From: Candidatus Nanopelagicales bacterium
GTDB taxonomy: Bacteria > Actinomycetota > Actinomycetes > S36-B12
Assembly (NCBI GenBank): GCA_028687755.1
Contig: JAQTZL010000005.1
Span: 62,001-126,000 of the forward strand
Reading direction: 5' to 3'
Length of the DNA stretch: 64,000 nt
In this document: positions 1 through 64,000 of the stretch, in pieces
Numbering within the stretch: position 1 is the stretch's first letter
How the letters are laid out: each line of letters opens with the position of its first letter
The notes under the pieces: model-generated
Told to the model about the DNA's origin: nothing
The model's input: the letters and a program-made list of their open reading frames with translations, nothing else
Databases searched by the model: none
Program-made: the position numbers and the translations under genes

Positions 1-19
1 GCCGGAGGGGTAATTGAGG

Positions 20-991
20 TCAATTCGGGTGGGCGGCCCGGGTCAGCCGGTCTTTGATCGCGGCCCCAATTCCGCCTATGGGTGGGGCAACCGCCAGCAC
101 CTTGGAAAGCTTCAAAGCGTCGGCCTCGCGAAGGGCTGAATAGAGCTGTTGGGCGTACTCCTCGCGGGTGACCGGCGCACACAGGCGCACCATGCCTGCA
201 GGTGTTGGATGTTCGGCCAACGCGATGAGTCCGATGCTTGCGGTGGCGAACACAGGCTCGAGTAGTGCTGCTGCATCAACCAGTTCGACTGTTGCGGTGG
301 GACTGTAATGAGACTCCAAAGTTCCACTTGCGCGAATCTGTGAATCAGTTGTGCAAGGAAGTCCTGTTATCTCTTCCACCTGCTCAACACTGATCGCACC
401 TGGTCGAAGCAATCGCGGATTGTTACCAGTGCAATCAATGATTGTGGATTCAACACCGACAGCACATTCACCACCATCGAGAACAACATCCTCCGCACTC
501 GTGAATTTATTGAGTTCCTCGAGCACGTGCTGCGCAGTTGTAGGACTTACTTTTCCAAAACGATTTGCGCTGGGTGCCGCAATTGCAATGGAAGGATCAC
601 CTGTAAGTTCAACAAGAATTCTTTGTACCTCTTGCATTAATGGATGTGCAGAGACTCGAACCGCAACGGAGTTCTGACTGCCCGTGATGAAGTCACCAGC
701 TCGCGGTGAGCGCGGAATAACAAGGGTGAGCGGACCTGGCCAAAAACTCTTCGCTAGTTGATATGCATATTCAGGAATATTTCTTCCCCAGTCATTCATT
801 GCCTCGATCGTTGCAAGATGAGCGATCAGCGGATGGTCGGCTGGACGCCCTTTTGCGGCATAAATCTGAGCGATGGCATGTGGATCATCGGTACGAGCTC
901 CAAGCCCATAGACGGTCTCCGTTGGCACAGCGGCTAGATGCCCAGCGGCCAAGGCAAGTGCTGCCTCTCGGGGACTGGCAACTGCTCGCAT
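20..991 (-). CDS. tsaC: L-threonylcarbamoyladenylate synthase (Sua5/YrdC/YwlC type)
   Basis: Makes threonylcarbamoyl-AMP from threonine, bicarbonate and ATP, the first step of t6A37 modification in ANN-decoding tRNAs; cytoplasmic. The YrdC core starts with PTETVYGLGA near residue 23 and continues through KGRPADHPL and SANRFGKVSPTTA. About 100 further residues, starting near SGTLESHYSP, form a Sua5-type C-terminal domain, so this is the long bacterial Sua5 form rather than the short TsaC form. I start at ATG 991; an in-frame TTG at 1003 would add four residues. It is divergent from the HtrA gene. Confidence 0.93.
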   Translation of the reverse strand: MRAVASPREAALALAAGHLAAVPTETVYGLGARTDDPHAIAQIYAAKGRPADHPLIAHLATIEAMNDWGRNIPEYAYQLAKSFWPGPLTLVIPRSPRAGDFITGSQNSVAVRVSAHPLMQEVQRILVELTGDPSIAIAAPSANRFGKVSPTTAQHVLEELNKFTSAEDVVLDGGECAVGVESTIIDCTGNNPRLLRPGAISVEQVEEITGLPCTTDSQIRASGTLESHYSPTATVELVDAAALLEPVFATASIGLIALAEHPTPAGMVRLCAPVTREEYAQQLYSALREADALKLSKVLAVAPPIGGIGAAIKDRLTRAAHPN

Positions 992-1117
992 GTGCCTATT
1001 CAATCTGCTCTTTGTAAGAGGTTTGTCAGGACTCTAGGTTTTCGTGCCCGAACGGGAACGAAATCACTGGTTGGGGTGTCTCATGTCTATATGAGTTCGC
1101 CCCACGAAGGAGACCCC

Positions 1118-2254
1118 GTGTCCACCCCACTTCCACCTTTCACGCCCGCTGAACCGATCGCGACCAGCATTGCTCCGGTCTGGGAACGACCTGCGCCAAA
1201 GAAGCGTGGCCGTGGTCCCGCAATTGTTGGCGGGCTATTAGCTACTGCATTAGTTGCAGGCGCGGCAGGTGGTGCCGTGGGATTTGTTGCGGCAAAGCAA
1301 ACATTGCCGACCTCCGTGGTGGCATCGGCAACTGCTGATTCGAGCTCACCGTCACTACCCGCAGGGAGTTCCATTGCAGATGTTGCTGCTGCTGTGCAGC
1401 CTGCCGTGGTTCAACTGAATGTGAGTGGCACTGACGGTGAAGGCACGGGTTCGGGTTTCATTATTAGCAAAGACGGGTACATCATCACCAACAATCACGT
1501 TGCAGGTTCTGCGAAAGATGGCGGGATTGATGTGTTGTTCTCCGATGGCACCAAGGCGAAGGGCACCTTGGTGGGTGCCAATGCGGGCTACGACCTTGCA
1601 GTCGTCAAGGTAGATAAGCCGGGAGTTAAAACTGTTCCGCTTGGCAAGTCATCAACACTTCGAGTAGGAGACGAAGTCATTGCGCTTGGTTCGCCACTTG
1701 GCTTACAAGGAACTGTGACCTCGGGAATTGTCAGTTCACTGAATCGGCCCGTTACCGCAGGAGATGAGTCGTTCATCAACGCGATCCAAACGGATGCGGC
1801 AATTAACCCAGGCAACTCCGGCGGACCACTTGTCAATGGCAACGGCGCTGTTGTCGGTGTGAACTCGGCAATCGCCTCGATGGCATCAGGTGAAGCCCAA
1901 GCGGGATCTATTGGCCTTGGCTTCTCAATTCCTATCGATACCGCAAAGCGCATTGCGAACGAGATCATCAATACGGGTTCAGCGAAGACTCCAGTGATCG
2001 GCGTCCAGCTCGCCATGGACTTTGAAGGTCCAGGTGGAAAGGTTTCGTCGGTTACCTCAGGTGGAGCGGCGCAAAAGGCTGGCATCAAGACCGGTGACAT
2101 CATCACCAAGGTCAATCGGCAAGTGATTGCTGATGGCACTCAGTTGATCGTGACTGTTCGTTCCTTTGCACCTGGCGATCGAGTACAGCTCACGGTAGAT
2201 CGCGGCGGGGAAACATTGACCCTTCCACTGAACCTGACGGCCTCGAAGGCATAG
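1118..2254 (+). CDS. Membrane-anchored HtrA/DegP-type serine protease with PDZ domain
   Basis: Extracytoplasmic protein-quality-control protease. An N-terminal proline-rich cytoplasmic tail is followed by one membrane segment (about residues 34-58), a chymotrypsin-fold domain with catalytic His127 (TNNHVAG), Asp159 (GYDLAVV) and Ser234 (NPGNSGGPL), and a C-terminal PDZ domain from about residue 280 (GGAAQKAGIKTGDIITKVN). The start is GTG 1118 because an AAGGAGA ribosome site lies at 1107-1113; ATG 1091 in the same frame has no such site. The architecture matches mycobacterial HtrA/PepD-like proteases. It may be expressed with the DUF2236 gene 23 bases downstream. Confidence 0.92.
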   Translation: MSTPLPPFTPAEPIATSIAPVWERPAPKKRGRGPAIVGGLLATALVAGAAGGAVGFVAAKQTLPTSVVASATADSSSPSLPAGSSIADVAAAVQPAVVQLNVSGTDGEGTGSGFIISKDGYIITNNHVAGSAKDGGIDVLFSDGTKAKGTLVGANAGYDLAVVKVDKPGVKTVPLGKSSTLRVGDEVIALGSPLGLQGTVTSGIVSSLNRPVTAGDESFINAIQTDAAINPGNSGGPLVNGNGAVVGVNSAIASMASGEAQAGSIGLGFSIPIDTAKRIANEIINTGSAKTPVIGVQLAMDFEGPGGKVSSVTSGGAAQKAGIKTGDIITKVNRQVIADGTQLIVTVRSFAPGDRVQLTVDRGGETLTLPLNLTASKA

Positions 2255-2277
2255 ACGAAACCACCCTGCGGCAGGCT

Positions 2278-3186
2278 ATGGGCATGAACCCCTTGGCAAA
2301 CGTGCTCGATCCACTGCGCGATCGCGCTGCCGCAGGGTTTCGTCGCATCGTTTCTGGTGATCCCACTGGGGTTCCAGAATGGGTTGCGCAAATGCGCGAG
2401 GGCGAAGGCATCGGCTACTTCGGCCCAGATTCAGCCGCGTGGGCAGTGCATGGTGGGTTACCAACATTGGTCGGTGGGATTCGTGCGCTCTTAATGCAGG
2501 CACTACATCCAGCGGCACTCGCTGGAGTGATGCAGCATTCACGTTACGAAGAAGATGCGCTTGGCCGATTAGCAGGCACCACGCAATGGCTCACAGTCGT
2601 GACCTTTGGTGACAAAGCACAAGCTGATCGTGAATGCGCACGCGTTCGCGGTATGCATCGTCGAGTCAATGGCGTGTACACGGTCGATGGCGTTGAGTTT
2701 CCCTATGACGCAACAGATCCGGATCTCTTGCGGTGGGTGCACATTGCATTTACTGATTCATTTCTTGCAACACACCTAGTGTGGGGCGATCCAATCCCTG
2801 GTGGCCCGGACGCTTATGTGCGCGAATGGGCGAAAGCTGGAGAGCTCGTCGGCGTAGAAAACCCTCCGCGCTCAGTCACCGAATTGCGAACGGCGATTGC
2901 TGGATATGTATCTCAATTGCGAAGTAGCCGTGAAGCCAAAGAAACCGCAGCGTTTATTCGTAAACCGCCACTTCCGTTTGCCGCACAAGGCCCGTATGCA
3001 GCGTTGCTCCTCGGGGCTTTATCAACCATGTCACCACGACACCTCGCAATGCTGGGATTACCTCGGGTCCCGCAAGTAGTCGCTCGCCCTGCAGTGACGG
3101 CCATGTTGGGAACGCTCGCATTCGCTCTTGGCCCAACATCCCCTTCCCAACAAGCGGCGATGTCCCGGATTGATAGCAACTCGTAA
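2278..3186 (+). CDS. Oxygenase MpaB family protein (DUF2236)
   Basis: About 302 residues of the DUF2236/MpaB family, which includes latex-clearing rubber oxygenase and fungal MpaB; those studied are b-type haem oxygenases, but the substrate here cannot be read from sequence. Supporting segments are GIGYFGPDSAAWAVHG near residue 43, MQALHPAALAGVMQHSRY near 72 (with the family's conserved histidine) and RVRGMHRRVNG near 122. There is no signal peptide or obvious membrane anchor. A second ATG two codons in (2284) is equally possible. The gene follows htrA closely and precedes the secreted lyase. Confidence 0.82.
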   Translation: MGMNPLANVLDPLRDRAAAGFRRIVSGDPTGVPEWVAQMREGEGIGYFGPDSAAWAVHGGLPTLVGGIRALLMQALHPAALAGVMQHSRYEEDALGRLAGTTQWLTVVTFGDKAQADRECARVRGMHRRVNGVYTVDGVEFPYDATDPDLLRWVHIAFTDSFLATHLVWGDPIPGGPDAYVREWAKAGELVGVENPPRSVTELRTAIAGYVSQLRSSREAKETAAFIRKPPLPFAAQGPYAALLLGALSTMSPRHLAMLGLPRVPQVVARPAVTAMLGTLAFALGPTSPSQQAAMSRIDSNS

Positions 3187-3213
3187 CATTCGAATTACTG
3201 ATTTCGCGTATTT

Positions 3214-5268
3214 ATGGGTGATGATGGTCGAATGCTTCCCCAGCGCCGCAAGACCAAGACCCTGACGTTCGCATTGACTGTTATGGCGTCGGGTTCGGTC
3301 TTGTTGAGTGCATTGCCAGCACATGCTGCTGAAACGCCAGCGCCGTCGACCTCGCCGGCAGTTTCAGCGTCGCCAACGCCAACGCCAACGCCTACACCCA
3401 GCCGTACGGCGTCAGCCTCACCCACGGCAACACCAACCATGAGTCCCAGCGTTACACCGAGCGCGACGCCGTCGGTAACAACGCCCGCGTCACCTATGCC
3501 TACAGCAGTTCCCGCTGCACCACCCGTGGTGATGCCAACTGCGCTTGGTAGTTGGTGCCGCACGATTTTTCCGCAAACATCGGCTGCAAGTGAACGAGTA
3601 GCGGCTCAAAAATTATTGACCAGCGGAACCATTAATTTTGGTAAAGGTGGCACGTATCAGTTGACAGAACATCCAGATTGGAAGCCACAGGCAACGTCTG
3701 ACACTTCAGGTGATCGGCATGTGAACTCTCTCAATTGGGCATTACCGCTTCTGTTTCGAGGGGTGCAAGTCCAAAACCAAGCAATGGTGGATCGTTTCCG
3801 TCAAATTCTTTTGTACTGGATTGCCGACCATCAAGGTAGGCGCGGTGCGTGGGTTGACTCTTCCATTTATGGAGGACTACGCACGGAAACGTTGGTGTGT
3901 GCTGCGCAAACCTTGAACGATCCAGTGATCACCGCAGCTGCTATTCGCGATGCGCAAACAATGGTGAAGTCAAATGCAGGAGCACGCGCAATCGCCATTG
4001 GTTCAAACAACACCGACTTGATTCGACAGACAGGCGCGCTAGCTGCGTTTTGTTGGACGGGTGACACAGCATTGCGCGACAAGGCCTGGCGGAATCTTGT
4101 TGCGATTGCCAATGGAGTCGTTCAGCCTGACGGTAGCGATGTAGAGGGTTCACCTGGCTACGCGGTGTACATTGAGAATTTACTTGGAGATGTGCAAGCG
4201 GCCGCCAACACGTGCGGAATTCCGGCCGACCCAATTCCAACTTTGCGTAATAAGTTGTATGACTTTGTTGCGCAATCGATTCGCCCGGACTTTCTCGTTG
4301 AGTCGCTCGGTGACAGCATCAATGAATCTCTCAAGGGGTCGTTCGGCGCTGCTGACGGCCAAGCTGAATGGGTGCGTACCGGTGGGAAAAGTGGAACTCC
4401 ACCTGCACCGATTTATTCGGTGTACGACGGCGGCTATGTGTTTGGACGCGCTGGTTGGCAGCCACAACCTGGGATGCCGGATAGTTTCTATTCAGTACGT
4501 TCAAGTTCTACGCGTCCGGCAACTGCTCACACGCATGATGACGGAACTGGTTTGACGTTCTATTCAAAGGGCGTTGAGTGGATAGGCGATCCGGGCCCTT
4601 TCCGTTACGAAAACAGTGATTCATTGCGTGCATATTTGAAAACTAGGGCTGCGCATTCGGCATTAACTGTCGGCAAGGTGGCTCGTAGTAAGTGGTCGGG
4701 AACCAAACGCATAGTTGCGCAAAGTGACTGGGCCACTGGCGGTAATGACACCACCTGCGTCCAGGACAACACTTGGAAGACAGTGACCCTGGTTCGATGC
4801 ACGCAATATGTGCGCAGTGTCGATGCGATGATCGTCACCGATTACATCAATGCTGCTCGCGGCGGCAAAAAAGCCAAGGGTCGCTTTACTTGGCAACGAT
4901 GGCAAATTCCTAACGGCGTTGATACCGGTTACGAAGGCAACAGATTGGTACTGACAAAAGGCGATAAGAAACTTGATGTCGTGAAGTCGGGAACTGATGC
5001 GTGGGTGGTTGATCATGCGCAGCCTGGGGGCAAGCAAGGCTGGTTCACTGGCACCTGGGGAACCAAACTTCCAGGTCAGGTCGTAAATCGTCAGGTGCCG
5101 ATTCCAAAGGCTGGAGTGCGCCAAGCGTTAGTGACAGTTCTCGTTGCACGTAATGCAGGTGAAAGCGTTCCTGTGACCATCAGCTCTACTGGTGTCACGG
5201 TTACCCGCAATGGACAAACGATCACAACGCCAGCACCAATGCCTCAGTTGGGTGCTGCATTACTCTGA
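3214..5268 (+). CDS. Secreted heparinase II/III-like polysaccharide lyase
   Basis: A 684-residue exported protein. It has a basic N-terminus, a hydrophobic core and an AHA-A type cleavage site near residue 33, then a linker of about 60 residues rich in Pro, Thr, Ser and Ala (tandem PTPTPTP). The rest resembles an alpha/alpha-toroid followed by a beta-sandwich. The segment around residue 445, with HTHDDGTGLTFYSKG and EWIGDPGPFRYE, matches the heparinase II/III beta-sandwich signature (H.D..S......G...L.DPG...Y). Family members cleave acidic polysaccharides; the substrate is unknown. The start may be ATG 3214 or 3232. rpiB starts four bases after the stop. Confidence 0.7.
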   Translation: MGDDGRMLPQRRKTKTLTFALTVMASGSVLLSALPAHAAETPAPSTSPAVSASPTPTPTPTPSRTASASPTATPTMSPSVTPSATPSVTTPASPMPTAVPAAPPVVMPTALGSWCRTIFPQTSAASERVAAQKLLTSGTINFGKGGTYQLTEHPDWKPQATSDTSGDRHVNSLNWALPLLFRGVQVQNQAMVDRFRQILLYWIADHQGRRGAWVDSSIYGGLRTETLVCAAQTLNDPVITAAAIRDAQTMVKSNAGARAIAIGSNNTDLIRQTGALAAFCWTGDTALRDKAWRNLVAIANGVVQPDGSDVEGSPGYAVYIENLLGDVQAAANTCGIPADPIPTLRNKLYDFVAQSIRPDFLVESLGDSINESLKGSFGAADGQAEWVRTGGKSGTPPAPIYSVYDGGYVFGRAGWQPQPGMPDSFYSVRSSSTRPATAHTHDDGTGLTFYSKGVEWIGDPGPFRYENSDSLRAYLKTRAAHSALTVGKVARSKWSGTKRIVAQSDWATGGNDTTCVQDNTWKTVTLVRCTQYVRSVDAMIVTDYINAARGGKKAKGRFTWQRWQIPNGVDTGYEGNRLVLTKGDKKLDVVKSGTDAWVVDHAQPGGKQGWFTGTWGTKLPGQVVNRQVPIPKAGVRQALVTVLVARNAGESVPVTISSTGVTVTRNGQTITTPAPMPQLGAALL

Positions 5269-5272
5269 TCCC

Positions 5273-5722
5273 ATGATCATCGCGATTGGTTCTGACCATG
5301 CAGGTTTCGTTCTCAAAGAACACTTGCGCGGCTGGCTTGTTGAACAAGGTCACGATGTGATTGACCTTGGGGCGTACTCCTCAGATCGCGTCGATTACCC
5401 GCATTTTGGTGCAGAAGTTGGTCGAACAGTGGCATCTGGCAAGGCTGCGTTTGGTGTTGCAGTGTGCGGAAGTGGTCAGGGCATTTGCATGGCTGCGAAC
5501 AAGGTCCCAGGGGTTCGTGCAGGGATTATTCGGGACACTCAAGATGCCGCGATGACCCGGCAACACAACAATGCCAACGTTGCCTGCTTTGGCGAGCGCG
5601 TGACAGACCCAGATGTGGCGGTAGGAGCACTCAAAGTCTTTCTCGAAACAGCCTTTGAGGGTGGCCGTCACGAGGCGCGCGTGGAGCAGCTGGCTGAACT
5701 CGATGCGGGTCAAGCAATCTAG
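5273..5722 (+). CDS. rpiB: Ribose-5-phosphate isomerase B
   Basis: Interconverts ribose 5-phosphate and ribulose 5-phosphate in the pentose phosphate pathway. The protein is 149 residues, normal for RpiB. MIIAIGSDHAGF at the N-terminus carries the substrate-binding Asp-His pair. CGSGQGICMAANKVPGVRAG near residue 64 is the family signature with the active-site Cys, and RQHNNANVACFGERV near 98 holds the His-Asn-Asn stretch. The frame is open further upstream, but homology starts exactly at ATG 5273, four bases after the lyase stop. RpiB is the usual form in actinobacteria. Confidence 0.95.
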   Translation: MIIAIGSDHAGFVLKEHLRGWLVEQGHDVIDLGAYSSDRVDYPHFGAEVGRTVASGKAAFGVAVCGSGQGICMAANKVPGVRAGIIRDTQDAAMTRQHNNANVACFGERVTDPDVAVGALKVFLETAFEGGRHEARVEQLAELDAGQAI

Positions 5723-5781
5723 TTCTCAGTCAGCAGATTCTGGCTCTCGATAAGTTCGGGAATCGAGCGTAGAATCAAAGC

Positions 5782-6336
5782 ATGTGGATCTTCATTGTTA
5801 TTGCTGTCCTTGTCATACTTGCGATCTATTTAGTCGCGACCTACAACCGTCTGGTAAAAGCCAATGTTGCGGTTGATGAAGCTTTCGCGCAGATTGAGGT
5901 GCAACTCAAGCGCCGCAGCGATTTGATCCCTAATTTAGTGAGCACTGTTAAGGGATACGCTGCCCATGAAAGTGGCACATTAGAAAAGGTAACTGCAGCT
6001 CGAGCAGTGGCCGAACACGCAAATGGCGTAGCAGAAGTCGCTGCAGCGGATGGTCAGTTAACACAGGCTCTTCGTGGCTTGCTTGCAGTCGCTGAGGCGT
6101 ATCCAGATTTGAAAGCATCTGCGAACTTCCTGTCACTTCAAGAAGAACTTTCTTCAACGGAAAACAAAGTGGCATTTTCACGCCAGTTCTACAACGATTC
6201 GGTTCGAACCTTGAACACCGCAATTGTCACTATTCCCACCAAGTTCTTCGTTGGTATGACCGGTGTGCATGCTCGCGAATTCTATGAAGTGCCAAATGAA
6301 GCGGATCGCAACGCTCCTACTGTTTCCTTCGAGTAA
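5782..6336 (+). CDS. LemA family protein
   Basis: A 184-residue membrane-anchored protein with one N-terminal helix (about residues 2-20) and a long helical extracytoplasmic domain. YNRLVKANVAVDEAFAQIEVQ, RRSDLIPNLVSTVKGYA and the C-terminal FYNDSVRTLNTAI are hallmarks of LemA. The biochemical function of the family is not established. It sits two bases upstream of an HtpX-like protease, a pairing seen in many bacteria, which suggests a shared role at the membrane. Confidence 0.93.
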   Translation: MWIFIVIAVLVILAIYLVATYNRLVKANVAVDEAFAQIEVQLKRRSDLIPNLVSTVKGYAAHESGTLEKVTAARAVAEHANGVAEVAAADGQLTQALRGLLAVAEAYPDLKASANFLSLQEELSSTENKVAFSRQFYNDSVRTLNTAIVTIPTKFFVGMTGVHAREFYEVPNEADRNAPTVSFE

Positions 6337-6338
6337 TT

Positions 6339-7238
6339 ATGGCGGTCTCGTTTAGAGCCGAGCAGTCAGCGAACAAACGCAAAACCTGGTTGCTGCTCGC
6401 ATTGATGTTCTTTGCTGTGATTGCCGTTGTTTGGGCAGCAGGCACGATCTTAAATTTCGATGCGTATTGGCTCGTTCCGATGGCTGTCGGGATTTCATTG
6501 ATTGGAGTGTGGACTTCATATTGGAAATCAGACACTTTGGTCCTCGCGATGACGCACGCAAAAGTAGTCAGTCACGACGATGCACCACAGCTTTACAACA
6601 TCGTTGAAGAAATCACCATGGCAGCGGGTTTACCAATGCCAAAGGTCGCGATCGTTGATGACCCCGCTCCAAATGCGTTTGCGACAGGCCGTGATCCAGA
6701 GCATGCGGTGATCGCATTTACGACAGGAATTCTTCGCGTGATGGATCGCGAGCAACTTCAAGGAGTCGCGGCACACGAAATGGCGCACGTGGGTAACCGC
6801 GACACGTTGGTCATGGCTGTTGCCGCCACCACAGCGGGACTGCTCGCGGTGATCGCCGACATGGGCGCCCGCATGGCGTTCTTCAGCCGCAGAGATCAAA
6901 ACAGCAATCCATTTGCGATAGTGATCTCATTGGTGATTTTGATTCTCGCACCCATTGCAGCACTTCTTATTCGTGCGTCCATTTCGCGCAAACGCGAGTC
7001 CCTCGCCGATGCCACAGCAATTGAGTTCACACGCAACCCTTCTGGGCTTCGCCGAGCGTTAGAGACCCTGGCTGCGGACAACACGGTCGTGCAGCAAAAA
7101 TCGACTGCTGTGGCTCATGTGTGGATTGAATCCCCATTGGATGGCAAGTCGAAATCCATGTTTGATACCCATCCGCCACTGAGTGAGCGCATAAATCTGC
7201 TGCGTCAAATGGAAGGTCTTCCGCCGTTAGGGCAGTAG
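6339..7238 (+). CDS. htpX: HtpX-like M48 zinc metalloprotease
   Basis: Integral-membrane endopeptidase implicated in turnover of damaged membrane proteins. It has two membrane helices near the N-terminus (about residues 15-60), then the zinc motif HEMAH at residues 146-150, a further hydrophobic pair (about 165-215) and the third zinc ligand Glu220 in RKRESLADA. The C-terminal HPPLSERINLL is typical of HtpX. The 299-residue length matches the family. It is cotranscribed with lemA (2-base gap). Another M48 subclass is possible, but order of motifs fits HtpX best. Confidence 0.93.
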   Translation: MAVSFRAEQSANKRKTWLLLALMFFAVIAVVWAAGTILNFDAYWLVPMAVGISLIGVWTSYWKSDTLVLAMTHAKVVSHDDAPQLYNIVEEITMAAGLPMPKVAIVDDPAPNAFATGRDPEHAVIAFTTGILRVMDREQLQGVAAHEMAHVGNRDTLVMAVAATTAGLLAVIADMGARMAFFSRRDQNSNPFAIVISLVILILAPIAALLIRASISRKRESLADATAIEFTRNPSGLRRALETLAADNTVVQQKSTAVAHVWIESPLDGKSKSMFDTHPPLSERINLLRQMEGLPPLGQ

Positions 7239-7307
7239 TGCCGGTGAGCTCCAAAGCGCTTGGCGATAGCCTTATCCCTCAGGTTTGTGGGGGAACTCGC
7301 AATCCGC

Positions 7308-7382
7308 GGGATGCTAGCTCAATGGTAGAGCTGCGGACTTTTAATCCGTAGGTTCGGGGTTCGAGCCCCCGGCGTCCCACCA
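7308..7382 (+). tRNA. tRNA-Lys (anticodon TTT)
   Basis: Cloverleaf read by eye. The acceptor GGGATGC (7308-7314) pairs with GCGTCCC (7372-7378). The anticodon stem GCGGA/TCCGT encloses the loop CTTTTAA, giving TTT. The T arm is CGGGG-TTCGAGC-CCCG. The discriminator A at 7379 is followed by an encoded CCA (7380-7382). Confidence 0.96.
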
Positions 7383-7395
7383 CAGGCTCCAGTTC

Positions 7396-8529
7396 TTACT
7401 TCTGGATGATCCTTTTCTTGGCGGCACTGACCTTCTTAAGCAGCCGTTGATTGATGCTCGGCGCTTCCTTAACTGCACCGTCCCCGAGCGCACCAAGGAT
7501 CGCAGCAACTGCGGCATCGATTGGCAGATCTGCAACATCAGTGTCGGAAATATGTTCCGGACCAGTGAAGCGTGCGCTCAACAGACTGAGGTCACCCATC
7601 ACATTGACACCCGATGTCCTAATAGCCGCGACATAGGTCGCTCCAAACTCTGCGGCGCGGTCGAGGGCCCACTGTGGAGTTTGCAGTTTCACTTCATCGG
7701 CACCTGGAGTGCGACCTTCAACCATTCCTTTAATAAGTCCGTCGTGGACTTCATGGGAATAAGGTTTCCATCCTTTGCCGCCACCGATGGATTGGTTGAT
7801 GCGTCGGAGTAACTCAGCTTCCGCGAGAGTCAGTGACCGATTCATTGACGTAGGTTTGTTTTGAAGCAAGAACCCTTGAGGCAAACCAGTTAAGGATTCA
7901 AAATCTCGATAGATGCTGTCACGATCAGAATCGTCGACCACAACAACAGTCACTCGTTCACTGCCAACAATGTTTGCCCAGCGGCTCACGACTGCATCAT
8001 GGCGATGTCGAAGCCAAAATACTTCTGATTTGGGTTCGAGTTGTTCTGAGCCCAGCACGTTATTGAGCCAGTGAAGATAACCAAACTCATAACCGGACTT
8101 CAAGATTTGTTGCCAAGCCGATGGAAGTATTTTTGCAAGGTTTCGCAGGGTGATCACCACATGGATGTTCTCTTTGCCTATGCGATCAACGATCCGTTCG
8201 GCCACTTCGCTGGAAGCCTCGGCAAAAAACTCGCTTGAACACACGGTAATTCCGTCAAAATTCTCGGCCTCACTGACAAACGTTTCCCAAAGTTTGGGAT
8301 CTGGTGGTGGGGAACCACCTGGGCGCCAACCCACACGACGATTCATTGCTGATGAAGCAATGGCACGATGCGCCTGGCCGGTTCCCGGATATGAGATCCC
8401 GAATTCTGTAAGCCGTGCTCGGTTCTGTGCGAAGGCATCTTGGATCGTTGTCGTCCCCGTTTTGTGGACTCCGATATGGAGCAAAATTCCCCCATCTTTC
8501 AGGTGAGGATTCTTCACAAAATCGGGCAC
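7396..8529 (-). CDS. Sulfotransferase-like protein
   Basis: A 377-residue protein whose N-terminal HIGVHKTGTTTIQ (about residues 18-30) matches the 5'-phosphosulfate-binding loop of PAPS-dependent sulfotransferases. VVITLRNLAKILPSAWQQ near residue 133 matches their 3'-phosphate-binding region (R-x-P-x-x-x-x-x-S pattern, degenerate). Such enzymes transfer sulfate from PAPS to sugars, lipids or proteins; the acceptor is not predictable. It starts with GTG and has no clear ribosome site. It stands alone, oriented toward the tRNA-Lys gene, which ends 14 bases from its stop. Confidence 0.75.
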   Translation of the reverse strand: MPDFVKNPHLKDGGILLHIGVHKTGTTTIQDAFAQNRARLTEFGISYPGTGQAHRAIASSAMNRRVGWRPGGSPPPDPKLWETFVSEAENFDGITVCSSEFFAEASSEVAERIVDRIGKENIHVVITLRNLAKILPSAWQQILKSGYEFGYLHWLNNVLGSEQLEPKSEVFWLRHRHDAVVSRWANIVGSERVTVVVVDDSDRDSIYRDFESLTGLPQGFLLQNKPTSMNRSLTLAEAELLRRINQSIGGGKGWKPYSHEVHDGLIKGMVEGRTPGADEVKLQTPQWALDRAAEFGATYVAAIRTSGVNVMGDLSLLSARFTGPEHISDTDVADLPIDAAVAAILGALGDGAVKEAPSINQRLLKKVSAAKKRIIQK

Positions 8530-8598
8530 GAACAGATTCTAGGTATAAGAGGTGAATGCGTGACAAAGCGCAGTGCAATCGGGCACAATCAATCTCGC

Positions 8599-8635
8599 AA
8601 GACCCGTGCAATTGCCCCCCAGCTGCACGGGTCTT
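8599..8635 (-). terminator. Strong hairpin between the oxidoreductase and sulfotransferase genes
   Basis: A perfect 12-bp inverted repeat, AAGACCCGTGCA (8599-8610) with TGCACGGGTCTT (8624-8635), and a 13-base loop. It lies just beyond the stop of the ferredoxin reductase gene on the minus strand and probably ends that transcript. No long T-run follows on the minus strand. Confidence 0.7.
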
Positions 8636-8642
8636 TGCATAT

Positions 8643-9833
8643 TTATATGCGCCCGGCAAGGGATCTGCGGTAGCCAGCTATCTGGCTTGTGCGGTTTATC
8701 CCGACAACGCCAACGAGCCCTGAGGAATCGAAGTATTCGGCAATGCAACTGCCATCGTCAGCAGATTCAATAATGTTTACTTCGGTCGCGATGGAAGGTA
8801 TTCCAAAGCTTTGAATTTGGAGGTCGTACTGATCTGACCAAAATGCAGGCACAGCGGCAAATGGGACCTCTGGTTCATTCACAGCATTGAGTTGCTTGGC
8901 AAGGCCGCGCCCTGCGTGAGCACCCAGGTCTGCGGCGGTAGTCCAGTGTTCAATTCGGCGAGGCGTCATCCCAAACAGTGCATTTGGATGACGAGCAATG
9001 TCACCACAAGCGCGTACCGGTGCAGTTGTTCCAACAGCCTGAAGGTACTGATCCGTCAAGACTCCATTTGATAAGTCAAGGGTGTTTCCGTTTAACCAAT
9101 CGATATTAGGAATAGATCCCACAGCCTCGACAACGACATCTGCTTGAACTTCGGTTCCATCATCAAGAAGAAGACTTGTGGCTCGTTCGTCACCTCCAAA
9201 CGCAGCAACAATTCGCTTGGTGCGGAAATTCACTCCGTGGCGTTCATGTTGATTCGCAATTCTTTGGCCGACTTCATCACCAAGGGCCGAACTTAACGGC
9301 ACCGCTTCTGGAGATACCACCGTGACTTCGCAGCCACGCTCGGATGCGATTGCCGCAACTTCGCACCCAATAAACCCTGACCCGACAATTGCAATACGCG
9401 CTCCCGTAACCAGCATCGGTTCGAGAAGTTGCGCGTCGGCAATCGTTCGAAGGGTGAATCGCCCAGCGGTGGGACCGGGCACTGTCAGATGTCGAGACCG
9501 AAGACCGCTAGCGATGATCAAACCGTCAAAGTGGATAGTCGATGTCTGGCCATCGGGGTCGGACACCCAAAGGTGCTGTCCATCAAGAGAGCAGTTCACC
9601 ACTCCATGACCAATGAGCCAGGTGAACTCATCAGCGCTGCGCTTCATTGGCATGCCAAAGCCGTCCAGCACCCTGGATTTGAGGGCTTCCTTGGAAACAG
9701 CTGGCCGGTAACTCGGTAGTTCCGGGTCGATAATCAGGATTTCGCCGAGATATTTATGAGCTCGAATTGCCTCTGCGGCGCGGATGCCGGCAATACCGCT
9801 TCCCACAACCACCACTGGATTCATCTGGGGCAC
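8643..9833 (-). CDS. FAD-dependent ferredoxin/rubredoxin reductase-like oxidoreductase
   Basis: A 396-residue pyridine nucleotide-disulfide oxidoreductase-fold flavoprotein. VVVVGSGIAGIRAAEAI near residue 7 is the FAD site, IAIVGSGFIGCEVAA near 147 the NAD(P)H site, and VGTTAPVRACGDIA near 270 the second FAD-contact motif. There is no redox-active CxxxxC, and the C-terminal domain resembles BphA4/ThcD ferredoxin reductases, which pass electrons from NAD(P)H to an iron-sulfur partner such as one feeding a P450 or dioxygenase. No partner ferredoxin is adjacent. The start could be ATG 9833 or ATG 9824. It is divergent from purU. Confidence 0.86.
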   Translation of the reverse strand: MPQMNPVVVVGSGIAGIRAAEAIRAHKYLGEILIIDPELPSYRPAVSKEALKSRVLDGFGMPMKRSADEFTWLIGHGVVNCSLDGQHLWVSDPDGQTSTIHFDGLIIASGLRSRHLTVPGPTAGRFTLRTIADAQLLEPMLVTGARIAIVGSGFIGCEVAAIASERGCEVTVVSPEAVPLSSALGDEVGQRIANQHERHGVNFRTKRIVAAFGGDERATSLLLDDGTEVQADVVVEAVGSIPNIDWLNGNTLDLSNGVLTDQYLQAVGTTAPVRACGDIARHPNALFGMTPRRIEHWTTAADLGAHAGRGLAKQLNAVNEPEVPFAAVPAFWSDQYDLQIQSFGIPSIATEVNIIESADDGSCIAEYFDSSGLVGVVGINRTSQIAGYRRSLAGRI

Positions 9834-9871
9834 GCTACCTTCCCACCCAGGTATCTCGTAGATTGCGCCAT

Positions 9872-10723
9872 GTGAGCACTGTTGAGCCGTACATCCTGAC
9901 CCTGCGTTGCGCCGATGGGCCGGGCATTGTGCATGCGATCACAGGCTCGTTGTTAGGGATTCAGGGCAATATTTTGGAGCAGGCTCAGTTCACCGATGAA
10001 GACTCCGGGATTTTCAGTCTGCGCACCAAGTTTGAATCACCCAAAGCCATTGAAATTGTGCGCGCTGCGGTTGAAGCGGCAGCTGCACCATTTAATGCAG
10101 AAATGTCCCTGCGCCATGAAAGCGATCGTCGCAGGGCTTTGATTATGGTGTCGAAGTTCGATCATTGTCTTGTTGATTTGCTTTACCGCCATGAAATCGG
10201 CGAGTTACCAATCGAGATTCCAGTAATTGTCTCTAATCACCGCGATTGCGAACACATCGCAAACCGTCATGGGATTCCGTTCGTGTATTTGCCTGTCACC
10301 TCTGAAACAAAACCAGAACAAGAATCAGCTTTATTAAACCTGACGGTTGAGCACAATATCGATGTCGTGATTCTTGCTCGTTACATGCAAGTCCTTTCTG
10401 ATGAATTATGTTCGGAGCTTTCCGGACGCATCATCAACATCCATCATTCATTCTTACCAGGCTTTAAGGGTGCTCGCCCGTATCACCAAGCTCATGAACG
10501 CGGTGTGAAACTTATTGGTGCGACTGCTCACTTTGTCACTGCTCAACTGGATGAAGGTCCGATCATCGAGCAAGAGGTAGAGCGAGTTACTCATGCACAC
10601 ACAGCGAATGACCTAGCCGAGATTGGTAGAGATGTTGAACGGTTAGTACTCGCTCGCGCTGTTCGACTCTTTGCTGAAGACCGCATCATGCTGACCGGTA
10701 AGCGCACCGTGGTTTTCCAGTAG
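9872..10723 (+). CDS. purU: Formyltetrahydrofolate deformylase
   Basis: Hydrolyses 10-formyl-THF to formate and THF, balancing one-carbon pools. An N-terminal ACT domain (about residues 1-80; CADGPGIVHAITGSL) is followed by a formyltransferase-fold domain with the catalytic Asn-His-Asp set in INIHHSFLPGFKGARPY and HFVTAQLDEGPII. The 283-residue length is standard. The start is GTG 9872, where homology begins; upstream in-frame codons overlap the divergent oxidoreductase gene and are not family-like. Confidence 0.95.
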   Translation: MSTVEPYILTLRCADGPGIVHAITGSLLGIQGNILEQAQFTDEDSGIFSLRTKFESPKAIEIVRAAVEAAAAPFNAEMSLRHESDRRRALIMVSKFDHCLVDLLYRHEIGELPIEIPVIVSNHRDCEHIANRHGIPFVYLPVTSETKPEQESALLNLTVEHNIDVVILARYMQVLSDELCSELSGRIINIHHSFLPGFKGARPYHQAHERGVKLIGATAHFVTAQLDEGPIIEQEVERVTHAHTANDLAEIGRDVERLVLARAVRLFAEDRIMLTGKRTVVFQ

Positions 10724-10735
10724 AAAGTTAATTTC

Positions 10736-11914
10736 CTAGTTGGTGTTCATCGCTGCGCGATACACAGCCATCGTTTGTTCAGCAATTGCATCCCAGCCAA
10801 AATGTTCTACTGCACGGGCTCGCCCGGCTTTGCCCATCGCGGAAGCGCGGTTGCCATCTTCGATGAGTTGATTCACCGCAGCAGCAAATTCACGTTCAAA
10901 TGCGTCAGTATTGACAGCGTCATAGTGAACGAGAAGCCCGGTCGTGCCGTCAGCAACAACTTCTGGAATCCCACCAACATCGCTCGCAATAACGGCGGTT
11001 TCGCAAGCCATGGCTTCAAGGTTGACAATGCCAAGCGGTTCGTAGATAGAGGGGCATAGAAATGCTCGCGCATGTGAAAAAAGTTGAATGAGTTTTGCTC
11101 GATCAACTTGTTTTTCAATCCAGATCACGCTGTCCTTTCCGCGTGCCTCGCGAAGTTCTTTCACTGCGTTGGCTGTTTCAACTTCAATCTCGGGTGTGTC
11201 TGCAGCTGATGCACACATGACCAGCGGAATATCGCCAGCAAATTGCTTTGCTGCGCGGAGCAAGTGCACGAGACCTTTTTGGCGCGTGATACGACCGACG
11301 AACAAAACGTATGGCTTATTCGGATCGATACCGAATTCCTCAAGTGTTGCTGTACCTAAATCTGGCTTATAAATCGACGTGTCGATTCCGTTGTGCACTA
11401 CATGCACACGAGCTGGATCAACAAAGGGATAGGCGCTGAGTACGTCATTGCGCATGCCGTTGCTAACAGCGATCACTGCGCTTGCTTCTGCGTACGCGGA
11501 ACGTTCAACCCATGACGAGAGCCGATAACCGCCACCAAGTTGCTCTTCTTTCCAAGGCCGCAATGGTTCGAGCGAATGTGCGGTGATCACATGGGGGATG
11601 CCGTACAGCAGTGAAGCTGTGTGGCCAGCGAAGTTTGCGTACCAGGTGTGTGAATGCACGAGATCAACGTCAGAAACCGCCATAGCCATTTCGAGGTCAA
11701 CACCGAGAGTCTGAAGTGCAGGATTGGCACCGTGCAGACTGGTTGGTACCGGGTGCGCTGTGGCATCAGTCCTGTGGCCGCCAAAGCAATGAACATAGAC
11801 AGGAGTGAGACGACGCAACTCATGGACGAGTTGATCGACATGGACCCCAGCACCACCATAAATTTCGGGTGGCCACTCGCGGGTCAGGATTCCTATTCGC
11901 ACAGCGTTCAGCAT
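10736..11914 (-). CDS. glgM: Actinobacterial glycogen synthase / maltose-1-phosphate synthase (GT4)
   Basis: A GT-B glycosyltransferase of family 4. ILTREWPPEIYGGAGVHVDQL near residue 6 holds the glycine-rich acceptor loop, GRITRQKGLVHLL near 212 is the donor domain entry, and PSIYEPLGIVNLEAMACE near 320 contains the EPLG...E donor-binding signature. The 392-residue length matches the actinobacterial enzyme long called GlgA, now known in mycobacteria (GlgM) to make maltose 1-phosphate from ADP-glucose. Start ATG 11914 avoids overlap with the divergent glgC; an in-frame start at 11983 would invade it. GlgC beside it supplies ADP-glucose. Confidence 0.92.
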   Translation of the reverse strand: MLNAVRIGILTREWPPEIYGGAGVHVDQLVHELRRLTPVYVHCFGGHRTDATAHPVPTSLHGANPALQTLGVDLEMAMAVSDVDLVHSHTWYANFAGHTASLLYGIPHVITAHSLEPLRPWKEEQLGGGYRLSSWVERSAYAEASAVIAVSNGMRNDVLSAYPFVDPARVHVVHNGIDTSIYKPDLGTATLEEFGIDPNKPYVLFVGRITRQKGLVHLLRAAKQFAGDIPLVMCASAADTPEIEVETANAVKELREARGKDSVIWIEKQVDRAKLIQLFSHARAFLCPSIYEPLGIVNLEAMACETAVIASDVGGIPEVVADGTTGLLVHYDAVNTDAFEREFAAAVNQLIEDGNRASAMGKAGRARAVEHFGWDAIAEQTMAVYRAAMNTN

Positions 11915-11967
11915 AGGGATGAGTTTTAGGTCTATAAAGATGGGCGCTCGGGGACTATGGTTACAAG

Positions 11968-13191
11968 GTGAGTAGCGGGCCACATGTGCTGTGCATGGTC
12001 CTCGCCGGTGGCGAGGGCAAACGCCTCATGCCTTTGACAGCTGACCGAGCCAAACCAGCAGTACCTTTTGGTGGCTCCTATCGCCTCATCGATTTCGTAT
12101 TGTCGAATTTGATCAATGCAGGGTTGCGACGCGTATGCGTGCTGACTCAGTACAAATCGCATTCATTGGACCGTCACGTCACCCAGACCTGGCGTATGCC
12201 GACTTTGCTAGGTGACTACGTCACTCCCGTACCAGCGCAACAGCGACTTGGGCCACGTTGGTACACCGGAAGTGCCGATGCAATTTTCCAGAGTTTGAAC
12301 CTGGTGTACGACGAAGAACCTGATTACGTCGTTGTCTTTGGTGCCGACCACGTGTATCGCATGGATCCAATGCAAATGGTGGAGGCACATATTGCGTCCG
12401 GTGCCGGCGTCACCGTTGCAGGTATTCGTATGGCAAAGCATGAAGCGCATGATTTTGGAGTTATACAAACGGCACCCGACGGTGAAACCATTACGAGGTT
12501 CTTAGAAAAGCCAATCGATCCACCAACCATCCCTGGTGATGACACTTCTTGCTATGTCTCAATGGGTAACTACGTGTTTTCAACAGATATCTTGCTTGAA
12601 GCATTGCGTGAAGATGCTGCAGACCCAGCATCACTGCATGACATGGGCACAAACATCATTCCGATGCTCACCAACCGTGGTCAAGCGCGCGTATATGACT
12701 TTGCAACCAACGTTGTTCCCGGAGCCACAGAACGCGATGGTGGTTATTGGCGTGACGTAGGTTCACTGGATAGTTATCACGATGCCCACATGGATCTAGT
12801 TTCCGTGCACCCAATTTTCAACCTCTACAACCGCCGTTGGCCGATTCTGTCGAACCTGCCGTCATTACCACCAGCGAAATTTGTTGAGGGTGGCAATGCG
12901 CATGAATCTATGGTCGGCGCTGGCACCATCATTTCCGGTGCCCATGTACGTACTTCCGTGATTTCTTCCAACGTAGCTATTGGTTCAGGGGCCTACGTCG
13001 AAGGCAGTGTGATTATGCCCGGTGTACGTATTGGTAAGAATGCAGTTGTTCGACGCGCAATTCTTGATAAAAACACGGTCATCCCTGATGGTGCTCAAAT
13101 CGGTGTTGATCTTGAACGCGATCGTGGTTTGTACACCGTAAGTGATGGTGGCGTGGTCGTACTTGGTAAGGGCACTCAGGCTGAGCGATGA
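11968..13191 (+). CDS. glgC: Glucose-1-phosphate adenylyltransferase
   Basis: Makes ADP-glucose from ATP and glucose 1-phosphate, the committed step of glycogen synthesis. The N-terminal [21 protein letters not shown] (about residues 14-34) holds the nucleotide-binding motif. [13 protein letters not shown] near 119 gives the metal Asp, FLEKP near 176 is the sugar-phosphate region, and the C-terminal third is a left-handed beta-helix with hexapeptide repeats ending in [16 protein letters not shown]. The 407-residue length is standard. It starts with GTG. It is divergent from glgM and overlaps the protease gene downstream by four bases (ATGA). Confidence 0.97.
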
Positions 13192-14471
13192 GAGTTCGCT
13201 TTTTCGCTGCACTGACAGCTATTGCATTGCTGTGTATTCCGATTTCGGCTACAGCAGCGACGATTAAATTTCCACGTGTCATCGGTGGTAGCGCATCATC
13301 AATTGATCAATCTCCATGGCAGGTATTGATTGTGATGCGTGGTGTCTCTCAATGCTCTGGGTCGTTGGTGTCGCCAACGGTGGTAGTGACTGCCGCTCAT
13401 TGTTTGGCGGGGATGTCAGCAAGTGATATTCGTGTGTGGTCTGGGATTACGAAGACCAGTGAAAGGTCACCAGCTCAAGAGTCGCCAGTTGCAGCGGTAA
13501 CAGCGCACCCCTCCTTTGATTCACGCACCTTCGCCAATGACATTGGCGTCATTACGTTGGCAAAACCCATTGATCTGCTTGGCAAGGTGCGCACTATTGC
13601 ATTGCCTTACGGCATGGATGCTCTGACTTGGCCTGCAAGCGGCACACCCGCAACTGTGAGTGGATGGGGTGTCATCGCACCCACGGGTGGCGCAACGTCA
13701 GATCAGTTGATGCGTGCGGACCTTGAGGTGTTAGCGAGCCCAAATCAACCCTGCGGTCAATATGGGCCAGATCTTGATCCCAATCAAGACATTTGTGCTG
13801 GCACACCGGCGGGCAATATTGATGCCTGCCAAGGCGACAGTGGTGGTCCGTTGGTCATCCAAGGCACGGTTCCCGTCCTTACTGGTTTGGTAAGTAGTGG
13901 AAATGAATGTGCGAAGGCCGGATATCCAGGGTTGTATAGCCGGATCACAACGTTTTTGCCATGGCTGACATCTCAGGGAAGTATCCCCGCTGCAAAACCG
14001 GGTGTTGCAACAAATCTGACAGCGCGCAATAACGGTGGGCGGGTGACGGTTTCTTGGTCAGCCCCGAGCGATGCAGGCGCAAACACAACGATCTGGAAAG
14101 TCACAGCGTTTCCTAGTGGTCAGTCGTGCACGACTATGGAAACCGTATGTGAGTTCGATGGATTGCCGGGTGGCCAGGCAACAACATTTGCCATTTCGGG
14201 TTCGAATGCTTTTGGCGAAGGCAATGCTGCGCAGCTCACGGCCCCCTTCGTTTCTGGAATCACTGCACGCAAATCCGGAACTGCTCTCACCTTTGCCGCA
14301 ATCGCACGCCTTGCTGGGCTTTCTGGAAAACCAACCATCAAGGTTGCACCGATTGCTGCACGGATCTGTGCAGTTAGGGGTTCAAGCGTGGTGCTGAAGC
14401 AAACAGGCACGTGCATCATCAGCTTGAAAAAGGGCAAAGCCCGCCACTCACTGTCGGTGCAGGTGCTTTAA
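13188..14471 (+). CDS. Secreted trypsin-like serine protease (S1A) with a fibronectin III-like domain
   Basis: A 427-residue exported protease. The signal peptide is about residues 1-24, followed by an activation-type R-VIGG sequence near residue 30. The catalytic triad is His71 (TAAHC), Asp118 (NDIGVITL) and Ser218 (CQGDSGGPL). A region from about 265 ([22 protein letters not shown]) looks like a fibronectin type III repeat, and a basic beta-rich tail of about 80 residues follows. True trypsin-fold S1A enzymes are uncommon in bacteria but known in actinobacteria. Its ATG overlaps the glgC stop (ATGA), so it may be translationally coupled to glgC although no metabolic link is apparent. Confidence 0.9.
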
Positions 14472-14480
14472 CAACGAATG

Positions 14481-15404
14481 TCAATCTTCGAGTTGATGTC
14501 GTTCCATGCTGACGATTCTCGGAGTGCCGTCAGGGGCGAATGCGCGATGCAACACAATGAATGATCCTGGTTGAAGCTTGGGGTCCCACTGTGGTCTTGA
14601 CGCATCGCCGCCAGTGGCTTGGGCCAGGGCAGATAAAATCGTAGGCATGACGGGCCTATGTGAGCACACAACCATCGCTTGGTGCTGACTCAAGAGATCC
14701 AGCATTCGGTTTTCAACTTTTTTTGGATTGTCGAGAAAACGTTCTTCACTTAAAGCCGGCTCAGGGATAACGGGCACATTTATAGATTTTGCATAGCGCT
14801 TCACGCTTTGCATACAGCGTTCTGAATCAGATGAATGCACAGCGGTGATGCCGTAGGCATCAAGCAGCGGCATGAGTCCTTTTGATTGGCTGCGTCCCTT
14901 GCCACTAATCGGACGTTCATAATCATGCTTGCCCTTGAAGTCCGAGCGCTTCACGGCTTGGGTATGGCGCAAAATAATGAGTGGAACAGTCTGGGGCAAC
15001 GTTGCGGCCTGTTCCACGAGCGCGATGTCGTGCTCGTAGGTCAGCAGGCTTTTTGCTTGCTGAGCAGGTATCCAACGAAGCTCATCGACCTCGTCATTAG
15101 GAACAAACTCTTCTTCGTTTCGAGCCTGGGCAACCCAATATTCAACAGTCTTTGCTCGGCCTAAGGCGATGTATTCCTGGGTGGGTAAACGCGATCCGAG
15201 AATTGCTTGGATACCCGTTTCTTCATCACACTCGCGAATTGCGGCATTAATGACGTGTTCACCCGGATCAATCTTTCCCTTTGGGAGTGACCAGTCGCTG
15301 CGATGAGGCCGATGAACGACGAGGGTTTCATAACGCCCTTGGGTGCCTCGAAGCAAAATCACGCCAGCTGCGCGAACCGGAGTTGAACCTTGATCAGGGG
15401 CCAC
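14481..15404 (-). CDS. mutT1: MutT1-like Nudix hydrolase fused to histidine phosphatase
   Basis: Two domains. The N-terminal Nudix box GKIDPGEHVINAAIRECDEE, continuing TGI, lies at about residues 43-65 and fits GX5EX7REUXEEXGU exactly. From about residue 137 there is a SixA/phosphoglycerate-mutase type domain with LRHTQAVKRSDF (catalytic His) and VVCSHRP. This fusion is the mycobacterial MutT1 layout, which acts on 8-oxo-guanine nucleotides and diadenosine polyphosphates. It is the last gene of a ppk1 operon, starting two bases after the CYTH-CHAD stop at GTG 15404. In M. tuberculosis ppk1 and mutT1 are likewise neighbours (from memory). Confidence 0.9.
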   Translation of the reverse strand: MAPDQGSTPVRAAGVILLRGTQGRYETLVVHRPHRSDWSLPKGKIDPGEHVINAAIRECDEETGIQAILGSRLPTQEYIALGRAKTVEYWVAQARNEEEFVPNDEVDELRWIPAQQAKSLLTYEHDIALVEQAATLPQTVPLIILRHTQAVKRSDFKGKHDYERPISGKGRSQSKGLMPLLDAYGITAVHSSDSERCMQSVKRYAKSINVPVIPEPALSEERFLDNPKKVENRMLDLLSQHQAMVVCSHRPVMPTILSALAQATGGDASRPQWDPKLQPGSFIVLHRAFAPDGTPRIVSMERHQLED

Positions 15405-15406
15405 GG

Positions 15407-16939
15407 TTACACCAGTCCCGAACTCTGCGCAGTTTTACGTGCTTTATCCCAAGTATCCGCGAAGGTGTAACGATCCTGCATTTCGTAATTGAGTTCCACT
15501 CCGTGTAGGAGACCGAGTGCGAATCCAGTGGTGGCGTCAACTTCATTGGTATTGGCTAATTCACGCAAGAACTCTTGAGCAACAAATGCATCTTGGTGCT
15601 CGCCTAGGAGTTCTGTGACTTCAGATAACGACTTTGCGAACTTCTTGGCTTGATTTCCGAAAATTGGCACGACGACATCGACTGCGTACCTGGCACGTTT
15701 AGCTTTGATGCGTGCACGATGCCACTCAGGCGCGGGTCCATGGATTTTTAACTGGCCACAGGATTTCGCAAGGGCCTTCCATGAGCGCTCAATCAGAGGG
15801 GGAAACACGATTTCGCATGGCTGATATGCAATATCGAGCATTTGGGGCGAGCGCGTAGCAGTCACGAGATCTTCAATAAGGTACGTATGTCGATCACTTC
15901 GTAACGCAGCCATGGCTCCTGCACGTGCGGTCTCAATACGCCGATCGAGATATACACGAATAGCGCTTGAAGCTAATTCCGCATCACCTGGCAGTAAGTC
16001 ATTGGCATGATTAAGAAGGCGCTCTTCGAGAACCTCACTGTCGCGGATCATGCCCATTTCATCAGCGAGCCAAGCGAGTTCTTCTTCGAGAGCCAATGCC
16101 CACTCATGATTTAACAATGACTCAAATGTGCGTAAGTTGCTACGCAGTCGACGTGCCGCTACCCGAACTTGGTGTACAGCGTCTGGCAGGTTCCTGCGCA
16201 CGGCGATGTCAGCAAAAATGAGGGCACGTACATGGGTTGCGATTGTGGAACGAATCGCATCGACAGCCATCCCGCTTGGCCCCGGCATTGGGAGTTCTGG
16301 AACATCTGCAGGTGCAGTGGCTCGTGGGCCTAGAGCGCTTGCGGCCTTGCTCATTGTTCCCGGAATTGCACCAACATGCATAAGTAGCGAACTGACTTCT
16401 TCAAGAAGCTCATGGGCCGCAGGATCATCGTTATCAAGGAGTTCAATTTCAAGCTCTCGGAAAATCCCGACCGCCGTACCGTTGAGATCAATAACAGTGA
16501 CGACATCGTCGACCACTTCAACCAGTGGTTTGCCTTCTGGTGAAGTCAAGACTCGGGGGCTACGTTCAGTTCGCAGTTCCACCACTGGAGCTAGTGGTAA
16601 GTCGCGCACAAGTGGGGTGATGATGTCGGCGAGTTCAGCAGGAACTTGACCAACTGCTCCAGCGTTTAACGCAACATGAAGTTCATCGCGCACACCTTCG
16701 GACATGCTTTCCACTGGAAGTTTGAGATGCCAACCTGCATCAAGACCTCCTTCACGGCGACGGAGAGTGACCTTCCATCGAAAGAGGGTGAGTTCAGCAG
16801 TGTCGTGATACACCGCGCGCATTGAAACTGTCGGGTGTTCCTGAACAGTTGCATTGAGATCCGAGAGCTCCGGCCACGCAAATAGAGCGTGAACGCGAAA
16901 CTTGCGCTCAATTTCACGATGCGTGGTTGGGGTACTCAC
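15407..16939 (-). CDS. CYTH and CHAD domain protein (polyphosphate-associated)
   Basis: A 510-residue two-domain protein. The N-terminal CYTH domain (about residues 5-190) has the ExExK signature as EIERK at residues 9-13, typical of triphosphate-tunnel enzymes that hydrolyse tripolyphosphate or related triphosphates. The C-terminal CHAD domain (about 215-505) shows [18 protein letters not shown] near 257 and other conserved His/Arg/Lys helices; CHAD domains bind inorganic polyphosphate. Its GTG start overlaps the ppk1 stop by four bases (GTGA), strong evidence of cotranscription and translational coupling, and places it in polyphosphate metabolism. Confidence 0.93.
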
Positions 16940-19017
16940 AATGAAGCACCACCGTGTTTGGTCCGTGCAATCAACGTTTCTTGATAGTCGGCAAGCAATG
17001 CGCCGTCTTCGCGATGCAGGCGCCTATTCCAAACGCCGTCGGAGTCCAGACTCCAGGCTGAGAAGTCAGGACTCATTGCCATATCGAATAAGTCATTCAC
17101 CCAGGCAATATGCACAGGCTCAGCCAATCGCACCAATGTCTCAACTCGTCGATCAAGATTGCGATGCATCATGTCTGCTGAGCCAATCCAGACTTCGCGT
17201 GCACCGTTGTTCTCGAAGCAGAACGCACGGGAGTGCTCAAGGAATCTACCCAAAATGCTAATGACTTTAACGTTCTCGCTTAAGCCTTGAACGCCTGGAC
17301 GCAATGCGCAAATGCCACGCACAAACACTTCCACTGAAACGCCCGCCTGAGATGCGCGGTAGAGAGCATCGATCACAATTTCGTCAACCAGAGCATTGCA
17401 CTTGATGCGAATCCCGCTGGGTAAACCGGCTTCGCTGTTTGCGATTTCACGATCGATACGTTCAATGAGTCCGGTACGAACGGAGTGTGGTGCAACTAAA
17501 AGACGTGCATATTCAGTATTCATGGAATAGCCGGACAGCACATTGAAGAGATTTGAAATATCTTCGCCAACATCAGCTGAACAGGTAATCAGACCGATAT
17601 CTTCATACAGGCGAGCGGTTTTTGGATGGTAGTTACCGGTACCCAAGTGGCAGTAACGTCGAAGTTGGTCGCCATCATTGCGCACAACCATTGAAGCCTT
17701 GACGTGTGTCTTAAGACCAACGAGGCCGTAGACAACGTGCACACCGGCTTCTTCAAGTTTGCGGCTCCAGTCGATATTGTTTTGCTCATCGAAGCGAGCC
17801 TTAATCTCAACAATTGCCAGTACCTGCTTGCCATTTTCGGCAGCCGTGATGAGTGCATCAACAATTGGTGAGTCACCCGAAGTGCGGTAGAGCGTTTGTT
17901 TAATCGCCAACACGTGGGGATCGTTTGCGGCTTGCTCTAGGAAGGCTTGCACGCTAGTGCTAAACGAATCGTATGGATGGTGCAGGAGTACGTCATGTTC
18001 GCGAACGACGGCGAAGATGTCAGGCTGAGTGGAACTTTCAACTTCAGCGAGCTGGCGCGAAGTTCGGCCAACAAAGTTTGCTTGCTTTAAATCAGGCCGA
18101 TCAAGACCGACAAAGGACCAAAGCCCGGTGAGATCAAGTGGTCCCGGAACGCGGAAGACTTCACTGTCAGTGACATCGAGTTCACTCATTAATAGTTCAA
18201 GCACATATGAGTCAATCGACGCTTCAACTTCGAGTCGTACAGGTGGCCCAAAGCGGCGGCGCATGAGTTCTCGCTCCAGTGCAAGCAAGAGGTTTTCCGC
18301 ATCGTCTTCTTCTACTTCAACATCTTCGTTTCGAGTTACGCGGAAACTGTGGTGTTGCAGAATCTGCATTCCTGGGAATAGTTCATTGAGATGCGATGCC
18401 ATCAAATCTTCCAATGGCACGAAGCGTTGTGAACCCAGTGCTACGAAGCGCGGTAGGAGCGGGGGAACCTTTACGCGTGCGAAGAGTTCGTTTCCTGTCA
18501 CTGGATTGCGCACCACTACTGCAAGGTTGAGCGACAATCCACTGATGTACGGGAACGGGTGTGAAGGGTCAACTGCAAGCGGAGTTAGCACAGGGAAGAC
18601 TTGTGCATGGAAGAACTTGTCGAGGAAATCGCGTTCATCTGCTGTGAGTTGCTCATAACGAAGCAATTCGATGCCTGCTGAACGCATCTCTGGGAGAACT
18701 TCACCCTGAAATACCTGTGCATGCTCGCGTTGGAGGGCGTGCGCACGTTCCCAGATTGATTCCAGTACATCCTTGGGGCTTTTGCCACTGGCTGATCGCA
18801 CCGCGATCCCGGTAGCGATGCGTCGTTTAAGGCCCGCGACTCGCACCATGAAGAATTCATCGAGGTTACTTGCAAAAATCGCGAGGAATTTGGCCCGCTC
18901 CAGCACCGGGAGATTGGCATCCTCGGCTAGTTCCAAGACCCGTTGGTTAAAGGCCAGCCAGGAGAGCTCACGATCCAGAAATCGATCGACGGGAAGGTCA
19001 GTAAATGAATTCGACAC
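16936..19017 (-). CDS. ppk1: Polyphosphate kinase 1
   Basis: Polymerises the gamma-phosphate of ATP into inorganic polyphosphate, reversibly. The 693-residue length is standard. The N-terminal domain begins with [19 protein letters not shown] (about residues 11-29), followed by [20 protein letters not shown]. His457 in [10 protein letters not shown] is the expected phosphorylated histidine, and the downstream DIGLITC and [11 protein letters not shown] segments belong to the two phospholipase D-like catalytic domains. It is the first gene of a three-gene operon (ppk1, CYTH-CHAD, MutT1-like). Confidence 0.97.
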
Positions 19018-19057
19018 CCGTGCATGGTGTCACAAGAAGATGAACAGTTCTTGGCCG

Positions 19058-19987
19058 TTAGGTGAGCGATCCATGGCGATACATGACATCGACATCCCAG
19101 CGGGAGAACCCAAGGGTTTCGTAGAGGGTGATCGCGGAGGTATTTGAGGCGTCCACGTACAACATGCTCTGCACCAGCCCTTGGGCCCGCAGGTGATGCA
19201 ATCCAGCCAAGGTCAGGGCCTTGCCCAAGCCCTTGCCCTGGAGGGTTGGGTCTACGCCCACCACATAAACCTCGCCGATGGCATCGTGAACATGAGGATT
19301 TTCGGGTGTCGCCTGAACGACCCCGTGGATTTTCGTCCAGTGAAAGCCCAGCATTTTCCCACTGTCTCGATCGGCCGCTACGAGGAAACCCGGGATGGAA
19401 AACCAAGGCTCAGCCATTCGACGATGAAGATCGTCAAGAGTCCAGTCACCTTGTTCATCGTGGCCAGCAAAGGCCTTTGCGTTGAGAGCAACCCACTCTT
19501 GGTCATCATGACCGGGAATAAAGGAACGCAGGACGACATCGTCGCTGAAGCGCGCTGGTGGAAGTGGTGCAAGAAGTGATCGACGCATTTGCCACAGTGT
19601 TCGTGCGTGGCGAAATCCCATGGCTTTAGCCCATTGACCTGCGATCGCTTGTTCGCCGTGTGCCCAAAGGCGCAAGTTGCCAGCCGGTGCAGCATCGACA
19701 AGTGCTCGAATTAATTCCGTTCCAAGACCTTGTCGACGAAAGTCGGGCGCGACGGCGATTTCTGCACTTGGCCCTTCGACCTTGTCAGTGATGTCAAGGT
19801 GTGCGTATGCGATGAGTGCGGACTCTTCAAACTTCAGGAAATGCAAGCCTTGATCATCGCCGCCGTGGCGAAGGTGCAGGAATACGTGCTCCGATATTGG
19901 GGAAAGTCCATCGTGCAGGGTGATTTCATCAATAAGCGCAACGGCTTCGTCGATTTGCGACTGGTCAAGACGCGTAACGATCTCCAT
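19058..19987 (-). CDS. mshD: Mycothiol synthase (two GNAT domains)
   Basis: Acetylates Cys-GlcN-Ins with acetyl-CoA, the last step of mycothiol synthesis. About 309 residues form tandem GNAT folds. The N-terminal copy has IAVAPDFRRQGLGTELI near residue 79. The C-terminal copy has VYVVGVDPTLQGKGLGKAL near 240 with the acetyl-CoA loop, then MLYVDASNTSAITLYETLGF. The start is ATG 19987, eleven bases after the glnR stop; a GTG at 19996 is also possible. The glnR-mshD order is the one known from mycobacteria. Confidence 0.95.
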   Translation of the reverse strand: MEIVTRLDQSQIDEAVALIDEITLHDGLSPISEHVFLHLRHGGDDQGLHFLKFEESALIAYAHLDITDKVEGPSAEIAVAPDFRRQGLGTELIRALVDAAPAGNLRLWAHGEQAIAGQWAKAMGFRHARTLWQMRRSLLAPLPPARFSDDVVLRSFIPGHDDQEWVALNAKAFAGHDEQGDWTLDDLHRRMAEPWFSIPGFLVAADRDSGKMLGFHWTKIHGVVQATPENPHVHDAIGEVYVVGVDPTLQGKGLGKALTLAGLHHLRAQGLVQSMLYVDASNTSAITLYETLGFSRWDVDVMYRHGSLT

Positions 19988-19998
19988 TTGGCCCACTG

Positions 19999-20733
19999 CT
20001 AATTCAGCCCAATGCCGACTTCATCAACGGCGAGTACCGCCATCGTTGCTTGGTCGATGTTTTGTGGAACAAAGCGGTAACCGACGTTTCGCACTGTGCC
20101 AATCATGGCCTCGTGTTCAGTACCGAGCTTTGCGCGCAAACGACGGACGTGAACGTCGACAGTGCGGGTGCCGCCGAAGTAGTCGTAACCCCACACTTCT
20201 TGAAGGAGTAGCGCACGCGTGAATACGCGCCCAGGGTGTTGGGCTAGGAATTTCAAGAGTTCGAATTCCTTGAACGTGAGATCAAGTGCACGCCCGCGAA
20301 GTTTGGCTGTGTAGGTGCCTTCATCGATCATGAGTTCACCGCTGCGAATTTCTTCGTTGTTGCCCGATTCAAGATCAACACCTGGAGTCAAGCGCGATGC
20401 AGCCAACCGAAGACGTGCTTCGACCTCTGCAGGCGAAGCGGTATCTAGGAGCACTTCATCGATGCCCCAGTCCCATTGCACTGCGGAGAGACCGCCTTCG
20501 GTCGTCACAAGTACGAGTGGTGCGTCGATGCCTGTGTGCTGAAGTAGGCGAGTTAATCCACGCACGGCTGGTAGATCCCGGCGGCCATCGACCAGCAAGA
20601 CATCACATTCAGGTGCATTGAGAAGAGCTGTGGGTTCGGCAGGAAGAGTGCGCACTTGGTGGGTAAGCAACGCCAGTGCCGGGAGAACCTCTGTCGAGGA
20701 TTCAAGCGCGCGAGTGAGCAAGACGATTCGCAT
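19999..20733 (-). CDS. glnR: GlnR-type nitrogen response regulator
   Basis: An OmpR/PhoB-family regulator of nitrogen assimilation in actinobacteria. The receiver-like N-terminus contains the GlnR-typical [20 protein letters not shown] near residue 45, and the winged-helix C-terminus has [20 protein letters not shown] and [18 protein letters not shown]. GlnR proteins act without a cognate kinase. The start ATG 20733 is fixed by a strong Shine-Dalgarno (GGAGGTGAT, 20739-20747). It is 40 bases from the divergent hydrolase gene and heads an operon with mshD. An OmpR regulator of another subfamily is unlikely given the VDGRRDL motif and the mshD neighbour. Confidence 0.93.
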
Positions 20734-20773
20734 CTTGATCACCTCCGTTATTGCTCTAGGGGACAATGCTCCC

Positions 20774-21574
20774 ATGGATCAGTCCAGTGCGGCCACTCTG
20801 GTGACAGCGGACGGCGTCCAGGTCAAGGTTCGATTGACGTCGGGGCCCGGCTCGCTGGCCTTCGTTGTGGCCCATGGCATCACCGGACACGGCGAGCATG
20901 AACACGTCAGGTCAATCGTTGATCACCTGAGTGAGTATGGCGCGGTCATCACCGTGGACCTGCGAGGTCACGGTGGTTCTGGTGGTCAATCAACTGTGGG
21001 CATGTGGGAAGTCCTCGATGTTGATCGTGCTGTGGCTTGGGCTCGGGAACTTGGGTTTCGGAGCGTAGTTTCGGTTGGCTTCTCTTTGGGTGCGGCGGTG
21101 TGCATTCGACAGGCCGCCTTGGCCTTGCATCCAGAATTGACGTCAGAGGCCGATCCTGGAGTGGGCAACCCCGTTGATGCAATCGTGACGGTCAGTGGCC
21201 CGGCATTTTGGTACTACCGAGGCACCAAGGTGATGCGCCTATTGCATTGGTGTGTTGAGACAAAGCCTGGTCGTCTCCTCCTTCGAGCAAAGGGCACGCT
21301 TATTCGACCGGTGGAGTGGCCGCAGCTGCGCCCTATTGAGCCGCACGTGGCAGCAGGACTGCTGGACAGCACGCCGTTGTTGGTCGTGCATGGCACCAAG
21401 GATCGGTATTTCCCTGTGGAGCATCCCCAGGCAATTCATCGTGCCGCGGTGACAAGCGGGCATCCAGATGTTGACCTTTGGCTCTTAACTGGGGTCGGGC
21501 ATGCGGAAGCCGCAGTTGCGATGGATACGATCGATGAAATTGCGAAATGGAGCTTGGCTAGATGCTCGGATTAA
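20774..21574 (+). CDS. Alpha/beta hydrolase
   Basis: A 266-residue cytoplasmic alpha/beta hydrolase. [14 protein letters not shown] near residue 32 forms the oxyanion region, the nucleophile is Ser104 in GFSLG, the acid is in [12 protein letters not shown], and the histidine is in GVGHAEA. The fold resembles serine aminopeptidase/lysophospholipase-like esterases; the substrate is unknown. Start ATG 20774 leaves a 40-base space to glnR, whereas longer versions overlap it. The thioredoxin gene begins 13 bases before its stop. Confidence 0.9.
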
Positions 21575-22035
21575 TTCTGCTTGTCGCGGTACTCGCGCTT
21601 GCCAGCATCTTTGGCCTATGGCGCAAAAAGACCGACGGCACGATGAAATCAGTGGCTGCGCCTGTTCCTGTCGCTGATGATGCTCCCGAAGTTGGTGTTG
21701 AGACAGCTTCCGTTGCCGAGCATGGAGGAGAGAGGCTCAGCGCTGAAGCGCTGGGGTCTTCCCTTGGTACCCATGCCACGCTGGTGCAGTTTTCTACAGC
21801 TTTTTGCCAACCGTGCCGCGCTACTCGCCGCATTTTGGACGAAGTTGCATCCATGGTTCCAGGCACCGTTCACCTTGAAATTGATGCGGAAGCTCACCTT
21901 GATTTGGTCCGGCAACTTGATATCCGCCGGACCCCAACAGTCCTTGTGTTGAACTCAAGCGGAGTGATTACCAAGCGAGCTGTGGGTATGCCACGTAAGG
22001 CAGATGTGATCGCCGCTCTCGGAGACGTGCTGTAG
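21562..22035 (+). CDS. Membrane-anchored thioredoxin-like protein
   Basis: A 157-residue protein with one N-terminal membrane helix (about residues 1-18), a variable linker and a thioredoxin fold. The redox motif is CQPC in STAFCQPCRATRRIL (around residue 82), and the cis-proline loop is IRRTPTVLVLNSSG. Topology suggests the domain could face either side; no export signal beyond the anchor is visible. It overlaps the hydrolase stop and is followed by a DUF4395 membrane protein. Thioredoxin/DUF4395 pairs are common in actinobacteria, and the M. tuberculosis thiX neighbourhood near glnR is similar (from memory). Confidence 0.9.
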   Translation: MLGLILLVAVLALASIFGLWRKKTDGTMKSVAAPVPVADDAPEVGVETASVAEHGGERLSAEALGSSLGTHATLVQFSTAFCQPCRATRRILDEVASMVPGTVHLEIDAEAHLDLVRQLDIRRTPTVLVLNSSGVITKRAVGMPRKADVIAALGDVL

Positions 22036-22110
22036 GTCTTTAATTGCAAAGGCTTTGCATGAACATTTTCCGGCCTTGTTGCACGTAGGTACCTGTGTAA
22101 CTCTAGGGAA

Positions 22111-22575
22111 ATGTCATCCCCAGCGTTGTGTGATCCAGAGGTAGAAGTTGATGTGCGCGGCCCACGTTTCGCCGCAGCTATCACTGTGCTGGTACTGGCC
22201 GCATCACTATTAACAGTCGGCACAGCAGTGGCAACGACACTCCTCGTGATTCAAACGGTGGTGTTTGGGTTGGGGGCCTTTATCGGATTAAAGGCTCAGC
22301 CATACGGAATTATTTTCCGCACAGTTGTGCAGCCACGACTTGCACCTGCAACGGATTTTGAAGCGATTGCACCACCTCGCTTTGCAGCGTTGGTTGGATT
22401 CATATTCACCGCAGTTGCACTTATTGGTGTGGTTACGGGCGTTGACGCTGTCACATACATCGCTGTGGCATTCGCACTTGCGGCTGCATTTTTGAATGCA
22501 GCCTTTGGTTTTTGCTTGGGTTGCGAAATGTTTTTATTGGGCAAGCGGGTCTTCTCTCGCCCAGCCGGTGTCTAA
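22111..22575 (+). CDS. DUF4395 membrane protein
   Basis: A 154-residue protein with four predicted membrane helices in two pairs. DVRGPRFAAAITVLVLA near residue 13 and APPRFAALVGFIFTAVALI near 89 are the repeated DUF4395 halves, and the C-terminal GFCLGCEMF has a conserved cysteine pair. The function is not known; the Cys-x-x-Cys and thioredoxin neighbour suggest thiol or sulfur chemistry at the membrane (inference). It converges on the DsrE-like gene with a 3-base gap. Confidence 0.88.
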   Translation: MSSPALCDPEVEVDVRGPRFAAAITVLVLAASLLTVGTAVATTLLVIQTVVFGLGAFIGLKAQPYGIIFRTVVQPRLAPATDFEAIAPPRFAALVGFIFTAVALIGVVTGVDAVTYIAVAFALAAAFLNAAFGFCLGCEMFLLGKRVFSRPAGV

Positions 22576-22578
22576 AAC

Positions 22579-22938
22579 CTAGTAGACCAACGCTTGCACT
22601 TCGGCGCCAAGAATTTCTTCCACAAAGCTCGCAGCCCCCGCGATGCGAATTTCATCGATGACATCGCTAGGTGAAATGTCGCGGCGTTGAGCGCACTGCG
22701 AACATAACGTGACACTTCCCTCTGCCAGCACCGCGTCTAGAAGGTCATTGAGTGCTGCTGCATGCGCCAAGGTGAATTCCCCGGCTCGGCCAGGTAAGGC
22801 GAACCAGGCAGCCTCTCCCGTGAGCCAAAGCGAGACCTGAGCGCCTGAAGCAACGGCTGTTGCAGCCACGGTGAACCCCTGAGCGCAGCGCTCAGGATCA
22901 TCTGCTCCCGCTGTGACCTTTACGACCAACTGCCTCAT
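22579..22938 (-). CDS. DsrE-like small protein
   Basis: A 119-residue protein resembling the DsrE/DsrF sulfur-relay fold. It opens with a strand and loop (LVVKVTAGADDPERCAQGF), then ASGAQVSLWLTGEAAW, and has a late cysteine pair in VTLCSQCAQRRD. DsrE proteins carry persulfide sulfur or regulate thiol pools. The start ATG 22938 is preceded by GGGAG on the minus strand. It lies opposite the thioredoxin/DUF4395 genes, supporting a thiol or sulfur theme; the exact partner is unknown. Confidence 0.75.
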   Translation of the reverse strand: MRQLVVKVTAGADDPERCAQGFTVAATAVASGAQVSLWLTGEAAWFALPGRAGEFTLAHAAALNDLLDAVLAEGSVTLCSQCAQRRDISPSDVIDEIRIAGAASFVEEILGAEVQALVY

Positions 22939-22972
22939 GCCATTTACTCCCATGGACGATAGGCTGCCGTAC

Positions 22973-23074
22973 ATGTTAGAAATCGTCTACACGAGTCTGT
23001 TGGTCGGCGCTCTTGCTCTTGCGGGTTGGGTTGCCTTTGTTGTCGTCTTTCGGCTGTTTAAGAGCCAAGGCTGA
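22973..23074 (+). CDS. Small single-helix membrane protein (33 aa)
   Basis: A short frame: ATG, then LEIVYTSLLVGALALAGWVA and a basic C-terminus ending RLFKSQG. It codes for one membrane helix of about 22 residues with positive residues after it (inside-out rule puts the C-terminus in the cytoplasm). It ends five bases before the nitrobindin-like gene, whose probable ribosome site (AAGG, 23067-23070) lies inside it. I do not recognise the family. The hydrophobic pattern and snug placement argue that it is real. Confidence 0.5.
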   Translation: MLEIVYTSLLVGALALAGWVAFVVVFRLFKSQG

Positions 23075-23079
23075 TCTCA

Positions 23080-23625
23080 ATGGATGCGGACGCAGTCAAA
23101 GCTGAACTTGCGCCCATCTCTTGGCTGATTGGCCACTGGGTTGGCGTCGGCACGGGGCATTACCCCACCATTGAAGACTTCCGGTTTGGCCAGGAGATTG
23201 TCTTCAGCACCGACGGACGCCCATTCCTGAACTATTCCTCTCGCAGTTGGTTGCTCGATGAAGAGGGCAATCGCCTTCGTCCGCTTGCATCGGAGTCGGG
23301 TTTTATCCGCCCACGCCCTGATAACCACCTAGAGATGCAACTCTCGCACCCCACGGGCTATGCCGAAATTTGGTACGGCAAGGTTGAAGTCACTGGCATT
23401 GAACAGGCAGTGATTACTGGTGCACGCGCAGAAATGCGCACTGATCTTGTTGCGCGTACGGAAAGTGCAAAGGAATACACCGAGGGCCATCGCCTCTATG
23501 GATTAGTTGAAGGCAAGCTGCTTTGGACCTTCGATATGGCAGCAATGGGCCAGCCGATCAGCAATCACCTTGCTGCATCGCTACAACGTGCAGACGTGCG
23601 TGAGCCCGAGCAGTCGAGTGAATAG
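23080..23625 (+). CDS. FABP/nitrobindin-like haem-binding beta-barrel protein (DUF1794)
   Basis: A 181-residue ten-stranded barrel of the nitrobindin/THAP4-C family, called FABP-like in mycobacteria. LIGHWVGVGTGHYP (about residues 16-29) carries the GxWxGxG signature, and FLNYSSRSWLLDEEGNRLRPLASESGF is the conserved core. Nitrobindins bind ferric haem and react with NO or peroxynitrite; the proximal histidine is expected in the last third. It overlaps the Fur-family gene start. Confidence 0.9.
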   Translation: MDADAVKAELAPISWLIGHWVGVGTGHYPTIEDFRFGQEIVFSTDGRPFLNYSSRSWLLDEEGNRLRPLASESGFIRPRPDNHLEMQLSHPTGYAEIWYGKVEVTGIEQAVITGARAEMRTDLVARTESAKEYTEGHRLYGLVEGKLLWTFDMAAMGQPISNHLAASLQRADVREPEQSSE

Positions 23626-24064
23626 CGATTGGGATCAGCGGTTACGCGAACACGGGTTTCGCATTACCCCGCAACGCCAGTTGGTTCTCGAAGCTGTTGA
23701 ACATTTGCGGCACGGGACACCGGAAGAAATCCTTTTCGAAGTCCAACGAACGGCATCAGGTGTCAATCTTTCGACGGTGTACCGCACGCTAGAAGTACTT
23801 GAAGATGTTGGCTTGGTTACCCACGCGCATATTGGCCATGGCGCACCGACGTATCACGCAGTTGATGAAGACATTCATATTCACTTGGTCTGTGACACCT
23901 GCGGAAAAGTTTCCAGCGCACCAGGGTCAGTCGCTGATTCCTTCATTGCAGCGCTTCGAGCCAATCATGCGTTCGTCACTGACATTTCCCACATGGCGAT
24001 GCACGGTGAATGTGAATCATGTTTCAACATGTTGAGTGACAACAGCCTTGAGGTTCAATCATGA
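23618..24064 (+). CDS. Fur-family metal-responsive repressor
   Basis: A 148-residue winged-helix repressor. The DNA-binding half is RITPQRQLVLEAVEHLRHGT...VNLSTVYRTLEVLEDVGLV. The metal/dimer half has DIHIHLVCDTCGKV and a closing CESCF, giving two CxxC pairs for structural zinc plus the His-rich regulatory site. Family members sense Fe, Zn, Ni, Mn or peroxide; the specific metal is not decidable here. A similar gene next to an FABP gene in Streptomyces is the nickel regulator Nur (from memory), so Nur is one candidate. The start GTG 23618 overlaps the upstream stop; GTG 23600 is an alternative. Confidence 0.9.
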   Translation: MNSDWDQRLREHGFRITPQRQLVLEAVEHLRHGTPEEILFEVQRTASGVNLSTVYRTLEVLEDVGLVTHAHIGHGAPTYHAVDEDIHIHLVCDTCGKVSSAPGSVADSFIAALRANHAFVTDISHMAMHGECESCFNMLSDNSLEVQS

Positions 24065-25017
24065 GTGTGCAACCACCGGTAGAGGTCTTTGATCAAGGGA
24101 TGGCGTGGCATTGCGGAGATCCACTAGGCGAGCAACGAAATCTCGTTGGTGGCATTGGGGTTGTTGACCTCAACAATCGCGGTGTAATCACTGTCAGTGG
24201 CCCAGATCGATTGACCTGGTTAAACGATCTGACGACACAACTTGTGAAAGATCTTGCTGTTGGGCAAAGCGCATTGGCACTGATCTTGAGCCCAAATGGT
24301 CATGTCGAATACGAATTGCACATTGCCGACGATGGTGAAACCTGCTGGATCATCACGCAACCTGGTCAGACCGAATCACTGATCGCTTATCTGGATCGCA
24401 TGCGCTTTATGTTGCGCGTTGACGTTGCTGATGTGACGGAAAATTTTGGTGTTGTTTGGGAGCCAGTGCACTCCGCAGATGAGCATCATCCAACGTGGTT
24501 GGTTCCAGAACCCTTTGCAGCTCGAGGGTTTGCTGGGCGTGAAGTGGTGATTCCTCGTAATCAATTAGCCAGTCGTCTGGGAGCTGCACCTCAAGCAGGT
24601 TCTTGGGCCTTGGAAGCTTTACGGGTTGCAGCGGGTATGCCGCGCATGAATTGCGAAACCGATCACCGCACAATTCCCAATGAAGTGAACTGGCTAAATT
24701 GCGCTGTTCATCTCAATAAGGGTTGCTATCGAGGCCAAGAAACCGTTGCCAAGGTGCATAACCTTGGGCAACCACCACGTCGATTGGCACTGATTCACCT
24801 TGACGGATCTGATGATGAACTGCCCGTTCATGGTGAAGAAATCACCTGCAAGGGCAAGGTTGTTGGTTGGGTTGGAACAGCCGCTCGTCATTATGAAGAC
24901 GGAAACATTGCGGTAGTGATGTTGAAGCGCAATGTTGCCGTAGGTGAGCAGTTAGTCATTGAACATAATGGTCACCAGATCACTGCGTTGGAGGATCCAG
25001 CTCCAGCAGGATGGTGA
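24061..25017 (+). CDS. ygfZ: Folate-dependent YgfZ/GcvT-like iron-sulfur cluster protein
   Basis: A 318-residue folate-binding protein related to GcvT that helps maintain certain 4Fe-4S enzymes, including tRNA-thiomethylation enzymes. The diagnostic motif K-G-C-Y-x-G-Q-E is present as [18 protein letters not shown] (about residue 220), including the essential cysteine. [23 protein letters not shown] near residue 35 is the folate-domain start. Its ATG overlaps the Fur stop (ATGA). The 3' end overlaps the convergent dtd gene by 38 bases. Confidence 0.93.
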
Positions 25018-25429
25018 TCGGGCCGTCATTGGTGAAGGTCACTTTCATATCTGCACCGAATTTGCCAGTTTCAACATGTGTTCCCGCATCTTGCAAGGCT
25101 TGAACAAACGCATCCACCAAAGGTTCGGCAACTGATGCGGGAGCAGCTGCATCCCAAGTAGGGCGTCGACCTTTCTTGGTGTCCGAATACAGGGTGAATT
25201 GCGAGATCACGAGTATGGGCAAACTCAGATCACTGGCTGAAACTTCACCGGTGTCACTAGGAAAGATGCGTAGATGGTGAACTTTTTCGGCCAGTTTCTT
25301 GGCTGTTGCTGCATTATCAGTGTGGGTGACTCCAACGAGTACAACTAAGCCCGCACCTTGGAATTGACCAAGAATCTGGCCATCAACGCTGACGCTGGCA
25401 TCAAGTGCTCGTTGGACAAGGGCACGCAT
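24980..25429 (-). CDS. dtd: D-aminoacyl-tRNA deacylase
   Basis: Cleaves D-amino acids (and glycine) mischarged on tRNA. The 149-residue length is standard. It starts [17 protein letters not shown], with the catalytic-site motif [15 protein letters not shown] near residue 78. The cross-subunit Gly-cis-Pro motif appears as NDGPITI near the C-terminus, where NxGPxT is usual. Its last 38 bases overlap the end of ygfZ on the opposite strand. Confidence 0.95.
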
Positions 25430-25477
25430 GCGATCACCCTTTCATAAATCCCAGATCAGATCCGTTACCGTTGCCAT

Positions 25478-25765
25478 GTGCTGTATCAAACCCAAAACAT
25501 CGCGTATCTCTTGCTCACGATTTTGATTGTTGGCCTGAGTGGATTCGCCTTCATTGACTGTGTGCGCCGACCAGCACAAGCCTTTCCAGCTGTGAGTCGT
25601 CAGACCAAGGTGTTGTGGCTCGTACTTACGGGCATTGCAGCGTTAGCCAATCTTGCTATCGGTGATCCGCTATCGATATTTGGTATTGCAGGTGCTGTGA
25701 TCGCGTTGGTCTATCTCTTCGATGTGCGTCCGCGCATCATCGAGATTCTCAACAACCGCTGGTAG
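25478..25765 (+). CDS. DUF2516 membrane protein
   Basis: A 95-residue protein of the actinobacterial DUF2516 family with three predicted helices: about residues 8-28 (AYLLLTILIVGLSGFAFIDC), 44-62 and 66-84. DCVRRPAQAFPAVSRQTKVLW is the conserved loop. The function is unknown. It starts with GTG 25478. Its stop abuts the gpm stop on the other strand with no gap. Confidence 0.85.
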   Translation: MLYQTQNIAYLLLTILIVGLSGFAFIDCVRRPAQAFPAVSRQTKVLWLVLTGIAALANLAIGDPLSIFGIAGAVIALVYLFDVRPRIIEILNNRW

Positions 25766-26536
25766 CTACTTCTTTTTACCTTGCGCCGCGACTGCAGCAG
25801 CAGCCGTTGCTGCGGCTGCAGGATCTAAGTACTCGCCACCAGGAATAAGTGGCTTGAGATTTTCATCCAAGCGATACACCAGCGGAATGCCTGTCGGGAT
25901 ATTCAAACCTGCAATATCAGCATCTGAAATTCCATCAAGGTGCTTCACTAATGCGCGCAATGAATTTCCATGTGCAGCAACGAGCACCGTTTTTCCGGCA
26001 CGAAGGTGCTCGGCGACAATCACGTCTTCCCAATATGGAATCAGGCGCGTAACGACGTCCTTCAAACATTCGGTAGCGGGCACCGCTTCAGGCGGCAATG
26101 CGCTGTAGCGAACTTCGTGTGTCTGCGCCCACTCATTATTTGGATCAATGGCCGGTGGTGGAGTGTCATATGAACGGCGCCACAACATGAATTGATCTTC
26201 ACCAAACTCTGCAAGGGTTTGTGCCTTGTCTTTGCCTTGAAGCGCCCCGTAGTGACGTTCATTTAACCGCCAGTTGCGCACAACGGGAATCCAGTGCAGG
26301 TCAGCAGCTTCAAGGGCGATCTGGCTGGTCTTAATCGCGCGCTTCAACAGTGAGGTGTGAACCACGTCAGGCAGGATGCCGGCTTCCTTCAGCAATTCAC
26401 CGCCACGCTTAGCCTCGGCAAGGCCCTTCTCATTGAGGTCAACGTCGACCCAACCGGTAAAGAGGTTCTTGGCATTCCATTCGCTTTCGCCGTGGCGAAG
26501 CAGGATCAAGGTGTAAGGCGCCTGGCTTGTGGTCAT
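25766..26536 (-). CDS. gpmA: 2,3-bisphosphoglycerate-dependent phosphoglycerate mutase
   Basis: Interconverts 3- and 2-phosphoglycerate in glycolysis and gluconeogenesis. The 256-residue protein carries the phosphohistidine motif LRHGESEWN (His15), LTGWVDV-type residues after it ([11 protein letters not shown]), the [13 protein letters not shown] loop and the second histidine in [11 protein letters not shown]. The C-terminus has an alanine-rich tail ([17 protein letters not shown]), longer than usual. The gpm-ybjN-mshA-phoU-senX3 order is typical of actinobacteria. Confidence 0.96.
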
Positions 26537-26563
26537 AGACCTATTTTGCCGCCTCGACTGGGG

Positions 26564-27067
26564 TTATTGCTCACCGGGATGTTCGAGGAGGTGGCGCCAG
26601 GCTTCGAGGTTAAAGGTTGGTTCCCCTCGAGAAATGCGCCAATCCCACTCGCGCTGCATTGCGCTCAGGAAGCCCATTTCCAAAATGGGGTTGAACGATT
26701 CATCTGAATATTCCAGAACAGAGCCCAGGAGACGATCGAGTTCGTCATCATCAATGGCTTTGAGTGAGACGCGGCCAGTCAAATAAATATCGCCGTACTG
26801 GTCGATGGAAAAGGCGACCCCATACATGCGGCGGTTCTTCTCTAGGAGCCATTCATGCACCGCTGCGTTGTTCTCTTCGGGGCAACGCGCGACAAATGCA
26901 CTGACAGATACGGCATGTGTGCCCACGGCAAGCGCGACGTTTGTTTTGAGTTTCTTCACGCCTGGCAGGGTTGCAACAAAGGTTGGTCCTGCAATTTCTT
27001 CAAATTCAATTTCACTTGCCTGTAAGTACTGGCGAATGGTTGACGCAACTGCGGCTTTATCAATCAT
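26564..27067 (-). CDS. YbjN domain protein
   Basis: A 167-residue cytoplasmic protein of the YbjN family (type III secretion chaperone-like fold). VALAVGTHAVSVSAFVARCPEE, YGVAFSIDQYGDIYLTGRVSL and the C-terminal ISRGEPTFNLEAWRHLLEHPG fit the actinobacterial version. The role is unknown; its constant place beside mshA and gpm is the main clue. The ATG at 27067 is preferred over a GTG at 27076. The mshA stop is 12 bases upstream of it. Confidence 0.87.
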   Translation of the reverse strand: MIDKAAVASTIRQYLQASEIEFEEIAGPTFVATLPGVKKLKTNVALAVGTHAVSVSAFVARCPEENNAAVHEWLLEKNRRMYGVAFSIDQYGDIYLTGRVSLKAIDDDELDRLLGSVLEYSDESFNPILEMGFLSAMQREWDWRISRGEPTFNLEAWRHLLEHPGEQ

Positions 27068-27079
27068 GATGCACACACG

Positions 27080-28378
27080 TTACAACGCGATGCTGGTCGC
27101 GCGTGTTCGGTAATCAATAAGTGCTTGTGAATAGGAATCAAGGAGACCTGACGCCGTTGATTGCCAGCCGAATTGCTCAGCATGCGCACGACTGCCTTGG
27201 CGAAAAATTTCAAGCTCCCTCGGGGCACTCAGCAAAGTATTCATCACCGACGCATAGTCCGCTGGGTTATGGCCAGTAATCAAGCGCCCACTGACGTGAT
27301 CGTTCACGGCTGTGCGCAATCCACCCACACTTGCTGCAACCACGGGCGTGCCACAAGCCTGAGATTCGATGGCTACAAGGCCAAATGATTCTGAGTAAGA
27401 CGGCACAACTGTGAGATCTGCGGCGCGAAACCAGTCCGCGAGAGTGTGGCGATTCGTTGGCGGTTCAAAACGAACCAGATCAGCAATGCCCAGTTCATTT
27501 GCAAGATCCACCAAGGCTGTTGGCCGATCAAGCCCATTGCCTGAAGGACCGCCTGCAATAACGACGAGCAGCCGAGAACGTAGTTCAGGATTAGCAGAAA
27601 CCATCTCTGCTGCTGCGTGGAGCAACACATCGGGCGCCTTCAACGGCTGAATGCGACCAACAAATAACAACACATGTGCATGTGCAGGAACATTTAAACG
27701 CTTGCGAGCAGCCTGTTGATCACCTGGAGCAAAGAGCGAGAGGTCAACACCTGGGTGTACGACATCAACGCTTGATGGGTCTGCACCATAAAGATTGATG
27801 AGTTCGTTTGCCTCGTCGTCAGTATTGGCAACAAGCCGTGTGGCTGCTTCTACAACTTGCTCTTCACCAATGACGCGACCCATGGGTTCTGGTTTGTCAC
27901 CAATCGCGAGGTCGGCATTCTTCACTTTCGCCATCGTGTGCATGGTGTGCACGAGTGGAACGCCCCAACGTTCAGAAGCTAGCCAGCCCACTTGCCCTGA
28001 AAGCCAGTAGTGCGAATGGATGAGATCGAACCAACCTTCAGGGCGCGAAGCTTCAGCGCGCAAGACACCGGCAGTAACCGCGCAGAGTTGCCCTGGAAGA
28101 TCCTCTTTGCGCAAACCTTCAAAAGGACCAGCAGTGACATGGCGAACTAAAATGCCAGGTTCAACTTCAACAATGGGATCAACATCAGACCGAGTGGCGC
28201 GCGTAAAAATTTCAACAGCAACGCCAGCTTGAGCCAGCTGCTTCGCGCTTTCCAGGACGTACACGTTCATGCCACCGGCATCGCCGGTTCCGGGTTGGTC
28301 AAGGGGGGAGGTGTGGATGGAGAACAGAGCAACGCGCTTTGGTTTTGGTCGCAGCGAACGCATCTCGCGAATGTTCAT
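27080..28378 (-). CDS. mshA: D-inositol-3-phosphate glycosyltransferase
   Basis: Transfers GlcNAc from UDP-GlcNAc to inositol 3-phosphate, the first step of mycothiol synthesis. A GT4 enzyme of about 432 residues. The N-terminal [23 protein letters not shown] contains the inositol-phosphate/nucleotide loop, [14 protein letters not shown] is typical of MshA, and [21 protein letters not shown] is the donor-binding EX7E region. Start ATG 28378 lies 5 bases after GGAGG on the minus strand. Together with mshD it shows that the organism makes mycothiol. Confidence 0.95.
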
Positions 28379-28441
28379 CATCACCTCCCTCAAGGATCTA
28401 GTGAGGGCAGCCTTACATATCGGCGCGAGCCTGACAAACGA

Positions 28442-29140
28442 TTACGGCTTGAGCGAAACTCCTACGTATGGCTCACCGGTAACGATCGTGATCAGGCGCC
28501 GGGTGACGGAGACCGCATGGTCGGCATATCGCTCGTAGTAGCGCGAGAGCAAGGTGATGTCGATTGCTGTCTCGACGCCATGCTCCCAGCTGGAATTGAG
28601 TACGGCCCGGAAGAGCTCACGGTGGAGGCGATCAACAACCTCATCGTGAGCTGCAATGTCTGTGGCAAGGGTCAAATCTTTGGTGGCGATCACCTGAGCA
28701 GTCTTGGTGACAATGGCTTGGGCAAGCGCGCCCATTTGTTCAAAGGTTTCGCGGAGATCTTCGGGAACCACTGCATTTGGGAAGCGCATCCGTGCTTGCT
28801 TGGCCACGTGCGAGGCTAAATCGCCCATGCGTTCAAGGGAAGCAGCGATGCGCAAAGAGCCGATCAGGATCCGAAGATCGCGATCGGTGGGCTGCTGTAG
28901 GGAGATGAGATCAAAGCAGCGCTCTTCGATTTGCGAGGTCAGGATGTCGATGCGCTCATCTTGGGCGATGACGGCCTGGGCCAAATCATTATCGGCATCG
29001 AGTAAGGACTGGGTGGCCATGAACATCGCGGAGCCCACGAGATCGGCAACTTCAACCAATCCCGCGTTAACGGCTTCTAGATCTTCGGCATATGCCACTG
29101 GAACGCTTTTCCTCCTACGGCGTGGAGCATACGTTGCCAT
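28442..29140 (-). CDS. phoU: PhoU-type phosphate signalling protein
   Basis: A 232-residue two-repeat helical-bundle protein that links the Pst transporter state to the phosphate sensor kinase. SLERMGDLASHVAKQARMRF near residue 97 and YYERYADHAVSVTRRLITIVTGE near the C-terminus are the paired E/D-rich metal-binding motifs of PhoU. Start ATG 29140 follows AAGGA at a good distance; earlier in-frame starts (29164, 29188) have none. The N-terminus is unusually basic (APRRRRKSVP). It is divergent from senX3-regX3. Confidence 0.93.
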   Translation of the reverse strand: MATYAPRRRRKSVPVAYAEDLEAVNAGLVEVADLVGSAMFMATQSLLDADNDLAQAVIAQDERIDILTSQIEERCFDLISLQQPTDRDLRILIGSLRIAASLERMGDLASHVAKQARMRFPNAVVPEDLRETFEQMGALAQAIVTKTAQVIATKDLTLATDIAAHDEVVDRLHRELFRAVLNSSWEHGVETAIDITLLSRYYERYADHAVSVTRRLITIVTGEPYVGVSLKP

Positions 29141-29170
29141 GAGTCCATCCTTGAGTTGCAACATGGCCAA

Positions 29171-29221
29171 AGGTTGAACGAAAGGCAACGAGTTGGTGAA
29201 CGCTTAGAGGGAAGGATGAAC
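29171..29221 (-). promoter_or_regulatory. PHO-box-like direct repeats between phoU and senX3
   Basis: On the minus strand three GTTCANC words occur in the same orientation: GTTCATC (29221-29215), GTTCACC (29201-29195) and GTTCAAC (29179-29173), spaced 20 and 22 bases. Streptomyces PHO boxes are 11-base direct repeats starting GTTCACC, so the spacing is about two units. The location between phoU and the phosphate two-component genes suggests RegX3 autoregulation. Confidence 0.5.
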
Positions 29222-29271
29222 CCTAAGCAAATGGTTCGTGGTTTCGTGCGAATAATTTTCATCTGACCCAC

Positions 29272-30423
29272 TTGGCTGCCTATCCTTCAATAGTGGCCAG
29301 CACCTTCCTTCGAGCGCAAACGGCAGATGGGCTTGTAGTGGACTACCAAGAGATCCCAGACGAGGTTTCCCGGATTTTGGCTGTTCTGCCCTCGGTCTCC
29401 ATCGTGGTTGATCAAGATGGCACCGTTCTTCGGGCTAGCGCGAAAGCCTTGGCTCTGGGCTTGGTGAATCGCAACACCATCGCGATTCGCGATTTGGCCA
29501 AGTTGGTTCATGCAGTGGCTGACGACGGTGAAGCTCGCGAACAAGAGATGCGTGTGCGCCGTCCACCACTTGGTCGCGAACTCCTAGAACTACGCGTTCG
29601 AGTTGCGGACCTTGGTACGGGCGCAATCTTGGTTTTGATTGACGACCTTGCTGAAGAGCGTCGAGTTGATGCCGTGCGTAGAGATTTTGTTGCCAACATC
29701 AGTCATGAACTCAAAACTCCCGTCGGTGCGCTTTCTGTACTAGCAGAAGCGATTCAATCGGCGAGCGAGGATCCAGAACAGGTCCGACACTTTGCCCAAC
29801 GCATGCAGATGGAAGCAACGCGTCTTGGACATCTTGTACAAGACGTTATCGATCTATCTCGCTTGCAAGGTGATGATCCACTGAGCCATGCAGCAGTCGT
29901 AAACATTGACGAAGTAATTGCGCTTGCCATTGAAGATGTACGCATGCTTGCGGAAACTCGCGAAATTGATCTCGTCATCGCTGCGGAAGCGCCAACGTTT
30001 GTATATGCGGATGCAGGCCAAGTGCAAACAGCTGTGCGCAACTTGTTGGTCAATGCCATTGCCTATTCGTCCGATGGTACGAGTGTTGCCGTGCATTCAC
30101 GTGAAATCGACTCAATCGTAGAAATCATGGTGAAAGATCAAGGTGTAGGAATTCCTGCTAACGATCTCGATCGCATTTTTGAACGCTTCTACCGTGTTGA
30201 TCCGGCTCGTTCGCGAGTAACCGGTGGTACTGGGTTGGGATTAGCGATCGTGAAACATGTGTGTCAAAACCATGGTGGAGAATGCACCGTTTGGTCCGAA
30301 GTTGGCGTGGGTTCAACTTTCACCTTGCGCCTACCAACATTTGTTGGCGAAGACGCTAACCAGCAAGGTGATGAGGCAACGATTATTGAGATATCGGCAC
30401 CATTCGGGGAGCTGCAGTCATGA
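29272..30423 (+). CDS. senX3: SenX3-like sensor histidine kinase without membrane segments
   Basis: Kinase partner of the phosphate response regulator. A PAS-like region (about residues 30-135; LPSVSIVVDQDGTVLRASAKA) is followed by the dimerisation/phosphoacceptor helix with His145 in NISHELKTPVGAL, then the ATPase with NLLVNAIAYSSDG (N box), DQGVGIP (G1) and GGTGLGLAIV (G2). Mycobacterial SenX3 has two N-terminal helices; here an in-frame stop at 29224 precedes the start region and no hydrophobic stretch exists, so the protein appears soluble. The start is weak (TTG 29272 or GTG 29293). It overlaps regX3 by four bases. Confidence 0.9.
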   Translation: MAAYPSIVASTFLRAQTADGLVVDYQEIPDEVSRILAVLPSVSIVVDQDGTVLRASAKALALGLVNRNTIAIRDLAKLVHAVADDGEAREQEMRVRRPPLGRELLELRVRVADLGTGAILVLIDDLAEERRVDAVRRDFVANISHELKTPVGALSVLAEAIQSASEDPEQVRHFAQRMQMEATRLGHLVQDVIDLSRLQGDDPLSHAAVVNIDEVIALAIEDVRMLAETREIDLVIAAEAPTFVYADAGQVQTAVRNLLVNAIAYSSDGTSVAVHSREIDSIVEIMVKDQGVGIPANDLDRIFERFYRVDPARSRVTGGTGLGLAIVKHVCQNHGGECTVWSEVGVGSTFTLRLPTFVGEDANQQGDEATIIEISAPFGELQS

Positions 30424-31100
30424 CCAAAATTTTGATCGTTGAAGACGAAGAGTCTTTTTCTGAAGCTCTGTCATTCATGTTGAAACGTGAAGGCTATGAA
30501 GTAGAAGTAGCGGCCGATGGCCATAAAGCTGTTGAACTGTTCGAACGCAATGGTGCAGATCTCCTGTTACTTGACCTTATGTTGCCCGGCCTGTCGGGCA
30601 CTGAAGTGTGTAAGCACATTCGTGCAAAATCTTCTGTTCCCATCATCATGCTTTCAGCAAAAGATGGCGAGATCGACAAAGTGCTAGGGCTAGAGCTCGG
30701 TGCCGATGATTACGTCACGAAGCCATTTTCTTCACGTGAGTTACTCGCTCGAGTCAAGGCAGTGCTTCGTCGTCATGGAGAAGTTGAAGATTTACTTCCC
30801 ACCACGGTTGAAGAAGGACCCGTGCGTATTGACTTGGATCGTCACGTAGTTTCGGTGCGTGGTGAACAGATCACGATGCCGCTTAAAGAATTCGATCTCT
30901 TGGAGTTCTTGGTGCGTAACGCAGGTCGCGTCATGACCCGTAATCAACTCATCGACCGTATTTGGGGCGCTGACTACGTCGGTGACACCAAGACTCTTGA
31001 TGTTCACATCAAGCGGTTGCGCGCAAAGGTTGAAGTAGACCCCGCAAATCCCGTGCACCTGCTGACGGTGCGTGGGTTGGGTTACCGCTACCAGGCTTGA
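30420..31100 (+). CDS. regX3: Phosphate response regulator RegX3 (OmpR/PhoB family)
   Basis: A 226-residue regulator. The receiver domain has the acidic pocket Glu8/Asp9, the phosphoacceptor Asp52 in LLLLDLMLPG, and conserved S/T and K residues in MLSAKDGE and DDYVTKPFSSREL. The winged helix contains MPLKEFDLLEFLVRNAGRVM and TKTLDVHIKRLRAKVE. ATGA overlap with the kinase gene shows an operon. It converges on the lipoprotein gene with a 3-base gap. Confidence 0.95.
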   Translation: MTKILIVEDEESFSEALSFMLKREGYEVEVAADGHKAVELFERNGADLLLLDLMLPGLSGTEVCKHIRAKSSVPIIMLSAKDGEIDKVLGLELGADDYVTKPFSSRELLARVKAVLRRHGEVEDLLPTTVEEGPVRIDLDRHVVSVRGEQITMPLKEFDLLEFLVRNAGRVMTRNQLIDRIWGADYVGDTKTLDVHIKRLRAKVEVDPANPVHLLTVRGLGYRYQA

Positions 31101-31103
31101 GTT

Positions 31104-31682
31104 CTACTCAGCTGAAGTGGCGCTTGCAGCTGGAGTCGCTGCAGGGAGCACGTCACTCAAGGTCACCGTGTTGGTGATGCCTGCGTAGAAGCCAGTGTCA
31201 GGAACCGTCATGACTGAGATCTTCAGTTGTCCGGCATTTTGGAAGTTAAAGGTCACAGGAACGTAGGTGCTAACCGCCGGTTTGGCACCACGAACGGGAG
31301 CCTTCGTTGCGGCATTTTGGTAGCCAAAGGCGACTGCACCGCCACCCAGAATCGGCTTGAGTGCTGGGGTGAAGGAGATCGCCTTGCCATCAACCTCGAC
31401 ACTGTCGACCACATCAACGGTGATGCCGTTGTTGACGATCGTTCCGATGAGTTGAGCCGGGCCAACTCCCTGACCCTTGACCAAGGTCACGTTCACCACT
31501 TCCATATCGCCAACCTGCGCCTCAATCCCGTTGCCGGTATTCATGCCAGATTGCATGTTGGTGGTGGCCTCTTTGCCGTTCCAGCAGCCTGAGAGGGCTG
31601 GCAGGGCCACGAGGGCGATAGCAGCCATGGCAATTGAGCTGCGGCGGGCAAGGGCGCGTTGGGTCAGGTTTACGTTCGTCAC
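31104..31682 (-). CDS. LpqE-like lipoprotein
   Basis: A 192-residue predicted lipoprotein. A basic start region is followed by a hydrophobic helix and the lipobox LSGC near residue 32, then an Ig-like beta-rich domain ([41 protein letters not shown]). In M. tuberculosis lipoprotein gene lpqE sits next to carD in the same divergent arrangement (from memory), and the copper-chaperone-like fold is compatible, but no His/Met metal motif is obvious. The start is uncertain: GTG 31682 places the lipobox sensibly, and an ATG at 31757 would overlap carD's start codon. Confidence 0.8.
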
Positions 31683-31756
31683 AAGGGAAGAGTAGCGACC
31701 AGATTTTGGGGTGTCTTCTCGTGGTAGTCTTAACCCCTCGAAAGGGGTTTTACTCA

Positions 31757-32239
31757 ATGGCTTTCAACGTTGGCGACACTGTCGTCTACCCACATCATGG
31801 GGCGGCAGTTATCGAAGCCGTGGAGATGCGCAAGATCAAAGGTGAGGATCGCGAGTACCTCGTCCTCCGCGTGGCTCAGGGCGATCTGACTGTTCGCGTT
31901 CCCTCTGACAATGTCGATCTCGTCGGCGTTCGCGATGTGGTCAATGCCGCTGGCTTGGAGCGCGTATTTAACGTGCTTCGCCAGCCATATACCGAAGAAC
32001 CCACCAACTGGTCCCGCCGGTACAAGGCAAATCTTGAGAAGCTCGCTTCAGGCGATGTCATCAAGGTGGCTGAAGTAGTGCGCGATTTGTGGCGTCGTGA
32101 AAAAGAACGTGGTCTTTCAGCTGGCGAAAAGCGGATGCTGGCCAAGGCTCGTCAAATTCTTGTGAGTGAGCTGGCTCTAGCTGAGAAGACCAACGAGGTT
32201 AAGGCTGAGGCCATCCTCGATGAGGTCCTCGCCTCCTAG
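31757..32239 (+). CDS. carD: CarD RNA polymerase-binding transcription factor
   Basis: Stabilises RNA polymerase open complexes, especially at rRNA promoters. The 160-residue protein has an N-terminal Tudor-like RNAP-interaction domain ([39 protein letters not shown]) and a C-terminal helical DNA-binding domain with the conserved tryptophan in [17 protein letters not shown]. Start ATG 31757 follows an AAGGGG site. It is the first gene of carD-ispD-ispF-cysS-rlmB; ispD begins two bases after its stop. Confidence 0.97.
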
Positions 32240-32241
32240 AC

Positions 32242-32952
32242 GTGAGTGTTCTAGGGCGCACTGCTGCCCTGGTACCAGCCGCCGGGCGCGGTGAGCGTCT
32301 GGGTGCTGGGGTTCCAAAAGCACTGCGACCAATTGGTGGAACACCGATGCTGGTGCATGCAGTGCATGCGTTAGCTGGTTCGCGCAGCGTTGATCTCATC
32401 GTTATTGCTGCTCCAGAAGAAGCCGTAGAAAGCGTGCGGGCACTGTTTCTCGAAGATATTGGCGCTGAAGTTATCGTTGTGAGTGGCGGTGAGACCCGGC
32501 AAGCCTCCGTCTCTCACGCACTGCTCGAGCTTCCTGATGATGTCGATGTGGTGCTCGTTCATGACGCCGCTCGACCATTTGTGCCAACCGAAATTGTGAG
32601 CGCAATCGTGGCAGAGGTACGCAATGGATATCCCGCTGTTATCCCAGCACTTTTGGTCACTGACACCATCAAGCAGGTCAATGCGGATGATCTCGTGATC
32701 GCTACCCCCGACCGCAGTTCCCTTCGTGCTGTGCAAACCCCCCAAGGCTTTGATCGCGCTGTTCTACAAGCAGCGCACGCAGCGGCTGTTGAGGATACGG
32801 CGACTGATGATTCAGGTCTGGTCGAACGTCATGGGGTACAGGTTCGCGTGATCGCTGGTCACGAGGAAGCCTTCAAGGTAACTCGACCAATAGATTTGTT
32901 ACTCGCGGAAAGCGTGCTTGCTAAGCGAAGGGCGGCGCTCACTCATGGCTAA
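32242..32952 (+). CDS. ispD: 2-C-methyl-D-erythritol 4-phosphate cytidylyltransferase
   Basis: Third step of the MEP isoprenoid pathway: makes CDP-methylerythritol from CTP and MEP. A 236-residue protein with the nucleotidyltransferase loop [22 protein letters not shown], with catalytic Arg and Lys in place. [11 protein letters not shown] near residue 105 and DTIKQV near 137 are also conserved. It starts with GTG and overlaps ispF by eight bases. Confidence 0.96.
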
Positions 32953-33451
32953 TCACGAATTGGCTTCCCCGTTGATCGGGATGGGAACCGACGTCCATGC
33001 CTTCCAAGAAGGTCGTGAAATGTGGATGGCCGGATTGCACTGGCCTGGCGTGAATGGGCTTGCAGGCCATTCGGATGCTGACGTTGCTTGTCATGCCTTA
33101 TGCGATGCGTTGCTATCTGCAGCTGGACTTGGAGATCTGGGGTCAGTGTTTGGGACAGACGATCCACGATGGAGCGGCGCATCGGGAATTTCGATGCTCA
33201 CGCATACTGCTGCGTTGGTCAAAGCAGCCGGCTTTGCCATTGCTAATGGATCAGTGCAAGTCATTGGAAATAGTCCACGGATCGGAACCCGCCGCGAAGA
33301 AGCTCAAACTGTGTTGAGCAAAGCGGTTGGCGCACCTATTCGAGTATCCGGAACTACGACTGATGGCTTAGGACTCACTGGTCGCGGTGAAGGCGTAGCT
33401 GCAATCGCCGTTGCTCTTGTGCTGCAACAAGCACCATCGGTAGATCGGTAA
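32945..33451 (+). CDS. ispF: 2-C-methyl-D-erythritol 2,4-cyclodiphosphate synthase
   Basis: Fifth enzyme of the MEP pathway, cyclising CDP-ME 2-phosphate with release of CMP. A 168-residue protein with metal ligands in GTDVHAF (Asp, His) and in [19 protein letters not shown], plus the conserved C-terminal [13 protein letters not shown] substrate loop. Start ATG 32945 lies inside the ispD end. Confidence 0.96.
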
Positions 33452-33460
33452 CCTGCGCTC

Positions 33461-34855
33461 GTGGCACTTTCCTTTTATGACACCGCAACGCGCACTCAGC
33501 GCGAGTTTGTCCCCATCGAGCCGGGCAAGGCTGGGATCTACTTGTGCGGTGCCACCGTGCAGGCGCCGCCACATGTTGGGCATATTCGTAGTGGCGTCGC
33601 CTTTGATGTGCTGCGCCGCTGGTTGATTGCCCGCGACTACGACGTCACTTTCATTCGCAACGTCACCGATATTGATGACAAGATCATCAACAACGGCAAA
33701 GCGCAGGGAATCCCTTACTGGCTTGTTGCTATCAATAACGAGCGCGCTTTCACCGATGCATACAACATCTTGGGTTGCTTGCCACCAACCTATGAGCCAC
33801 GCGCGACCGGTCACATCACCGAGATGGTCACATTGATGCAGCGTCTCATCGAAGCGGGGCATGCCTACGAACTCAATGGCGATGTGTATTTTGATGTGAA
33901 GTCATTTGCAACCTATGGAAATCTGAGTGGCCAAAAACCAGACGACATGGTTGCCTCCGCTGACTCTGAAGCAATGGGTAAGCGTGATGCGCGCGATTTT
34001 GCGATGTGGAAGTCAGTAAAGCCTGGTGAGCCTTCATGGCCAACACCTTTTGGCGATGGGCGGCCAGGTTGGCATATTGAATGTTCGGCGATGGCAGGTA
34101 AATACCTTGGCCCGAATTTTGATATTCATGGGGGCGGCCTTGATTTAATCTTTCCGCATCATGAAAATGAAATTGCGCAGTCGCAAGCTGTAGGCGATGG
34201 TTTCGCGAACTATTGGATGCATAACGCCTGGGTGACTACTGCTGGCGAAAAAATGAGCAAGTCGTTGGGTAACTCACTACTCGTCTCTGAAGTTGTGAAG
34301 CGCATCCGGCCAGTTGATCTGCGCTACTACTTGGTTTCCGTTCATTACCGCTCGATGCTTGAGTATTCGGATGGATCTGTTCAAGAAGCAGGCCAAGCAT
34401 TTCGTCGCATTGAGGGCTTTATCGCACGTGCACAAGAGTTTCTTGGTGCGCAAGCTCAAGGTCTCACTGAAACGCGACCACAGCAATTCGATGATGCGAT
34501 GGATGATGATCTTTCGGTCGCTCAAGGATGCGCGGTGTTACACGACACTGTGCGGGCGGGCAATGCGGCTTTGACTGAGCAGAACCATCAGGATGTCGCC
34601 GTGGCACTTGGTTCAGTTCTTGGAATGTTGGATGTGTTGGGCTTACATCCCCGCGATTGGCCAAAAAGTGCTGGTGGAAGTGACCAGACCACTGAAGTGA
34701 TTGACGGTTTGGTGCAGGCACTGCTTGTTCAGAGGCAAGAAGCACGCGCACGTAAAGACTTTGAAGCAGCTGATGCGATTCGCAATGGATTGGACTCCAT
34801 GGGAATTCGCATTGAGGACACTCCGCAAGGGGCACGTTGGACTCTCGAGCAATAA
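33461..34855 (+). CDS. cysS: Cysteinyl-tRNA synthetase
   Basis: Class I synthetase of 464 residues. The HIGH-type motif is in APPHVGHIRSG (about residue 37) after the zinc-binding Cys of YLCGATVQ. Other zinc ligands lie in HIECSAM and DLIFPHHENE, and the KMSKS loop is GEKMSKSLGNS. It starts GTG 33461 shortly after ispF. The length and the lysine-loop order fit CysS rather than MshC, which is shorter and activates cysteine for mycothiol; the ispF-cysS-rlmB order also supports CysS. Confidence 0.95.
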   Translation: MALSFYDTATRTQREFVPIEPGKAGIYLCGATVQAPPHVGHIRSGVAFDVLRRWLIARDYDVTFIRNVTDIDDKIINNGKAQGIPYWLVAINNERAFTDAYNILGCLPPTYEPRATGHITEMVTLMQRLIEAGHAYELNGDVYFDVKSFATYGNLSGQKPDDMVASADSEAMGKRDARDFAMWKSVKPGEPSWPTPFGDGRPGWHIECSAMAGKYLGPNFDIHGGGLDLIFPHHENEIAQSQAVGDGFANYWMHNAWVTTAGEKMSKSLGNSLLVSEVVKRIRPVDLRYYLVSVHYRSMLEYSDGSVQEAGQAFRRIEGFIARAQEFLGAQAQGLTETRPQQFDDAMDDDLSVAQGCAVLHDTVRAGNAALTEQNHQDVAVALGSVLGMLDVLGLHPRDWPKSAGGSDQTTEVIDGLVQALLVQRQEARARKDFEAADAIRNGLDSMGIRIEDTPQGARWTLEQ

Positions 34856-34893
34856 CTCATCGCGCACGATCTTCTAGCAAGGGGTAACAACAC

Positions 34894-35844
34894 ATGGCAG
34901 GCAATTCACAGCGTCGAGGCGCGATGCGCAACCCTGGCACAAAGAAGGGCGCAACTGTTGGCTCTGGAGGCCAGCGCCGCAAGCAGCTCAAGGGCAAGGG
35001 ACCAACACCAAAGGCTGTTGAGCGCCCGTATCACCAAGCGGCCAAGCGAAAGAAGGCTTCAGAGCGCGCTGCGGATAGTCCTCGTTCGACCTCAACTGGT
35101 GGCCGTCGTCCAGCTCGCCGCGAAGACTCAAGCATGCTCATGGGGCGTAATGCGGTGGTTGAAGGCTTGCGTGCAGGTGTTCCAGGAAAGACCCTCTACA
35201 TGCAAACGCGCGTAGAAGCCGATGATCGTTGGCGCGAGTCACTGCGCCGCGCGATCGCGTCAAATATCCCTGTGCTTGAAGTAACGAAAATTGAACTCGA
35301 TCGCATGACCGATGGCTCCGTGCATCAAGGCATGGTGCTTACCGTTCCCGCATATGAATACTCAGAGCTCAGTGACATCAGTGACAGCAACTTGATCGTT
35401 GCGCTTGATGGCGTGACTGATGCACGCAACCTAGGTGCGATTGCAAGATCTGCTGCCGCTTTTGGTGCCGGTGGCATCGTGGTTCCTGCGCGCCGCTCCG
35501 CTGGCGTGAACGCTGGCGCTTGGAAAACATCTGCAGGTGCTCTCGCCCGCGTTCCAGTAGCTCAGGTCACTAACCTCACGCGTGCATTGAAGTCCCTGCA
35601 AACCTCCGGCTATGCAGTTGTTGGCCTGGCTGCTGAAGCTGAACACACATTTGCTGATTTACCAAAGCGTGTTCTTTCTGAACCAGTCGTGATTGTGATC
35701 GGCTCGGAAGGCAAGGGCCTTTCGCGGTTGGTCGCCGAAACCTGTGACTGGCAAGTGCGTATCGAGATGTTTGACGGCAATGAATCGCTCAATGCTTCCG
35801 TTGCCGCGGGTATCGCTTTACATGCAGTGAGTATCGCTCGCTAG
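34894..35844 (+). CDS. rlmB: 23S rRNA 2'-O-ribose methyltransferase (RlmB/SpoU family)
   Basis: A SPOUT methyltransferase of 316 residues. A basic, disordered extension of about 85 residues (rich in Lys, Arg, Gly) precedes a substrate-binding domain (MLMGRNAVVEGLRAGVPGKTL). The knotted catalytic domain has LIVALDGVTDARNLGAIARSA with the catalytic Asn/Arg and SEGKGLSRLV and NESLNASVAAGIALHA at the C-terminus. E. coli RlmB modifies G2251; the basic extension is typical of actinobacterial members. The start has an AAGGGGT site. It converges with DUF4032 (4-base overlap of stops). Confidence 0.92.
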   Translation: MAGNSQRRGAMRNPGTKKGATVGSGGQRRKQLKGKGPTPKAVERPYHQAAKRKKASERAADSPRSTSTGGRRPARREDSSMLMGRNAVVEGLRAGVPGKTLYMQTRVEADDRWRESLRRAIASNIPVLEVTKIELDRMTDGSVHQGMVLTVPAYEYSELSDISDSNLIVALDGVTDARNLGAIARSAAAFGAGGIVVPARRSAGVNAGAWKTSAGALARVPVAQVTNLTRALKSLQTSGYAVVGLAAEAEHTFADLPKRVLSEPVVIVIGSEGKGLSRLVAETCDWQVRIEMFDGNESLNASVAAGIALHAVSIAR

Positions 35845-37109
35845 TACTCATCCTCGTGCGGAAGATGAAGCAATAGTTCTTGGGTGGTGTCATTGGCATT
35901 GCCGATGCGTGCGCCGAGAACTGATTGCTCGTCTGGCTTCTTTGACAACACATTTTCAATGTAGTCATTGACTGAATCTTCAAACTTCACACTGCTTCCT
36001 GCACGCTCTGACATAAACCAGCGATGCTCTAAGACTTCGTGAAAGATTTGGGCGGGCTCAAGTTTTCGACGCATGTCGTATGGAACTTTTTCCATGACCT
36101 TCTCGAAACGATCATTGACCCAGCGGTGTGCCGCAAATTCCTCATCGTCTGGGCCTGATTCAATTTTGTAGCGATATGAATCAAGGTCGTTGAGTAGGCG
36201 ACGGGCTTGTTGCTCTTCCGCATCGATACCGGTCAAACGCAAGAGACGATGCATGTGATGACCAGGATCCACCACCTTTGGAGTCACCACGACCTGGTCC
36301 TTATCTTGACCAGTGGTGACTTGAAGTTCGGCGACGTCAAACCCAAGATCGTTCAGTCGGCGAATCTGCGCTTCTAGTTCAAAACGATCGGCTCGAGAAA
36401 TCACAAGCGTGCGCTTGAGTTCATTCCAGAGTTTTTCGTAACGCTGGTGCAGGCTGATGCCTACCTCAATTGGGTCGATGCCTTCATGGAGGCGACCGCC
36501 TGCTTGTAGATCAAGGAGTTCGCCAGCAACGTTCGTTGCTGCTGTTTCGAGATCGTAGGCGCGCTGACCATCGCTGAGCTTCTCGTGTAATTCACCGGTT
36601 TCTGCATCAACGAGATAGGCGGCGAATGCGCCAGCGTCGCGTCGAAACAAGGTGTTGGAAAGGGAGCAGTCGTTCCAGGAGAAACCCGCAAGATGCAGTT
36701 GAACGAGTAACACTGCCAGCGCATCGAGCAGGCGAGAAGCAGTATCAAGGCGAAGGCTTGAAGAAAAGAGTGCTCGATAAGGCAATGAGAACTTCAGGTG
36801 CTCGGTGATCAAAGCAGAGGGTAGTGGTTCGCCTAGATGGTCGAAGCGTTCGGAAATCACTGCGACGGGTGAAACGGTAGGAACATCGCGATCAAGTAAT
36901 TCATGAAGTAGTGCGTATTCGCGCGATGCGTAGTACTGCTCAATTTCCTTCACCGCATAGACACGATTGTTGATGCGAACAAAACGCACGATGTGTCGGC
37001 TAATTCCGCGCGGCAGTGCCACGACAAGTTCGTCAGACCATTGCTCCAAGGGAATTTCCCATGGCAAGAACGCCAGTTCAGGTTCCGTCGAGTTACCGGT
37101 GAGGAGCAC
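35841..37109 (-). CDS. DUF4032 protein with kinase-like N-terminal domain
   Basis: A 422-residue cytoplasmic protein. The N-terminal half is protein-kinase-like: VYAVKEIEQYYASREY holds a candidate ATP lysine, VLLVQLHLAGFSWNDCSLSNTLFRR matches a catalytic-loop pattern with Asp and Asn, and AAYLVDAETGELH supplies a possible metal Asp. The C-terminal half is the actinobacterial DUF4032 domain. The function is unknown. It starts with GTG 37109, 90 bases from the divergent lipoprotein gene. Confidence 0.85.
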   Translation of the reverse strand: MLLTGNSTEPELAFLPWEIPLEQWSDELVVALPRGISRHIVRFVRINNRVYAVKEIEQYYASREYALLHELLDRDVPTVSPVAVISERFDHLGEPLPSALITEHLKFSLPYRALFSSSLRLDTASRLLDALAVLLVQLHLAGFSWNDCSLSNTLFRRDAGAFAAYLVDAETGELHEKLSDGQRAYDLETAATNVAGELLDLQAGGRLHEGIDPIEVGISLHQRYEKLWNELKRTLVISRADRFELEAQIRRLNDLGFDVAELQVTTGQDKDQVVVTPKVVDPGHHMHRLLRLTGIDAEEQQARRLLNDLDSYRYKIESGPDDEEFAAHRWVNDRFEKVMEKVPYDMRRKLEPAQIFHEVLEHRWFMSERAGSSVKFEDSVNDYIENVLSKKPDEQSVLGARIGNANDTTQELLLHLPHEDEY

Positions 37110-37199
37110 GTCGAAAGTCTGACATGTCAGTCCGGGATATCGCGAAGACTCTTGGTTACAGTCAATTGCACAAACGTTGCATTTAATACTGGAGGAATT

Positions 37200-37637
37200 G
37201 TGATTCGTACTCGTGGAGCAATGCTGCTCGCAACCGCACTCGTTGCAGGCGCAGCACTTGCAGGATGTTCAAGTAGTGACAGCACTTCAGGTGATGCAAC
37301 ACCAAGCGCATCAGCTTCAATGGTGGGTGGCATGACTGAGTGCACCGAAGCTGCCATCAAGCCAACCTTGGAACAAGGCCTAGCAAAAGACGTGACATTG
37401 ATGTCATGGGATGCCTTGTCGTGTGCTGACGGTTGGGCAGTTGTCGGCGCAACAATCGGTGACGGTGAACATGGTGCGCCAACATCGTTCATCTTTGAAC
37501 AAGAAGGTCAGTTCTGGATTCCAAAGGAGCAGGCAGACGTGTGTGGCACCGTTGACTACAGCAAGACCCCAACGGCGTATCCAGCGGACGCAACAATTCC
37601 CGAGGCACTTTTCGAAGGCGGATGTCTCGCTGGCTAA
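37200..37637 (+). CDS. Small lipoprotein of unknown function
   Basis: A 145-residue lipoprotein. IRTRGAMLLATALVAGAALAGC ends in the lipobox (Cys about residue 23) and is followed by a Ser/Thr/Asp linker and a compact domain with four cysteines (TECTEAA, ALSCADG, ADVCGT, GGCLAG), so disulfides are likely. The start GTG 37200 is preceded by GGAGGAAT. I do not recognise the folded domain. A clear hairpin terminator follows. Confidence 0.8.
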   Translation: MIRTRGAMLLATALVAGAALAGCSSSDSTSGDATPSASASMVGGMTECTEAAIKPTLEQGLAKDVTLMSWDALSCADGWAVVGATIGDGEHGAPTSFIFEQEGQFWIPKEQADVCGTVDYSKTPTAYPADATIPEALFEGGCLAG

Positions 37638-37658
37638 GGAGCACGGTTACATGAAAGA

Positions 37659-37682
37659 GGGGCACCGGATTTGCGGTGCCCC
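37659..37682. terminator. Bidirectional hairpin terminator
   Basis: Perfect 9-bp stem GGGGCACCG (37659-37667) / CGGTGCCCC (37674-37682), loop GATTTG. It follows the lipoprotein gene on the plus strand and the tRNA-Thr gene on the minus strand, where TCTTT follows the stem. Confidence 0.8.
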
Positions 37683-37695
37683 TCATTCATTGCAG

Positions 37696-37768
37696 AGCCC
37701 CCAGTCGGAATCGAACCAACGACATCCTCATTACAAGTGAGGTGCTCTACCAACTGAGCTATAGGGGC
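37696..37768 (-). tRNA. tRNA-Thr (anticodon TGT)
   Basis: On the minus strand the acceptor GCCCCTA (37768-37762) pairs with TGGGGGC (37703-37697). The anticodon stem CCTCA/TGAGG encloses CTTGTAA, giving TGT. The D arm has AGCTCAGTTGGTAGAGC and the T arm GGTTCGATTCC. The discriminator is T and no CCA is encoded. Confidence 0.95.
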
Positions 37769-38009
37769 AGGCTGATAAGTCTAGAAGAGTGCTCGCAGGG
37801 ACGTGATTCGCCCTCAGAATCGGGGTTTATAGGGGGAGTTGTCGCGATCACAACGTTTACATGGGATCAGGCGCGAAAGTAACGATTTGGCTGGTTTCGG
37901 AAAAAGATTCTTCAACTCTTCCCATTGCGGCAACTTGATGTATATATTCACGCCACAGGCGAAAGACCCAAGGCAGCGACCCCCGTCGTTGCTAACAACC
38001 GGAGGAATA

Positions 38010-38462
38010 ATGAAGAAGACTCTTATCGGCGCAGCAGCTCTTGGCATGGTTGCAGCAGCAGCTCTCGTTGCAGCACCAGCACAGGCAGCTACCTCGAACG
38101 TCAACGTTCAGGTCAAGCTCGTCGACTCATCAATCTTGGCATCAGACGGTGTGCCAGCAGCGAAGACTGCTTGCGTGACCGAAGATGGCCCAGCAGCAGG
38201 CGCAACTTTGAAGACCCCAATCGTGTTCAAGGACAAGTCAGGCAAGGTTGTTGGCACCGGCAAGGTAACTAAGGTCAGCCTTACTTACGCAGGTGGCGAC
38301 TTCGCAGGCTTCTTTACCTGCACCGTGTCAGGCGTTGTCAGGGTTGACACTGCAAAGGCAGCAACCGTGACTGTGGGCAAGACCGCTCCAGTCAAGGTCA
38401 CCGCAGCTGGCATCACGAAGGACAAGAACTTCGTGAAGATCGAACTCTCAGCAGCTGAGTAA
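38010..38462 (+). CDS. Secreted protein of unknown function
   Basis: A 150-residue exported protein. A Lys-Lys start, a hydrophobic alanine-rich helix and the cleavage site AQA-A near residue 27 form a classic Sec signal. The mature part is about 120 residues of alternating strands rich in Val, Thr and Lys (VNVQVKLVDSSILASDG; VTVGKTAPVKVTAAGI) with two cysteines (TACVTED and FTCTVSG) likely forming one disulfide. Codon choice is strongly biased (GCA, AAG, GTC), as in highly expressed genes. The ribosome site GGAGGA is at 38001-38006. A strong terminator follows, so it is monocistronic and probably abundant. Confidence 0.85.
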   Translation: MKKTLIGAAALGMVAAAALVAAPAQAATSNVNVQVKLVDSSILASDGVPAAKTACVTEDGPAAGATLKTPIVFKDKSGKVVGTGKVTKVSLTYAGGDFAGFFTCTVSGVVRVDTAKAATVTVGKTAPVKVTAAGITKDKNFVKIELSAAE

Positions 38463-38475
38463 TTCTCGACGCTGA

Positions 38476-38519
38476 AATCCCCCTGTCGACCTTAGGGTTG
38501 GCAGGGGGATTGTCGTTTT
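38476..38519 (+). terminator. Rho-independent terminator after the secreted protein gene
   Basis: Perfect 10-bp stem AATCCCCCTG (38476-38485) / CAGGGGGATT (38502-38511), with GTCGTTTT after it. It is the clearest intrinsic terminator in the window. Confidence 0.9.
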
Positions 38520-38635
38520 CGTGAGGGGATTTCGCTTTCAGCGGATCTTCGCGTACCTTAAAAGGGTCATCAACCGATGACTGGGAGCTTTAGAGCTCAC
38601 GAGCGAGTCTTGATCTTTCGCGGCCAACTGTCGCC

Positions 38636-38663
38636 ATTCGAGACACGCAAATTCGTCTCGAAT
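38636..38663 (+). promoter_or_regulatory. Hairpin overlapping the start region of the DEAD-box helicase mRNA
   Basis: Perfect 9-bp stem ATTCGAGAC (38636-38644) / GTCTCGAAT (38655-38663), loop of 10 bases. The right arm runs into the first possible ATG (38662) and sits just upstream of GAGAG and ATG 38680. Such a structure could limit ribosome access and respond to helicase level or temperature; this is inference. The 200 bases from 38463 to 38661 contain no gene. Confidence 0.45.
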
Positions 38664-38679
38664 GAGAGTTGTGTTTGTT

Positions 38680-40815
38680 ATGCCTACTTCCCCTGCCTCA
38701 AATCCTTCGTTCACCGATCTTGGTGTTGACCCAGCCTTCGCGTCGGCTCTGGCCCGCCAAGGAATCATGGAACCGTTCGCAATTCAGGTAGCAACATTGC
38801 CTGACGCAATTGCTGGTCGTGATGTCCTGGCCCGTGCCCAAACAGGATCAGGAAAGACCCTTGCCTTCGGCCTCGCGGCGCTGACCAACTTGCTTGGTAA
38901 GACCGCGCATCGCCGTCAGCCACTCAGCTTGATTTTGGTGCCTACCCGCGAGTTGGCAATGCAGGTCAATGACACACTTCGCCCAATTGCAGATGCTGCT
39001 GAACTTCGCTTGCGTCTCATCGCCGGCGGTATGCCATACGCAAAGCAGATCGATGCACTTGATCGTGGTGTGCACATGCTCGTTGCAACGCCAGGTCGTT
39101 TGATGGACCTTGCGGACCGTGGATCCGTTGACTTAAGCAGTGTTGAAATCACGGTGCTTGATGAAGCTGACCAGATGGCAGACATGGGCTTCATGCCAAT
39201 CGTCCGTGAAATCTTGGACCTCACCAAGCCAGGAAGTCAGCGCTTGTTGTTCAGTGCGACGCTTGATGGCGACGTTGATGCTTTGCGCAAGGCATACATG
39301 AACAATCCTGTTACCCATTCCCTCGCACCATCGTCTGCATCCGTTGACACGATGGAGCATCACGTTCTTCTCGTGCACCCGATGGACAAAGAACTCATCA
39401 CCACGCAGATTGCTGCACGCGAAGGTCGCACGATTTTGTTCGCACGCACCCAAGCTGGTGTAGATCGCATCGCTGATCACTTGCAGTCACAAGGTGTTGC
39501 CGCTGGCGCACTTCATGGTGGCAAGACTCAAGCAGTGCGTACTCGCACCTTGGATGCATTTAAGAATGGCGTGACTCCAGTGCTTGTTGCAACGGACGTT
39601 GCAGCTCGCGGTATTCACGTCGATGGAATTTCTTTGGTTCTACACGTTGACGCTCCAAGTGATCCAAAGGATTACTTGCACCGTGCCGGTCGCACGGCTC
39701 GCGCAGGTGAGTCCGGCACCGTTGTCATCCTCGCCGCTCCAAAGCAACAGCGCACAGTTTCGGCACTTACTTCACGCGCGGGCGTTGACCCAGATGTAAA
39801 GCGCGTTCGCCCAATGGATCAGCACTTGGTTGAAGTAACAGGTGCGCGCGAACCTTCAGGTGAGCCTTGGTTCCCACCACGCGAGCCTGCTCGCGGTGGT
39901 CGCGGTGGTTCACGTTATGGCAGTGGTGGCGGCGATCGTGGCCGCTCATCAGGTGGGCGCTCAGATCGCGGACCACGTCGTGATGATCGCGCACCACGTT
40001 CTTTTGATGACCGCCCTGCACGTTCATACGAAGATCGCCCAGCGCGCACGTACAACGATCGCCCACCACGTTCTTTTGATGATCGTGCTCCGCGTCGTGA
40101 TGACCGTGCACCACGTTCTTTTGATGATCGTGCTCCGCGTCGTGATGACCGTGCACCACGTTCTTTTGATGATCGTGCTCCGCGTCGTGATGACCGCGCA
40201 CCACGTTCTTTTGATGATCGTGCTCCGCGTCGTGATGACCGCGCACCACGTTCTTTTGATGATCGTGCTCCGCGTCGTGATGACCGCGCACCACGTTCTT
40301 TTGATGATCGTGCTCCGCGCAAGTTCGATGATCGCCCAGCTCGCTCGAGCAACGATCGTCCGGCGCGTTCTTACGATGATCGTGCTCCGCGTCGTGACGA
40401 TCGCGCACCACGCAATTTCGATGATCGCGGACCTCGTAAGTTCGATGATCGCGCTCCACGTAAATTTGATGATCGCCCGGCTCGCTCGAGCAGTGATCGC
40501 CCAGCTCGTACATATAACGATCGTCCAGCACGTTCATACGATGATCGTGCTCCGCGTCGTGATGACCGTGCACCACGTTCATTCGATGATCGTGCTCCGC
40601 GCAAGTTCGATGATCGTCCTGCTCGCTCGAGCAGTGATCGCCCTGCGCGTTCATATGACGATCGCCCAGCTCGTTCAGGTGCAGGCGCACCAAAGCGTGC
40701 CGACAAGCCTCGTCATGGGTCAGTTGCGCGTAAAGCAGCAGCCGGTGGGCGTCCAGCAAAGAGTGGCCCAGCAAAGCGCAAGGGCGCGCCAGCAAGTGCT
40801 CGCAAGGGTCGCTAA
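38680..40815 (+). CDS. DEAD-box ATP-dependent RNA helicase with long RDDRAPR-repeat tail
   Basis: RNA helicase of about 711 residues, probably acting in ribosome assembly, mRNA decay or cold adaptation. Core motifs in order are the Q motif (PSFTDLGVD...PFAIQ), AQTGSGKT (I), PTRELAMQ (Ia), ATPGRLMD (Ib), LDEADQMADMG (II), FSATL (III), ILFARTQ (IV), VATDVAARGIHV (V) and HRAGRTARAG (VI), ending near residue 360. The remaining 350 residues are low-complexity Arg/Asp/Ala/Pro/Ser repeats (DDRAPR, RSFDDR, KFDDRPARSS), expected to be disordered and RNA-binding. The start could be ATG 38662 or ATG 38680; the latter has GAGAG upstream. Confidence 0.93.
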   Translation: MPTSPASNPSFTDLGVDPAFASALARQGIMEPFAIQVATLPDAIAGRDVLARAQTGSGKTLAFGLAALTNLLGKTAHRRQPLSLILVPTRELAMQVNDTLRPIADAAELRLRLIAGGMPYAKQIDALDRGVHMLVATPGRLMDLADRGSVDLSSVEITVLDEADQMADMGFMPIVREILDLTKPGSQRLLFSATLDGDVDALRKAYMNNPVTHSLAPSSASVDTMEHHVLLVHPMDKELITTQIAAREGRTILFARTQAGVDRIADHLQSQGVAAGALHGGKTQAVRTRTLDAFKNGVTPVLVATDVAARGIHVDGISLVLHVDAPSDPKDYLHRAGRTARAGESGTVVILAAPKQQRTVSALTSRAGVDPDVKRVRPMDQHLVEVTGAREPSGEPWFPPREPARGGRGGSRYGSGGGDRGRSSGGRSDRGPRRDDRAPRSFDDRPARSYEDRPARTYNDRPPRSFDDRAPRRDDRAPRSFDDRAPRRDDRAPRSFDDRAPRRDDRAPRSFDDRAPRRDDRAPRSFDDRAPRRDDRAPRSFDDRAPRKFDDRPARSSNDRPARSYDDRAPRRDDRAPRNFDDRGPRKFDDRAPRKFDDRPARSSSDRPARTYNDRPARSYDDRAPRRDDRAPRSFDDRAPRKFDDRPARSSSDRPARSYDDRPARSGAGAPKRADKPRHGSVARKAAAGGRPAKSGPAKRKGAPASARKGR
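40071..40319 (+). repeat. 45-bp tandem repeat inside the helicase tail
   Basis: Five consecutive 45-bp units begin at 40071, 40116, 40161, 40206 and 40251, with a partial sixth from 40296 to 40319. They differ at one or two silent positions only (GACCGTGCA versus GACCGCGCA). Each codes for 15 residues of the pattern FDDRAPRRDDRAPRS. Looser copies extend on both sides, about 39960-40680. Confidence 0.95.
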
Positions 40816-40864
40816 CTAGGCTCGCTTGCGCGAGTGATGAGCTCGCAATACGGCGGGAGCCTTG

Positions 40865-41626
40865 ATGATTAACTGGGTCGTACCTGAGCAAGTTTCAGGT
40901 TTGGCGCTGTGGCCGCTTGCGGTTGTTGTTGTCGTGCTGATTGCACTCAACATCATCAATCATCGGGTAGCGCCGCAAACCCATTACTTGTTGTGGGCCT
41001 TTGCGTTTGCCGTCGTCTTTCTTGCGATTGGTTTGCTCGATGGTTGTTCCTGGACCGATATGGGTCTTGGGAAGGGCTACTTCATCCCAGGGCTCGTATG
41101 GGCCGCGATATGCATCGGCGCAATTGCGTTGGTCTATTTCGTCGGTTCACTGATCAAGCACACACGTACCGCCTTTCATGATGAGCGGATGGCCGATCTC
41201 AGTGCTCGAGGAGTGCTGTTTCAGTCATTGATTGAAGTTCCCCTTGGCACAGTGCTGCTCGAAGAGATCGCTTTTCGATCAGTGTTGTTTGCCATGTTGG
41301 CCCGGCGCTTTGGATTGACCTGGGCCATCGTGATTTCCTGCCTGGCCTTTGGCCTTTGGCACATCTTGCCTTCGATTGGCACCCATGAGCAGAACCCTGC
41401 TTTGGGGTCAATGGTCGGGGAGGGACGGCGCGCAAACATCCTGGCCGTGCTGATCAGCGTGATCACGACAGGGGTTTCGGGCGTGCTCTTCATTGGTCTG
41501 AGATTGGTCTCTGGCAGCGTTTTGGCCCCGATGGGCTTCCACTGGGGAACCAACGGGCTTGGTTATGCCTTTAGCTGGGTCCTGATCAGAATTCGAGACA
41601 GAGGGGCAAAATCCGGACCTAAATGA
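40865..41626 (+). CDS. CPBP-family intramembrane glutamic protease (CAAX/Abi type)
   Basis: A multi-pass membrane protein of 253 residues with six to eight helices. The catalytic-site motifs are EEIAFRSVLFAML (Glu-Glu-x-x-x-Arg, about residue 137), FGLWHILPS (about 164) and the late HWGTNGLGYAFS. Rce1-like members cleave peptides within the membrane; bacterial roles include bacteriocin processing or immunity and are unknown here. The start is ATG 40865. Confidence 0.9.
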   Translation: MINWVVPEQVSGLALWPLAVVVVVLIALNIINHRVAPQTHYLLWAFAFAVVFLAIGLLDGCSWTDMGLGKGYFIPGLVWAAICIGAIALVYFVGSLIKHTRTAFHDERMADLSARGVLFQSLIEVPLGTVLLEEIAFRSVLFAMLARRFGLTWAIVISCLAFGLWHILPSIGTHEQNPALGSMVGEGRRANILAVLISVITTGVSGVLFIGLRLVSGSVLAPMGFHWGTNGLGYAFSWVLIRIRDRGAKSGPK

Positions 41627-41686
41627 CAACGGTGTTGTTTGCCATCTACGATAGGCACACTGTTGTTCGCATGGAAGGATTTCGGC

Positions 41687-41983
41687 ATGGACGCTGCCCG
41701 TCAGAGCTTTGGTCATCAGGCCACCGCACTGTCTGATCGCGACCGGGAAATCCTGGAGTTCGAGCGTCAGTGGTGGAAGTACGCAGGCGCCAAAGAGCAG
41801 GCCATTCGTGACCTCTTCGATATGAGCGCTACTCGCTACTACCAAATTCTCAATGGCTTGATCGATCAGCCAGCCGCAATGGAGTTGGACCCAATGTTGG
41901 TCAAGCGTCTTCGTCGCATGCGTTCATCACGTCAAAAGGCACGCTCAGCTCGTCGTTTGGGCGTTGAGCTCGAGTCACGCTAA
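41687..41983 (+). CDS. DUF3263 helix-turn-helix-like protein
   Basis: A 98-residue actinobacterial protein. LSDRDREILEFERQWWKYAGAKEQAIRDLF followed by DMSATRYYQILNGLID resembles a sigma-factor region 4-like helix-turn-helix, so DNA binding is plausible, and the C-terminus is very basic (RRMRSSRQKARSARRLG). The function is not established. Start ATG 41687 has AAGGA at a suitable distance. Confidence 0.88.
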   Translation: MDAARQSFGHQATALSDRDREILEFERQWWKYAGAKEQAIRDLFDMSATRYYQILNGLIDQPAAMELDPMLVKRLRRMRSSRQKARSARRLGVELESR

Positions 41984-41988
41984 ATCCC

Positions 41989-43236
41989 ATGACTGCTGTG
42001 GGGGCAATGCGTAAAGCGCTCGTCAGTTGTGTCGGGCTCGGCATGGTTGCGGGCGTTGTGGTTCTGGCTCCAACCGCACAAGCAGCAAATCCACCAATCG
42101 TGGTGTGGGCTGACCAAATTCGCGCAGATGTATTGAATGCGCAGTTCCCGCAAGGTTTCCGCGGCACCAAAATCAAAGTCGTAGTCAAAGACAGTTTGGC
42201 TGCGATCAAAGATGAACTCACAACAGTGAAGTCTGCGGATGCACCGGATGTGATTGCAGCAGAGCATGAATCAACAGGCGAGCTCGTTGACGCCAAGTTA
42301 GTGCGAAGCCTTGTACTTGGTAGCGATCGCATCTCTGTGTTTCCACCCAATGTGTTATCGGGTTTCCGTTATAACGGCAAGATCTTTGGCGTACCAGTGC
42401 AATTTGAAAACCTTGCAATGGTGACCAACGTGAGTCTGGTGCCAAAGCAACCACAAGACTTCAAAAAAGTTGTTGCGATTGCAACCCGCTTGATGAAAAA
42501 CAAGAAAGCAACCGCAGGTGTTGCCGTGGGCCAGGGAGCAAATGGCAACGCCTACAACATGTATCCCTTCTTTAGCGGGCTTGGCGGCTATGTCTTTGGC
42601 AAAGACGACAAAGGCAATGCCAGCACCAGTGATGTTGGAATCGCAAACCCGGCCTTTCTTGCATATTCGACTCTGATTAAAGACTGGAACTCGGCACGAG
42701 TCATTGACTCATCGCTGAATACCCAGGAAGCCAAAGACGCTTTCGCCGCAGGCAAAGCACCGTTTTGGATTACCGGGCCGTGGGACCTCAACGCGATCAT
42801 CGCTTTACCTTTCGGTTACCGGATCACTTCAGTGCCGGGCATGGTGAGCGGAAAGTCCCCAGCACCATTGCTAGGGATGAAGGGCTTTATGGTCACGATT
42901 TACGCCCAAGCTCACCAGGTTCGAAAGGCCGCTTCGGATTTCGTCGTTGAAGGATTATCGAAGGCTGGGATCCAGGCGGCCTTTGCCAACGCTGCCCGTC
43001 GGATGCCAGCCAGCAGTAAAGCGGTCTCGGGAGTTACCGATGCCCGCCTCAAGGCCTTTGGCGCTGCCGGCGCTGCCGGTATTGCGATTCCAAACGTGCC
43101 TGCCATGGGTGAGGTCTGGGCTCCTCTAGGCAAGGCCTGGGCGGTCACGACAAAGGGCTCAGGGGCAAAAGGGCCAGTACCTGCCTTCACCGACGCTCAA
43201 AACAGCGTGGTTCAGGCCATCGCTGCCCGGGGTTAA
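41989..43236 (+). CDS. Extracellular sugar-type solute-binding protein (family 1), orphan
   Basis: A 415-residue MalE-like binding protein. The signal peptide ends at AQA-A near residue 33. The mature protein begins PPIVVWADQIRADVLNAQF, and the hinge regions resemble maltose/maltodextrin-binding proteins (GVPVQFENLAMVTNVSLVP; AFAAGKAPFWITGPWDL; LLGMKGFMVTIYAQA). There is no lipobox, so it would be released or held by other means, which is unusual for a Gram-positive uptake receptor. No permease or ATPase is nearby. The start may be ATG 41989 or 42007. Confidence 0.85.
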   Translation: MTAVGAMRKALVSCVGLGMVAGVVVLAPTAQAANPPIVVWADQIRADVLNAQFPQGFRGTKIKVVVKDSLAAIKDELTTVKSADAPDVIAAEHESTGELVDAKLVRSLVLGSDRISVFPPNVLSGFRYNGKIFGVPVQFENLAMVTNVSLVPKQPQDFKKVVAIATRLMKNKKATAGVAVGQGANGNAYNMYPFFSGLGGYVFGKDDKGNASTSDVGIANPAFLAYSTLIKDWNSARVIDSSLNTQEAKDAFAAGKAPFWITGPWDLNAIIALPFGYRITSVPGMVSGKSPAPLLGMKGFMVTIYAQAHQVRKAASDFVVEGLSKAGIQAAFANAARRMPASSKAVSGVTDARLKAFGAAGAAGIAIPNVPAMGEVWAPLGKAWAVTTKGSGAKGPVPAFTDAQNSVVQAIAARG

Positions 43237-43281
43237 GCCCAATCTGGGCCACTTCGCCCCTGGCGAAACCGGGAAATCTTA

Positions 43282-43308
43282 TTTGCACTCTCAGGGTCCG
43301 AGTGCTAA
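43282..43308. promoter_or_regulatory. CIRCE operator 1 (HrcA site)
   Basis: TTTGCACTC (43282-43290), 9-base spacer, GAGTGCTAA (43300-43308). One mismatch to the consensus TTAGCACTC-N9-GAGTGCTAA. Confidence 0.9.
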
Positions 43309-45009
<1,701 letters not shown>

Positions 45010-45027
45010 TTCAACGCACAGCATTTC

Positions 45028-45060
45028 AACGAGCGGCATCCCTTTGGGGTGCCGCTCGTT
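45028..45060 (+). terminator. groEL terminator hairpin
   Basis: AACGAGCGGCATCCC (45028-45042) pairs with GGGGTGCCGCTCGTT (45046-45060), a 15-bp stem with one G-T pair and a TTT loop. No U-run follows. Confidence 0.75.
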
Positions 45061-45075
45061 GCATAGGGTCAGCAA

Positions 45076-45420
45076 ATGATCATTGCCGGAGCCTGGAGTA
45101 AAACTCCTGCAGCAGTTGCCTTGACGCTCACCTCACAGGTCAACGGCAAGAACCTCACCCTGACCGCGCCCGTTGACTCCGCCGATCTCACTATCGATGC
45201 TGCCGGCTGTGTACTCACGATGAGTCTGGGGATAGACAGAACCAAGACCGGCAACTTCCTCTTGGATCTAGGCCTGAGTGCATTCCTCTCCAGTTACGGT
45301 GCCAAGGAACTGATGTACGTGGGTTCAGGGCCTGCTGGAGTGGATCCACTGCTCGTGGGGGGTGTGGCCACCTCAGGGCGTGTTGCGGTGGATCTGGAGC
45401 TTGAACTACACCTCAGTGCC
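45076..45420 (+). pseudogene. YceI-like protein, N-terminal part (gene interrupted)
   Basis: The frame opens at ATG 45076, 16 bases after the groEL terminator, and reads about 115 plausible residues: a lipocalin-like strand pattern with LTIDAAGCVLTMSLGIDRTK, then TGNFLLDLGLSAFL and SGRVAVDLELELHL. It resembles the YceI/polyisoprenoid-binding fold (weak). Beyond about 45420 the frame reads the antisense of a cpaF fragment (residues QSRRRAHC) and stops at 45450. A possible C-terminal remainder lies at 52519-52644. I infer that an insertion near 45420 broke the gene. Confidence 0.5.
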
Positions 45421-45604
45421 GGTCAATCCAGACGTCGTGCGCACTGTTGACCAACACATCAGTCACTCCGGGCTGACGAACAAGGGCATCGAGGGGACCA
45501 AGACCCAAGTACTCCCGTCGCAGTTCTGCCACGAGCGACATGAGCGCGCCTTCACCGAGCACGATGCCTTCGTCGAGCAACGCTGCAGCCACTTCAGCCG
45601 GCAA
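45413..45604 (-). pseudogene. CpaF/TadA-type secretion ATPase, N-terminal fragment
   Basis: About 62 codons match the N-terminal region of actinobacterial TadA/CpaF pilus-assembly ATPases: LPAEVAAALLDEGIVLGEGA, then LRREYLGLGPLDALVRQPGV and TDVLVNSAHDVWIDR. Intact proteins continue for more than 300 residues with the Walker motifs; here a stop follows WIDRH directly. The fragment also lacks its own start: upstream it joins a DUF1905 gene piece near 45600. No other Tad genes are in the window. It is a remnant, with no expected function. Confidence 0.75.
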
Positions 45605-45964
45605 GCGGGTTCCGGTCGTCGTGACGATCAAGAAGCACTCATACTGGACTACGAGTGCGCCGTACAACGGTCGCTACCTGATTCCTGTGAGCACTGAGAA
45701 TCGTGAAGCTGCAGGCATCAAAGCCGGCGAGAGCATCACGGATGGATTGGCAGTCGAACCGGCCCCTCGTGAAGTCAGCGTCCCGGCCGACCTCGCCTCC
45801 GAGCTGCGGAGAATATGACGGCGAGAGACTCCTTCGCAAGCCTGTCCTTCAGCAATCATCGCGGCTACGTGCTGTGGATTGAAGATGCCAAGAAGGACGA
45901 GACCCGATCAGCGCGAGTGCTGAAGAGCATCGAGTCCCTTGAAGCAGGAAAGAAGACGCACTGA
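45597..45964 (+). pseudogene. DUF1905 / YdeI-like protein remnant, frameshifted
   Basis: The first part reads GKRVPVVVTIKKHSYWTTSA, then GGRYLIPVS-like NGRYLIPVSTENREAAGIKA and PREVSVPADLASEL, matching the C-terminal half of DUF1905. A stop occurs at 45816-45818. In another frame from 45818 the match continues with TARDSFASLSFSNHRGYVLW and IEDAKKDETRSARVLKSIES, the YdeI/OmpD-associated tail that follows DUF1905 in intact proteins, ending at TGA 45962-45964. The first 40 or so residues are missing at the cpaF junction. So it is both truncated and frameshifted. Confidence 0.75.
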
Positions 45965-45985
45965 GGCGAGCACACGATGATGTGA

Positions 45986-46015
45986 GAGATCTGCGGCAAC
46001 CAGTTCAGCGATCTG
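45986..46015 (-). repeat. Left copy of asd 3'-end repeat
   Basis: Thirty bases identical at 28 positions to 52231-52260. On the minus strand it reads [10 protein letters not shown], matching the asd C-terminus, but without the stop codon. Similarity ends at once on the 46016 side. Confidence 0.8.
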
Positions 46016-46457
46016 CATTGCTTTGCAGCCACAAATGGGGGAATGCGATCGCGTTGTCTTCTGGACGAGAAGCAGATGAGCCGATGGAATGCGTGGATGG
46101 GCGGCGGTACGCGTAGATTGAGCGATACGCGTAGATTGTGTGTGAACTGCTAGCTTCACGCCGACAAATAGCTCGTGCAAACAGCACCACACCTTCACGA
46201 AGATCCCACGAGAATTCATTCCTCTACATAAGGGCTCCAGTTCCACGTGCCACATTCCATCTCACTGAAACAACTTCATTCACGGGCTTAGACATCCTGA
46301 TCCGGATCTTCATATCTGCTGAGATCTCTTGCGGTCTGTCGCTTGGCATTTCGCTCCCACAACGCTAGCGAATCCTCACTGGTCAGGAGGCAATCACACT
46401 CGGGGCAGTCCCGCGCAAAATGAAATGTAAATCCGACATTCAATTGGCGAAAAGCGG
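46016..46457. other. Non-coding spacer upstream of the ABC operon
   Basis: About 440 bases with no convincing long gene. It holds a 13-bp direct repeat, TACGCGTAGATTG at 46108-46120 and 46126-46138, separated by AGCGA, and one possible 51-residue minus-strand frame (46443 to 46288). Confidence 0.6.
46288..46443 (-). CDS. Possible small cysteine-motif protein (51 aa)
   Basis: From TTG 46443 the frame reads FTFHFARDCPECDCLLTSED, then an acidic/basic C-terminus ending YEDPDQDV. The CPECDC cluster could bind a metal. There is no ribosome site and no ATG, and the family is not recognised, so it may be a remnant or chance frame. Confidence 0.25.
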   Translation of the reverse strand: MNVGFTFHFARDCPECDCLLTSEDSLALWERNAKRQTARDLSRYEDPDQDV

Positions 46458-46486
46458 TTGACGCTCACTCTCAGTGCACTCATACT
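46458..46486 (+). promoter_or_regulatory. Probable promoter of the ABC operon
   Basis: TTGACG (46458-46463), 17-base spacer, CATACT (46481-46486): five of six and four of six matches to sigma70-type -35 and -10 hexamers, 58 bases before the first gene's preferred start. Confidence 0.5.
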
Positions 46487-46543
46487 ATCAGTTCTGCGCT
46501 ACCCAGAGAGGTGCCCAGTGCTTTCCGACTGAGAGGTGGCGAG

Positions 46544-47500
46544 ATGTTGCGATCATCTTCAAGCCGAATTGCACGGAGCTTGCTCGTGATATTGATTGTG
46601 ACATTTGCCGTCACTGCGATGCTGAGTCTGGCTCCTGGTTCCGTTGCCGGCGTGATCCTGGGCGAGAATGCCACGGCTGAGCAGGTGGCAGCACTAAATG
46701 AGAAGCTGGGATTGAACCAGCCAATTCTGGTGCAGTACTGGAATTGGATGATCAATGCGCTGCAAGGAGATCTAGGCAACTCAGCAATCACAGGTCAGTC
46801 GGTAACGTCTGCCATCATCGAGCGAATTCCCGTCACACTTGAGTTGGCAATTCTTGCGGTTTCGATGGCACTCGTCATTGCAGTGCCCCTAGCGATCATC
46901 TCCGCCACGCGCCCGGGTTCTCGCACGGATCGAGTGATCAATGCATTCTCGTCGATGTTCCTGTCGATCCCCGCGTTCGTTGCTGGGCCCGTGCTCATCT
47001 ACCTGCTCGCAGTGCAATTCAATCTCTTCCCGGTCAACGGGTGGAGTCGCATCGAGGAAGACGGACTCCTGCTGAACTTGCGTTCTGCATTTCTCCCGGC
47101 TCTTGCAATTGCCCTTCCCGAGATTGCTTCCTTCCACCGGCTCTTACGCACCGATCTCATCACCACATTGCGCGAGGACTACATCGCAGCAGCACGGGCA
47201 AAAGGCATGACTGGATCATTTGTGCTGGTGCGGCACGCACTTCGTCCGTCATCGTTCTCCCTTGTCACCCTCTTCGGCATCAACCTCGGTCGAGCAATTG
47301 GTGGCGCGGTCATCGTGGAGAGCCTGTTCTCGCTGCCTGGCTTGGGACAGTTGGTGGTCACTTCCATATCTGCGCGCGACATCACGATGGCAACGGGTGT
47401 GGTCGTATTCACCGCTGTCGTCTATGTCGTAATCAATACGTTCATTGATTTCAGTTACGGATTCTTGGATCCAAGAGTGCGCAAAGGATCAACCTCATGA
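46544..47500 (+). CDS. Peptide-type ABC transporter permease (DppB/OppB family)
   Basis: Inner-membrane permease of about 318 residues. One N-terminal helix (RSLLVILIVTFAVTAMLSLA) is followed by an extracytoplasmic loop and five more helices. ATP-binding-subunit contact (EAA loop) is EDYIAAARAKGMTGSFVLVR near residue 208. VQYWNWMINALQGDLGNS and IVESLFSLPGLGQL are typical of the DppB group. Start ATG 46544 is preferred (GAGAGGTGG at 46531-46539) over GTG 46511. It overlaps the next gene by four bases. Confidence 0.92.
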   Translation: MLRSSSSRIARSLLVILIVTFAVTAMLSLAPGSVAGVILGENATAEQVAALNEKLGLNQPILVQYWNWMINALQGDLGNSAITGQSVTSAIIERIPVTLELAILAVSMALVIAVPLAIISATRPGSRTDRVINAFSSMFLSIPAFVAGPVLIYLLAVQFNLFPVNGWSRIEEDGLLLNLRSAFLPALAIALPEIASFHRLLRTDLITTLREDYIAAARAKGMTGSFVLVRHALRPSSFSLVTLFGINLGRAIGGAVIVESLFSLPGLGQLVVTSISARDITMATGVVVFTAVVYVVINTFIDFSYGFLDPRVRKGSTS

Positions 47501-48408
47501 CGACAACCGTGCATACAAGCGATATGGCGGAGCCGCTATCCGGCGGAACAGGCCTCGCCCCCGCAAATGATCCGCTGGTTCCGGCGACGCAGAAGACGCG
47601 CTCCGTCATGGTGTATCTATCGTTCGCGTGGCTGGCGTTGGTTGTCTTCTCGGCGCTGTTTGCCAGCCTGCTGCCGATTGGCTCCTACGAGGTTCCTATA
47701 GGAAGGCCACGCCAGCCCCCACAGTTCGGCTCAATTGAGATGCTGCTGGGCACTGATCAACTTGGTAGATCCGTTCTGGCCAGGCTCGTCTATGGAGCAA
47801 GAGTCTCACTATTGGTCGGAACCGTTTCAGGGATAGCCGGCTTCACCATCGGTACGACGCTGGGGATGATCGGCGGGTACTTCGGACGAAAGATTGATGC
47901 GGTCATCACTATTGTCACTGATGCCCTCTTGGCCTTCCCCGCGCTGATCCTCCTGCTTGCGCTCTCTTCCATCTTGACCCCGAGTTTGCAGACGATGATG
48001 ATCGGATTGACCCTCATTGTGGTGCCCACGTTCGTGCGATTGTCGCGGGCGACCACGATTGCATGGAATGCTCGTGAGTTCATCCGAGCAGCGCGCAATA
48101 TGGGAGCTGGAAACACCCGGATCATCGCTAGGGAACTGCTGCCGAATGTACTGCCGCCAATCGCCACCTACCTGCCGATTGTCATCGCAGCTCTCATCGT
48201 CGCGGAAGGTTCTTTGAGCTTCCTTGGACTCGGCATCCCTCCGCCAACTCCAAGCTGGGGCGGGATGATCGCATCCGGCAAAGACGTGATCGCCAACTAT
48301 CCAGCCTTGGTATTCATTCCAGCAGGAGTCATCTTCCTGGCTGTGTTCTCACTCAATCAGGCTGGAGACTTTCTCCGGGTTCGCCTTGATCGCACGATGC
48401 AGGACTAG
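47497..48408 (+). CDS. Peptide-type ABC transporter permease (DppC/OppC family)
   Basis: Second permease, 303 residues. A cytoplasmic tail of about 35 residues precedes the first helix (VMVYLSFAWLALVVFSALFA), then MLLGTDQLGRSVLARLVYGARVSL, the DppC signature. The EAA loop is REFIRAARNMGAGNTRIIAREL near residue 190, and EGSLSFLGLGIPPPTPSWGGM marks the C-terminal part. ATGA overlap with the preceding gene shows cotranslation. Confidence 0.93.
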   Translation: MTTTVHTSDMAEPLSGGTGLAPANDPLVPATQKTRSVMVYLSFAWLALVVFSALFASLLPIGSYEVPIGRPRQPPQFGSIEMLLGTDQLGRSVLARLVYGARVSLLVGTVSGIAGFTIGTTLGMIGGYFGRKIDAVITIVTDALLAFPALILLLALSSILTPSLQTMMIGLTLIVVPTFVRLSRATTIAWNAREFIRAARNMGAGNTRIIARELLPNVLPPIATYLPIVIAALIVAEGSLSFLGLGIPPPTPSWGGMIASGKDVIANYPALVFIPAGVIFLAVFSLNQAGDFLRVRLDRTMQD

Positions 48409-48462
48409 TACCAACGAGTGGGGAATGCATTCATCATTCACAACACAACCGAAGGGAACTCG

Positions 48463-50046
48463 ATGAAACGAATGAGAAAATCGATCCTCACCACCACCAT
48501 GGTGAGTGTCGCAGCACTCGTGCTTGCGGCATGCGGTGGAGGTGGAGAGGCAGACGTATCCAGCACAGGTGGAACCACCTCAGGCGAGCCTGTAGCGGGC
48601 GGTAGTGCATCACTCCTGATGATGACGGAGCCAACCAGTCTGGATCCGGCGAAGATCACGGTGGGTTACTCGGGAAGCGCTCCCGTGGGAACCTCGCTCT
48701 ACGGAACGCTCTTCACGCAGGACCTCACCACGTACGAATTGATACCCTCAATCGGAGAGAGCCTGACGTCGAGTGACGCTGGCAAGACCTTCGACCTCAA
48801 GCTCCGGCCTGGCGTCACCTTCAGCGACGGCTCCGCACTCAATGCTGAGGCCGTGAAGTTCAATTGGGATCGCATGAAGAATCCCGAGTTGGGATCCGCT
48901 TCGTTGGGCACAGCTGCGCAGGTGACCTCTACCAAAGTTGTCGATGACCTGACCATGCAATTCACAATGGGAGTGCCCAATCCGAACTTCGGGCAGGGCA
49001 TCACAGTCTCGTCGCTGAACTGGATCGCTTCCCCTGCCGCGCTGGAGAAGGGCTCAGAGGCGTTCGATGCAAATCCCATTGGTGCCGGTCCCTTCACATT
49101 GAAGAGCTGGATTCGCCAGGACAAGATGGAACTGTCCAAGAACCCCTCGTACTGGAATGCGCCAAAGCCGTACCTCGACTCCCTCACGATCCGCACGGTG
49201 CTGGATTCCGCACAACGCCTGAACACCCTCCAGGCAGATGGCGTGGATATTGTTGTGGATAACAAGGCCGACAACACTCAGAAGGCCGAGGCTGCCGGTT
49301 ACGGCACCTACCAGGTGATGCTCAATGGCGGCAATGGCTTCGCCTTGAACTTCCGCAAGGCGCCATTCGATGATCCCAAGGTACGAGAAGCCTTCGTGAA
49401 GGCGATCGATATCAGCCTCATCAACGAGGTTGTCTACGAAGGCGGGGCAGAACTGCCAACATCGCTGTTCAATGCTGATGCCCCGTTCTACACCGGAACG
49501 CAGATCACGCAGTTCAATGCCACCGAAGCGCAGGCGCTCTTCGATGAGATTGCAGCAAAGCAGGGAAAGCCCGTGGCGATCACGCTGACCGCGTACTCGC
49601 TGCCACCGAGCAATACCGTCGCTCAGGCGATCCAGGCACAGATGTCGACCTACAAGAACGTCACCGTCAAGGTGGAGGAGTTCGACTTCCCCACTGCACA
49701 GGGCAAGTCGCTCAGTGGTGACTTCCAGGCGATGAGTTCCGGAACGAACTTCCTGGATCCGGAGACCCAGATGTACACCTGGTTCCACGGGGATTCGAAG
49801 GGGAACACCAGCGGCATCAATGATCCAGTGCTCAATGATGCGCTCGACACCGGACGCCAGGCCACTGACATCGGTGAGCGCAAGGATGCCTACGCGATCG
49901 CTCAGGATCGGATTACGTCGCTGAATCCTTACCTCTGGTACGTCTCACCTCAGGGCTTCTTCTGGACAGGAAAGAAGTTCGGAGGCGGCATCGAGTACTA
50001 CGGCAGTGGCTCACTTGTCACTGAAGGACTGTGGATGCAGCCATAG
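48463..50046 (+). CDS. Peptide-type ABC transporter substrate-binding lipoprotein (family 5)
   Basis: A 527-residue lipoprotein. The signal KRMRKSILTTTMVSVAALVL ends in the lipobox LAAC (Cys about residue 26), followed by a Gly/Ser/Thr linker. Family 5 features include LLMMTEPTSLDPAKITVG, the early core YELIPSIGESLTSSDAGKTFDL and KLRPGVTFSDGSALNAEAVKF. Family members bind oligopeptides, nickel chelates, haem or opines; the ligand is not readable. Start ATG 48463 has AAGGGA upstream. It lies between the permease and ATPase genes. Confidence 0.93.
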   Translation: MKRMRKSILTTTMVSVAALVLAACGGGGEADVSSTGGTTSGEPVAGGSASLLMMTEPTSLDPAKITVGYSGSAPVGTSLYGTLFTQDLTTYELIPSIGESLTSSDAGKTFDLKLRPGVTFSDGSALNAEAVKFNWDRMKNPELGSASLGTAAQVTSTKVVDDLTMQFTMGVPNPNFGQGITVSSLNWIASPAALEKGSEAFDANPIGAGPFTLKSWIRQDKMELSKNPSYWNAPKPYLDSLTIRTVLDSAQRLNTLQADGVDIVVDNKADNTQKAEAAGYGTYQVMLNGGNGFALNFRKAPFDDPKVREAFVKAIDISLINEVVYEGGAELPTSLFNADAPFYTGTQITQFNATEAQALFDEIAAKQGKPVAITLTAYSLPPSNTVAQAIQAQMSTYKNVTVKVEEFDFPTAQGKSLSGDFQAMSSGTNFLDPETQMYTWFHGDSKGNTSGINDPVLNDALDTGRQATDIGERKDAYAIAQDRITSLNPYLWYVSPQGFFWTGKKFGGGIEYYGSGSLVTEGLWMQP

Positions 50047-50097
50047 AAGTGCGGATTGCTGACAGCTCCATTTGATTCCCAGGAGGCCCGACTCATC

Positions 50098-51114
50098 ATG
50101 ACGAACACCACCCCCTTGCTCGAGGTGCAGCATCTACGAGCGCATATCGGAACCCCACGAGGGTCCGTGCGCGCTGTCGATGATGTCTCATTGAACCTTG
50201 AGGCAGGGCAGGCGTTGGGAGTCGTTGGTGAGTCGGGCTCTGGGAAGTCCATCATGGCCCGGGCGATCATGGGCCTGATGCCCCCACGCTCAGCCTGCAC
50301 AGGCGAGGTTCGCCTTCAGGGAAGAGACCTCTTCTCGCTTTCCAAGAAGGAGAAGCAGGAACTGCTGGGCAATCAGATCGCCATGGTGTTCCAGGACCCG
50401 GGGCGATCGCTGAACCCAGTAGTGAGGGTGGAGCGCCAGATCTCAGAGGGCATGCGAAAGCATCTCGGCGTCAGCAAAAGCGAGGCTCACACCCGCGCCC
50501 TGCAGCTTCTCGTTGAAGTGGGGGTCCCGGATCCTGAACCTCGTCTTCGCAACTACCCCCATGAGATGTCTGGAGGCATGCGCCAACGCGTCATGCTTGC
50601 CATCGCGTTGGCGTGTGAGCCAGTGCTGCTGATTGCCGACGAGCCCACCACCGCACTGGACGTGACGATTCAGCGGCAGATCCTTGATCTTCTGAGATCT
50701 GTGCAGCGCGAACGCGGCATGGCCATGATGCTCATCAGCCACGATCTTTCAGTCGTGGCCGGCAGAACGGATCGTGTATCGGTGATGTATGCAGGGAGGC
50801 TGTCCGAGACTGGCCCCACTCGCGAAGTCTTCGAGTCCCCCCGACACCGGTACACCGAAGCCCTTCTTGGCGCTACACCATCGATTGCCACGGGACGGCA
50901 TCAGAGGCTCCGCGTCATCGATGGCTCCCTGCCTGATCCCGTGAGCCCCCCGGAGGGATGCCGCTTTGCTCCGCGATGCGAATTCAGCACACCTGCGTGC
51001 ATCGATCCAGGACCAGCGTTGACCACAGCGAGTACAGAACACCAGTTCGCCTGCCTGCACCCTGTCGAGCATGCAGCGCGGGACACCGTGAACGTTGGAC
51101 AAGGGGGACGCTGA
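50098..51114 (+). CDS. Peptide-type ABC transporter ATPase (DppD/OppD family)
   Basis: A 338-residue ATPase. Walker A is VGESGSGKS, the Q loop is [12 protein letters not shown], the signature is MSGGMRQRV, Walker B is [13 protein letters not shown], and the switch His is in LISHDLSVV. The C-terminal oligopeptide-ABC domain carries Cys residues ([14 protein letters not shown]...FACLHP) that in relatives hold an iron-sulfur cluster. The start is ATG 50098, after AGGAGG at 50081. Confidence 0.94.
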
Positions 51115-51115
51115 C

Positions 51116-52132
51116 ATGGCTGGTAGCGGTACAGCACACCTGCGTGACGAACAAGCACTGCTTTCGGTCAAGGATCTGGTGGTCGAGTATCCGACTTCAG
51201 GCGGCTTGGTCCAAGCAGTATCGAAAGTGAGCTTCGACGTGGTACGCGGCGAGACCTTGGGCATCGTTGGCGAGTCTGGTTGCGGAAAGTCCACAACAGG
51301 CCGATCAGTGCTTCGACTCGACCGGTTGACATCGGGACAGATCTCCTTCAAAGGCGAGTCAATCGAGCGTGCAAGCGAACGCGAGATGCGCAAGCTTCGA
51401 CGCGAGATGCAGATGATCTTCCAAGATCCGATCGCCTCGTTGAATCCGCGGAGAAGGGTGGAAGACATAGTCGTCGAGGGCCTTGCAGTAGCCAAGCGGC
51501 CGGAGGAGGAGCGGAAGCAGACATCGAAAGATGTGCTGAGCCAGGTCGGACTGTCGGGTGAACGGTTTGCCAAGGCCTTACCGCGGGCTCTCTCAGGAGG
51601 CCAGGCGCAAAGAGTCGCGATCGCACGTGCGTTGGCCCTGCGCCCTGACCTCCTCATTTGCGATGAGCCGGTTTCGGCACTTGATGTATCCGTTCAAGCA
51701 CAGGTTCTGAATCTCCTTGAAGACCTCAAAGCCGAACACAACCTCACCATCATCTTCATCTCGCACGACTTGGGCGTAGTACGCACAGTGAGTGATCGAG
51801 TGATGGTGATGTACCTGGGTAAGGTCTGCGAGTTCGGTGAGCCGGAGGCTGTCTACAACCACCCAGCTCACCCATATACTCGCGCGCTCCTGGACTCCGT
51901 GCCTCAGGCAGATCCTGACGTCGCATTCGGAGGGCCTGCCCTCGAAGGCGACGTTCCTTCTCCTCTTTCGCCCCCCAGTGGTTGTAGGTTCCGCACGCGC
52001 TGCCCCAAGGTGCAGGACAAGTGCGCCGCAGAGGAACCGCTCATGCAAGAGGTATCGCCCGGACAATTTGTTGCATGCCACTTCCCGCTTCCGCCTATCC
52101 CCAACTCGTCGGTCGAGATCGCGGCACCCTGA
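51116..52132 (+). CDS. Peptide-type ABC transporter ATPase (DppF/OppF family)
   Basis: Partner ATPase of 338 residues forming a heterodimer with the preceding subunit. Walker A is VGESGCGKSTTGRS, the Q loop MIFQDPIASLNPRR, the signature LSGGQAQRVAIARAL, Walker B LLICDEPVSALDVSVQAQ, and the switch FISHDLGVV. The C-terminal domain repeats the cysteine pattern (CRFRTRCPKVQDKC). Start ATG 51116 is one base after the upstream stop. Confidence 0.94.
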   Translation: MAGSGTAHLRDEQALLSVKDLVVEYPTSGGLVQAVSKVSFDVVRGETLGIVGESGCGKSTTGRSVLRLDRLTSGQISFKGESIERASEREMRKLRREMQMIFQDPIASLNPRRRVEDIVVEGLAVAKRPEEERKQTSKDVLSQVGLSGERFAKALPRALSGGQAQRVAIARALALRPDLLICDEPVSALDVSVQAQVLNLLEDLKAEHNLTIIFISHDLGVVRTVSDRVMVMYLGKVCEFGEPEAVYNHPAHPYTRALLDSVPQADPDVAFGGPALEGDVPSPLSPPSGCRFRTRCPKVQDKCAAEEPLMQEVSPGQFVACHFPLPPIPNSSVEIAAP

Positions 52133-52215
52133 GGTGACACATGACTCACAGACTGGCTTTCGTGCCTTACGTCACATGTGTCACCGATGACATCTCGGAC
52201 CACTTTCACCGATGA
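52133..52215. repeat. Inverted and direct repeats after the ABC operon
   Basis: GGTGACACATG (52133-52143) and CATGTGTCACC (52175-52185) form an 11-bp perfect inverted repeat directly after the last stop codon. TCACCGATGA occurs twice as a direct repeat (52181-52190, 52206-52215). The sequence recalls termini seen near IS481-type elements in actinobacteria (from memory), but no transposase is present. It could instead be a transcription terminator without a T-run. Confidence 0.5.
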
Positions 52216-52227
52216 GAGGCGCTACTG

Positions 52228-52644
<417 letters not shown>

Positions 52645-52691
52645 GTCACCCGAGCGGCCCCAACCCAAGGGTCGCTGGGTACCCTTGACCC

Positions 52692-53075
52692 ATGCCTACA
52701 GGAACCGTGAAGTGGTACGACACTGAGAAGGGCTTCGGCTTTCTCGCATCAGACGAAGGTGAAGACGTCTTCGTCCATGTGTCTACGCTGCCTGATGGCG
52801 TCACGGCACTCAAGCCTGGAACAAAGGTCGAGTTCGGCATCGTTGACGGCAAGCGCGGTAAGCAGGCACTGTCAGTCAAGATCATTGGCCCGACCCCTTC
52901 TGTGGTCAAGGGCAGCCGCAAGCCTGCTGGCGATCTTGCTGGCCTCGTTGAAGACCTCATCAAGTTGCTTGATGGCGTGGCCACGCAGCTTCAGCGGGGT
53001 AAGTACCCTGCAGATGTCATGGCACAAAAAACCGCCGCAGTGTTGCGCGCGGTTGCCAACGACCTCGACATTTAA
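52692..53075 (+). CDS. Cold-shock domain protein with C-terminal helical extension
   Basis: A 127-residue RNA-binding protein. Residues 1-65 form the cold-shock fold with both RNP motifs, GTVKWYDTEKGFGFL and DVFVHVSTL. The extra 60 residues (AGLVEDLIKLLDGVATQLQRGKYPADVMAQKTAAVLRAVA region) are helical and seen in an actinobacterial subgroup. It probably acts as an RNA chaperone or in nucleic-acid protection. It converges on the GDT1-family gene with a 7-base gap. Confidence 0.93.
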   Translation: MPTGTVKWYDTEKGFGFLASDEGEDVFVHVSTLPDGVTALKPGTKVEFGIVDGKRGKQALSVKIIGPTPSVVKGSRKPAGDLAGLVEDLIKLLDGVATQLQRGKYPADVMAQKTAAVLRAVANDLDI

Positions 53076-53082
53076 TTTCCTG

Positions 53083-53730
53083 TTAAGGCGTGCTGAGCGC
53101 TTGGAAAAATTCAGTTGCAGTCCACACTGCAAGGGCCAATAGCACTAATCCCGAAGCGATACGTACGCGCGATAAAGGGATGCGCTGTTGCAGCCAGCGA
53201 CCCAGCACTACTGCAATACCAGCAACAGCGATCAGCCCAATCCAAGCACCAACAAATACGGTGAACGGCTGCCCTGTTTTCGCAGCTTGAGCAGCAGCAA
53301 AAATCTGAGTGAGGTCACCCCATTCGGCCGCAAAGATCACAACAAAGCTTGTGATGATTGTGCGACGCACGGATTCGGTAGACGACGCGCCAACTTTTGC
53401 TAAAACTTCTGATTCTTCAGCTGCTTCTTCTTGTGCTTCCTGGGCCCGCGATTTCAAGCCCCCGCGAATTAAAACGATTGAACCAGCCAAGAAAAATATG
53501 GCAGTAACAGCAAGAACCGGTTCCTGCGGCAGAAGTGCAATAAACCCGCCAGCTGTAACGGCGATAAGGCATTGAATGAAGAATGCAGCGCTGACACCGA
53601 GCCATACGTAGAGGTGTCGAAAACGAGTCGCGAGCACCAATGATGCAATGAAACTCTTATCTGGAAGTTCAGCAAGGAAAATAACGAAAAACGTCGTTAA
53701 TGCAATCCCAAGGTCGAACGTTTGATTCAA
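53083..53730 (-). CDS. TMEM165/GDT1 family cation transporter (UPF0016)
   Basis: A six-to-seven helix membrane protein of 215 residues with the family's twin motifs: FLAELPDKSFIASL in the first half and FAAEWGDLTQIFAAA in the second (consensus E-x-G-D-K/R-S/T; here P and L replace usual residues). Relatives export Mn2+ or exchange Ca2+/H+. A charged loop (AQEAQEEAAEESE) separates the halves. The only start able to include helix 1 is TTG 53730. Confidence 0.9.
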   Translation of the reverse strand: MNQTFDLGIALTTFFVIFLAELPDKSFIASLVLATRFRHLYVWLGVSAAFFIQCLIAVTAGGFIALLPQEPVLAVTAIFFLAGSIVLIRGGLKSRAQEAQEEAAEESEVLAKVGASSTESVRRTIITSFVVIFAAEWGDLTQIFAAAQAAKTGQPFTVFVGAWIGLIAVAGIAVVLGRWLQQRIPLSRVRIASGLVLLALAVWTATEFFQALSTP

Positions 53731-53739
53731 GGTGAACTA

Positions 53740-54189
53740 CTAGTTCGTGATTTTGAACAACCACAAACCGCGCATCTTGTTGTTGCTGATTGAAGCAACA
53801 GCAAGCGGAGTTCCTTCGGCATTCAGTGTTGTGCCAGTTGGAACAGTGAAACGGAAGTAGGTCTCTGTGATGGGTTCTGGACTCAGTGGCTGGCCATTGA
53901 AGAATGCGGTCCAACCTTCTTCTGCGACTACTGGGTCAACGCTGATGCCCACGGTGTTACCCACCATTGATGGAACGCTGAGAGCGCTAGGCAGTGCATC
54001 TTCCAAGTTGGTGGCCAGGTTTTGGCAGTTAAGGCCTGCTTCGTCGACATTGAAGTCCCAGCACAGTGCCTCTTCATTCACGCTGTTGACGCCGCTGACC
54101 ACAGACACAGCCGGCGCAGGCTTTGTACATCCGGAAAGCGCAAGAGCAGCAATACCAAGGGCAACGACAGGGGCAATTCGACGAATCAT
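53740..54189 (-). CDS. DUF2771-like lipoprotein
   Basis: A 149-residue lipoprotein with lipobox LSGC near residue 21 and a beta-rich domain. FNGQPLSPEPITETYFRFTV and a late MRGLWLFKI suit DUF2771, whose genes sit next to csp and DUF3027 genes in actinobacteria (from memory). Two cysteines (ALCWDF, LNCQNL) may bond. The function is unknown. The start is ATG 54189, or GTG 54192 immediately before it. Confidence 0.7.
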   Translation of the reverse strand: MIRRIAPVVALGIAALALSGCTKPAPAVSVVSGVNSVNEEALCWDFNVDEAGLNCQNLATNLEDALPSALSVPSMVGNTVGISVDPVVAEEGWTAFFNGQPLSPEPITETYFRFTVPTGTTLNAEGTPLAVASISNNKMRGLWLFKITN

Positions 54190-54268
54190 CACGCCCGCAG
54201 CCTACGGGATTGCTGGTGTTTTGCCCCCGGGGGTTCAGCACGGGTCATAGGTACGCGAGAATCGACCT

Positions 54269-55042
54269 GTGACTGACATCGACACTCAAGTGGCCATCGT
54301 GGACGATCCGCGGCTTCTTGATGCTCAGGAACTGACCCGCGACGCCCTAATCGGAGAAGTTGGCGCGGAATATGTCGGTGAATTTGTCAGCGCCATGATG
54401 GACGCCGATCACATAGCAACCCACCTTTATACCTGTCTCAACCCCGCCTATGTCGGTTGGAATTGGGCTGTCCTTGTCGTGCGTGCGGCTGGCACTGATT
54501 CGGTCACGGTCAACGATGTGGTCTTGATGCCGGGGGAGCAGGCCCTGGTTGCCCCAGCTTGGGTGCCATGGAGTGAACGGGTTCAACCAGGTGACCTTGG
54601 TGTCGGCGACATCCTGCCCACTCCAGCAGATGACCAACGACTCATCGCCGGACTCACTGGCGAAGATGAACTTGAAGGTGTGGCCTCCCTTGCTCCATTG
54701 ACGCCAGGTCAGTGGGAACTTGGTCTTGGTCGAGCTCGCGTGCTTTCTCCACTTGGGCGTGAAGCGGCGGCTCATAGGTGGCACGTAGGTGACACGGGCC
54801 CGCAGACAGCAATGGCGAGAAATGCAGCCCATGAATGTTCAACCTGTGGCTTCTTGGTAACTGTGGGTGGTGTGGTTGGTCAGGCTTTTGGAATCTGCGC
54901 TAATGAACTTGGTGCGGCAGACGGGCGCATCGTGAGTTTGGGCTTTGGCTGCGGTGCGCATTCCGAGGTTCTCGTTGAACCACCCGTTGAGCCCGCTGAG
55001 GGATCCCTGCCAGATGAAGCTGGGGATTTAGGCCACTCCTAA
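54269..55042 (+). CDS. DUF3027 protein
   Basis: A 257-residue actinobacterial protein. HIATHLYTCLNPAYVGWNWAV near residue 50 and EQALVAPAWVPWSERVQPGDLG near 90 are characteristic, as is a zinc-ribbon-like C-terminus with HECSTCGFLVTVGGVVGQAFG and FGCGAHSE. The function is unknown. GTG start at 54269. Confidence 0.87.
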   Translation: MTDIDTQVAIVDDPRLLDAQELTRDALIGEVGAEYVGEFVSAMMDADHIATHLYTCLNPAYVGWNWAVLVVRAAGTDSVTVNDVVLMPGEQALVAPAWVPWSERVQPGDLGVGDILPTPADDQRLIAGLTGEDELEGVASLAPLTPGQWELGLGRARVLSPLGREAAAHRWHVGDTGPQTAMARNAAHECSTCGFLVTVGGVVGQAFGICANELGAADGRIVSLGFGCGAHSEVLVEPPVEPAEGSLPDEAGDLGHS

Positions 55043-55071
55043 ACACTGTTCGAATTGAATTCCAGGAGCGG

Positions 55072-55296
55072 TTACTTCCCTTGGGCCTTGCGCCGCAAAA
55101 ACACCAAACCTAAAACCCCGCTGGTAATTGCGATAGCTGACATCAGCAGCCATTGCTGGACATTTCCGTCTTGTGTCTTCAAAACGACGGCACCAACGAC
55201 GCCGGCGATCACCCAAGCTAGCGTGCCAATTCGGACAGCAACTTGCGCTGAAGCCACTGAACCTGGCTCTGCCCGATAGGCACTTGTCCGACTCAT
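55072..55296 (-). CDS. DUF2530 membrane protein
   Basis: A 74-residue protein with two helices: about residues 24-43 (IGTLAWVIAGVVGAVVL) and 50-67 (QQWLLMSAIAITSGVLGLVF), ending in RRKAQGK. This is the actinobacterial DUF2530 type, of unknown function. Start ATG 55296 follows GGGAAGG; an upstream start at 55320 is less likely. It is divergent from the purine permease. Confidence 0.8.
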   Translation of the reverse strand: MSRTSAYRAEPGSVASAQVAVRIGTLAWVIAGVVGAVVLKTQDGNVQQWLLMSAIAITSGVLGLVFLRRKAQGK

Positions 55297-55373
55297 GGTG
55301 CTGCCTTCCCTCATGTCCAACAGTTGATGGAGTTCTCACGCTAGTCTCCGGCCATTCATCAACCCGAGGGTGC

Positions 55374-56828
55374 ATGTCCATTAGTACCGAGCCAAAATCT
55401 GGCTTCGACAAGTATTTCGAACTATCCGCACGCGGATCCAATTACAGCCGTGAAATCCGAGGTGGATTTGTCACCTTCTTCACGATGGCATACATCGTAG
55501 TGCTGAATCCACTGATCATTGGTACTGCAAAAGATGTGAACGGTCAGTTCATCGGCGAAAACACAGATGTTCTTCAGTCAATCACGATGGTCACCGCAGC
55601 AACAGCCCTCGTTGCTGGCCTCATGACAATCCTGATGGGTGCCATTGGCCGTTTCCCGGTTGCTATTGCTGCCGGCCTTGGCCTCAACGGTTTCGTTGCC
55701 TTCACCCTTGCCCCTCAGATGACCTGGGCAGACGCCATGGGTCTTGTAGTGCTTGAAGGCTTGTTGATTCTGTTGTTGGTACTCACCGGCTTCCGCTCTG
55801 CTGTCTTCAAGGCAGTGCCAGAGCAGCTTAAGTACGCAATTGGCGTGGGTATTGGTTTGTTCATCACCATCATCGGTTTAGTGGACTCGGGCATTGTTCG
55901 CTCGGGTGTTCCACTTATTTCGTTCGGATTCTTCGGTGAGCTTCAAGGCTGGCCAATTCTGACCTTCGTGATCGGTTTGATCATCACCATCGTGTTGTTG
56001 GTGCGCAAGGTCAAGGGCGCAATCTTGATTTCCATTCTGGCTACGACCGTGGTTGCAATGATTATTGAAGCCGTGGCAGGCGTTGGAGCCAAGTCAACAG
56101 ATAACCCACTTGGTTGGGGCCTGAACGTTCCTAAGGTGCCAGAGTCAATTGCTGCTACCCCGGATCTTGGATTGCTTGGTCAGTTCAACCTCTTTGGCAG
56201 TTTTGAATCAATCGGCGTTGTTGCAGCAATCCTGGCGATTTTCTCGCTCATGCTCTCTGACTTCTTCGACACCATGGGCACCGCTTTTGGTCTTGCCACT
56301 GAAGCTGATTTGCTTGATGAAGAAGGAAACATTCCTCACTTCGAGAGCATCCTTGTTGTCGACTCACTCGCAGCAGTCGCTGGCGGTGTGGGTTCGGTCT
56401 CGAGCAACACTGCATACATCGAGTCAGCATCAGGCATCGGTGAAGGTGCACGCACTGGTATCGCATCATTGGTTACCGGTCTGCTGTTCTTGATCGCAAT
56501 GTTCTTCTCGCCGCTGGTCACAGTGATTCCTTACGAGGCTGCAACGCCGGCTCTGGTAATTGTTGGTTTCTTGATGATGACGCAAATTCGTCACATTGAC
56601 TTCACCGATTACTCGATCGGCATCCCTGCCTTCTTGACGATCGCCTTGATGCCATTCACCTACTCAATCACCAACGGCATTGGTGCTGGTTTCGTGAGCT
56701 GGGTCATCATCAAGATCGCAACCGGCAAGATCAAGGAAATCAACTGGCTGATGTGGGTTATCTCAATCGCCTTTGTTTTGTACTTCGCGATCAACCCAAT
56801 TGAGCAGCTGCTTGGCGTATCCGGGTAG
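55374..56828 (+). CDS. NCS2 family purine/xanthine permease (AzgA type)
   Basis: A 484-residue, roughly 14-helix transporter. The N-terminus FELSARGSNYSREIRGGFVTFFTMAYIVVLNP is typical of the AzgA adenine/guanine/hypoxanthine branch. AAGLGLNGFVAFTL near residue 100, the substrate-region motif LMLSDFFDTMGTAFGLATEA near 300 and VSSNTAYIESASGIGEGART near 342 confirm it. It likely imports purine bases with protons. Codon choice suggests high expression. ATG 55374. Confidence 0.93.
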   Translation: MSISTEPKSGFDKYFELSARGSNYSREIRGGFVTFFTMAYIVVLNPLIIGTAKDVNGQFIGENTDVLQSITMVTAATALVAGLMTILMGAIGRFPVAIAAGLGLNGFVAFTLAPQMTWADAMGLVVLEGLLILLLVLTGFRSAVFKAVPEQLKYAIGVGIGLFITIIGLVDSGIVRSGVPLISFGFFGELQGWPILTFVIGLIITIVLLVRKVKGAILISILATTVVAMIIEAVAGVGAKSTDNPLGWGLNVPKVPESIAATPDLGLLGQFNLFGSFESIGVVAAILAIFSLMLSDFFDTMGTAFGLATEADLLDEEGNIPHFESILVVDSLAAVAGGVGSVSSNTAYIESASGIGEGARTGIASLVTGLLFLIAMFFSPLVTVIPYEAATPALVIVGFLMMTQIRHIDFTDYSIGIPAFLTIALMPFTYSITNGIGAGFVSWVIIKIATGKIKEINWLMWVISIAFVLYFAINPIEQLLGVSG

Positions 56829-56848
56829 TAAAGCTTTAAGGTCGGGTC

Positions 56849-56938
56849 ATGAGTCCTAAGGCCCGCCGCATCATCACCCTCGTGGTGCTCGCATCGCTCA
56901 TCGCGGTGGTGGTTGCGGCGGCGTTCGCTGGCTCATGA
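56849..56938 (+). CDS. Small single-helix membrane peptide (29 aa)
   Basis: ATG 56849 follows AAGG with an 8-base gap. It codes for a basic start (SPKARR), then a single hydrophobic helix (IITLVVLASLIAVVVAAAFA), and ends at TGA 56936-56938, which overlaps the ATG of the next gene (ATGA). The coupling and clean hydrophobic profile support expression. Family unknown to me. Confidence 0.55.
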   Translation: MSPKARRIITLVVLASLIAVVVAAAFAGS

Positions 56939-57746
56939 CCCGACTTTTTGCTTTTCTGCTAGCGCCACTCGTTTTTTTCTTGGGACTCACTCCCGCACGG
57001 GCCGCAGTTCCGCCGTGGAACGTTCAATGCACGTTCACTGATCAACGCTTCGATGAAATCAGTGGGATCACTCGCTCGCAAGCATTCCCGGGCACGTTGT
57101 ACCTTCACAACGACTCTTCAGGAGGGCCGCGAATCTACGCGGTGGATGAACGCACATGTAAAACCAAGGCGACGCTGACTATCCGCGGCGTTCGGTCGCG
57201 AGACTACGAAGCGATCGCATCCGGCAGAGATGCCAAGGGTCGTCCAGTTCTCTGGCTTGGCGACATCGGCGATAACAAAGATTCGTGGCCCTTCGTGGAG
57301 GTACTTAAAATCCGTGAACCCAAGAGCCTTGACTCACAAACTCTCAGTGCATCGACCTATCGATTCACCTATCCAGATATGTCGCATAACGCAGAGACCC
57401 TGCTCGCGGATCCAGCTACTCCTCAGTTATGGATTGTGACAAAACAATTAGCGCACGGAAGTTTGTATGCGCTACCTAATCCACTACAACAAAGAAACAC
57501 AGCGATTAAGTTGCACACCGAAGGTGGGTTAATCACCGATGGCGCAGTGTCGCCGCAAGGTGACCGCTACGTGTTGCGTACTTACTTTGATGCGACGATC
57601 TACCACGGCTTGCCCGTAGGTAAGCCCTCGAAAACCTTTGATCTACCTGGGCAATTACAGGGTGAAGCAATTACTTGGGCAGCAGATGGAAAAGCACTAC
57701 TCATCGCGAGTGAACGTGATCATCGGTTGCTCCGCGTTGCTATTCC

Positions 57747-57750
<4 letters not shown>
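56935..57750 (+). CDS. Secreted beta-propeller-like protein
   Basis: A 271-residue exported protein. The signal peptide is about residues 1-23 (cleavage ARA-A). The mature part has repeated blades: FDEISGITRSQAFPGTLYLHND, YEAIASGRDAKGRPVLWLGDIGDNK, NAETLLADPATPQLWIVTKQ and GEAITWAADGKALLIASERD. The SGI...LYLHND / AIA / GDIGDN pattern resembles esterase-like or integral-type propellers with Ca sites, but no enzyme motif is certain. It is translationally coupled to the 29-residue peptide and overlaps the convergent MFS gene by four bases. Confidence 0.8.
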
Positions 57751-60780
<3,030 letters not shown>

Positions 60781-60784
60781 AGAT

Positions 60785-61072
60785 TTAGCGGCCCAAATAA
60801 TTACGTGCAAGCATGGTGATCAACTGATCCACACTCATGCCACGCTTGTCTGCTTCATTCTTGAGAGCTTTGCGAATTGATTTGGGAACCTCAACGTTGA
60901 GTTCAACAAGTTTGTCGCGCTTAGGTCCAAGTAACGCATCCGATGTTGCACCAGTGCTCAACGGCGCGCGCTCCTCATGGTCGCGGGGCAAGGTTGGATG
61001 CCACACTGCATCTGATGCTTTGCCAAGAGCCGGGCGCGGAGTGGGATCGAAGGCAGGCTTGTCGGTACTCAT
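60785..61072 (-). CDS. Ribbon-helix-helix-like small partner of ParA
   Basis: A 95-residue protein. The first 50 residues are polar and Pro/Ala-rich, probably disordered. The last 45 (LVELNVEVPKSIRKALKNEA and KRGMSVDQLITMLARNYLGR) have a strand-helix-helix pattern like MetJ/Arc or CopG regulators. Its ATG overlaps the ParA stop (ATGA), so the two are co-translated. By analogy with partition systems it could be the DNA- or cargo-binding partner; no parS-like repeats are seen nearby. Confidence 0.75.
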   Translation of the reverse strand: MSTDKPAFDPTPRPALGKASDAVWHPTLPRDHEERAPLSTGATSDALLGPKRDKLVELNVEVPKSIRKALKNEADKRGMSVDQLITMLARNYLGR

Positions 61073-61851
61073 CGCGTTACCTCCGTTGAAAAACGAATCG
61101 GCATGATTTCGTTATAAAGCGCGTCAAAGATTTGTGCTAACTCAATTCCAGCCGGTGATTCCCACGCATGGATCGGCATACCTGCAGCCTCTGCTTGCTG
61201 GATTGCATTGCGTTCTGGAACAAGTGTTTGGCTGACGAGTGTTCCGTAGTTTGTGCGCAACTCTTCAATGCGGTGGCGTTGTTCTGCAACAGATGGCCGT
61301 GCCTTATTAATGATGATGGCCTCTGCCTTCATCAATGGGTTTGTTGAACTCCGGATAACTTCGACGGCTTCTAAAGCTTGTTCGGCGCCGCGAAGTGCGA
61401 AAAATCCAGGTTCGGTCACGATCAGTGCGCTGTCACTCGCGCTCAACGCATTGCGGGTGAGTTCGCCAAGGGAAGGAGGGCAATCAATGAGAACGCAGTC
61501 ATATGAATGCGGCAAGCTTGCCAATGCTGCGCGAAGCCGAAGTGATGAATGGCGACCCTCAACGGTGTTGCGATGTTCAAGGGAACGTTCAGAGGCAAGG
61601 ACATGAACGTTTTCGCCCCAAGGTGAAATATGGAGGGCATCGGAAGCAATACCTGGACGAGCGTCAGCAAGTACGTCGTTCACCGTGAAGGTCGGCTCAT
61701 CAACACGTAAGCCCATGCTTGCATTGGCCTGAGGGTCTAGGTCGATAACCAGAACTCGATGTCCTCGGTTCCAAGCAGCGCTGGCTAAACCCAATGTGAC
61801 AGATGTTTTGCCAACCCCGCCCTTCATGGAAACAACAGAGAAGGTCGGCAT
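61069..61851 (-). CDS. ParA/MinD-family ATPase (orphan)
   Basis: A 260-residue ParA-type ATPase. The deviant Walker A is MKGGVGKTSVTLG (with signature Lys), then VLVIDLDPQANASMGL, the switch VLIDCPPSLGELTRNAL and the late EPGFFALRGAEQ region. Such proteins position plasmids, chromosomes or protein complexes on the nucleoid. No parB, gid or rpmH gene is nearby, so it is not the chromosomal parA. It forms an operon with the ribbon-helix-helix gene. ATG 61851 (or 61860). Confidence 0.9.
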   Translation of the reverse strand: MPTFSVVSMKGGVGKTSVTLGLASAAWNRGHRVLVIDLDPQANASMGLRVDEPTFTVNDVLADARPGIASDALHISPWGENVHVLASERSLEHRNTVEGRHSSLRLRAALASLPHSYDCVLIDCPPSLGELTRNALSASDSALIVTEPGFFALRGAEQALEAVEVIRSSTNPLMKAEAIIINKARPSVAEQRHRIEELRTNYGTLVSQTLVPERNAIQQAEAAGMPIHAWESPAGIELAQIFDALYNEIMPIRFSTEVTR

Positions 61852-61876
61852 AGCCAGCAATCGTAGGGGTTGGTAG

Positions 61877-63232
61877 TTAGCGGATCTCCTGATAGGCAGC
61901 CAGTGCAGTCAAGCGTTCAACAGCATGATCGACGATGCGCTTGGGGTACCCATGGGCGTAGCCGTCAGGTTGATCCCATGGTTCATGGGCCGCACTGCCG
62001 GCCAAATGCCGCAACTCAGGCAGGTACTTGCGCACGTAATCACCGTCGGGGTCGAACTTCAAGCCCTGGGAAATTGGATTAAAGACTCGGTAGAAGGGCG
62101 AAGCATCTGTTCCACAGCCCGCAGTCCATTGCCAGCCATGCACGTTGCTGGCCAGGTCTGCATCACGCAGGTAGTACATGAATTCTTTGGCGCCTCGTTG
62201 CCATTGAATATGTAGGTCTTTAATCAGGAAACTTGCTACGACCATACGTACGCGGTTGTGGATCCATCCCTCGGTGCGAAGTTGGCGCATGCCTGCATCG
62301 ACTAACGGAAAACCGGTTCGACCCAAAGCCCATGCTTCAAATGCGCGATCCGCTTCAGGGCCGTGCGCCCAGTCCATGTTGTCGTACTTGGCATTGAGCG
62401 AAGTATTCACGGATGTTGGTGCTTGGAAAAGTACGTCGGCATAGAACTCTCGCCAACATAATTCCTTTCGAAAAACTTCATCTTCATCATCATGTAATTC
62501 AGCGAGCAATGATCGAGGATGAATCTCACCCCAACGCAAGTGATGGCTGAGTTTGCTCGTGGTGTTGAGATCTGGTCGGTTACGTTCACTGGCATATTGG
62601 GCGAGGTTGTTTTCGCGATAGTGCATCCATTGTTCCCAAGCTGCTTTTTCTCCAGCAGGTGGCAAGGTGATGTCTGAAAGCGTTGGTGCTGTTGGCCTTC
62701 CCTCGCATTCCATTGGCATGAGCCACGTGATATCTGCGGGAACATCAGCAGCTGGCGCACGCCAACCGTGAGTCATCCATGCCCGATAAAATGGAGTGAA
62801 GACTCGGTAAGGCGTGCCATCGCTTTTTGTCACGCGGCCCGGTGCAACTGCATATGCAGAACCTGTGCGAACGAGTGGAGTCTTTCCAAGTGCCTTTTCA
62901 ACCTTGAGATCGCGACGCATTCCATATGGCGCGTAGTCGGCTGCGATGTGCACACTCGTGGCAGCTGCGGCTTTCGCAACTTGGGGGAGGATGACTGCAG
63001 GATCGCCATGACGAATCAATAGCGACCGGTTCATGCTCGCACCGAGCGAGTCGAGAGATGCGACTAAATAATTTTGACGAACCGGTCCGGCCTTTTCCCA
63101 GAGCACTGGATCAACGACAAAGAGCGGCACCACTGCACCGTCTCCATCAGCCATGGCAGCCTCATATGCGCCAAGAAGGGCAGGATTATCGAGAAGTCTG
63201 AGATCACGACGAAACCACATGATTGTTGGCAC
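61877..63232 (-). CDS. phrB: Deoxyribodipyrimidine photolyase
   Basis: Light-driven repair of cyclobutane dimers. About 451 residues: an N-terminal antenna domain beginning PTIMWFRRDLRLLDNPALLG and a helical FAD domain with LSHHLRWGEIHPRSL, ELCWREFYADVLF, the signature DAGMRQLRTEGWIHNRVRMV and DADLASNVHGWQWTAG...YFRVFNP-like FYRVFNP. The conserved Trp and Asn residues expected for repair are present, favouring photolyase over cryptochrome. The start is GTG 63232; ATG 63220 and TTG 63274 are alternatives. Confidence 0.93.
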   Translation of the reverse strand: MPTIMWFRRDLRLLDNPALLGAYEAAMADGDGAVVPLFVVDPVLWEKAGPVRQNYLVASLDSLGASMNRSLLIRHGDPAVILPQVAKAAAATSVHIAADYAPYGMRRDLKVEKALGKTPLVRTGSAYAVAPGRVTKSDGTPYRVFTPFYRAWMTHGWRAPAADVPADITWLMPMECEGRPTAPTLSDITLPPAGEKAAWEQWMHYRENNLAQYASERNRPDLNTTSKLSHHLRWGEIHPRSLLAELHDDEDEVFRKELCWREFYADVLFQAPTSVNTSLNAKYDNMDWAHGPEADRAFEAWALGRTGFPLVDAGMRQLRTEGWIHNRVRMVVASFLIKDLHIQWQRGAKEFMYYLRDADLASNVHGWQWTAGCGTDASPFYRVFNPISQGLKFDPDGDYVRKYLPELRHLAGSAAHEPWDQPDGYAHGYPKRIVDHAVERLTALAAYQEIR

Positions 63233-63283
63233 CGGATAAGGGTATTGGTATGGGGGAGAAAGCTTTTCTGCCAAACTGAATAT

Positions 63284-64000
63284 GTGATCAGCGCAGCCTT
63301 CTTTGGGGCACTTTCATCAGCCACATTGATTCTGGGTGCGCTCTTGGCTTATGCATTCAAACCGGCACCCAAGGTGACCGCCGTCGTGATGGCATTGGGT
63401 AGTGGCCTGCTCATTGGTTCAGTTGCCTACGACTTAGTGGCAGATGCTCAAACATCCCTTTCCATGACTGCAGTGGCTATCTCGTTGCTTGCGGGCGCGA
63501 TGGTCTTTGTTCTGGGCAGTCGGGCCATTGAGCGCCGTGGCAGTTCACGGAAGAACCCGCAACCTGGTCAAGAAGACCCCAGTAACCCCATGGCGATCGT
63601 GCTGGGTAGCGCATTGGACGGAGTCCCGGAATCCTTTGTGCTTGGGTTGAGTGTGCTCAGTGGTGGTGTGAGCATGCCGCTCTTGCTTGGCATTGGTTTA
63701 TCGAACGTTCCCGAAGGTATGGCTGCATCGGCAGGTCTGCGCGAGCGAAAGTGGCCGCTTGCCAAGGTGTTGTTGTTGTGGTCTGCCGTGGTGGTGACCA
63801 GCGCAGGCAGTGCCGTGCTGGGTCATGAAGTTCTGGCATCAGATGACGGAACCTGGACAGGTGTTGCCCAGACCTTTGCGGCTGGCGCTCTGCTGGCGAT
63901 GATCTCGGACACGATGTTGCCGGAGAGTTTTGCTATTGAACGCCTGTGGACGGGCGGGCTCGTCGTGGCTGGCTTTTCCCTATCCCTGTTGATCGCTGCA
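63284..64000 (+). CDS. ZIP-family metal transporter, 3' end outside the window
   Basis: The frame is open from GTG 63284 to the window edge (239 codons). It codes for several hydrophobic helices. The metal-path motifs are LGSALDGVPESFVLG near residue 109 and IGLSNVPEGMAAS near 140, corresponding to HxxPE and NxPEG motifs in ZIP helices 4 and 5, with Asp and Ser/Asn replacing the histidines. Relatives import Zn, Fe or Mn. It is divergent from phrB. Confidence 0.75.
   Translation, partial: MISAAFFGALSSATLILGALLAYAFKPAPKVTAVVMALGSGLLIGSVAYDLVADAQTSLSMTAVAISLLAGAMVFVLGSRAIERRGSSRKNPQPGQEDPSNPMAIVLGSALDGVPESFVLGLSVLSGGVSMPLLLGIGLSNVPEGMAASAGLRERKWPLAKVLLLWSAVVVTSAGSAVLGHEVLASDDGTWTGVAQTFAAGALLAMISDTMLPESFAIERLWTGGLVVAGFSLSLLIAA

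Follow-up and report, generated by a model that had tools for sequence, protein, structure and literature searches.

A chromosomal ParA ATPase and its ribbon-helix-helix partner in actinomycetes: an apparently undescribed variant of the plasmid ParA/ParG kind

The window analysed here (the whole 64,000-nucleotide stretch of DNA from a Candidatus Nanopelagicales bacterium) carries a ParA-type ATPase gene coupled to the gene of a small partner protein with a ribbon-helix-helix (RHH) end. The pair is a conserved, chromosomally encoded version of the plasmid ParA/ParG type and is apparently undescribed; searches of open-access literature listed no chromosomal ParA-RHH pair of actinobacteria. The partners form a conserved ParA partner family of actinomycetes which also appears to be undescribed and which is matched by no Pfam model above cut-off. 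The features of the locus are as follows.

61069..61851, minus strand: parA, ParA-type ATPase of 260 aa (Pfam AAA_31; ATG start)
60785..61072, minus strand: ParG-like partner of 95 aa (ORF overlapping parA by 4 bp; purifying selection)
61860..61865, minus strand: -10 box TACGAT, lying 14 nt ahead of the parA start codon (sequence; conserved spacing)
60992..61051, minus strand: N-terminal motif FDPTPRPALGKASDAVWHPT, partner residues 8-27 (conservation over 33 partners)
60929..60952, minus strand: middle motif GATSDALL, partner residues 41-48 (D45 invariant in 22 partners and at least 90% conserved in 33)
60788..60913, minus strand: RHH domain, partner residues 54-95 (AlphaFold model and VIA-align matches)
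60860..60883, minus strand: basic stripe of RHH helix 1, K64, R67, K68 and K71 (residue count across partners)

The gene pair and its chromosomal neighbourhood

The start of the partner gene and the stop of parA overlap by 4 bp within the sequence ATGA. The dN/dS values against the nearest orthologues, limited to the comparisons where dS could be computed, are 0.03-0.06 for ParA and 0.04-0.10 for the partner; such purifying selection on both genes excludes a chance pairing. The coupling of a ParA ATPase to a small partner, which was proposed in the original prediction, is thus confirmed, and the pair occurs beyond the source organism too. A ParA-based scan of public genomes yielded 22 close loci with 54-93% identity, mostly from Nanopelagicales or actinobacterial MAGs. 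One of them, L029, was left out, its sequence stopping within parA; in each of the other 21 the partner gene lies directly downstream of parA, and in 13 of these the overlap is 4 bp.

On a wider scale, the partner profile matched 85 of 148 genomes of the order and 62 of 394 in the class search; these tallies hold false positives (L136, L163, L173 and L174 are without a ParA-partner pair) and also miss some members, only part of the candidates having been scored in large genomes. The ParA profile matched 97 of 394 class genomes at E < 1e-45 and, at 1e-60, 3 of 246 genomes of a phylum sample, the source genome among them and all within the class; both tallies include a second ParA branch without the partner. 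The class loci chosen by ParA alone were without a recognisable partner in 16 cases out of 20, most of them representing a different ParA branch. This sister chromosomal branch (L175-L181 and L188-L194, with no recognisable partner) includes a Microbacterium record (L140) and is present as second copies in some relatives of the source organism.

A recurring gene order is found in several actinomycete families: dtxR-like, phr, ParA, partner, (MFS), pdxH, gltA, serC, where the neighbour names come from sequence recognition and not from a family search. Among 60 loci of this ParA type, 43 have phr immediately before ParA, and 46 contain one or more of pdxH, gltA and serC inside the stretch retrieved, some stretches being shortened by contig ends. 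Since the neighbour order is kept across the loci, the pair is inherited with the chromosome. The earlier description of a ParA with a small RHH partner in a layout resembling a positioning system is supported, and the conserved core synteny shows that the locus is not a plasmid. The neighbours themselves are housekeeping genes and name no cargo. Two loci (L182 and L183) have no partner and carry downstream of ParA a gene recognised by its sequence as a Nei-type DNA glycosylase. In most other loci a photolyase gene precedes ParA; this may be a DNA-repair link or a coincidence.

A promoter element is located at a conserved distance from parA. Of 59 loci, 27 have the pattern TANNNT at 12-14 nt ahead of the ParA start, as compared to 0-2 loci in other position bins; the relaxed form NANNNT occurs at the same position in 44, as compared to 1-9. 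By comparison with known actinobacterial promoters, this spacing of the -10 box suggests a leaderless mRNA starting at parA. Over 36 loci (after exclusion of those lacking a phr match or having a gap beyond the range of -50 to 400 nt), the phr-parA gap stays below 62 nt in 29, which leaves little space for an operator array.

The search for DNA sites was negative at this locus. No canonical parS (up to 2 mismatches) was found across the 64-kb window, while the identical scan detects two sites at the ParAB locus of oriC; the predicted absence of ParB and parS near the pair holds. Inverted repeats near the pair are no denser than elsewhere in the window, direct repeats near it are chance-like pairs only, and no centromere or operator repeats adjoin the pair at the near locus. 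No enriched palindromes were detected near the pair, with non-N word counts of at most 7 over 14 loci; only these counts were used because of N runs in one locus and possibly shortened shuffles. Significant hexamer repetition upstream was present in 1 of 59 chromosomal versus 5 of 14 plasmid loci.

The segment 54294-64000 of the window recurs without any base difference in another contig (C8) of the same assembly. The polyP kinase gene is doubled at the same offset, so the repeat at the window end probably extends over tens of kb; it is likely to be an assembly redundancy.

ParA and the partner protein

The ATPase matches Pfam AAA_31 with E 3.2e-36, and its fold is similar to that of Soj/ParA proteins (Z 27 to 25, ~245 residues aligned). 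The signature lysine K10, Walker A K15, D39 and Walker B D123 are invariant in the 22 orthologues. As Walker A occupies residues 10-16 of the 260-residue protein, there is no N-terminal helix-turn-helix extension. The source genome encodes additional ParAs at oriC (with ParB and parS, L091), at scpAB and beside a DEAD-box helicase gene.

The architecture of the partner, as derived from 33 diverse members, comprises a fixed N-terminal motif, a middle TSD element, a linker of variable length and the RHH end, with the total length varying from 80 to 257 aa. In the N-terminal motif R13, L16 and P26 are invariant among the 33 partners, and P12, A15, A19, D21 and H25 are conserved in at least 90%. 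Many linkers are rich in K, A and P; the mean linker charge is +4 over 50 partners, a count in which two rows (L120 and L129) were mis-parsed. Two relatives deviate from this scheme: one (L184:2909-4500, genome G161) keeps the N-terminal motif but has its RHH replaced by a long K/A-rich tail that resembles histone H1, and another (L187) has 64 residues.

The AlphaFold model of the window partner contains helices 64-77 and 81-93 with pLDDT of ~90. It aligns with the RHH proteins PutA, CopG, Arc, ParG and omega with the best Z of 4.1 over ~42 residues, a low value which is in keeping with the short domain. The strand is unassigned in the monomer model, presumably because the RHH sheet forms only in the dimer. 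Sequence searches were less informative: all RHH matches of the partner in Pfam are below cut-off, the Pfam ParG family matches 1 of the 33 partners (E 0.013) with nothing above cut-off in the member shown, the six matches in the PDB sequence search include no RHH protein, and the PHROGs search gave weak Arc-like matches only. The original prediction described a disordered N-terminus and an RHH-like end; the latter is supported by the model and its structural matches, and the N-terminus harbors a conserved motif which that description lacked. The motif presumably contacts ParA and would stimulate its ATPase activity. By analogy with the ParG tails and McdB N-termini, whose basic residues act on their own ATPases, the stimulating role may be assigned to R13. 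The literature consulted on such systems comprises PMC9178275, PMC12284271, PMC12204374, PMC8262871 and PMC7308502.

Plasmid relatives and the residue exchange in the RHH domain

ParA matches 729 plasmid records at 1e-15, the best of which are actinobacterial ParAs with an identity of 36-42%. A small ORF follows ParA in 14 of the 15 plasmid regions inspected, and one record annotates it as parG. An HP element is present within the first 45 residues in 9 of the 14 plasmid partners; 20,000 shuffles gave a mean of 1.4 and never as many as nine. The ParA tree puts 10 of the plasmid partners on the same side as the chromosomal pairs, and all of these except L202 carry the element; the 4 distant plasmid partners are without it. 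In this tree (80 rows, rooted at midpoint and with some long branches) the chromosomal ParAs cluster together (support 100/98) next to the plasmid type Ib ParAs; L140, a large Microbacterium replicon annotated as plasmid, falls inside the chromosomal group. The partner itself gave a single weak Nostoc match among plasmids and no match among the viral contigs searched, and a phage search with P0002 returned 32 records.

The pair thus shares several traits with the type Ib plasmid partition systems (TP228 ParF/ParG and pRSRe2287 parA/parG), namely a small ParA without an N-terminal DNA-binding domain and up to 42% identical, a downstream partner whose N-terminus is flexible and whose C-terminal part is an RHH, and the HP-containing N-terminal element found in 9/14 plasmid partners. 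In contrast to these systems, it sits in chromosomal core synteny and not on a plasmid or mobile replicon, has no upstream repeat region, has lost the Arc-like Q-N/S-R strand triad and has acquired a conserved basic stripe; in other families it also has a long variable linker.

RHH domains usually bind DNA, and the aligned strand positions 57, 59 and 61 face DNA in Arc-like proteins. The plasmid partners near the chromosomal group have Q, P or A at position 57, N, S or A at 59 and R at 61, and the window partner has E57, N59 and E61. Arg61 is found in 8/9 plasmid versus 9/52 chromosomal partners (Fisher p 6e-5, with rows that are not independent), Gln57 in 0/52 chromosomal partners, and at least one acidic residue at these three positions in 39/52 chromosomal versus 0/9 plasmid partners. 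In variability position 61 ranks first and position 59 third of 39; the strand residues differ even between close orthologues. The opposite pattern is seen in helix 1, where at least three of the four stripe positions are basic in 51/52 chromosomal versus 0/9 plasmid partners (43/44 chromosomal ones after removal of rows 80% alike); the plasmid set of nine partners is small, and the chromosomal count is biased upward because many rows were found by profiles trained on the partner family. The stripe residues sit on the helix face opposite to the hydrophobic one, and the 22 ParA-selected rows share P63, K64 and R67 without exception. As read from the sequences, the strand residues argue against sequence-specific DNA binding by the partner RHH, though loss of the triad is no proof of lost DNA binding, since non-Arc RHH proteins read DNA via other residues.

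Possible function and cargo

Our best explanation, which we hold tentatively, is that the pair is a chromosomally fixed descendant or sister of the actinobacterial plasmid type Ib pairs and works as a ParA-adaptor positioning system. ParA-ATP dimers would bind the nucleoid non-specifically. The partner would act as an RHH dimer whose two flexible N-terminal tails (RPALxKAxDAxxHP with the invariant R13) dock on ParA, and this docking would trigger ATP hydrolysis and release of ParA, resulting in a moving ParA gradient. The RHH body, deprived of the centromere-reading strand residues of the plasmid partners, would hold the cargo by the basic stripe of helix 1, and the proposed cargo type is an acidic or polyanionic body. 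The residue exchange seems to tip the balance towards a non-DNA body rather than DNA as the load. A more specific version is possible too, with rather more doubt: an ancestor of many actinomycetes would have taken the centromere-reading RHH protein of a plasmid partition system into its chromosome, where the strand that reads DNA decayed, the basic stripe of helix 1 became the conserved binding face and the protein ended up as a dimeric adaptor that no longer reads DNA. ParA would now use it to position a conserved cellular body other than a chromosome site, a PHA granule, a chemoreceptor array or a microcompartment. The adaptor reading draws on the coupling in all 21 loci, the N-terminal motif with R13, the core synteny, the chromosomal ParA group beside the plasmid type Ib ParAs, the intact ATPase motifs of ParA, the residue exchange and the lack of parS-like, palindrome or repeat clusters near the pair. 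Against the adaptor reading count the 16/20 ParA-only class loci without a partner as well as the basic linkers and the H1-like tail of L184, which suit DNA.

The same linkers and tail, together with the predicted RHH fold and the fact that the plasmid relatives partition DNA, are consistent with the main rival, a SegAB-like chromosome organizer, which is quite possible. The RHH and the basic linker would then bind dispersed or low-specificity sites and ParA would move or spread DNA beside ParABS. The archaeal segAB genes are reported to be chromosomal and overlapping (PMC12284271), as are those of the ParA-RHH pair here. However, SegB motif sites cluster around segAB according to the same source, and no enriched palindrome or repeat was detected near our pair in scans for generic palindromes and repeats. 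Besides, the strand residues vary among close orthologues, being acidic at 57 and 61 in the window protein. Gene neighbours are conserved here and variable at segAB, and the 50 VIA-align matches listed for the partner do not include SegB. It is unlikely that repression of transcription, at its own promoter or at neighbouring genes, is the main task of the partner, with ParA as a modulator. Such a role would fit the general abundance of RHH repressors and the promoter 14 nt before parA, and ParG is described as also repressing its own genes (PMC7308502); yet there is no conserved operator-like repeat near the start, the strand residues are unsuited to a conserved operator, and the conserved N-terminal motif shares an element with the plasmid ParA partners. 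The idea that the pair partitions a plasmid or an integrated mobile element draws on plasmid genes being its closest outside relatives and is highly improbable in view of the core synteny conserved across families and of a partner without a clear plasmid relative or viral-contig match; the same synteny led to rejection of the view that the locus as it now stands comes from a plasmid or mobile element.

Two further known systems were compared. The canonical ParABS differs in having ParB and parS, which are absent beside this ParA and were found at the oriC locus L091. McdAB resembles the pair in having ParA followed by a small partner with a charged disordered N-terminus. McdB is reported to have an invariant C-terminal tryptophan (PMC8262871); the partner here ends in an RHH, and its sole tryptophan is W24, none being C-terminal. 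Membership in McdAB was rejected on the lack of this tryptophan and on the absence of microcompartment genes from the source genome and from 36/43 pair-bearing genomes. The resemblance to McdAB-type systems proposed earlier is thus not supported as kinship, the nearest outside relatives being the actinobacterial plasmid type Ib (ParA/ParG-like) pairs.

Cargo candidates were assessed by gene presence per pair-bearing genome only, in 43 hand-picked genomes of at least 93% completeness with a partner-profile match or a ParA-partner locus, and 26 control genomes hand-picked from those without a ParA match in the class and phylum searches. Polyphosphate kinase is encoded in 43/43 genomes with the pair and, uninformatively, also in 25/26 without it. 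Glycogen branching enzyme is present in 41/43 pair-bearing genomes and absent in G066 and G170. Of the granules suggested originally, polyP is thus allowed by a co-occurrence which does not discriminate, and glycogen is weakened. Chemoreceptors as general cargo were rejected, their genes being in only 9/43 pair-bearing genomes, as were PHA granules as universal cargo (PHA synthase in 3/43). Microcompartments as universal cargo were likewise rejected, shell genes (PF00936) occurring in 7/43 and not in the source genome.

If the adaptor reading is true, a DNA segregation cassette can turn into a cargo-positioning system, and the exchange between strand and stripe residues offers sharp mutants for testing it.
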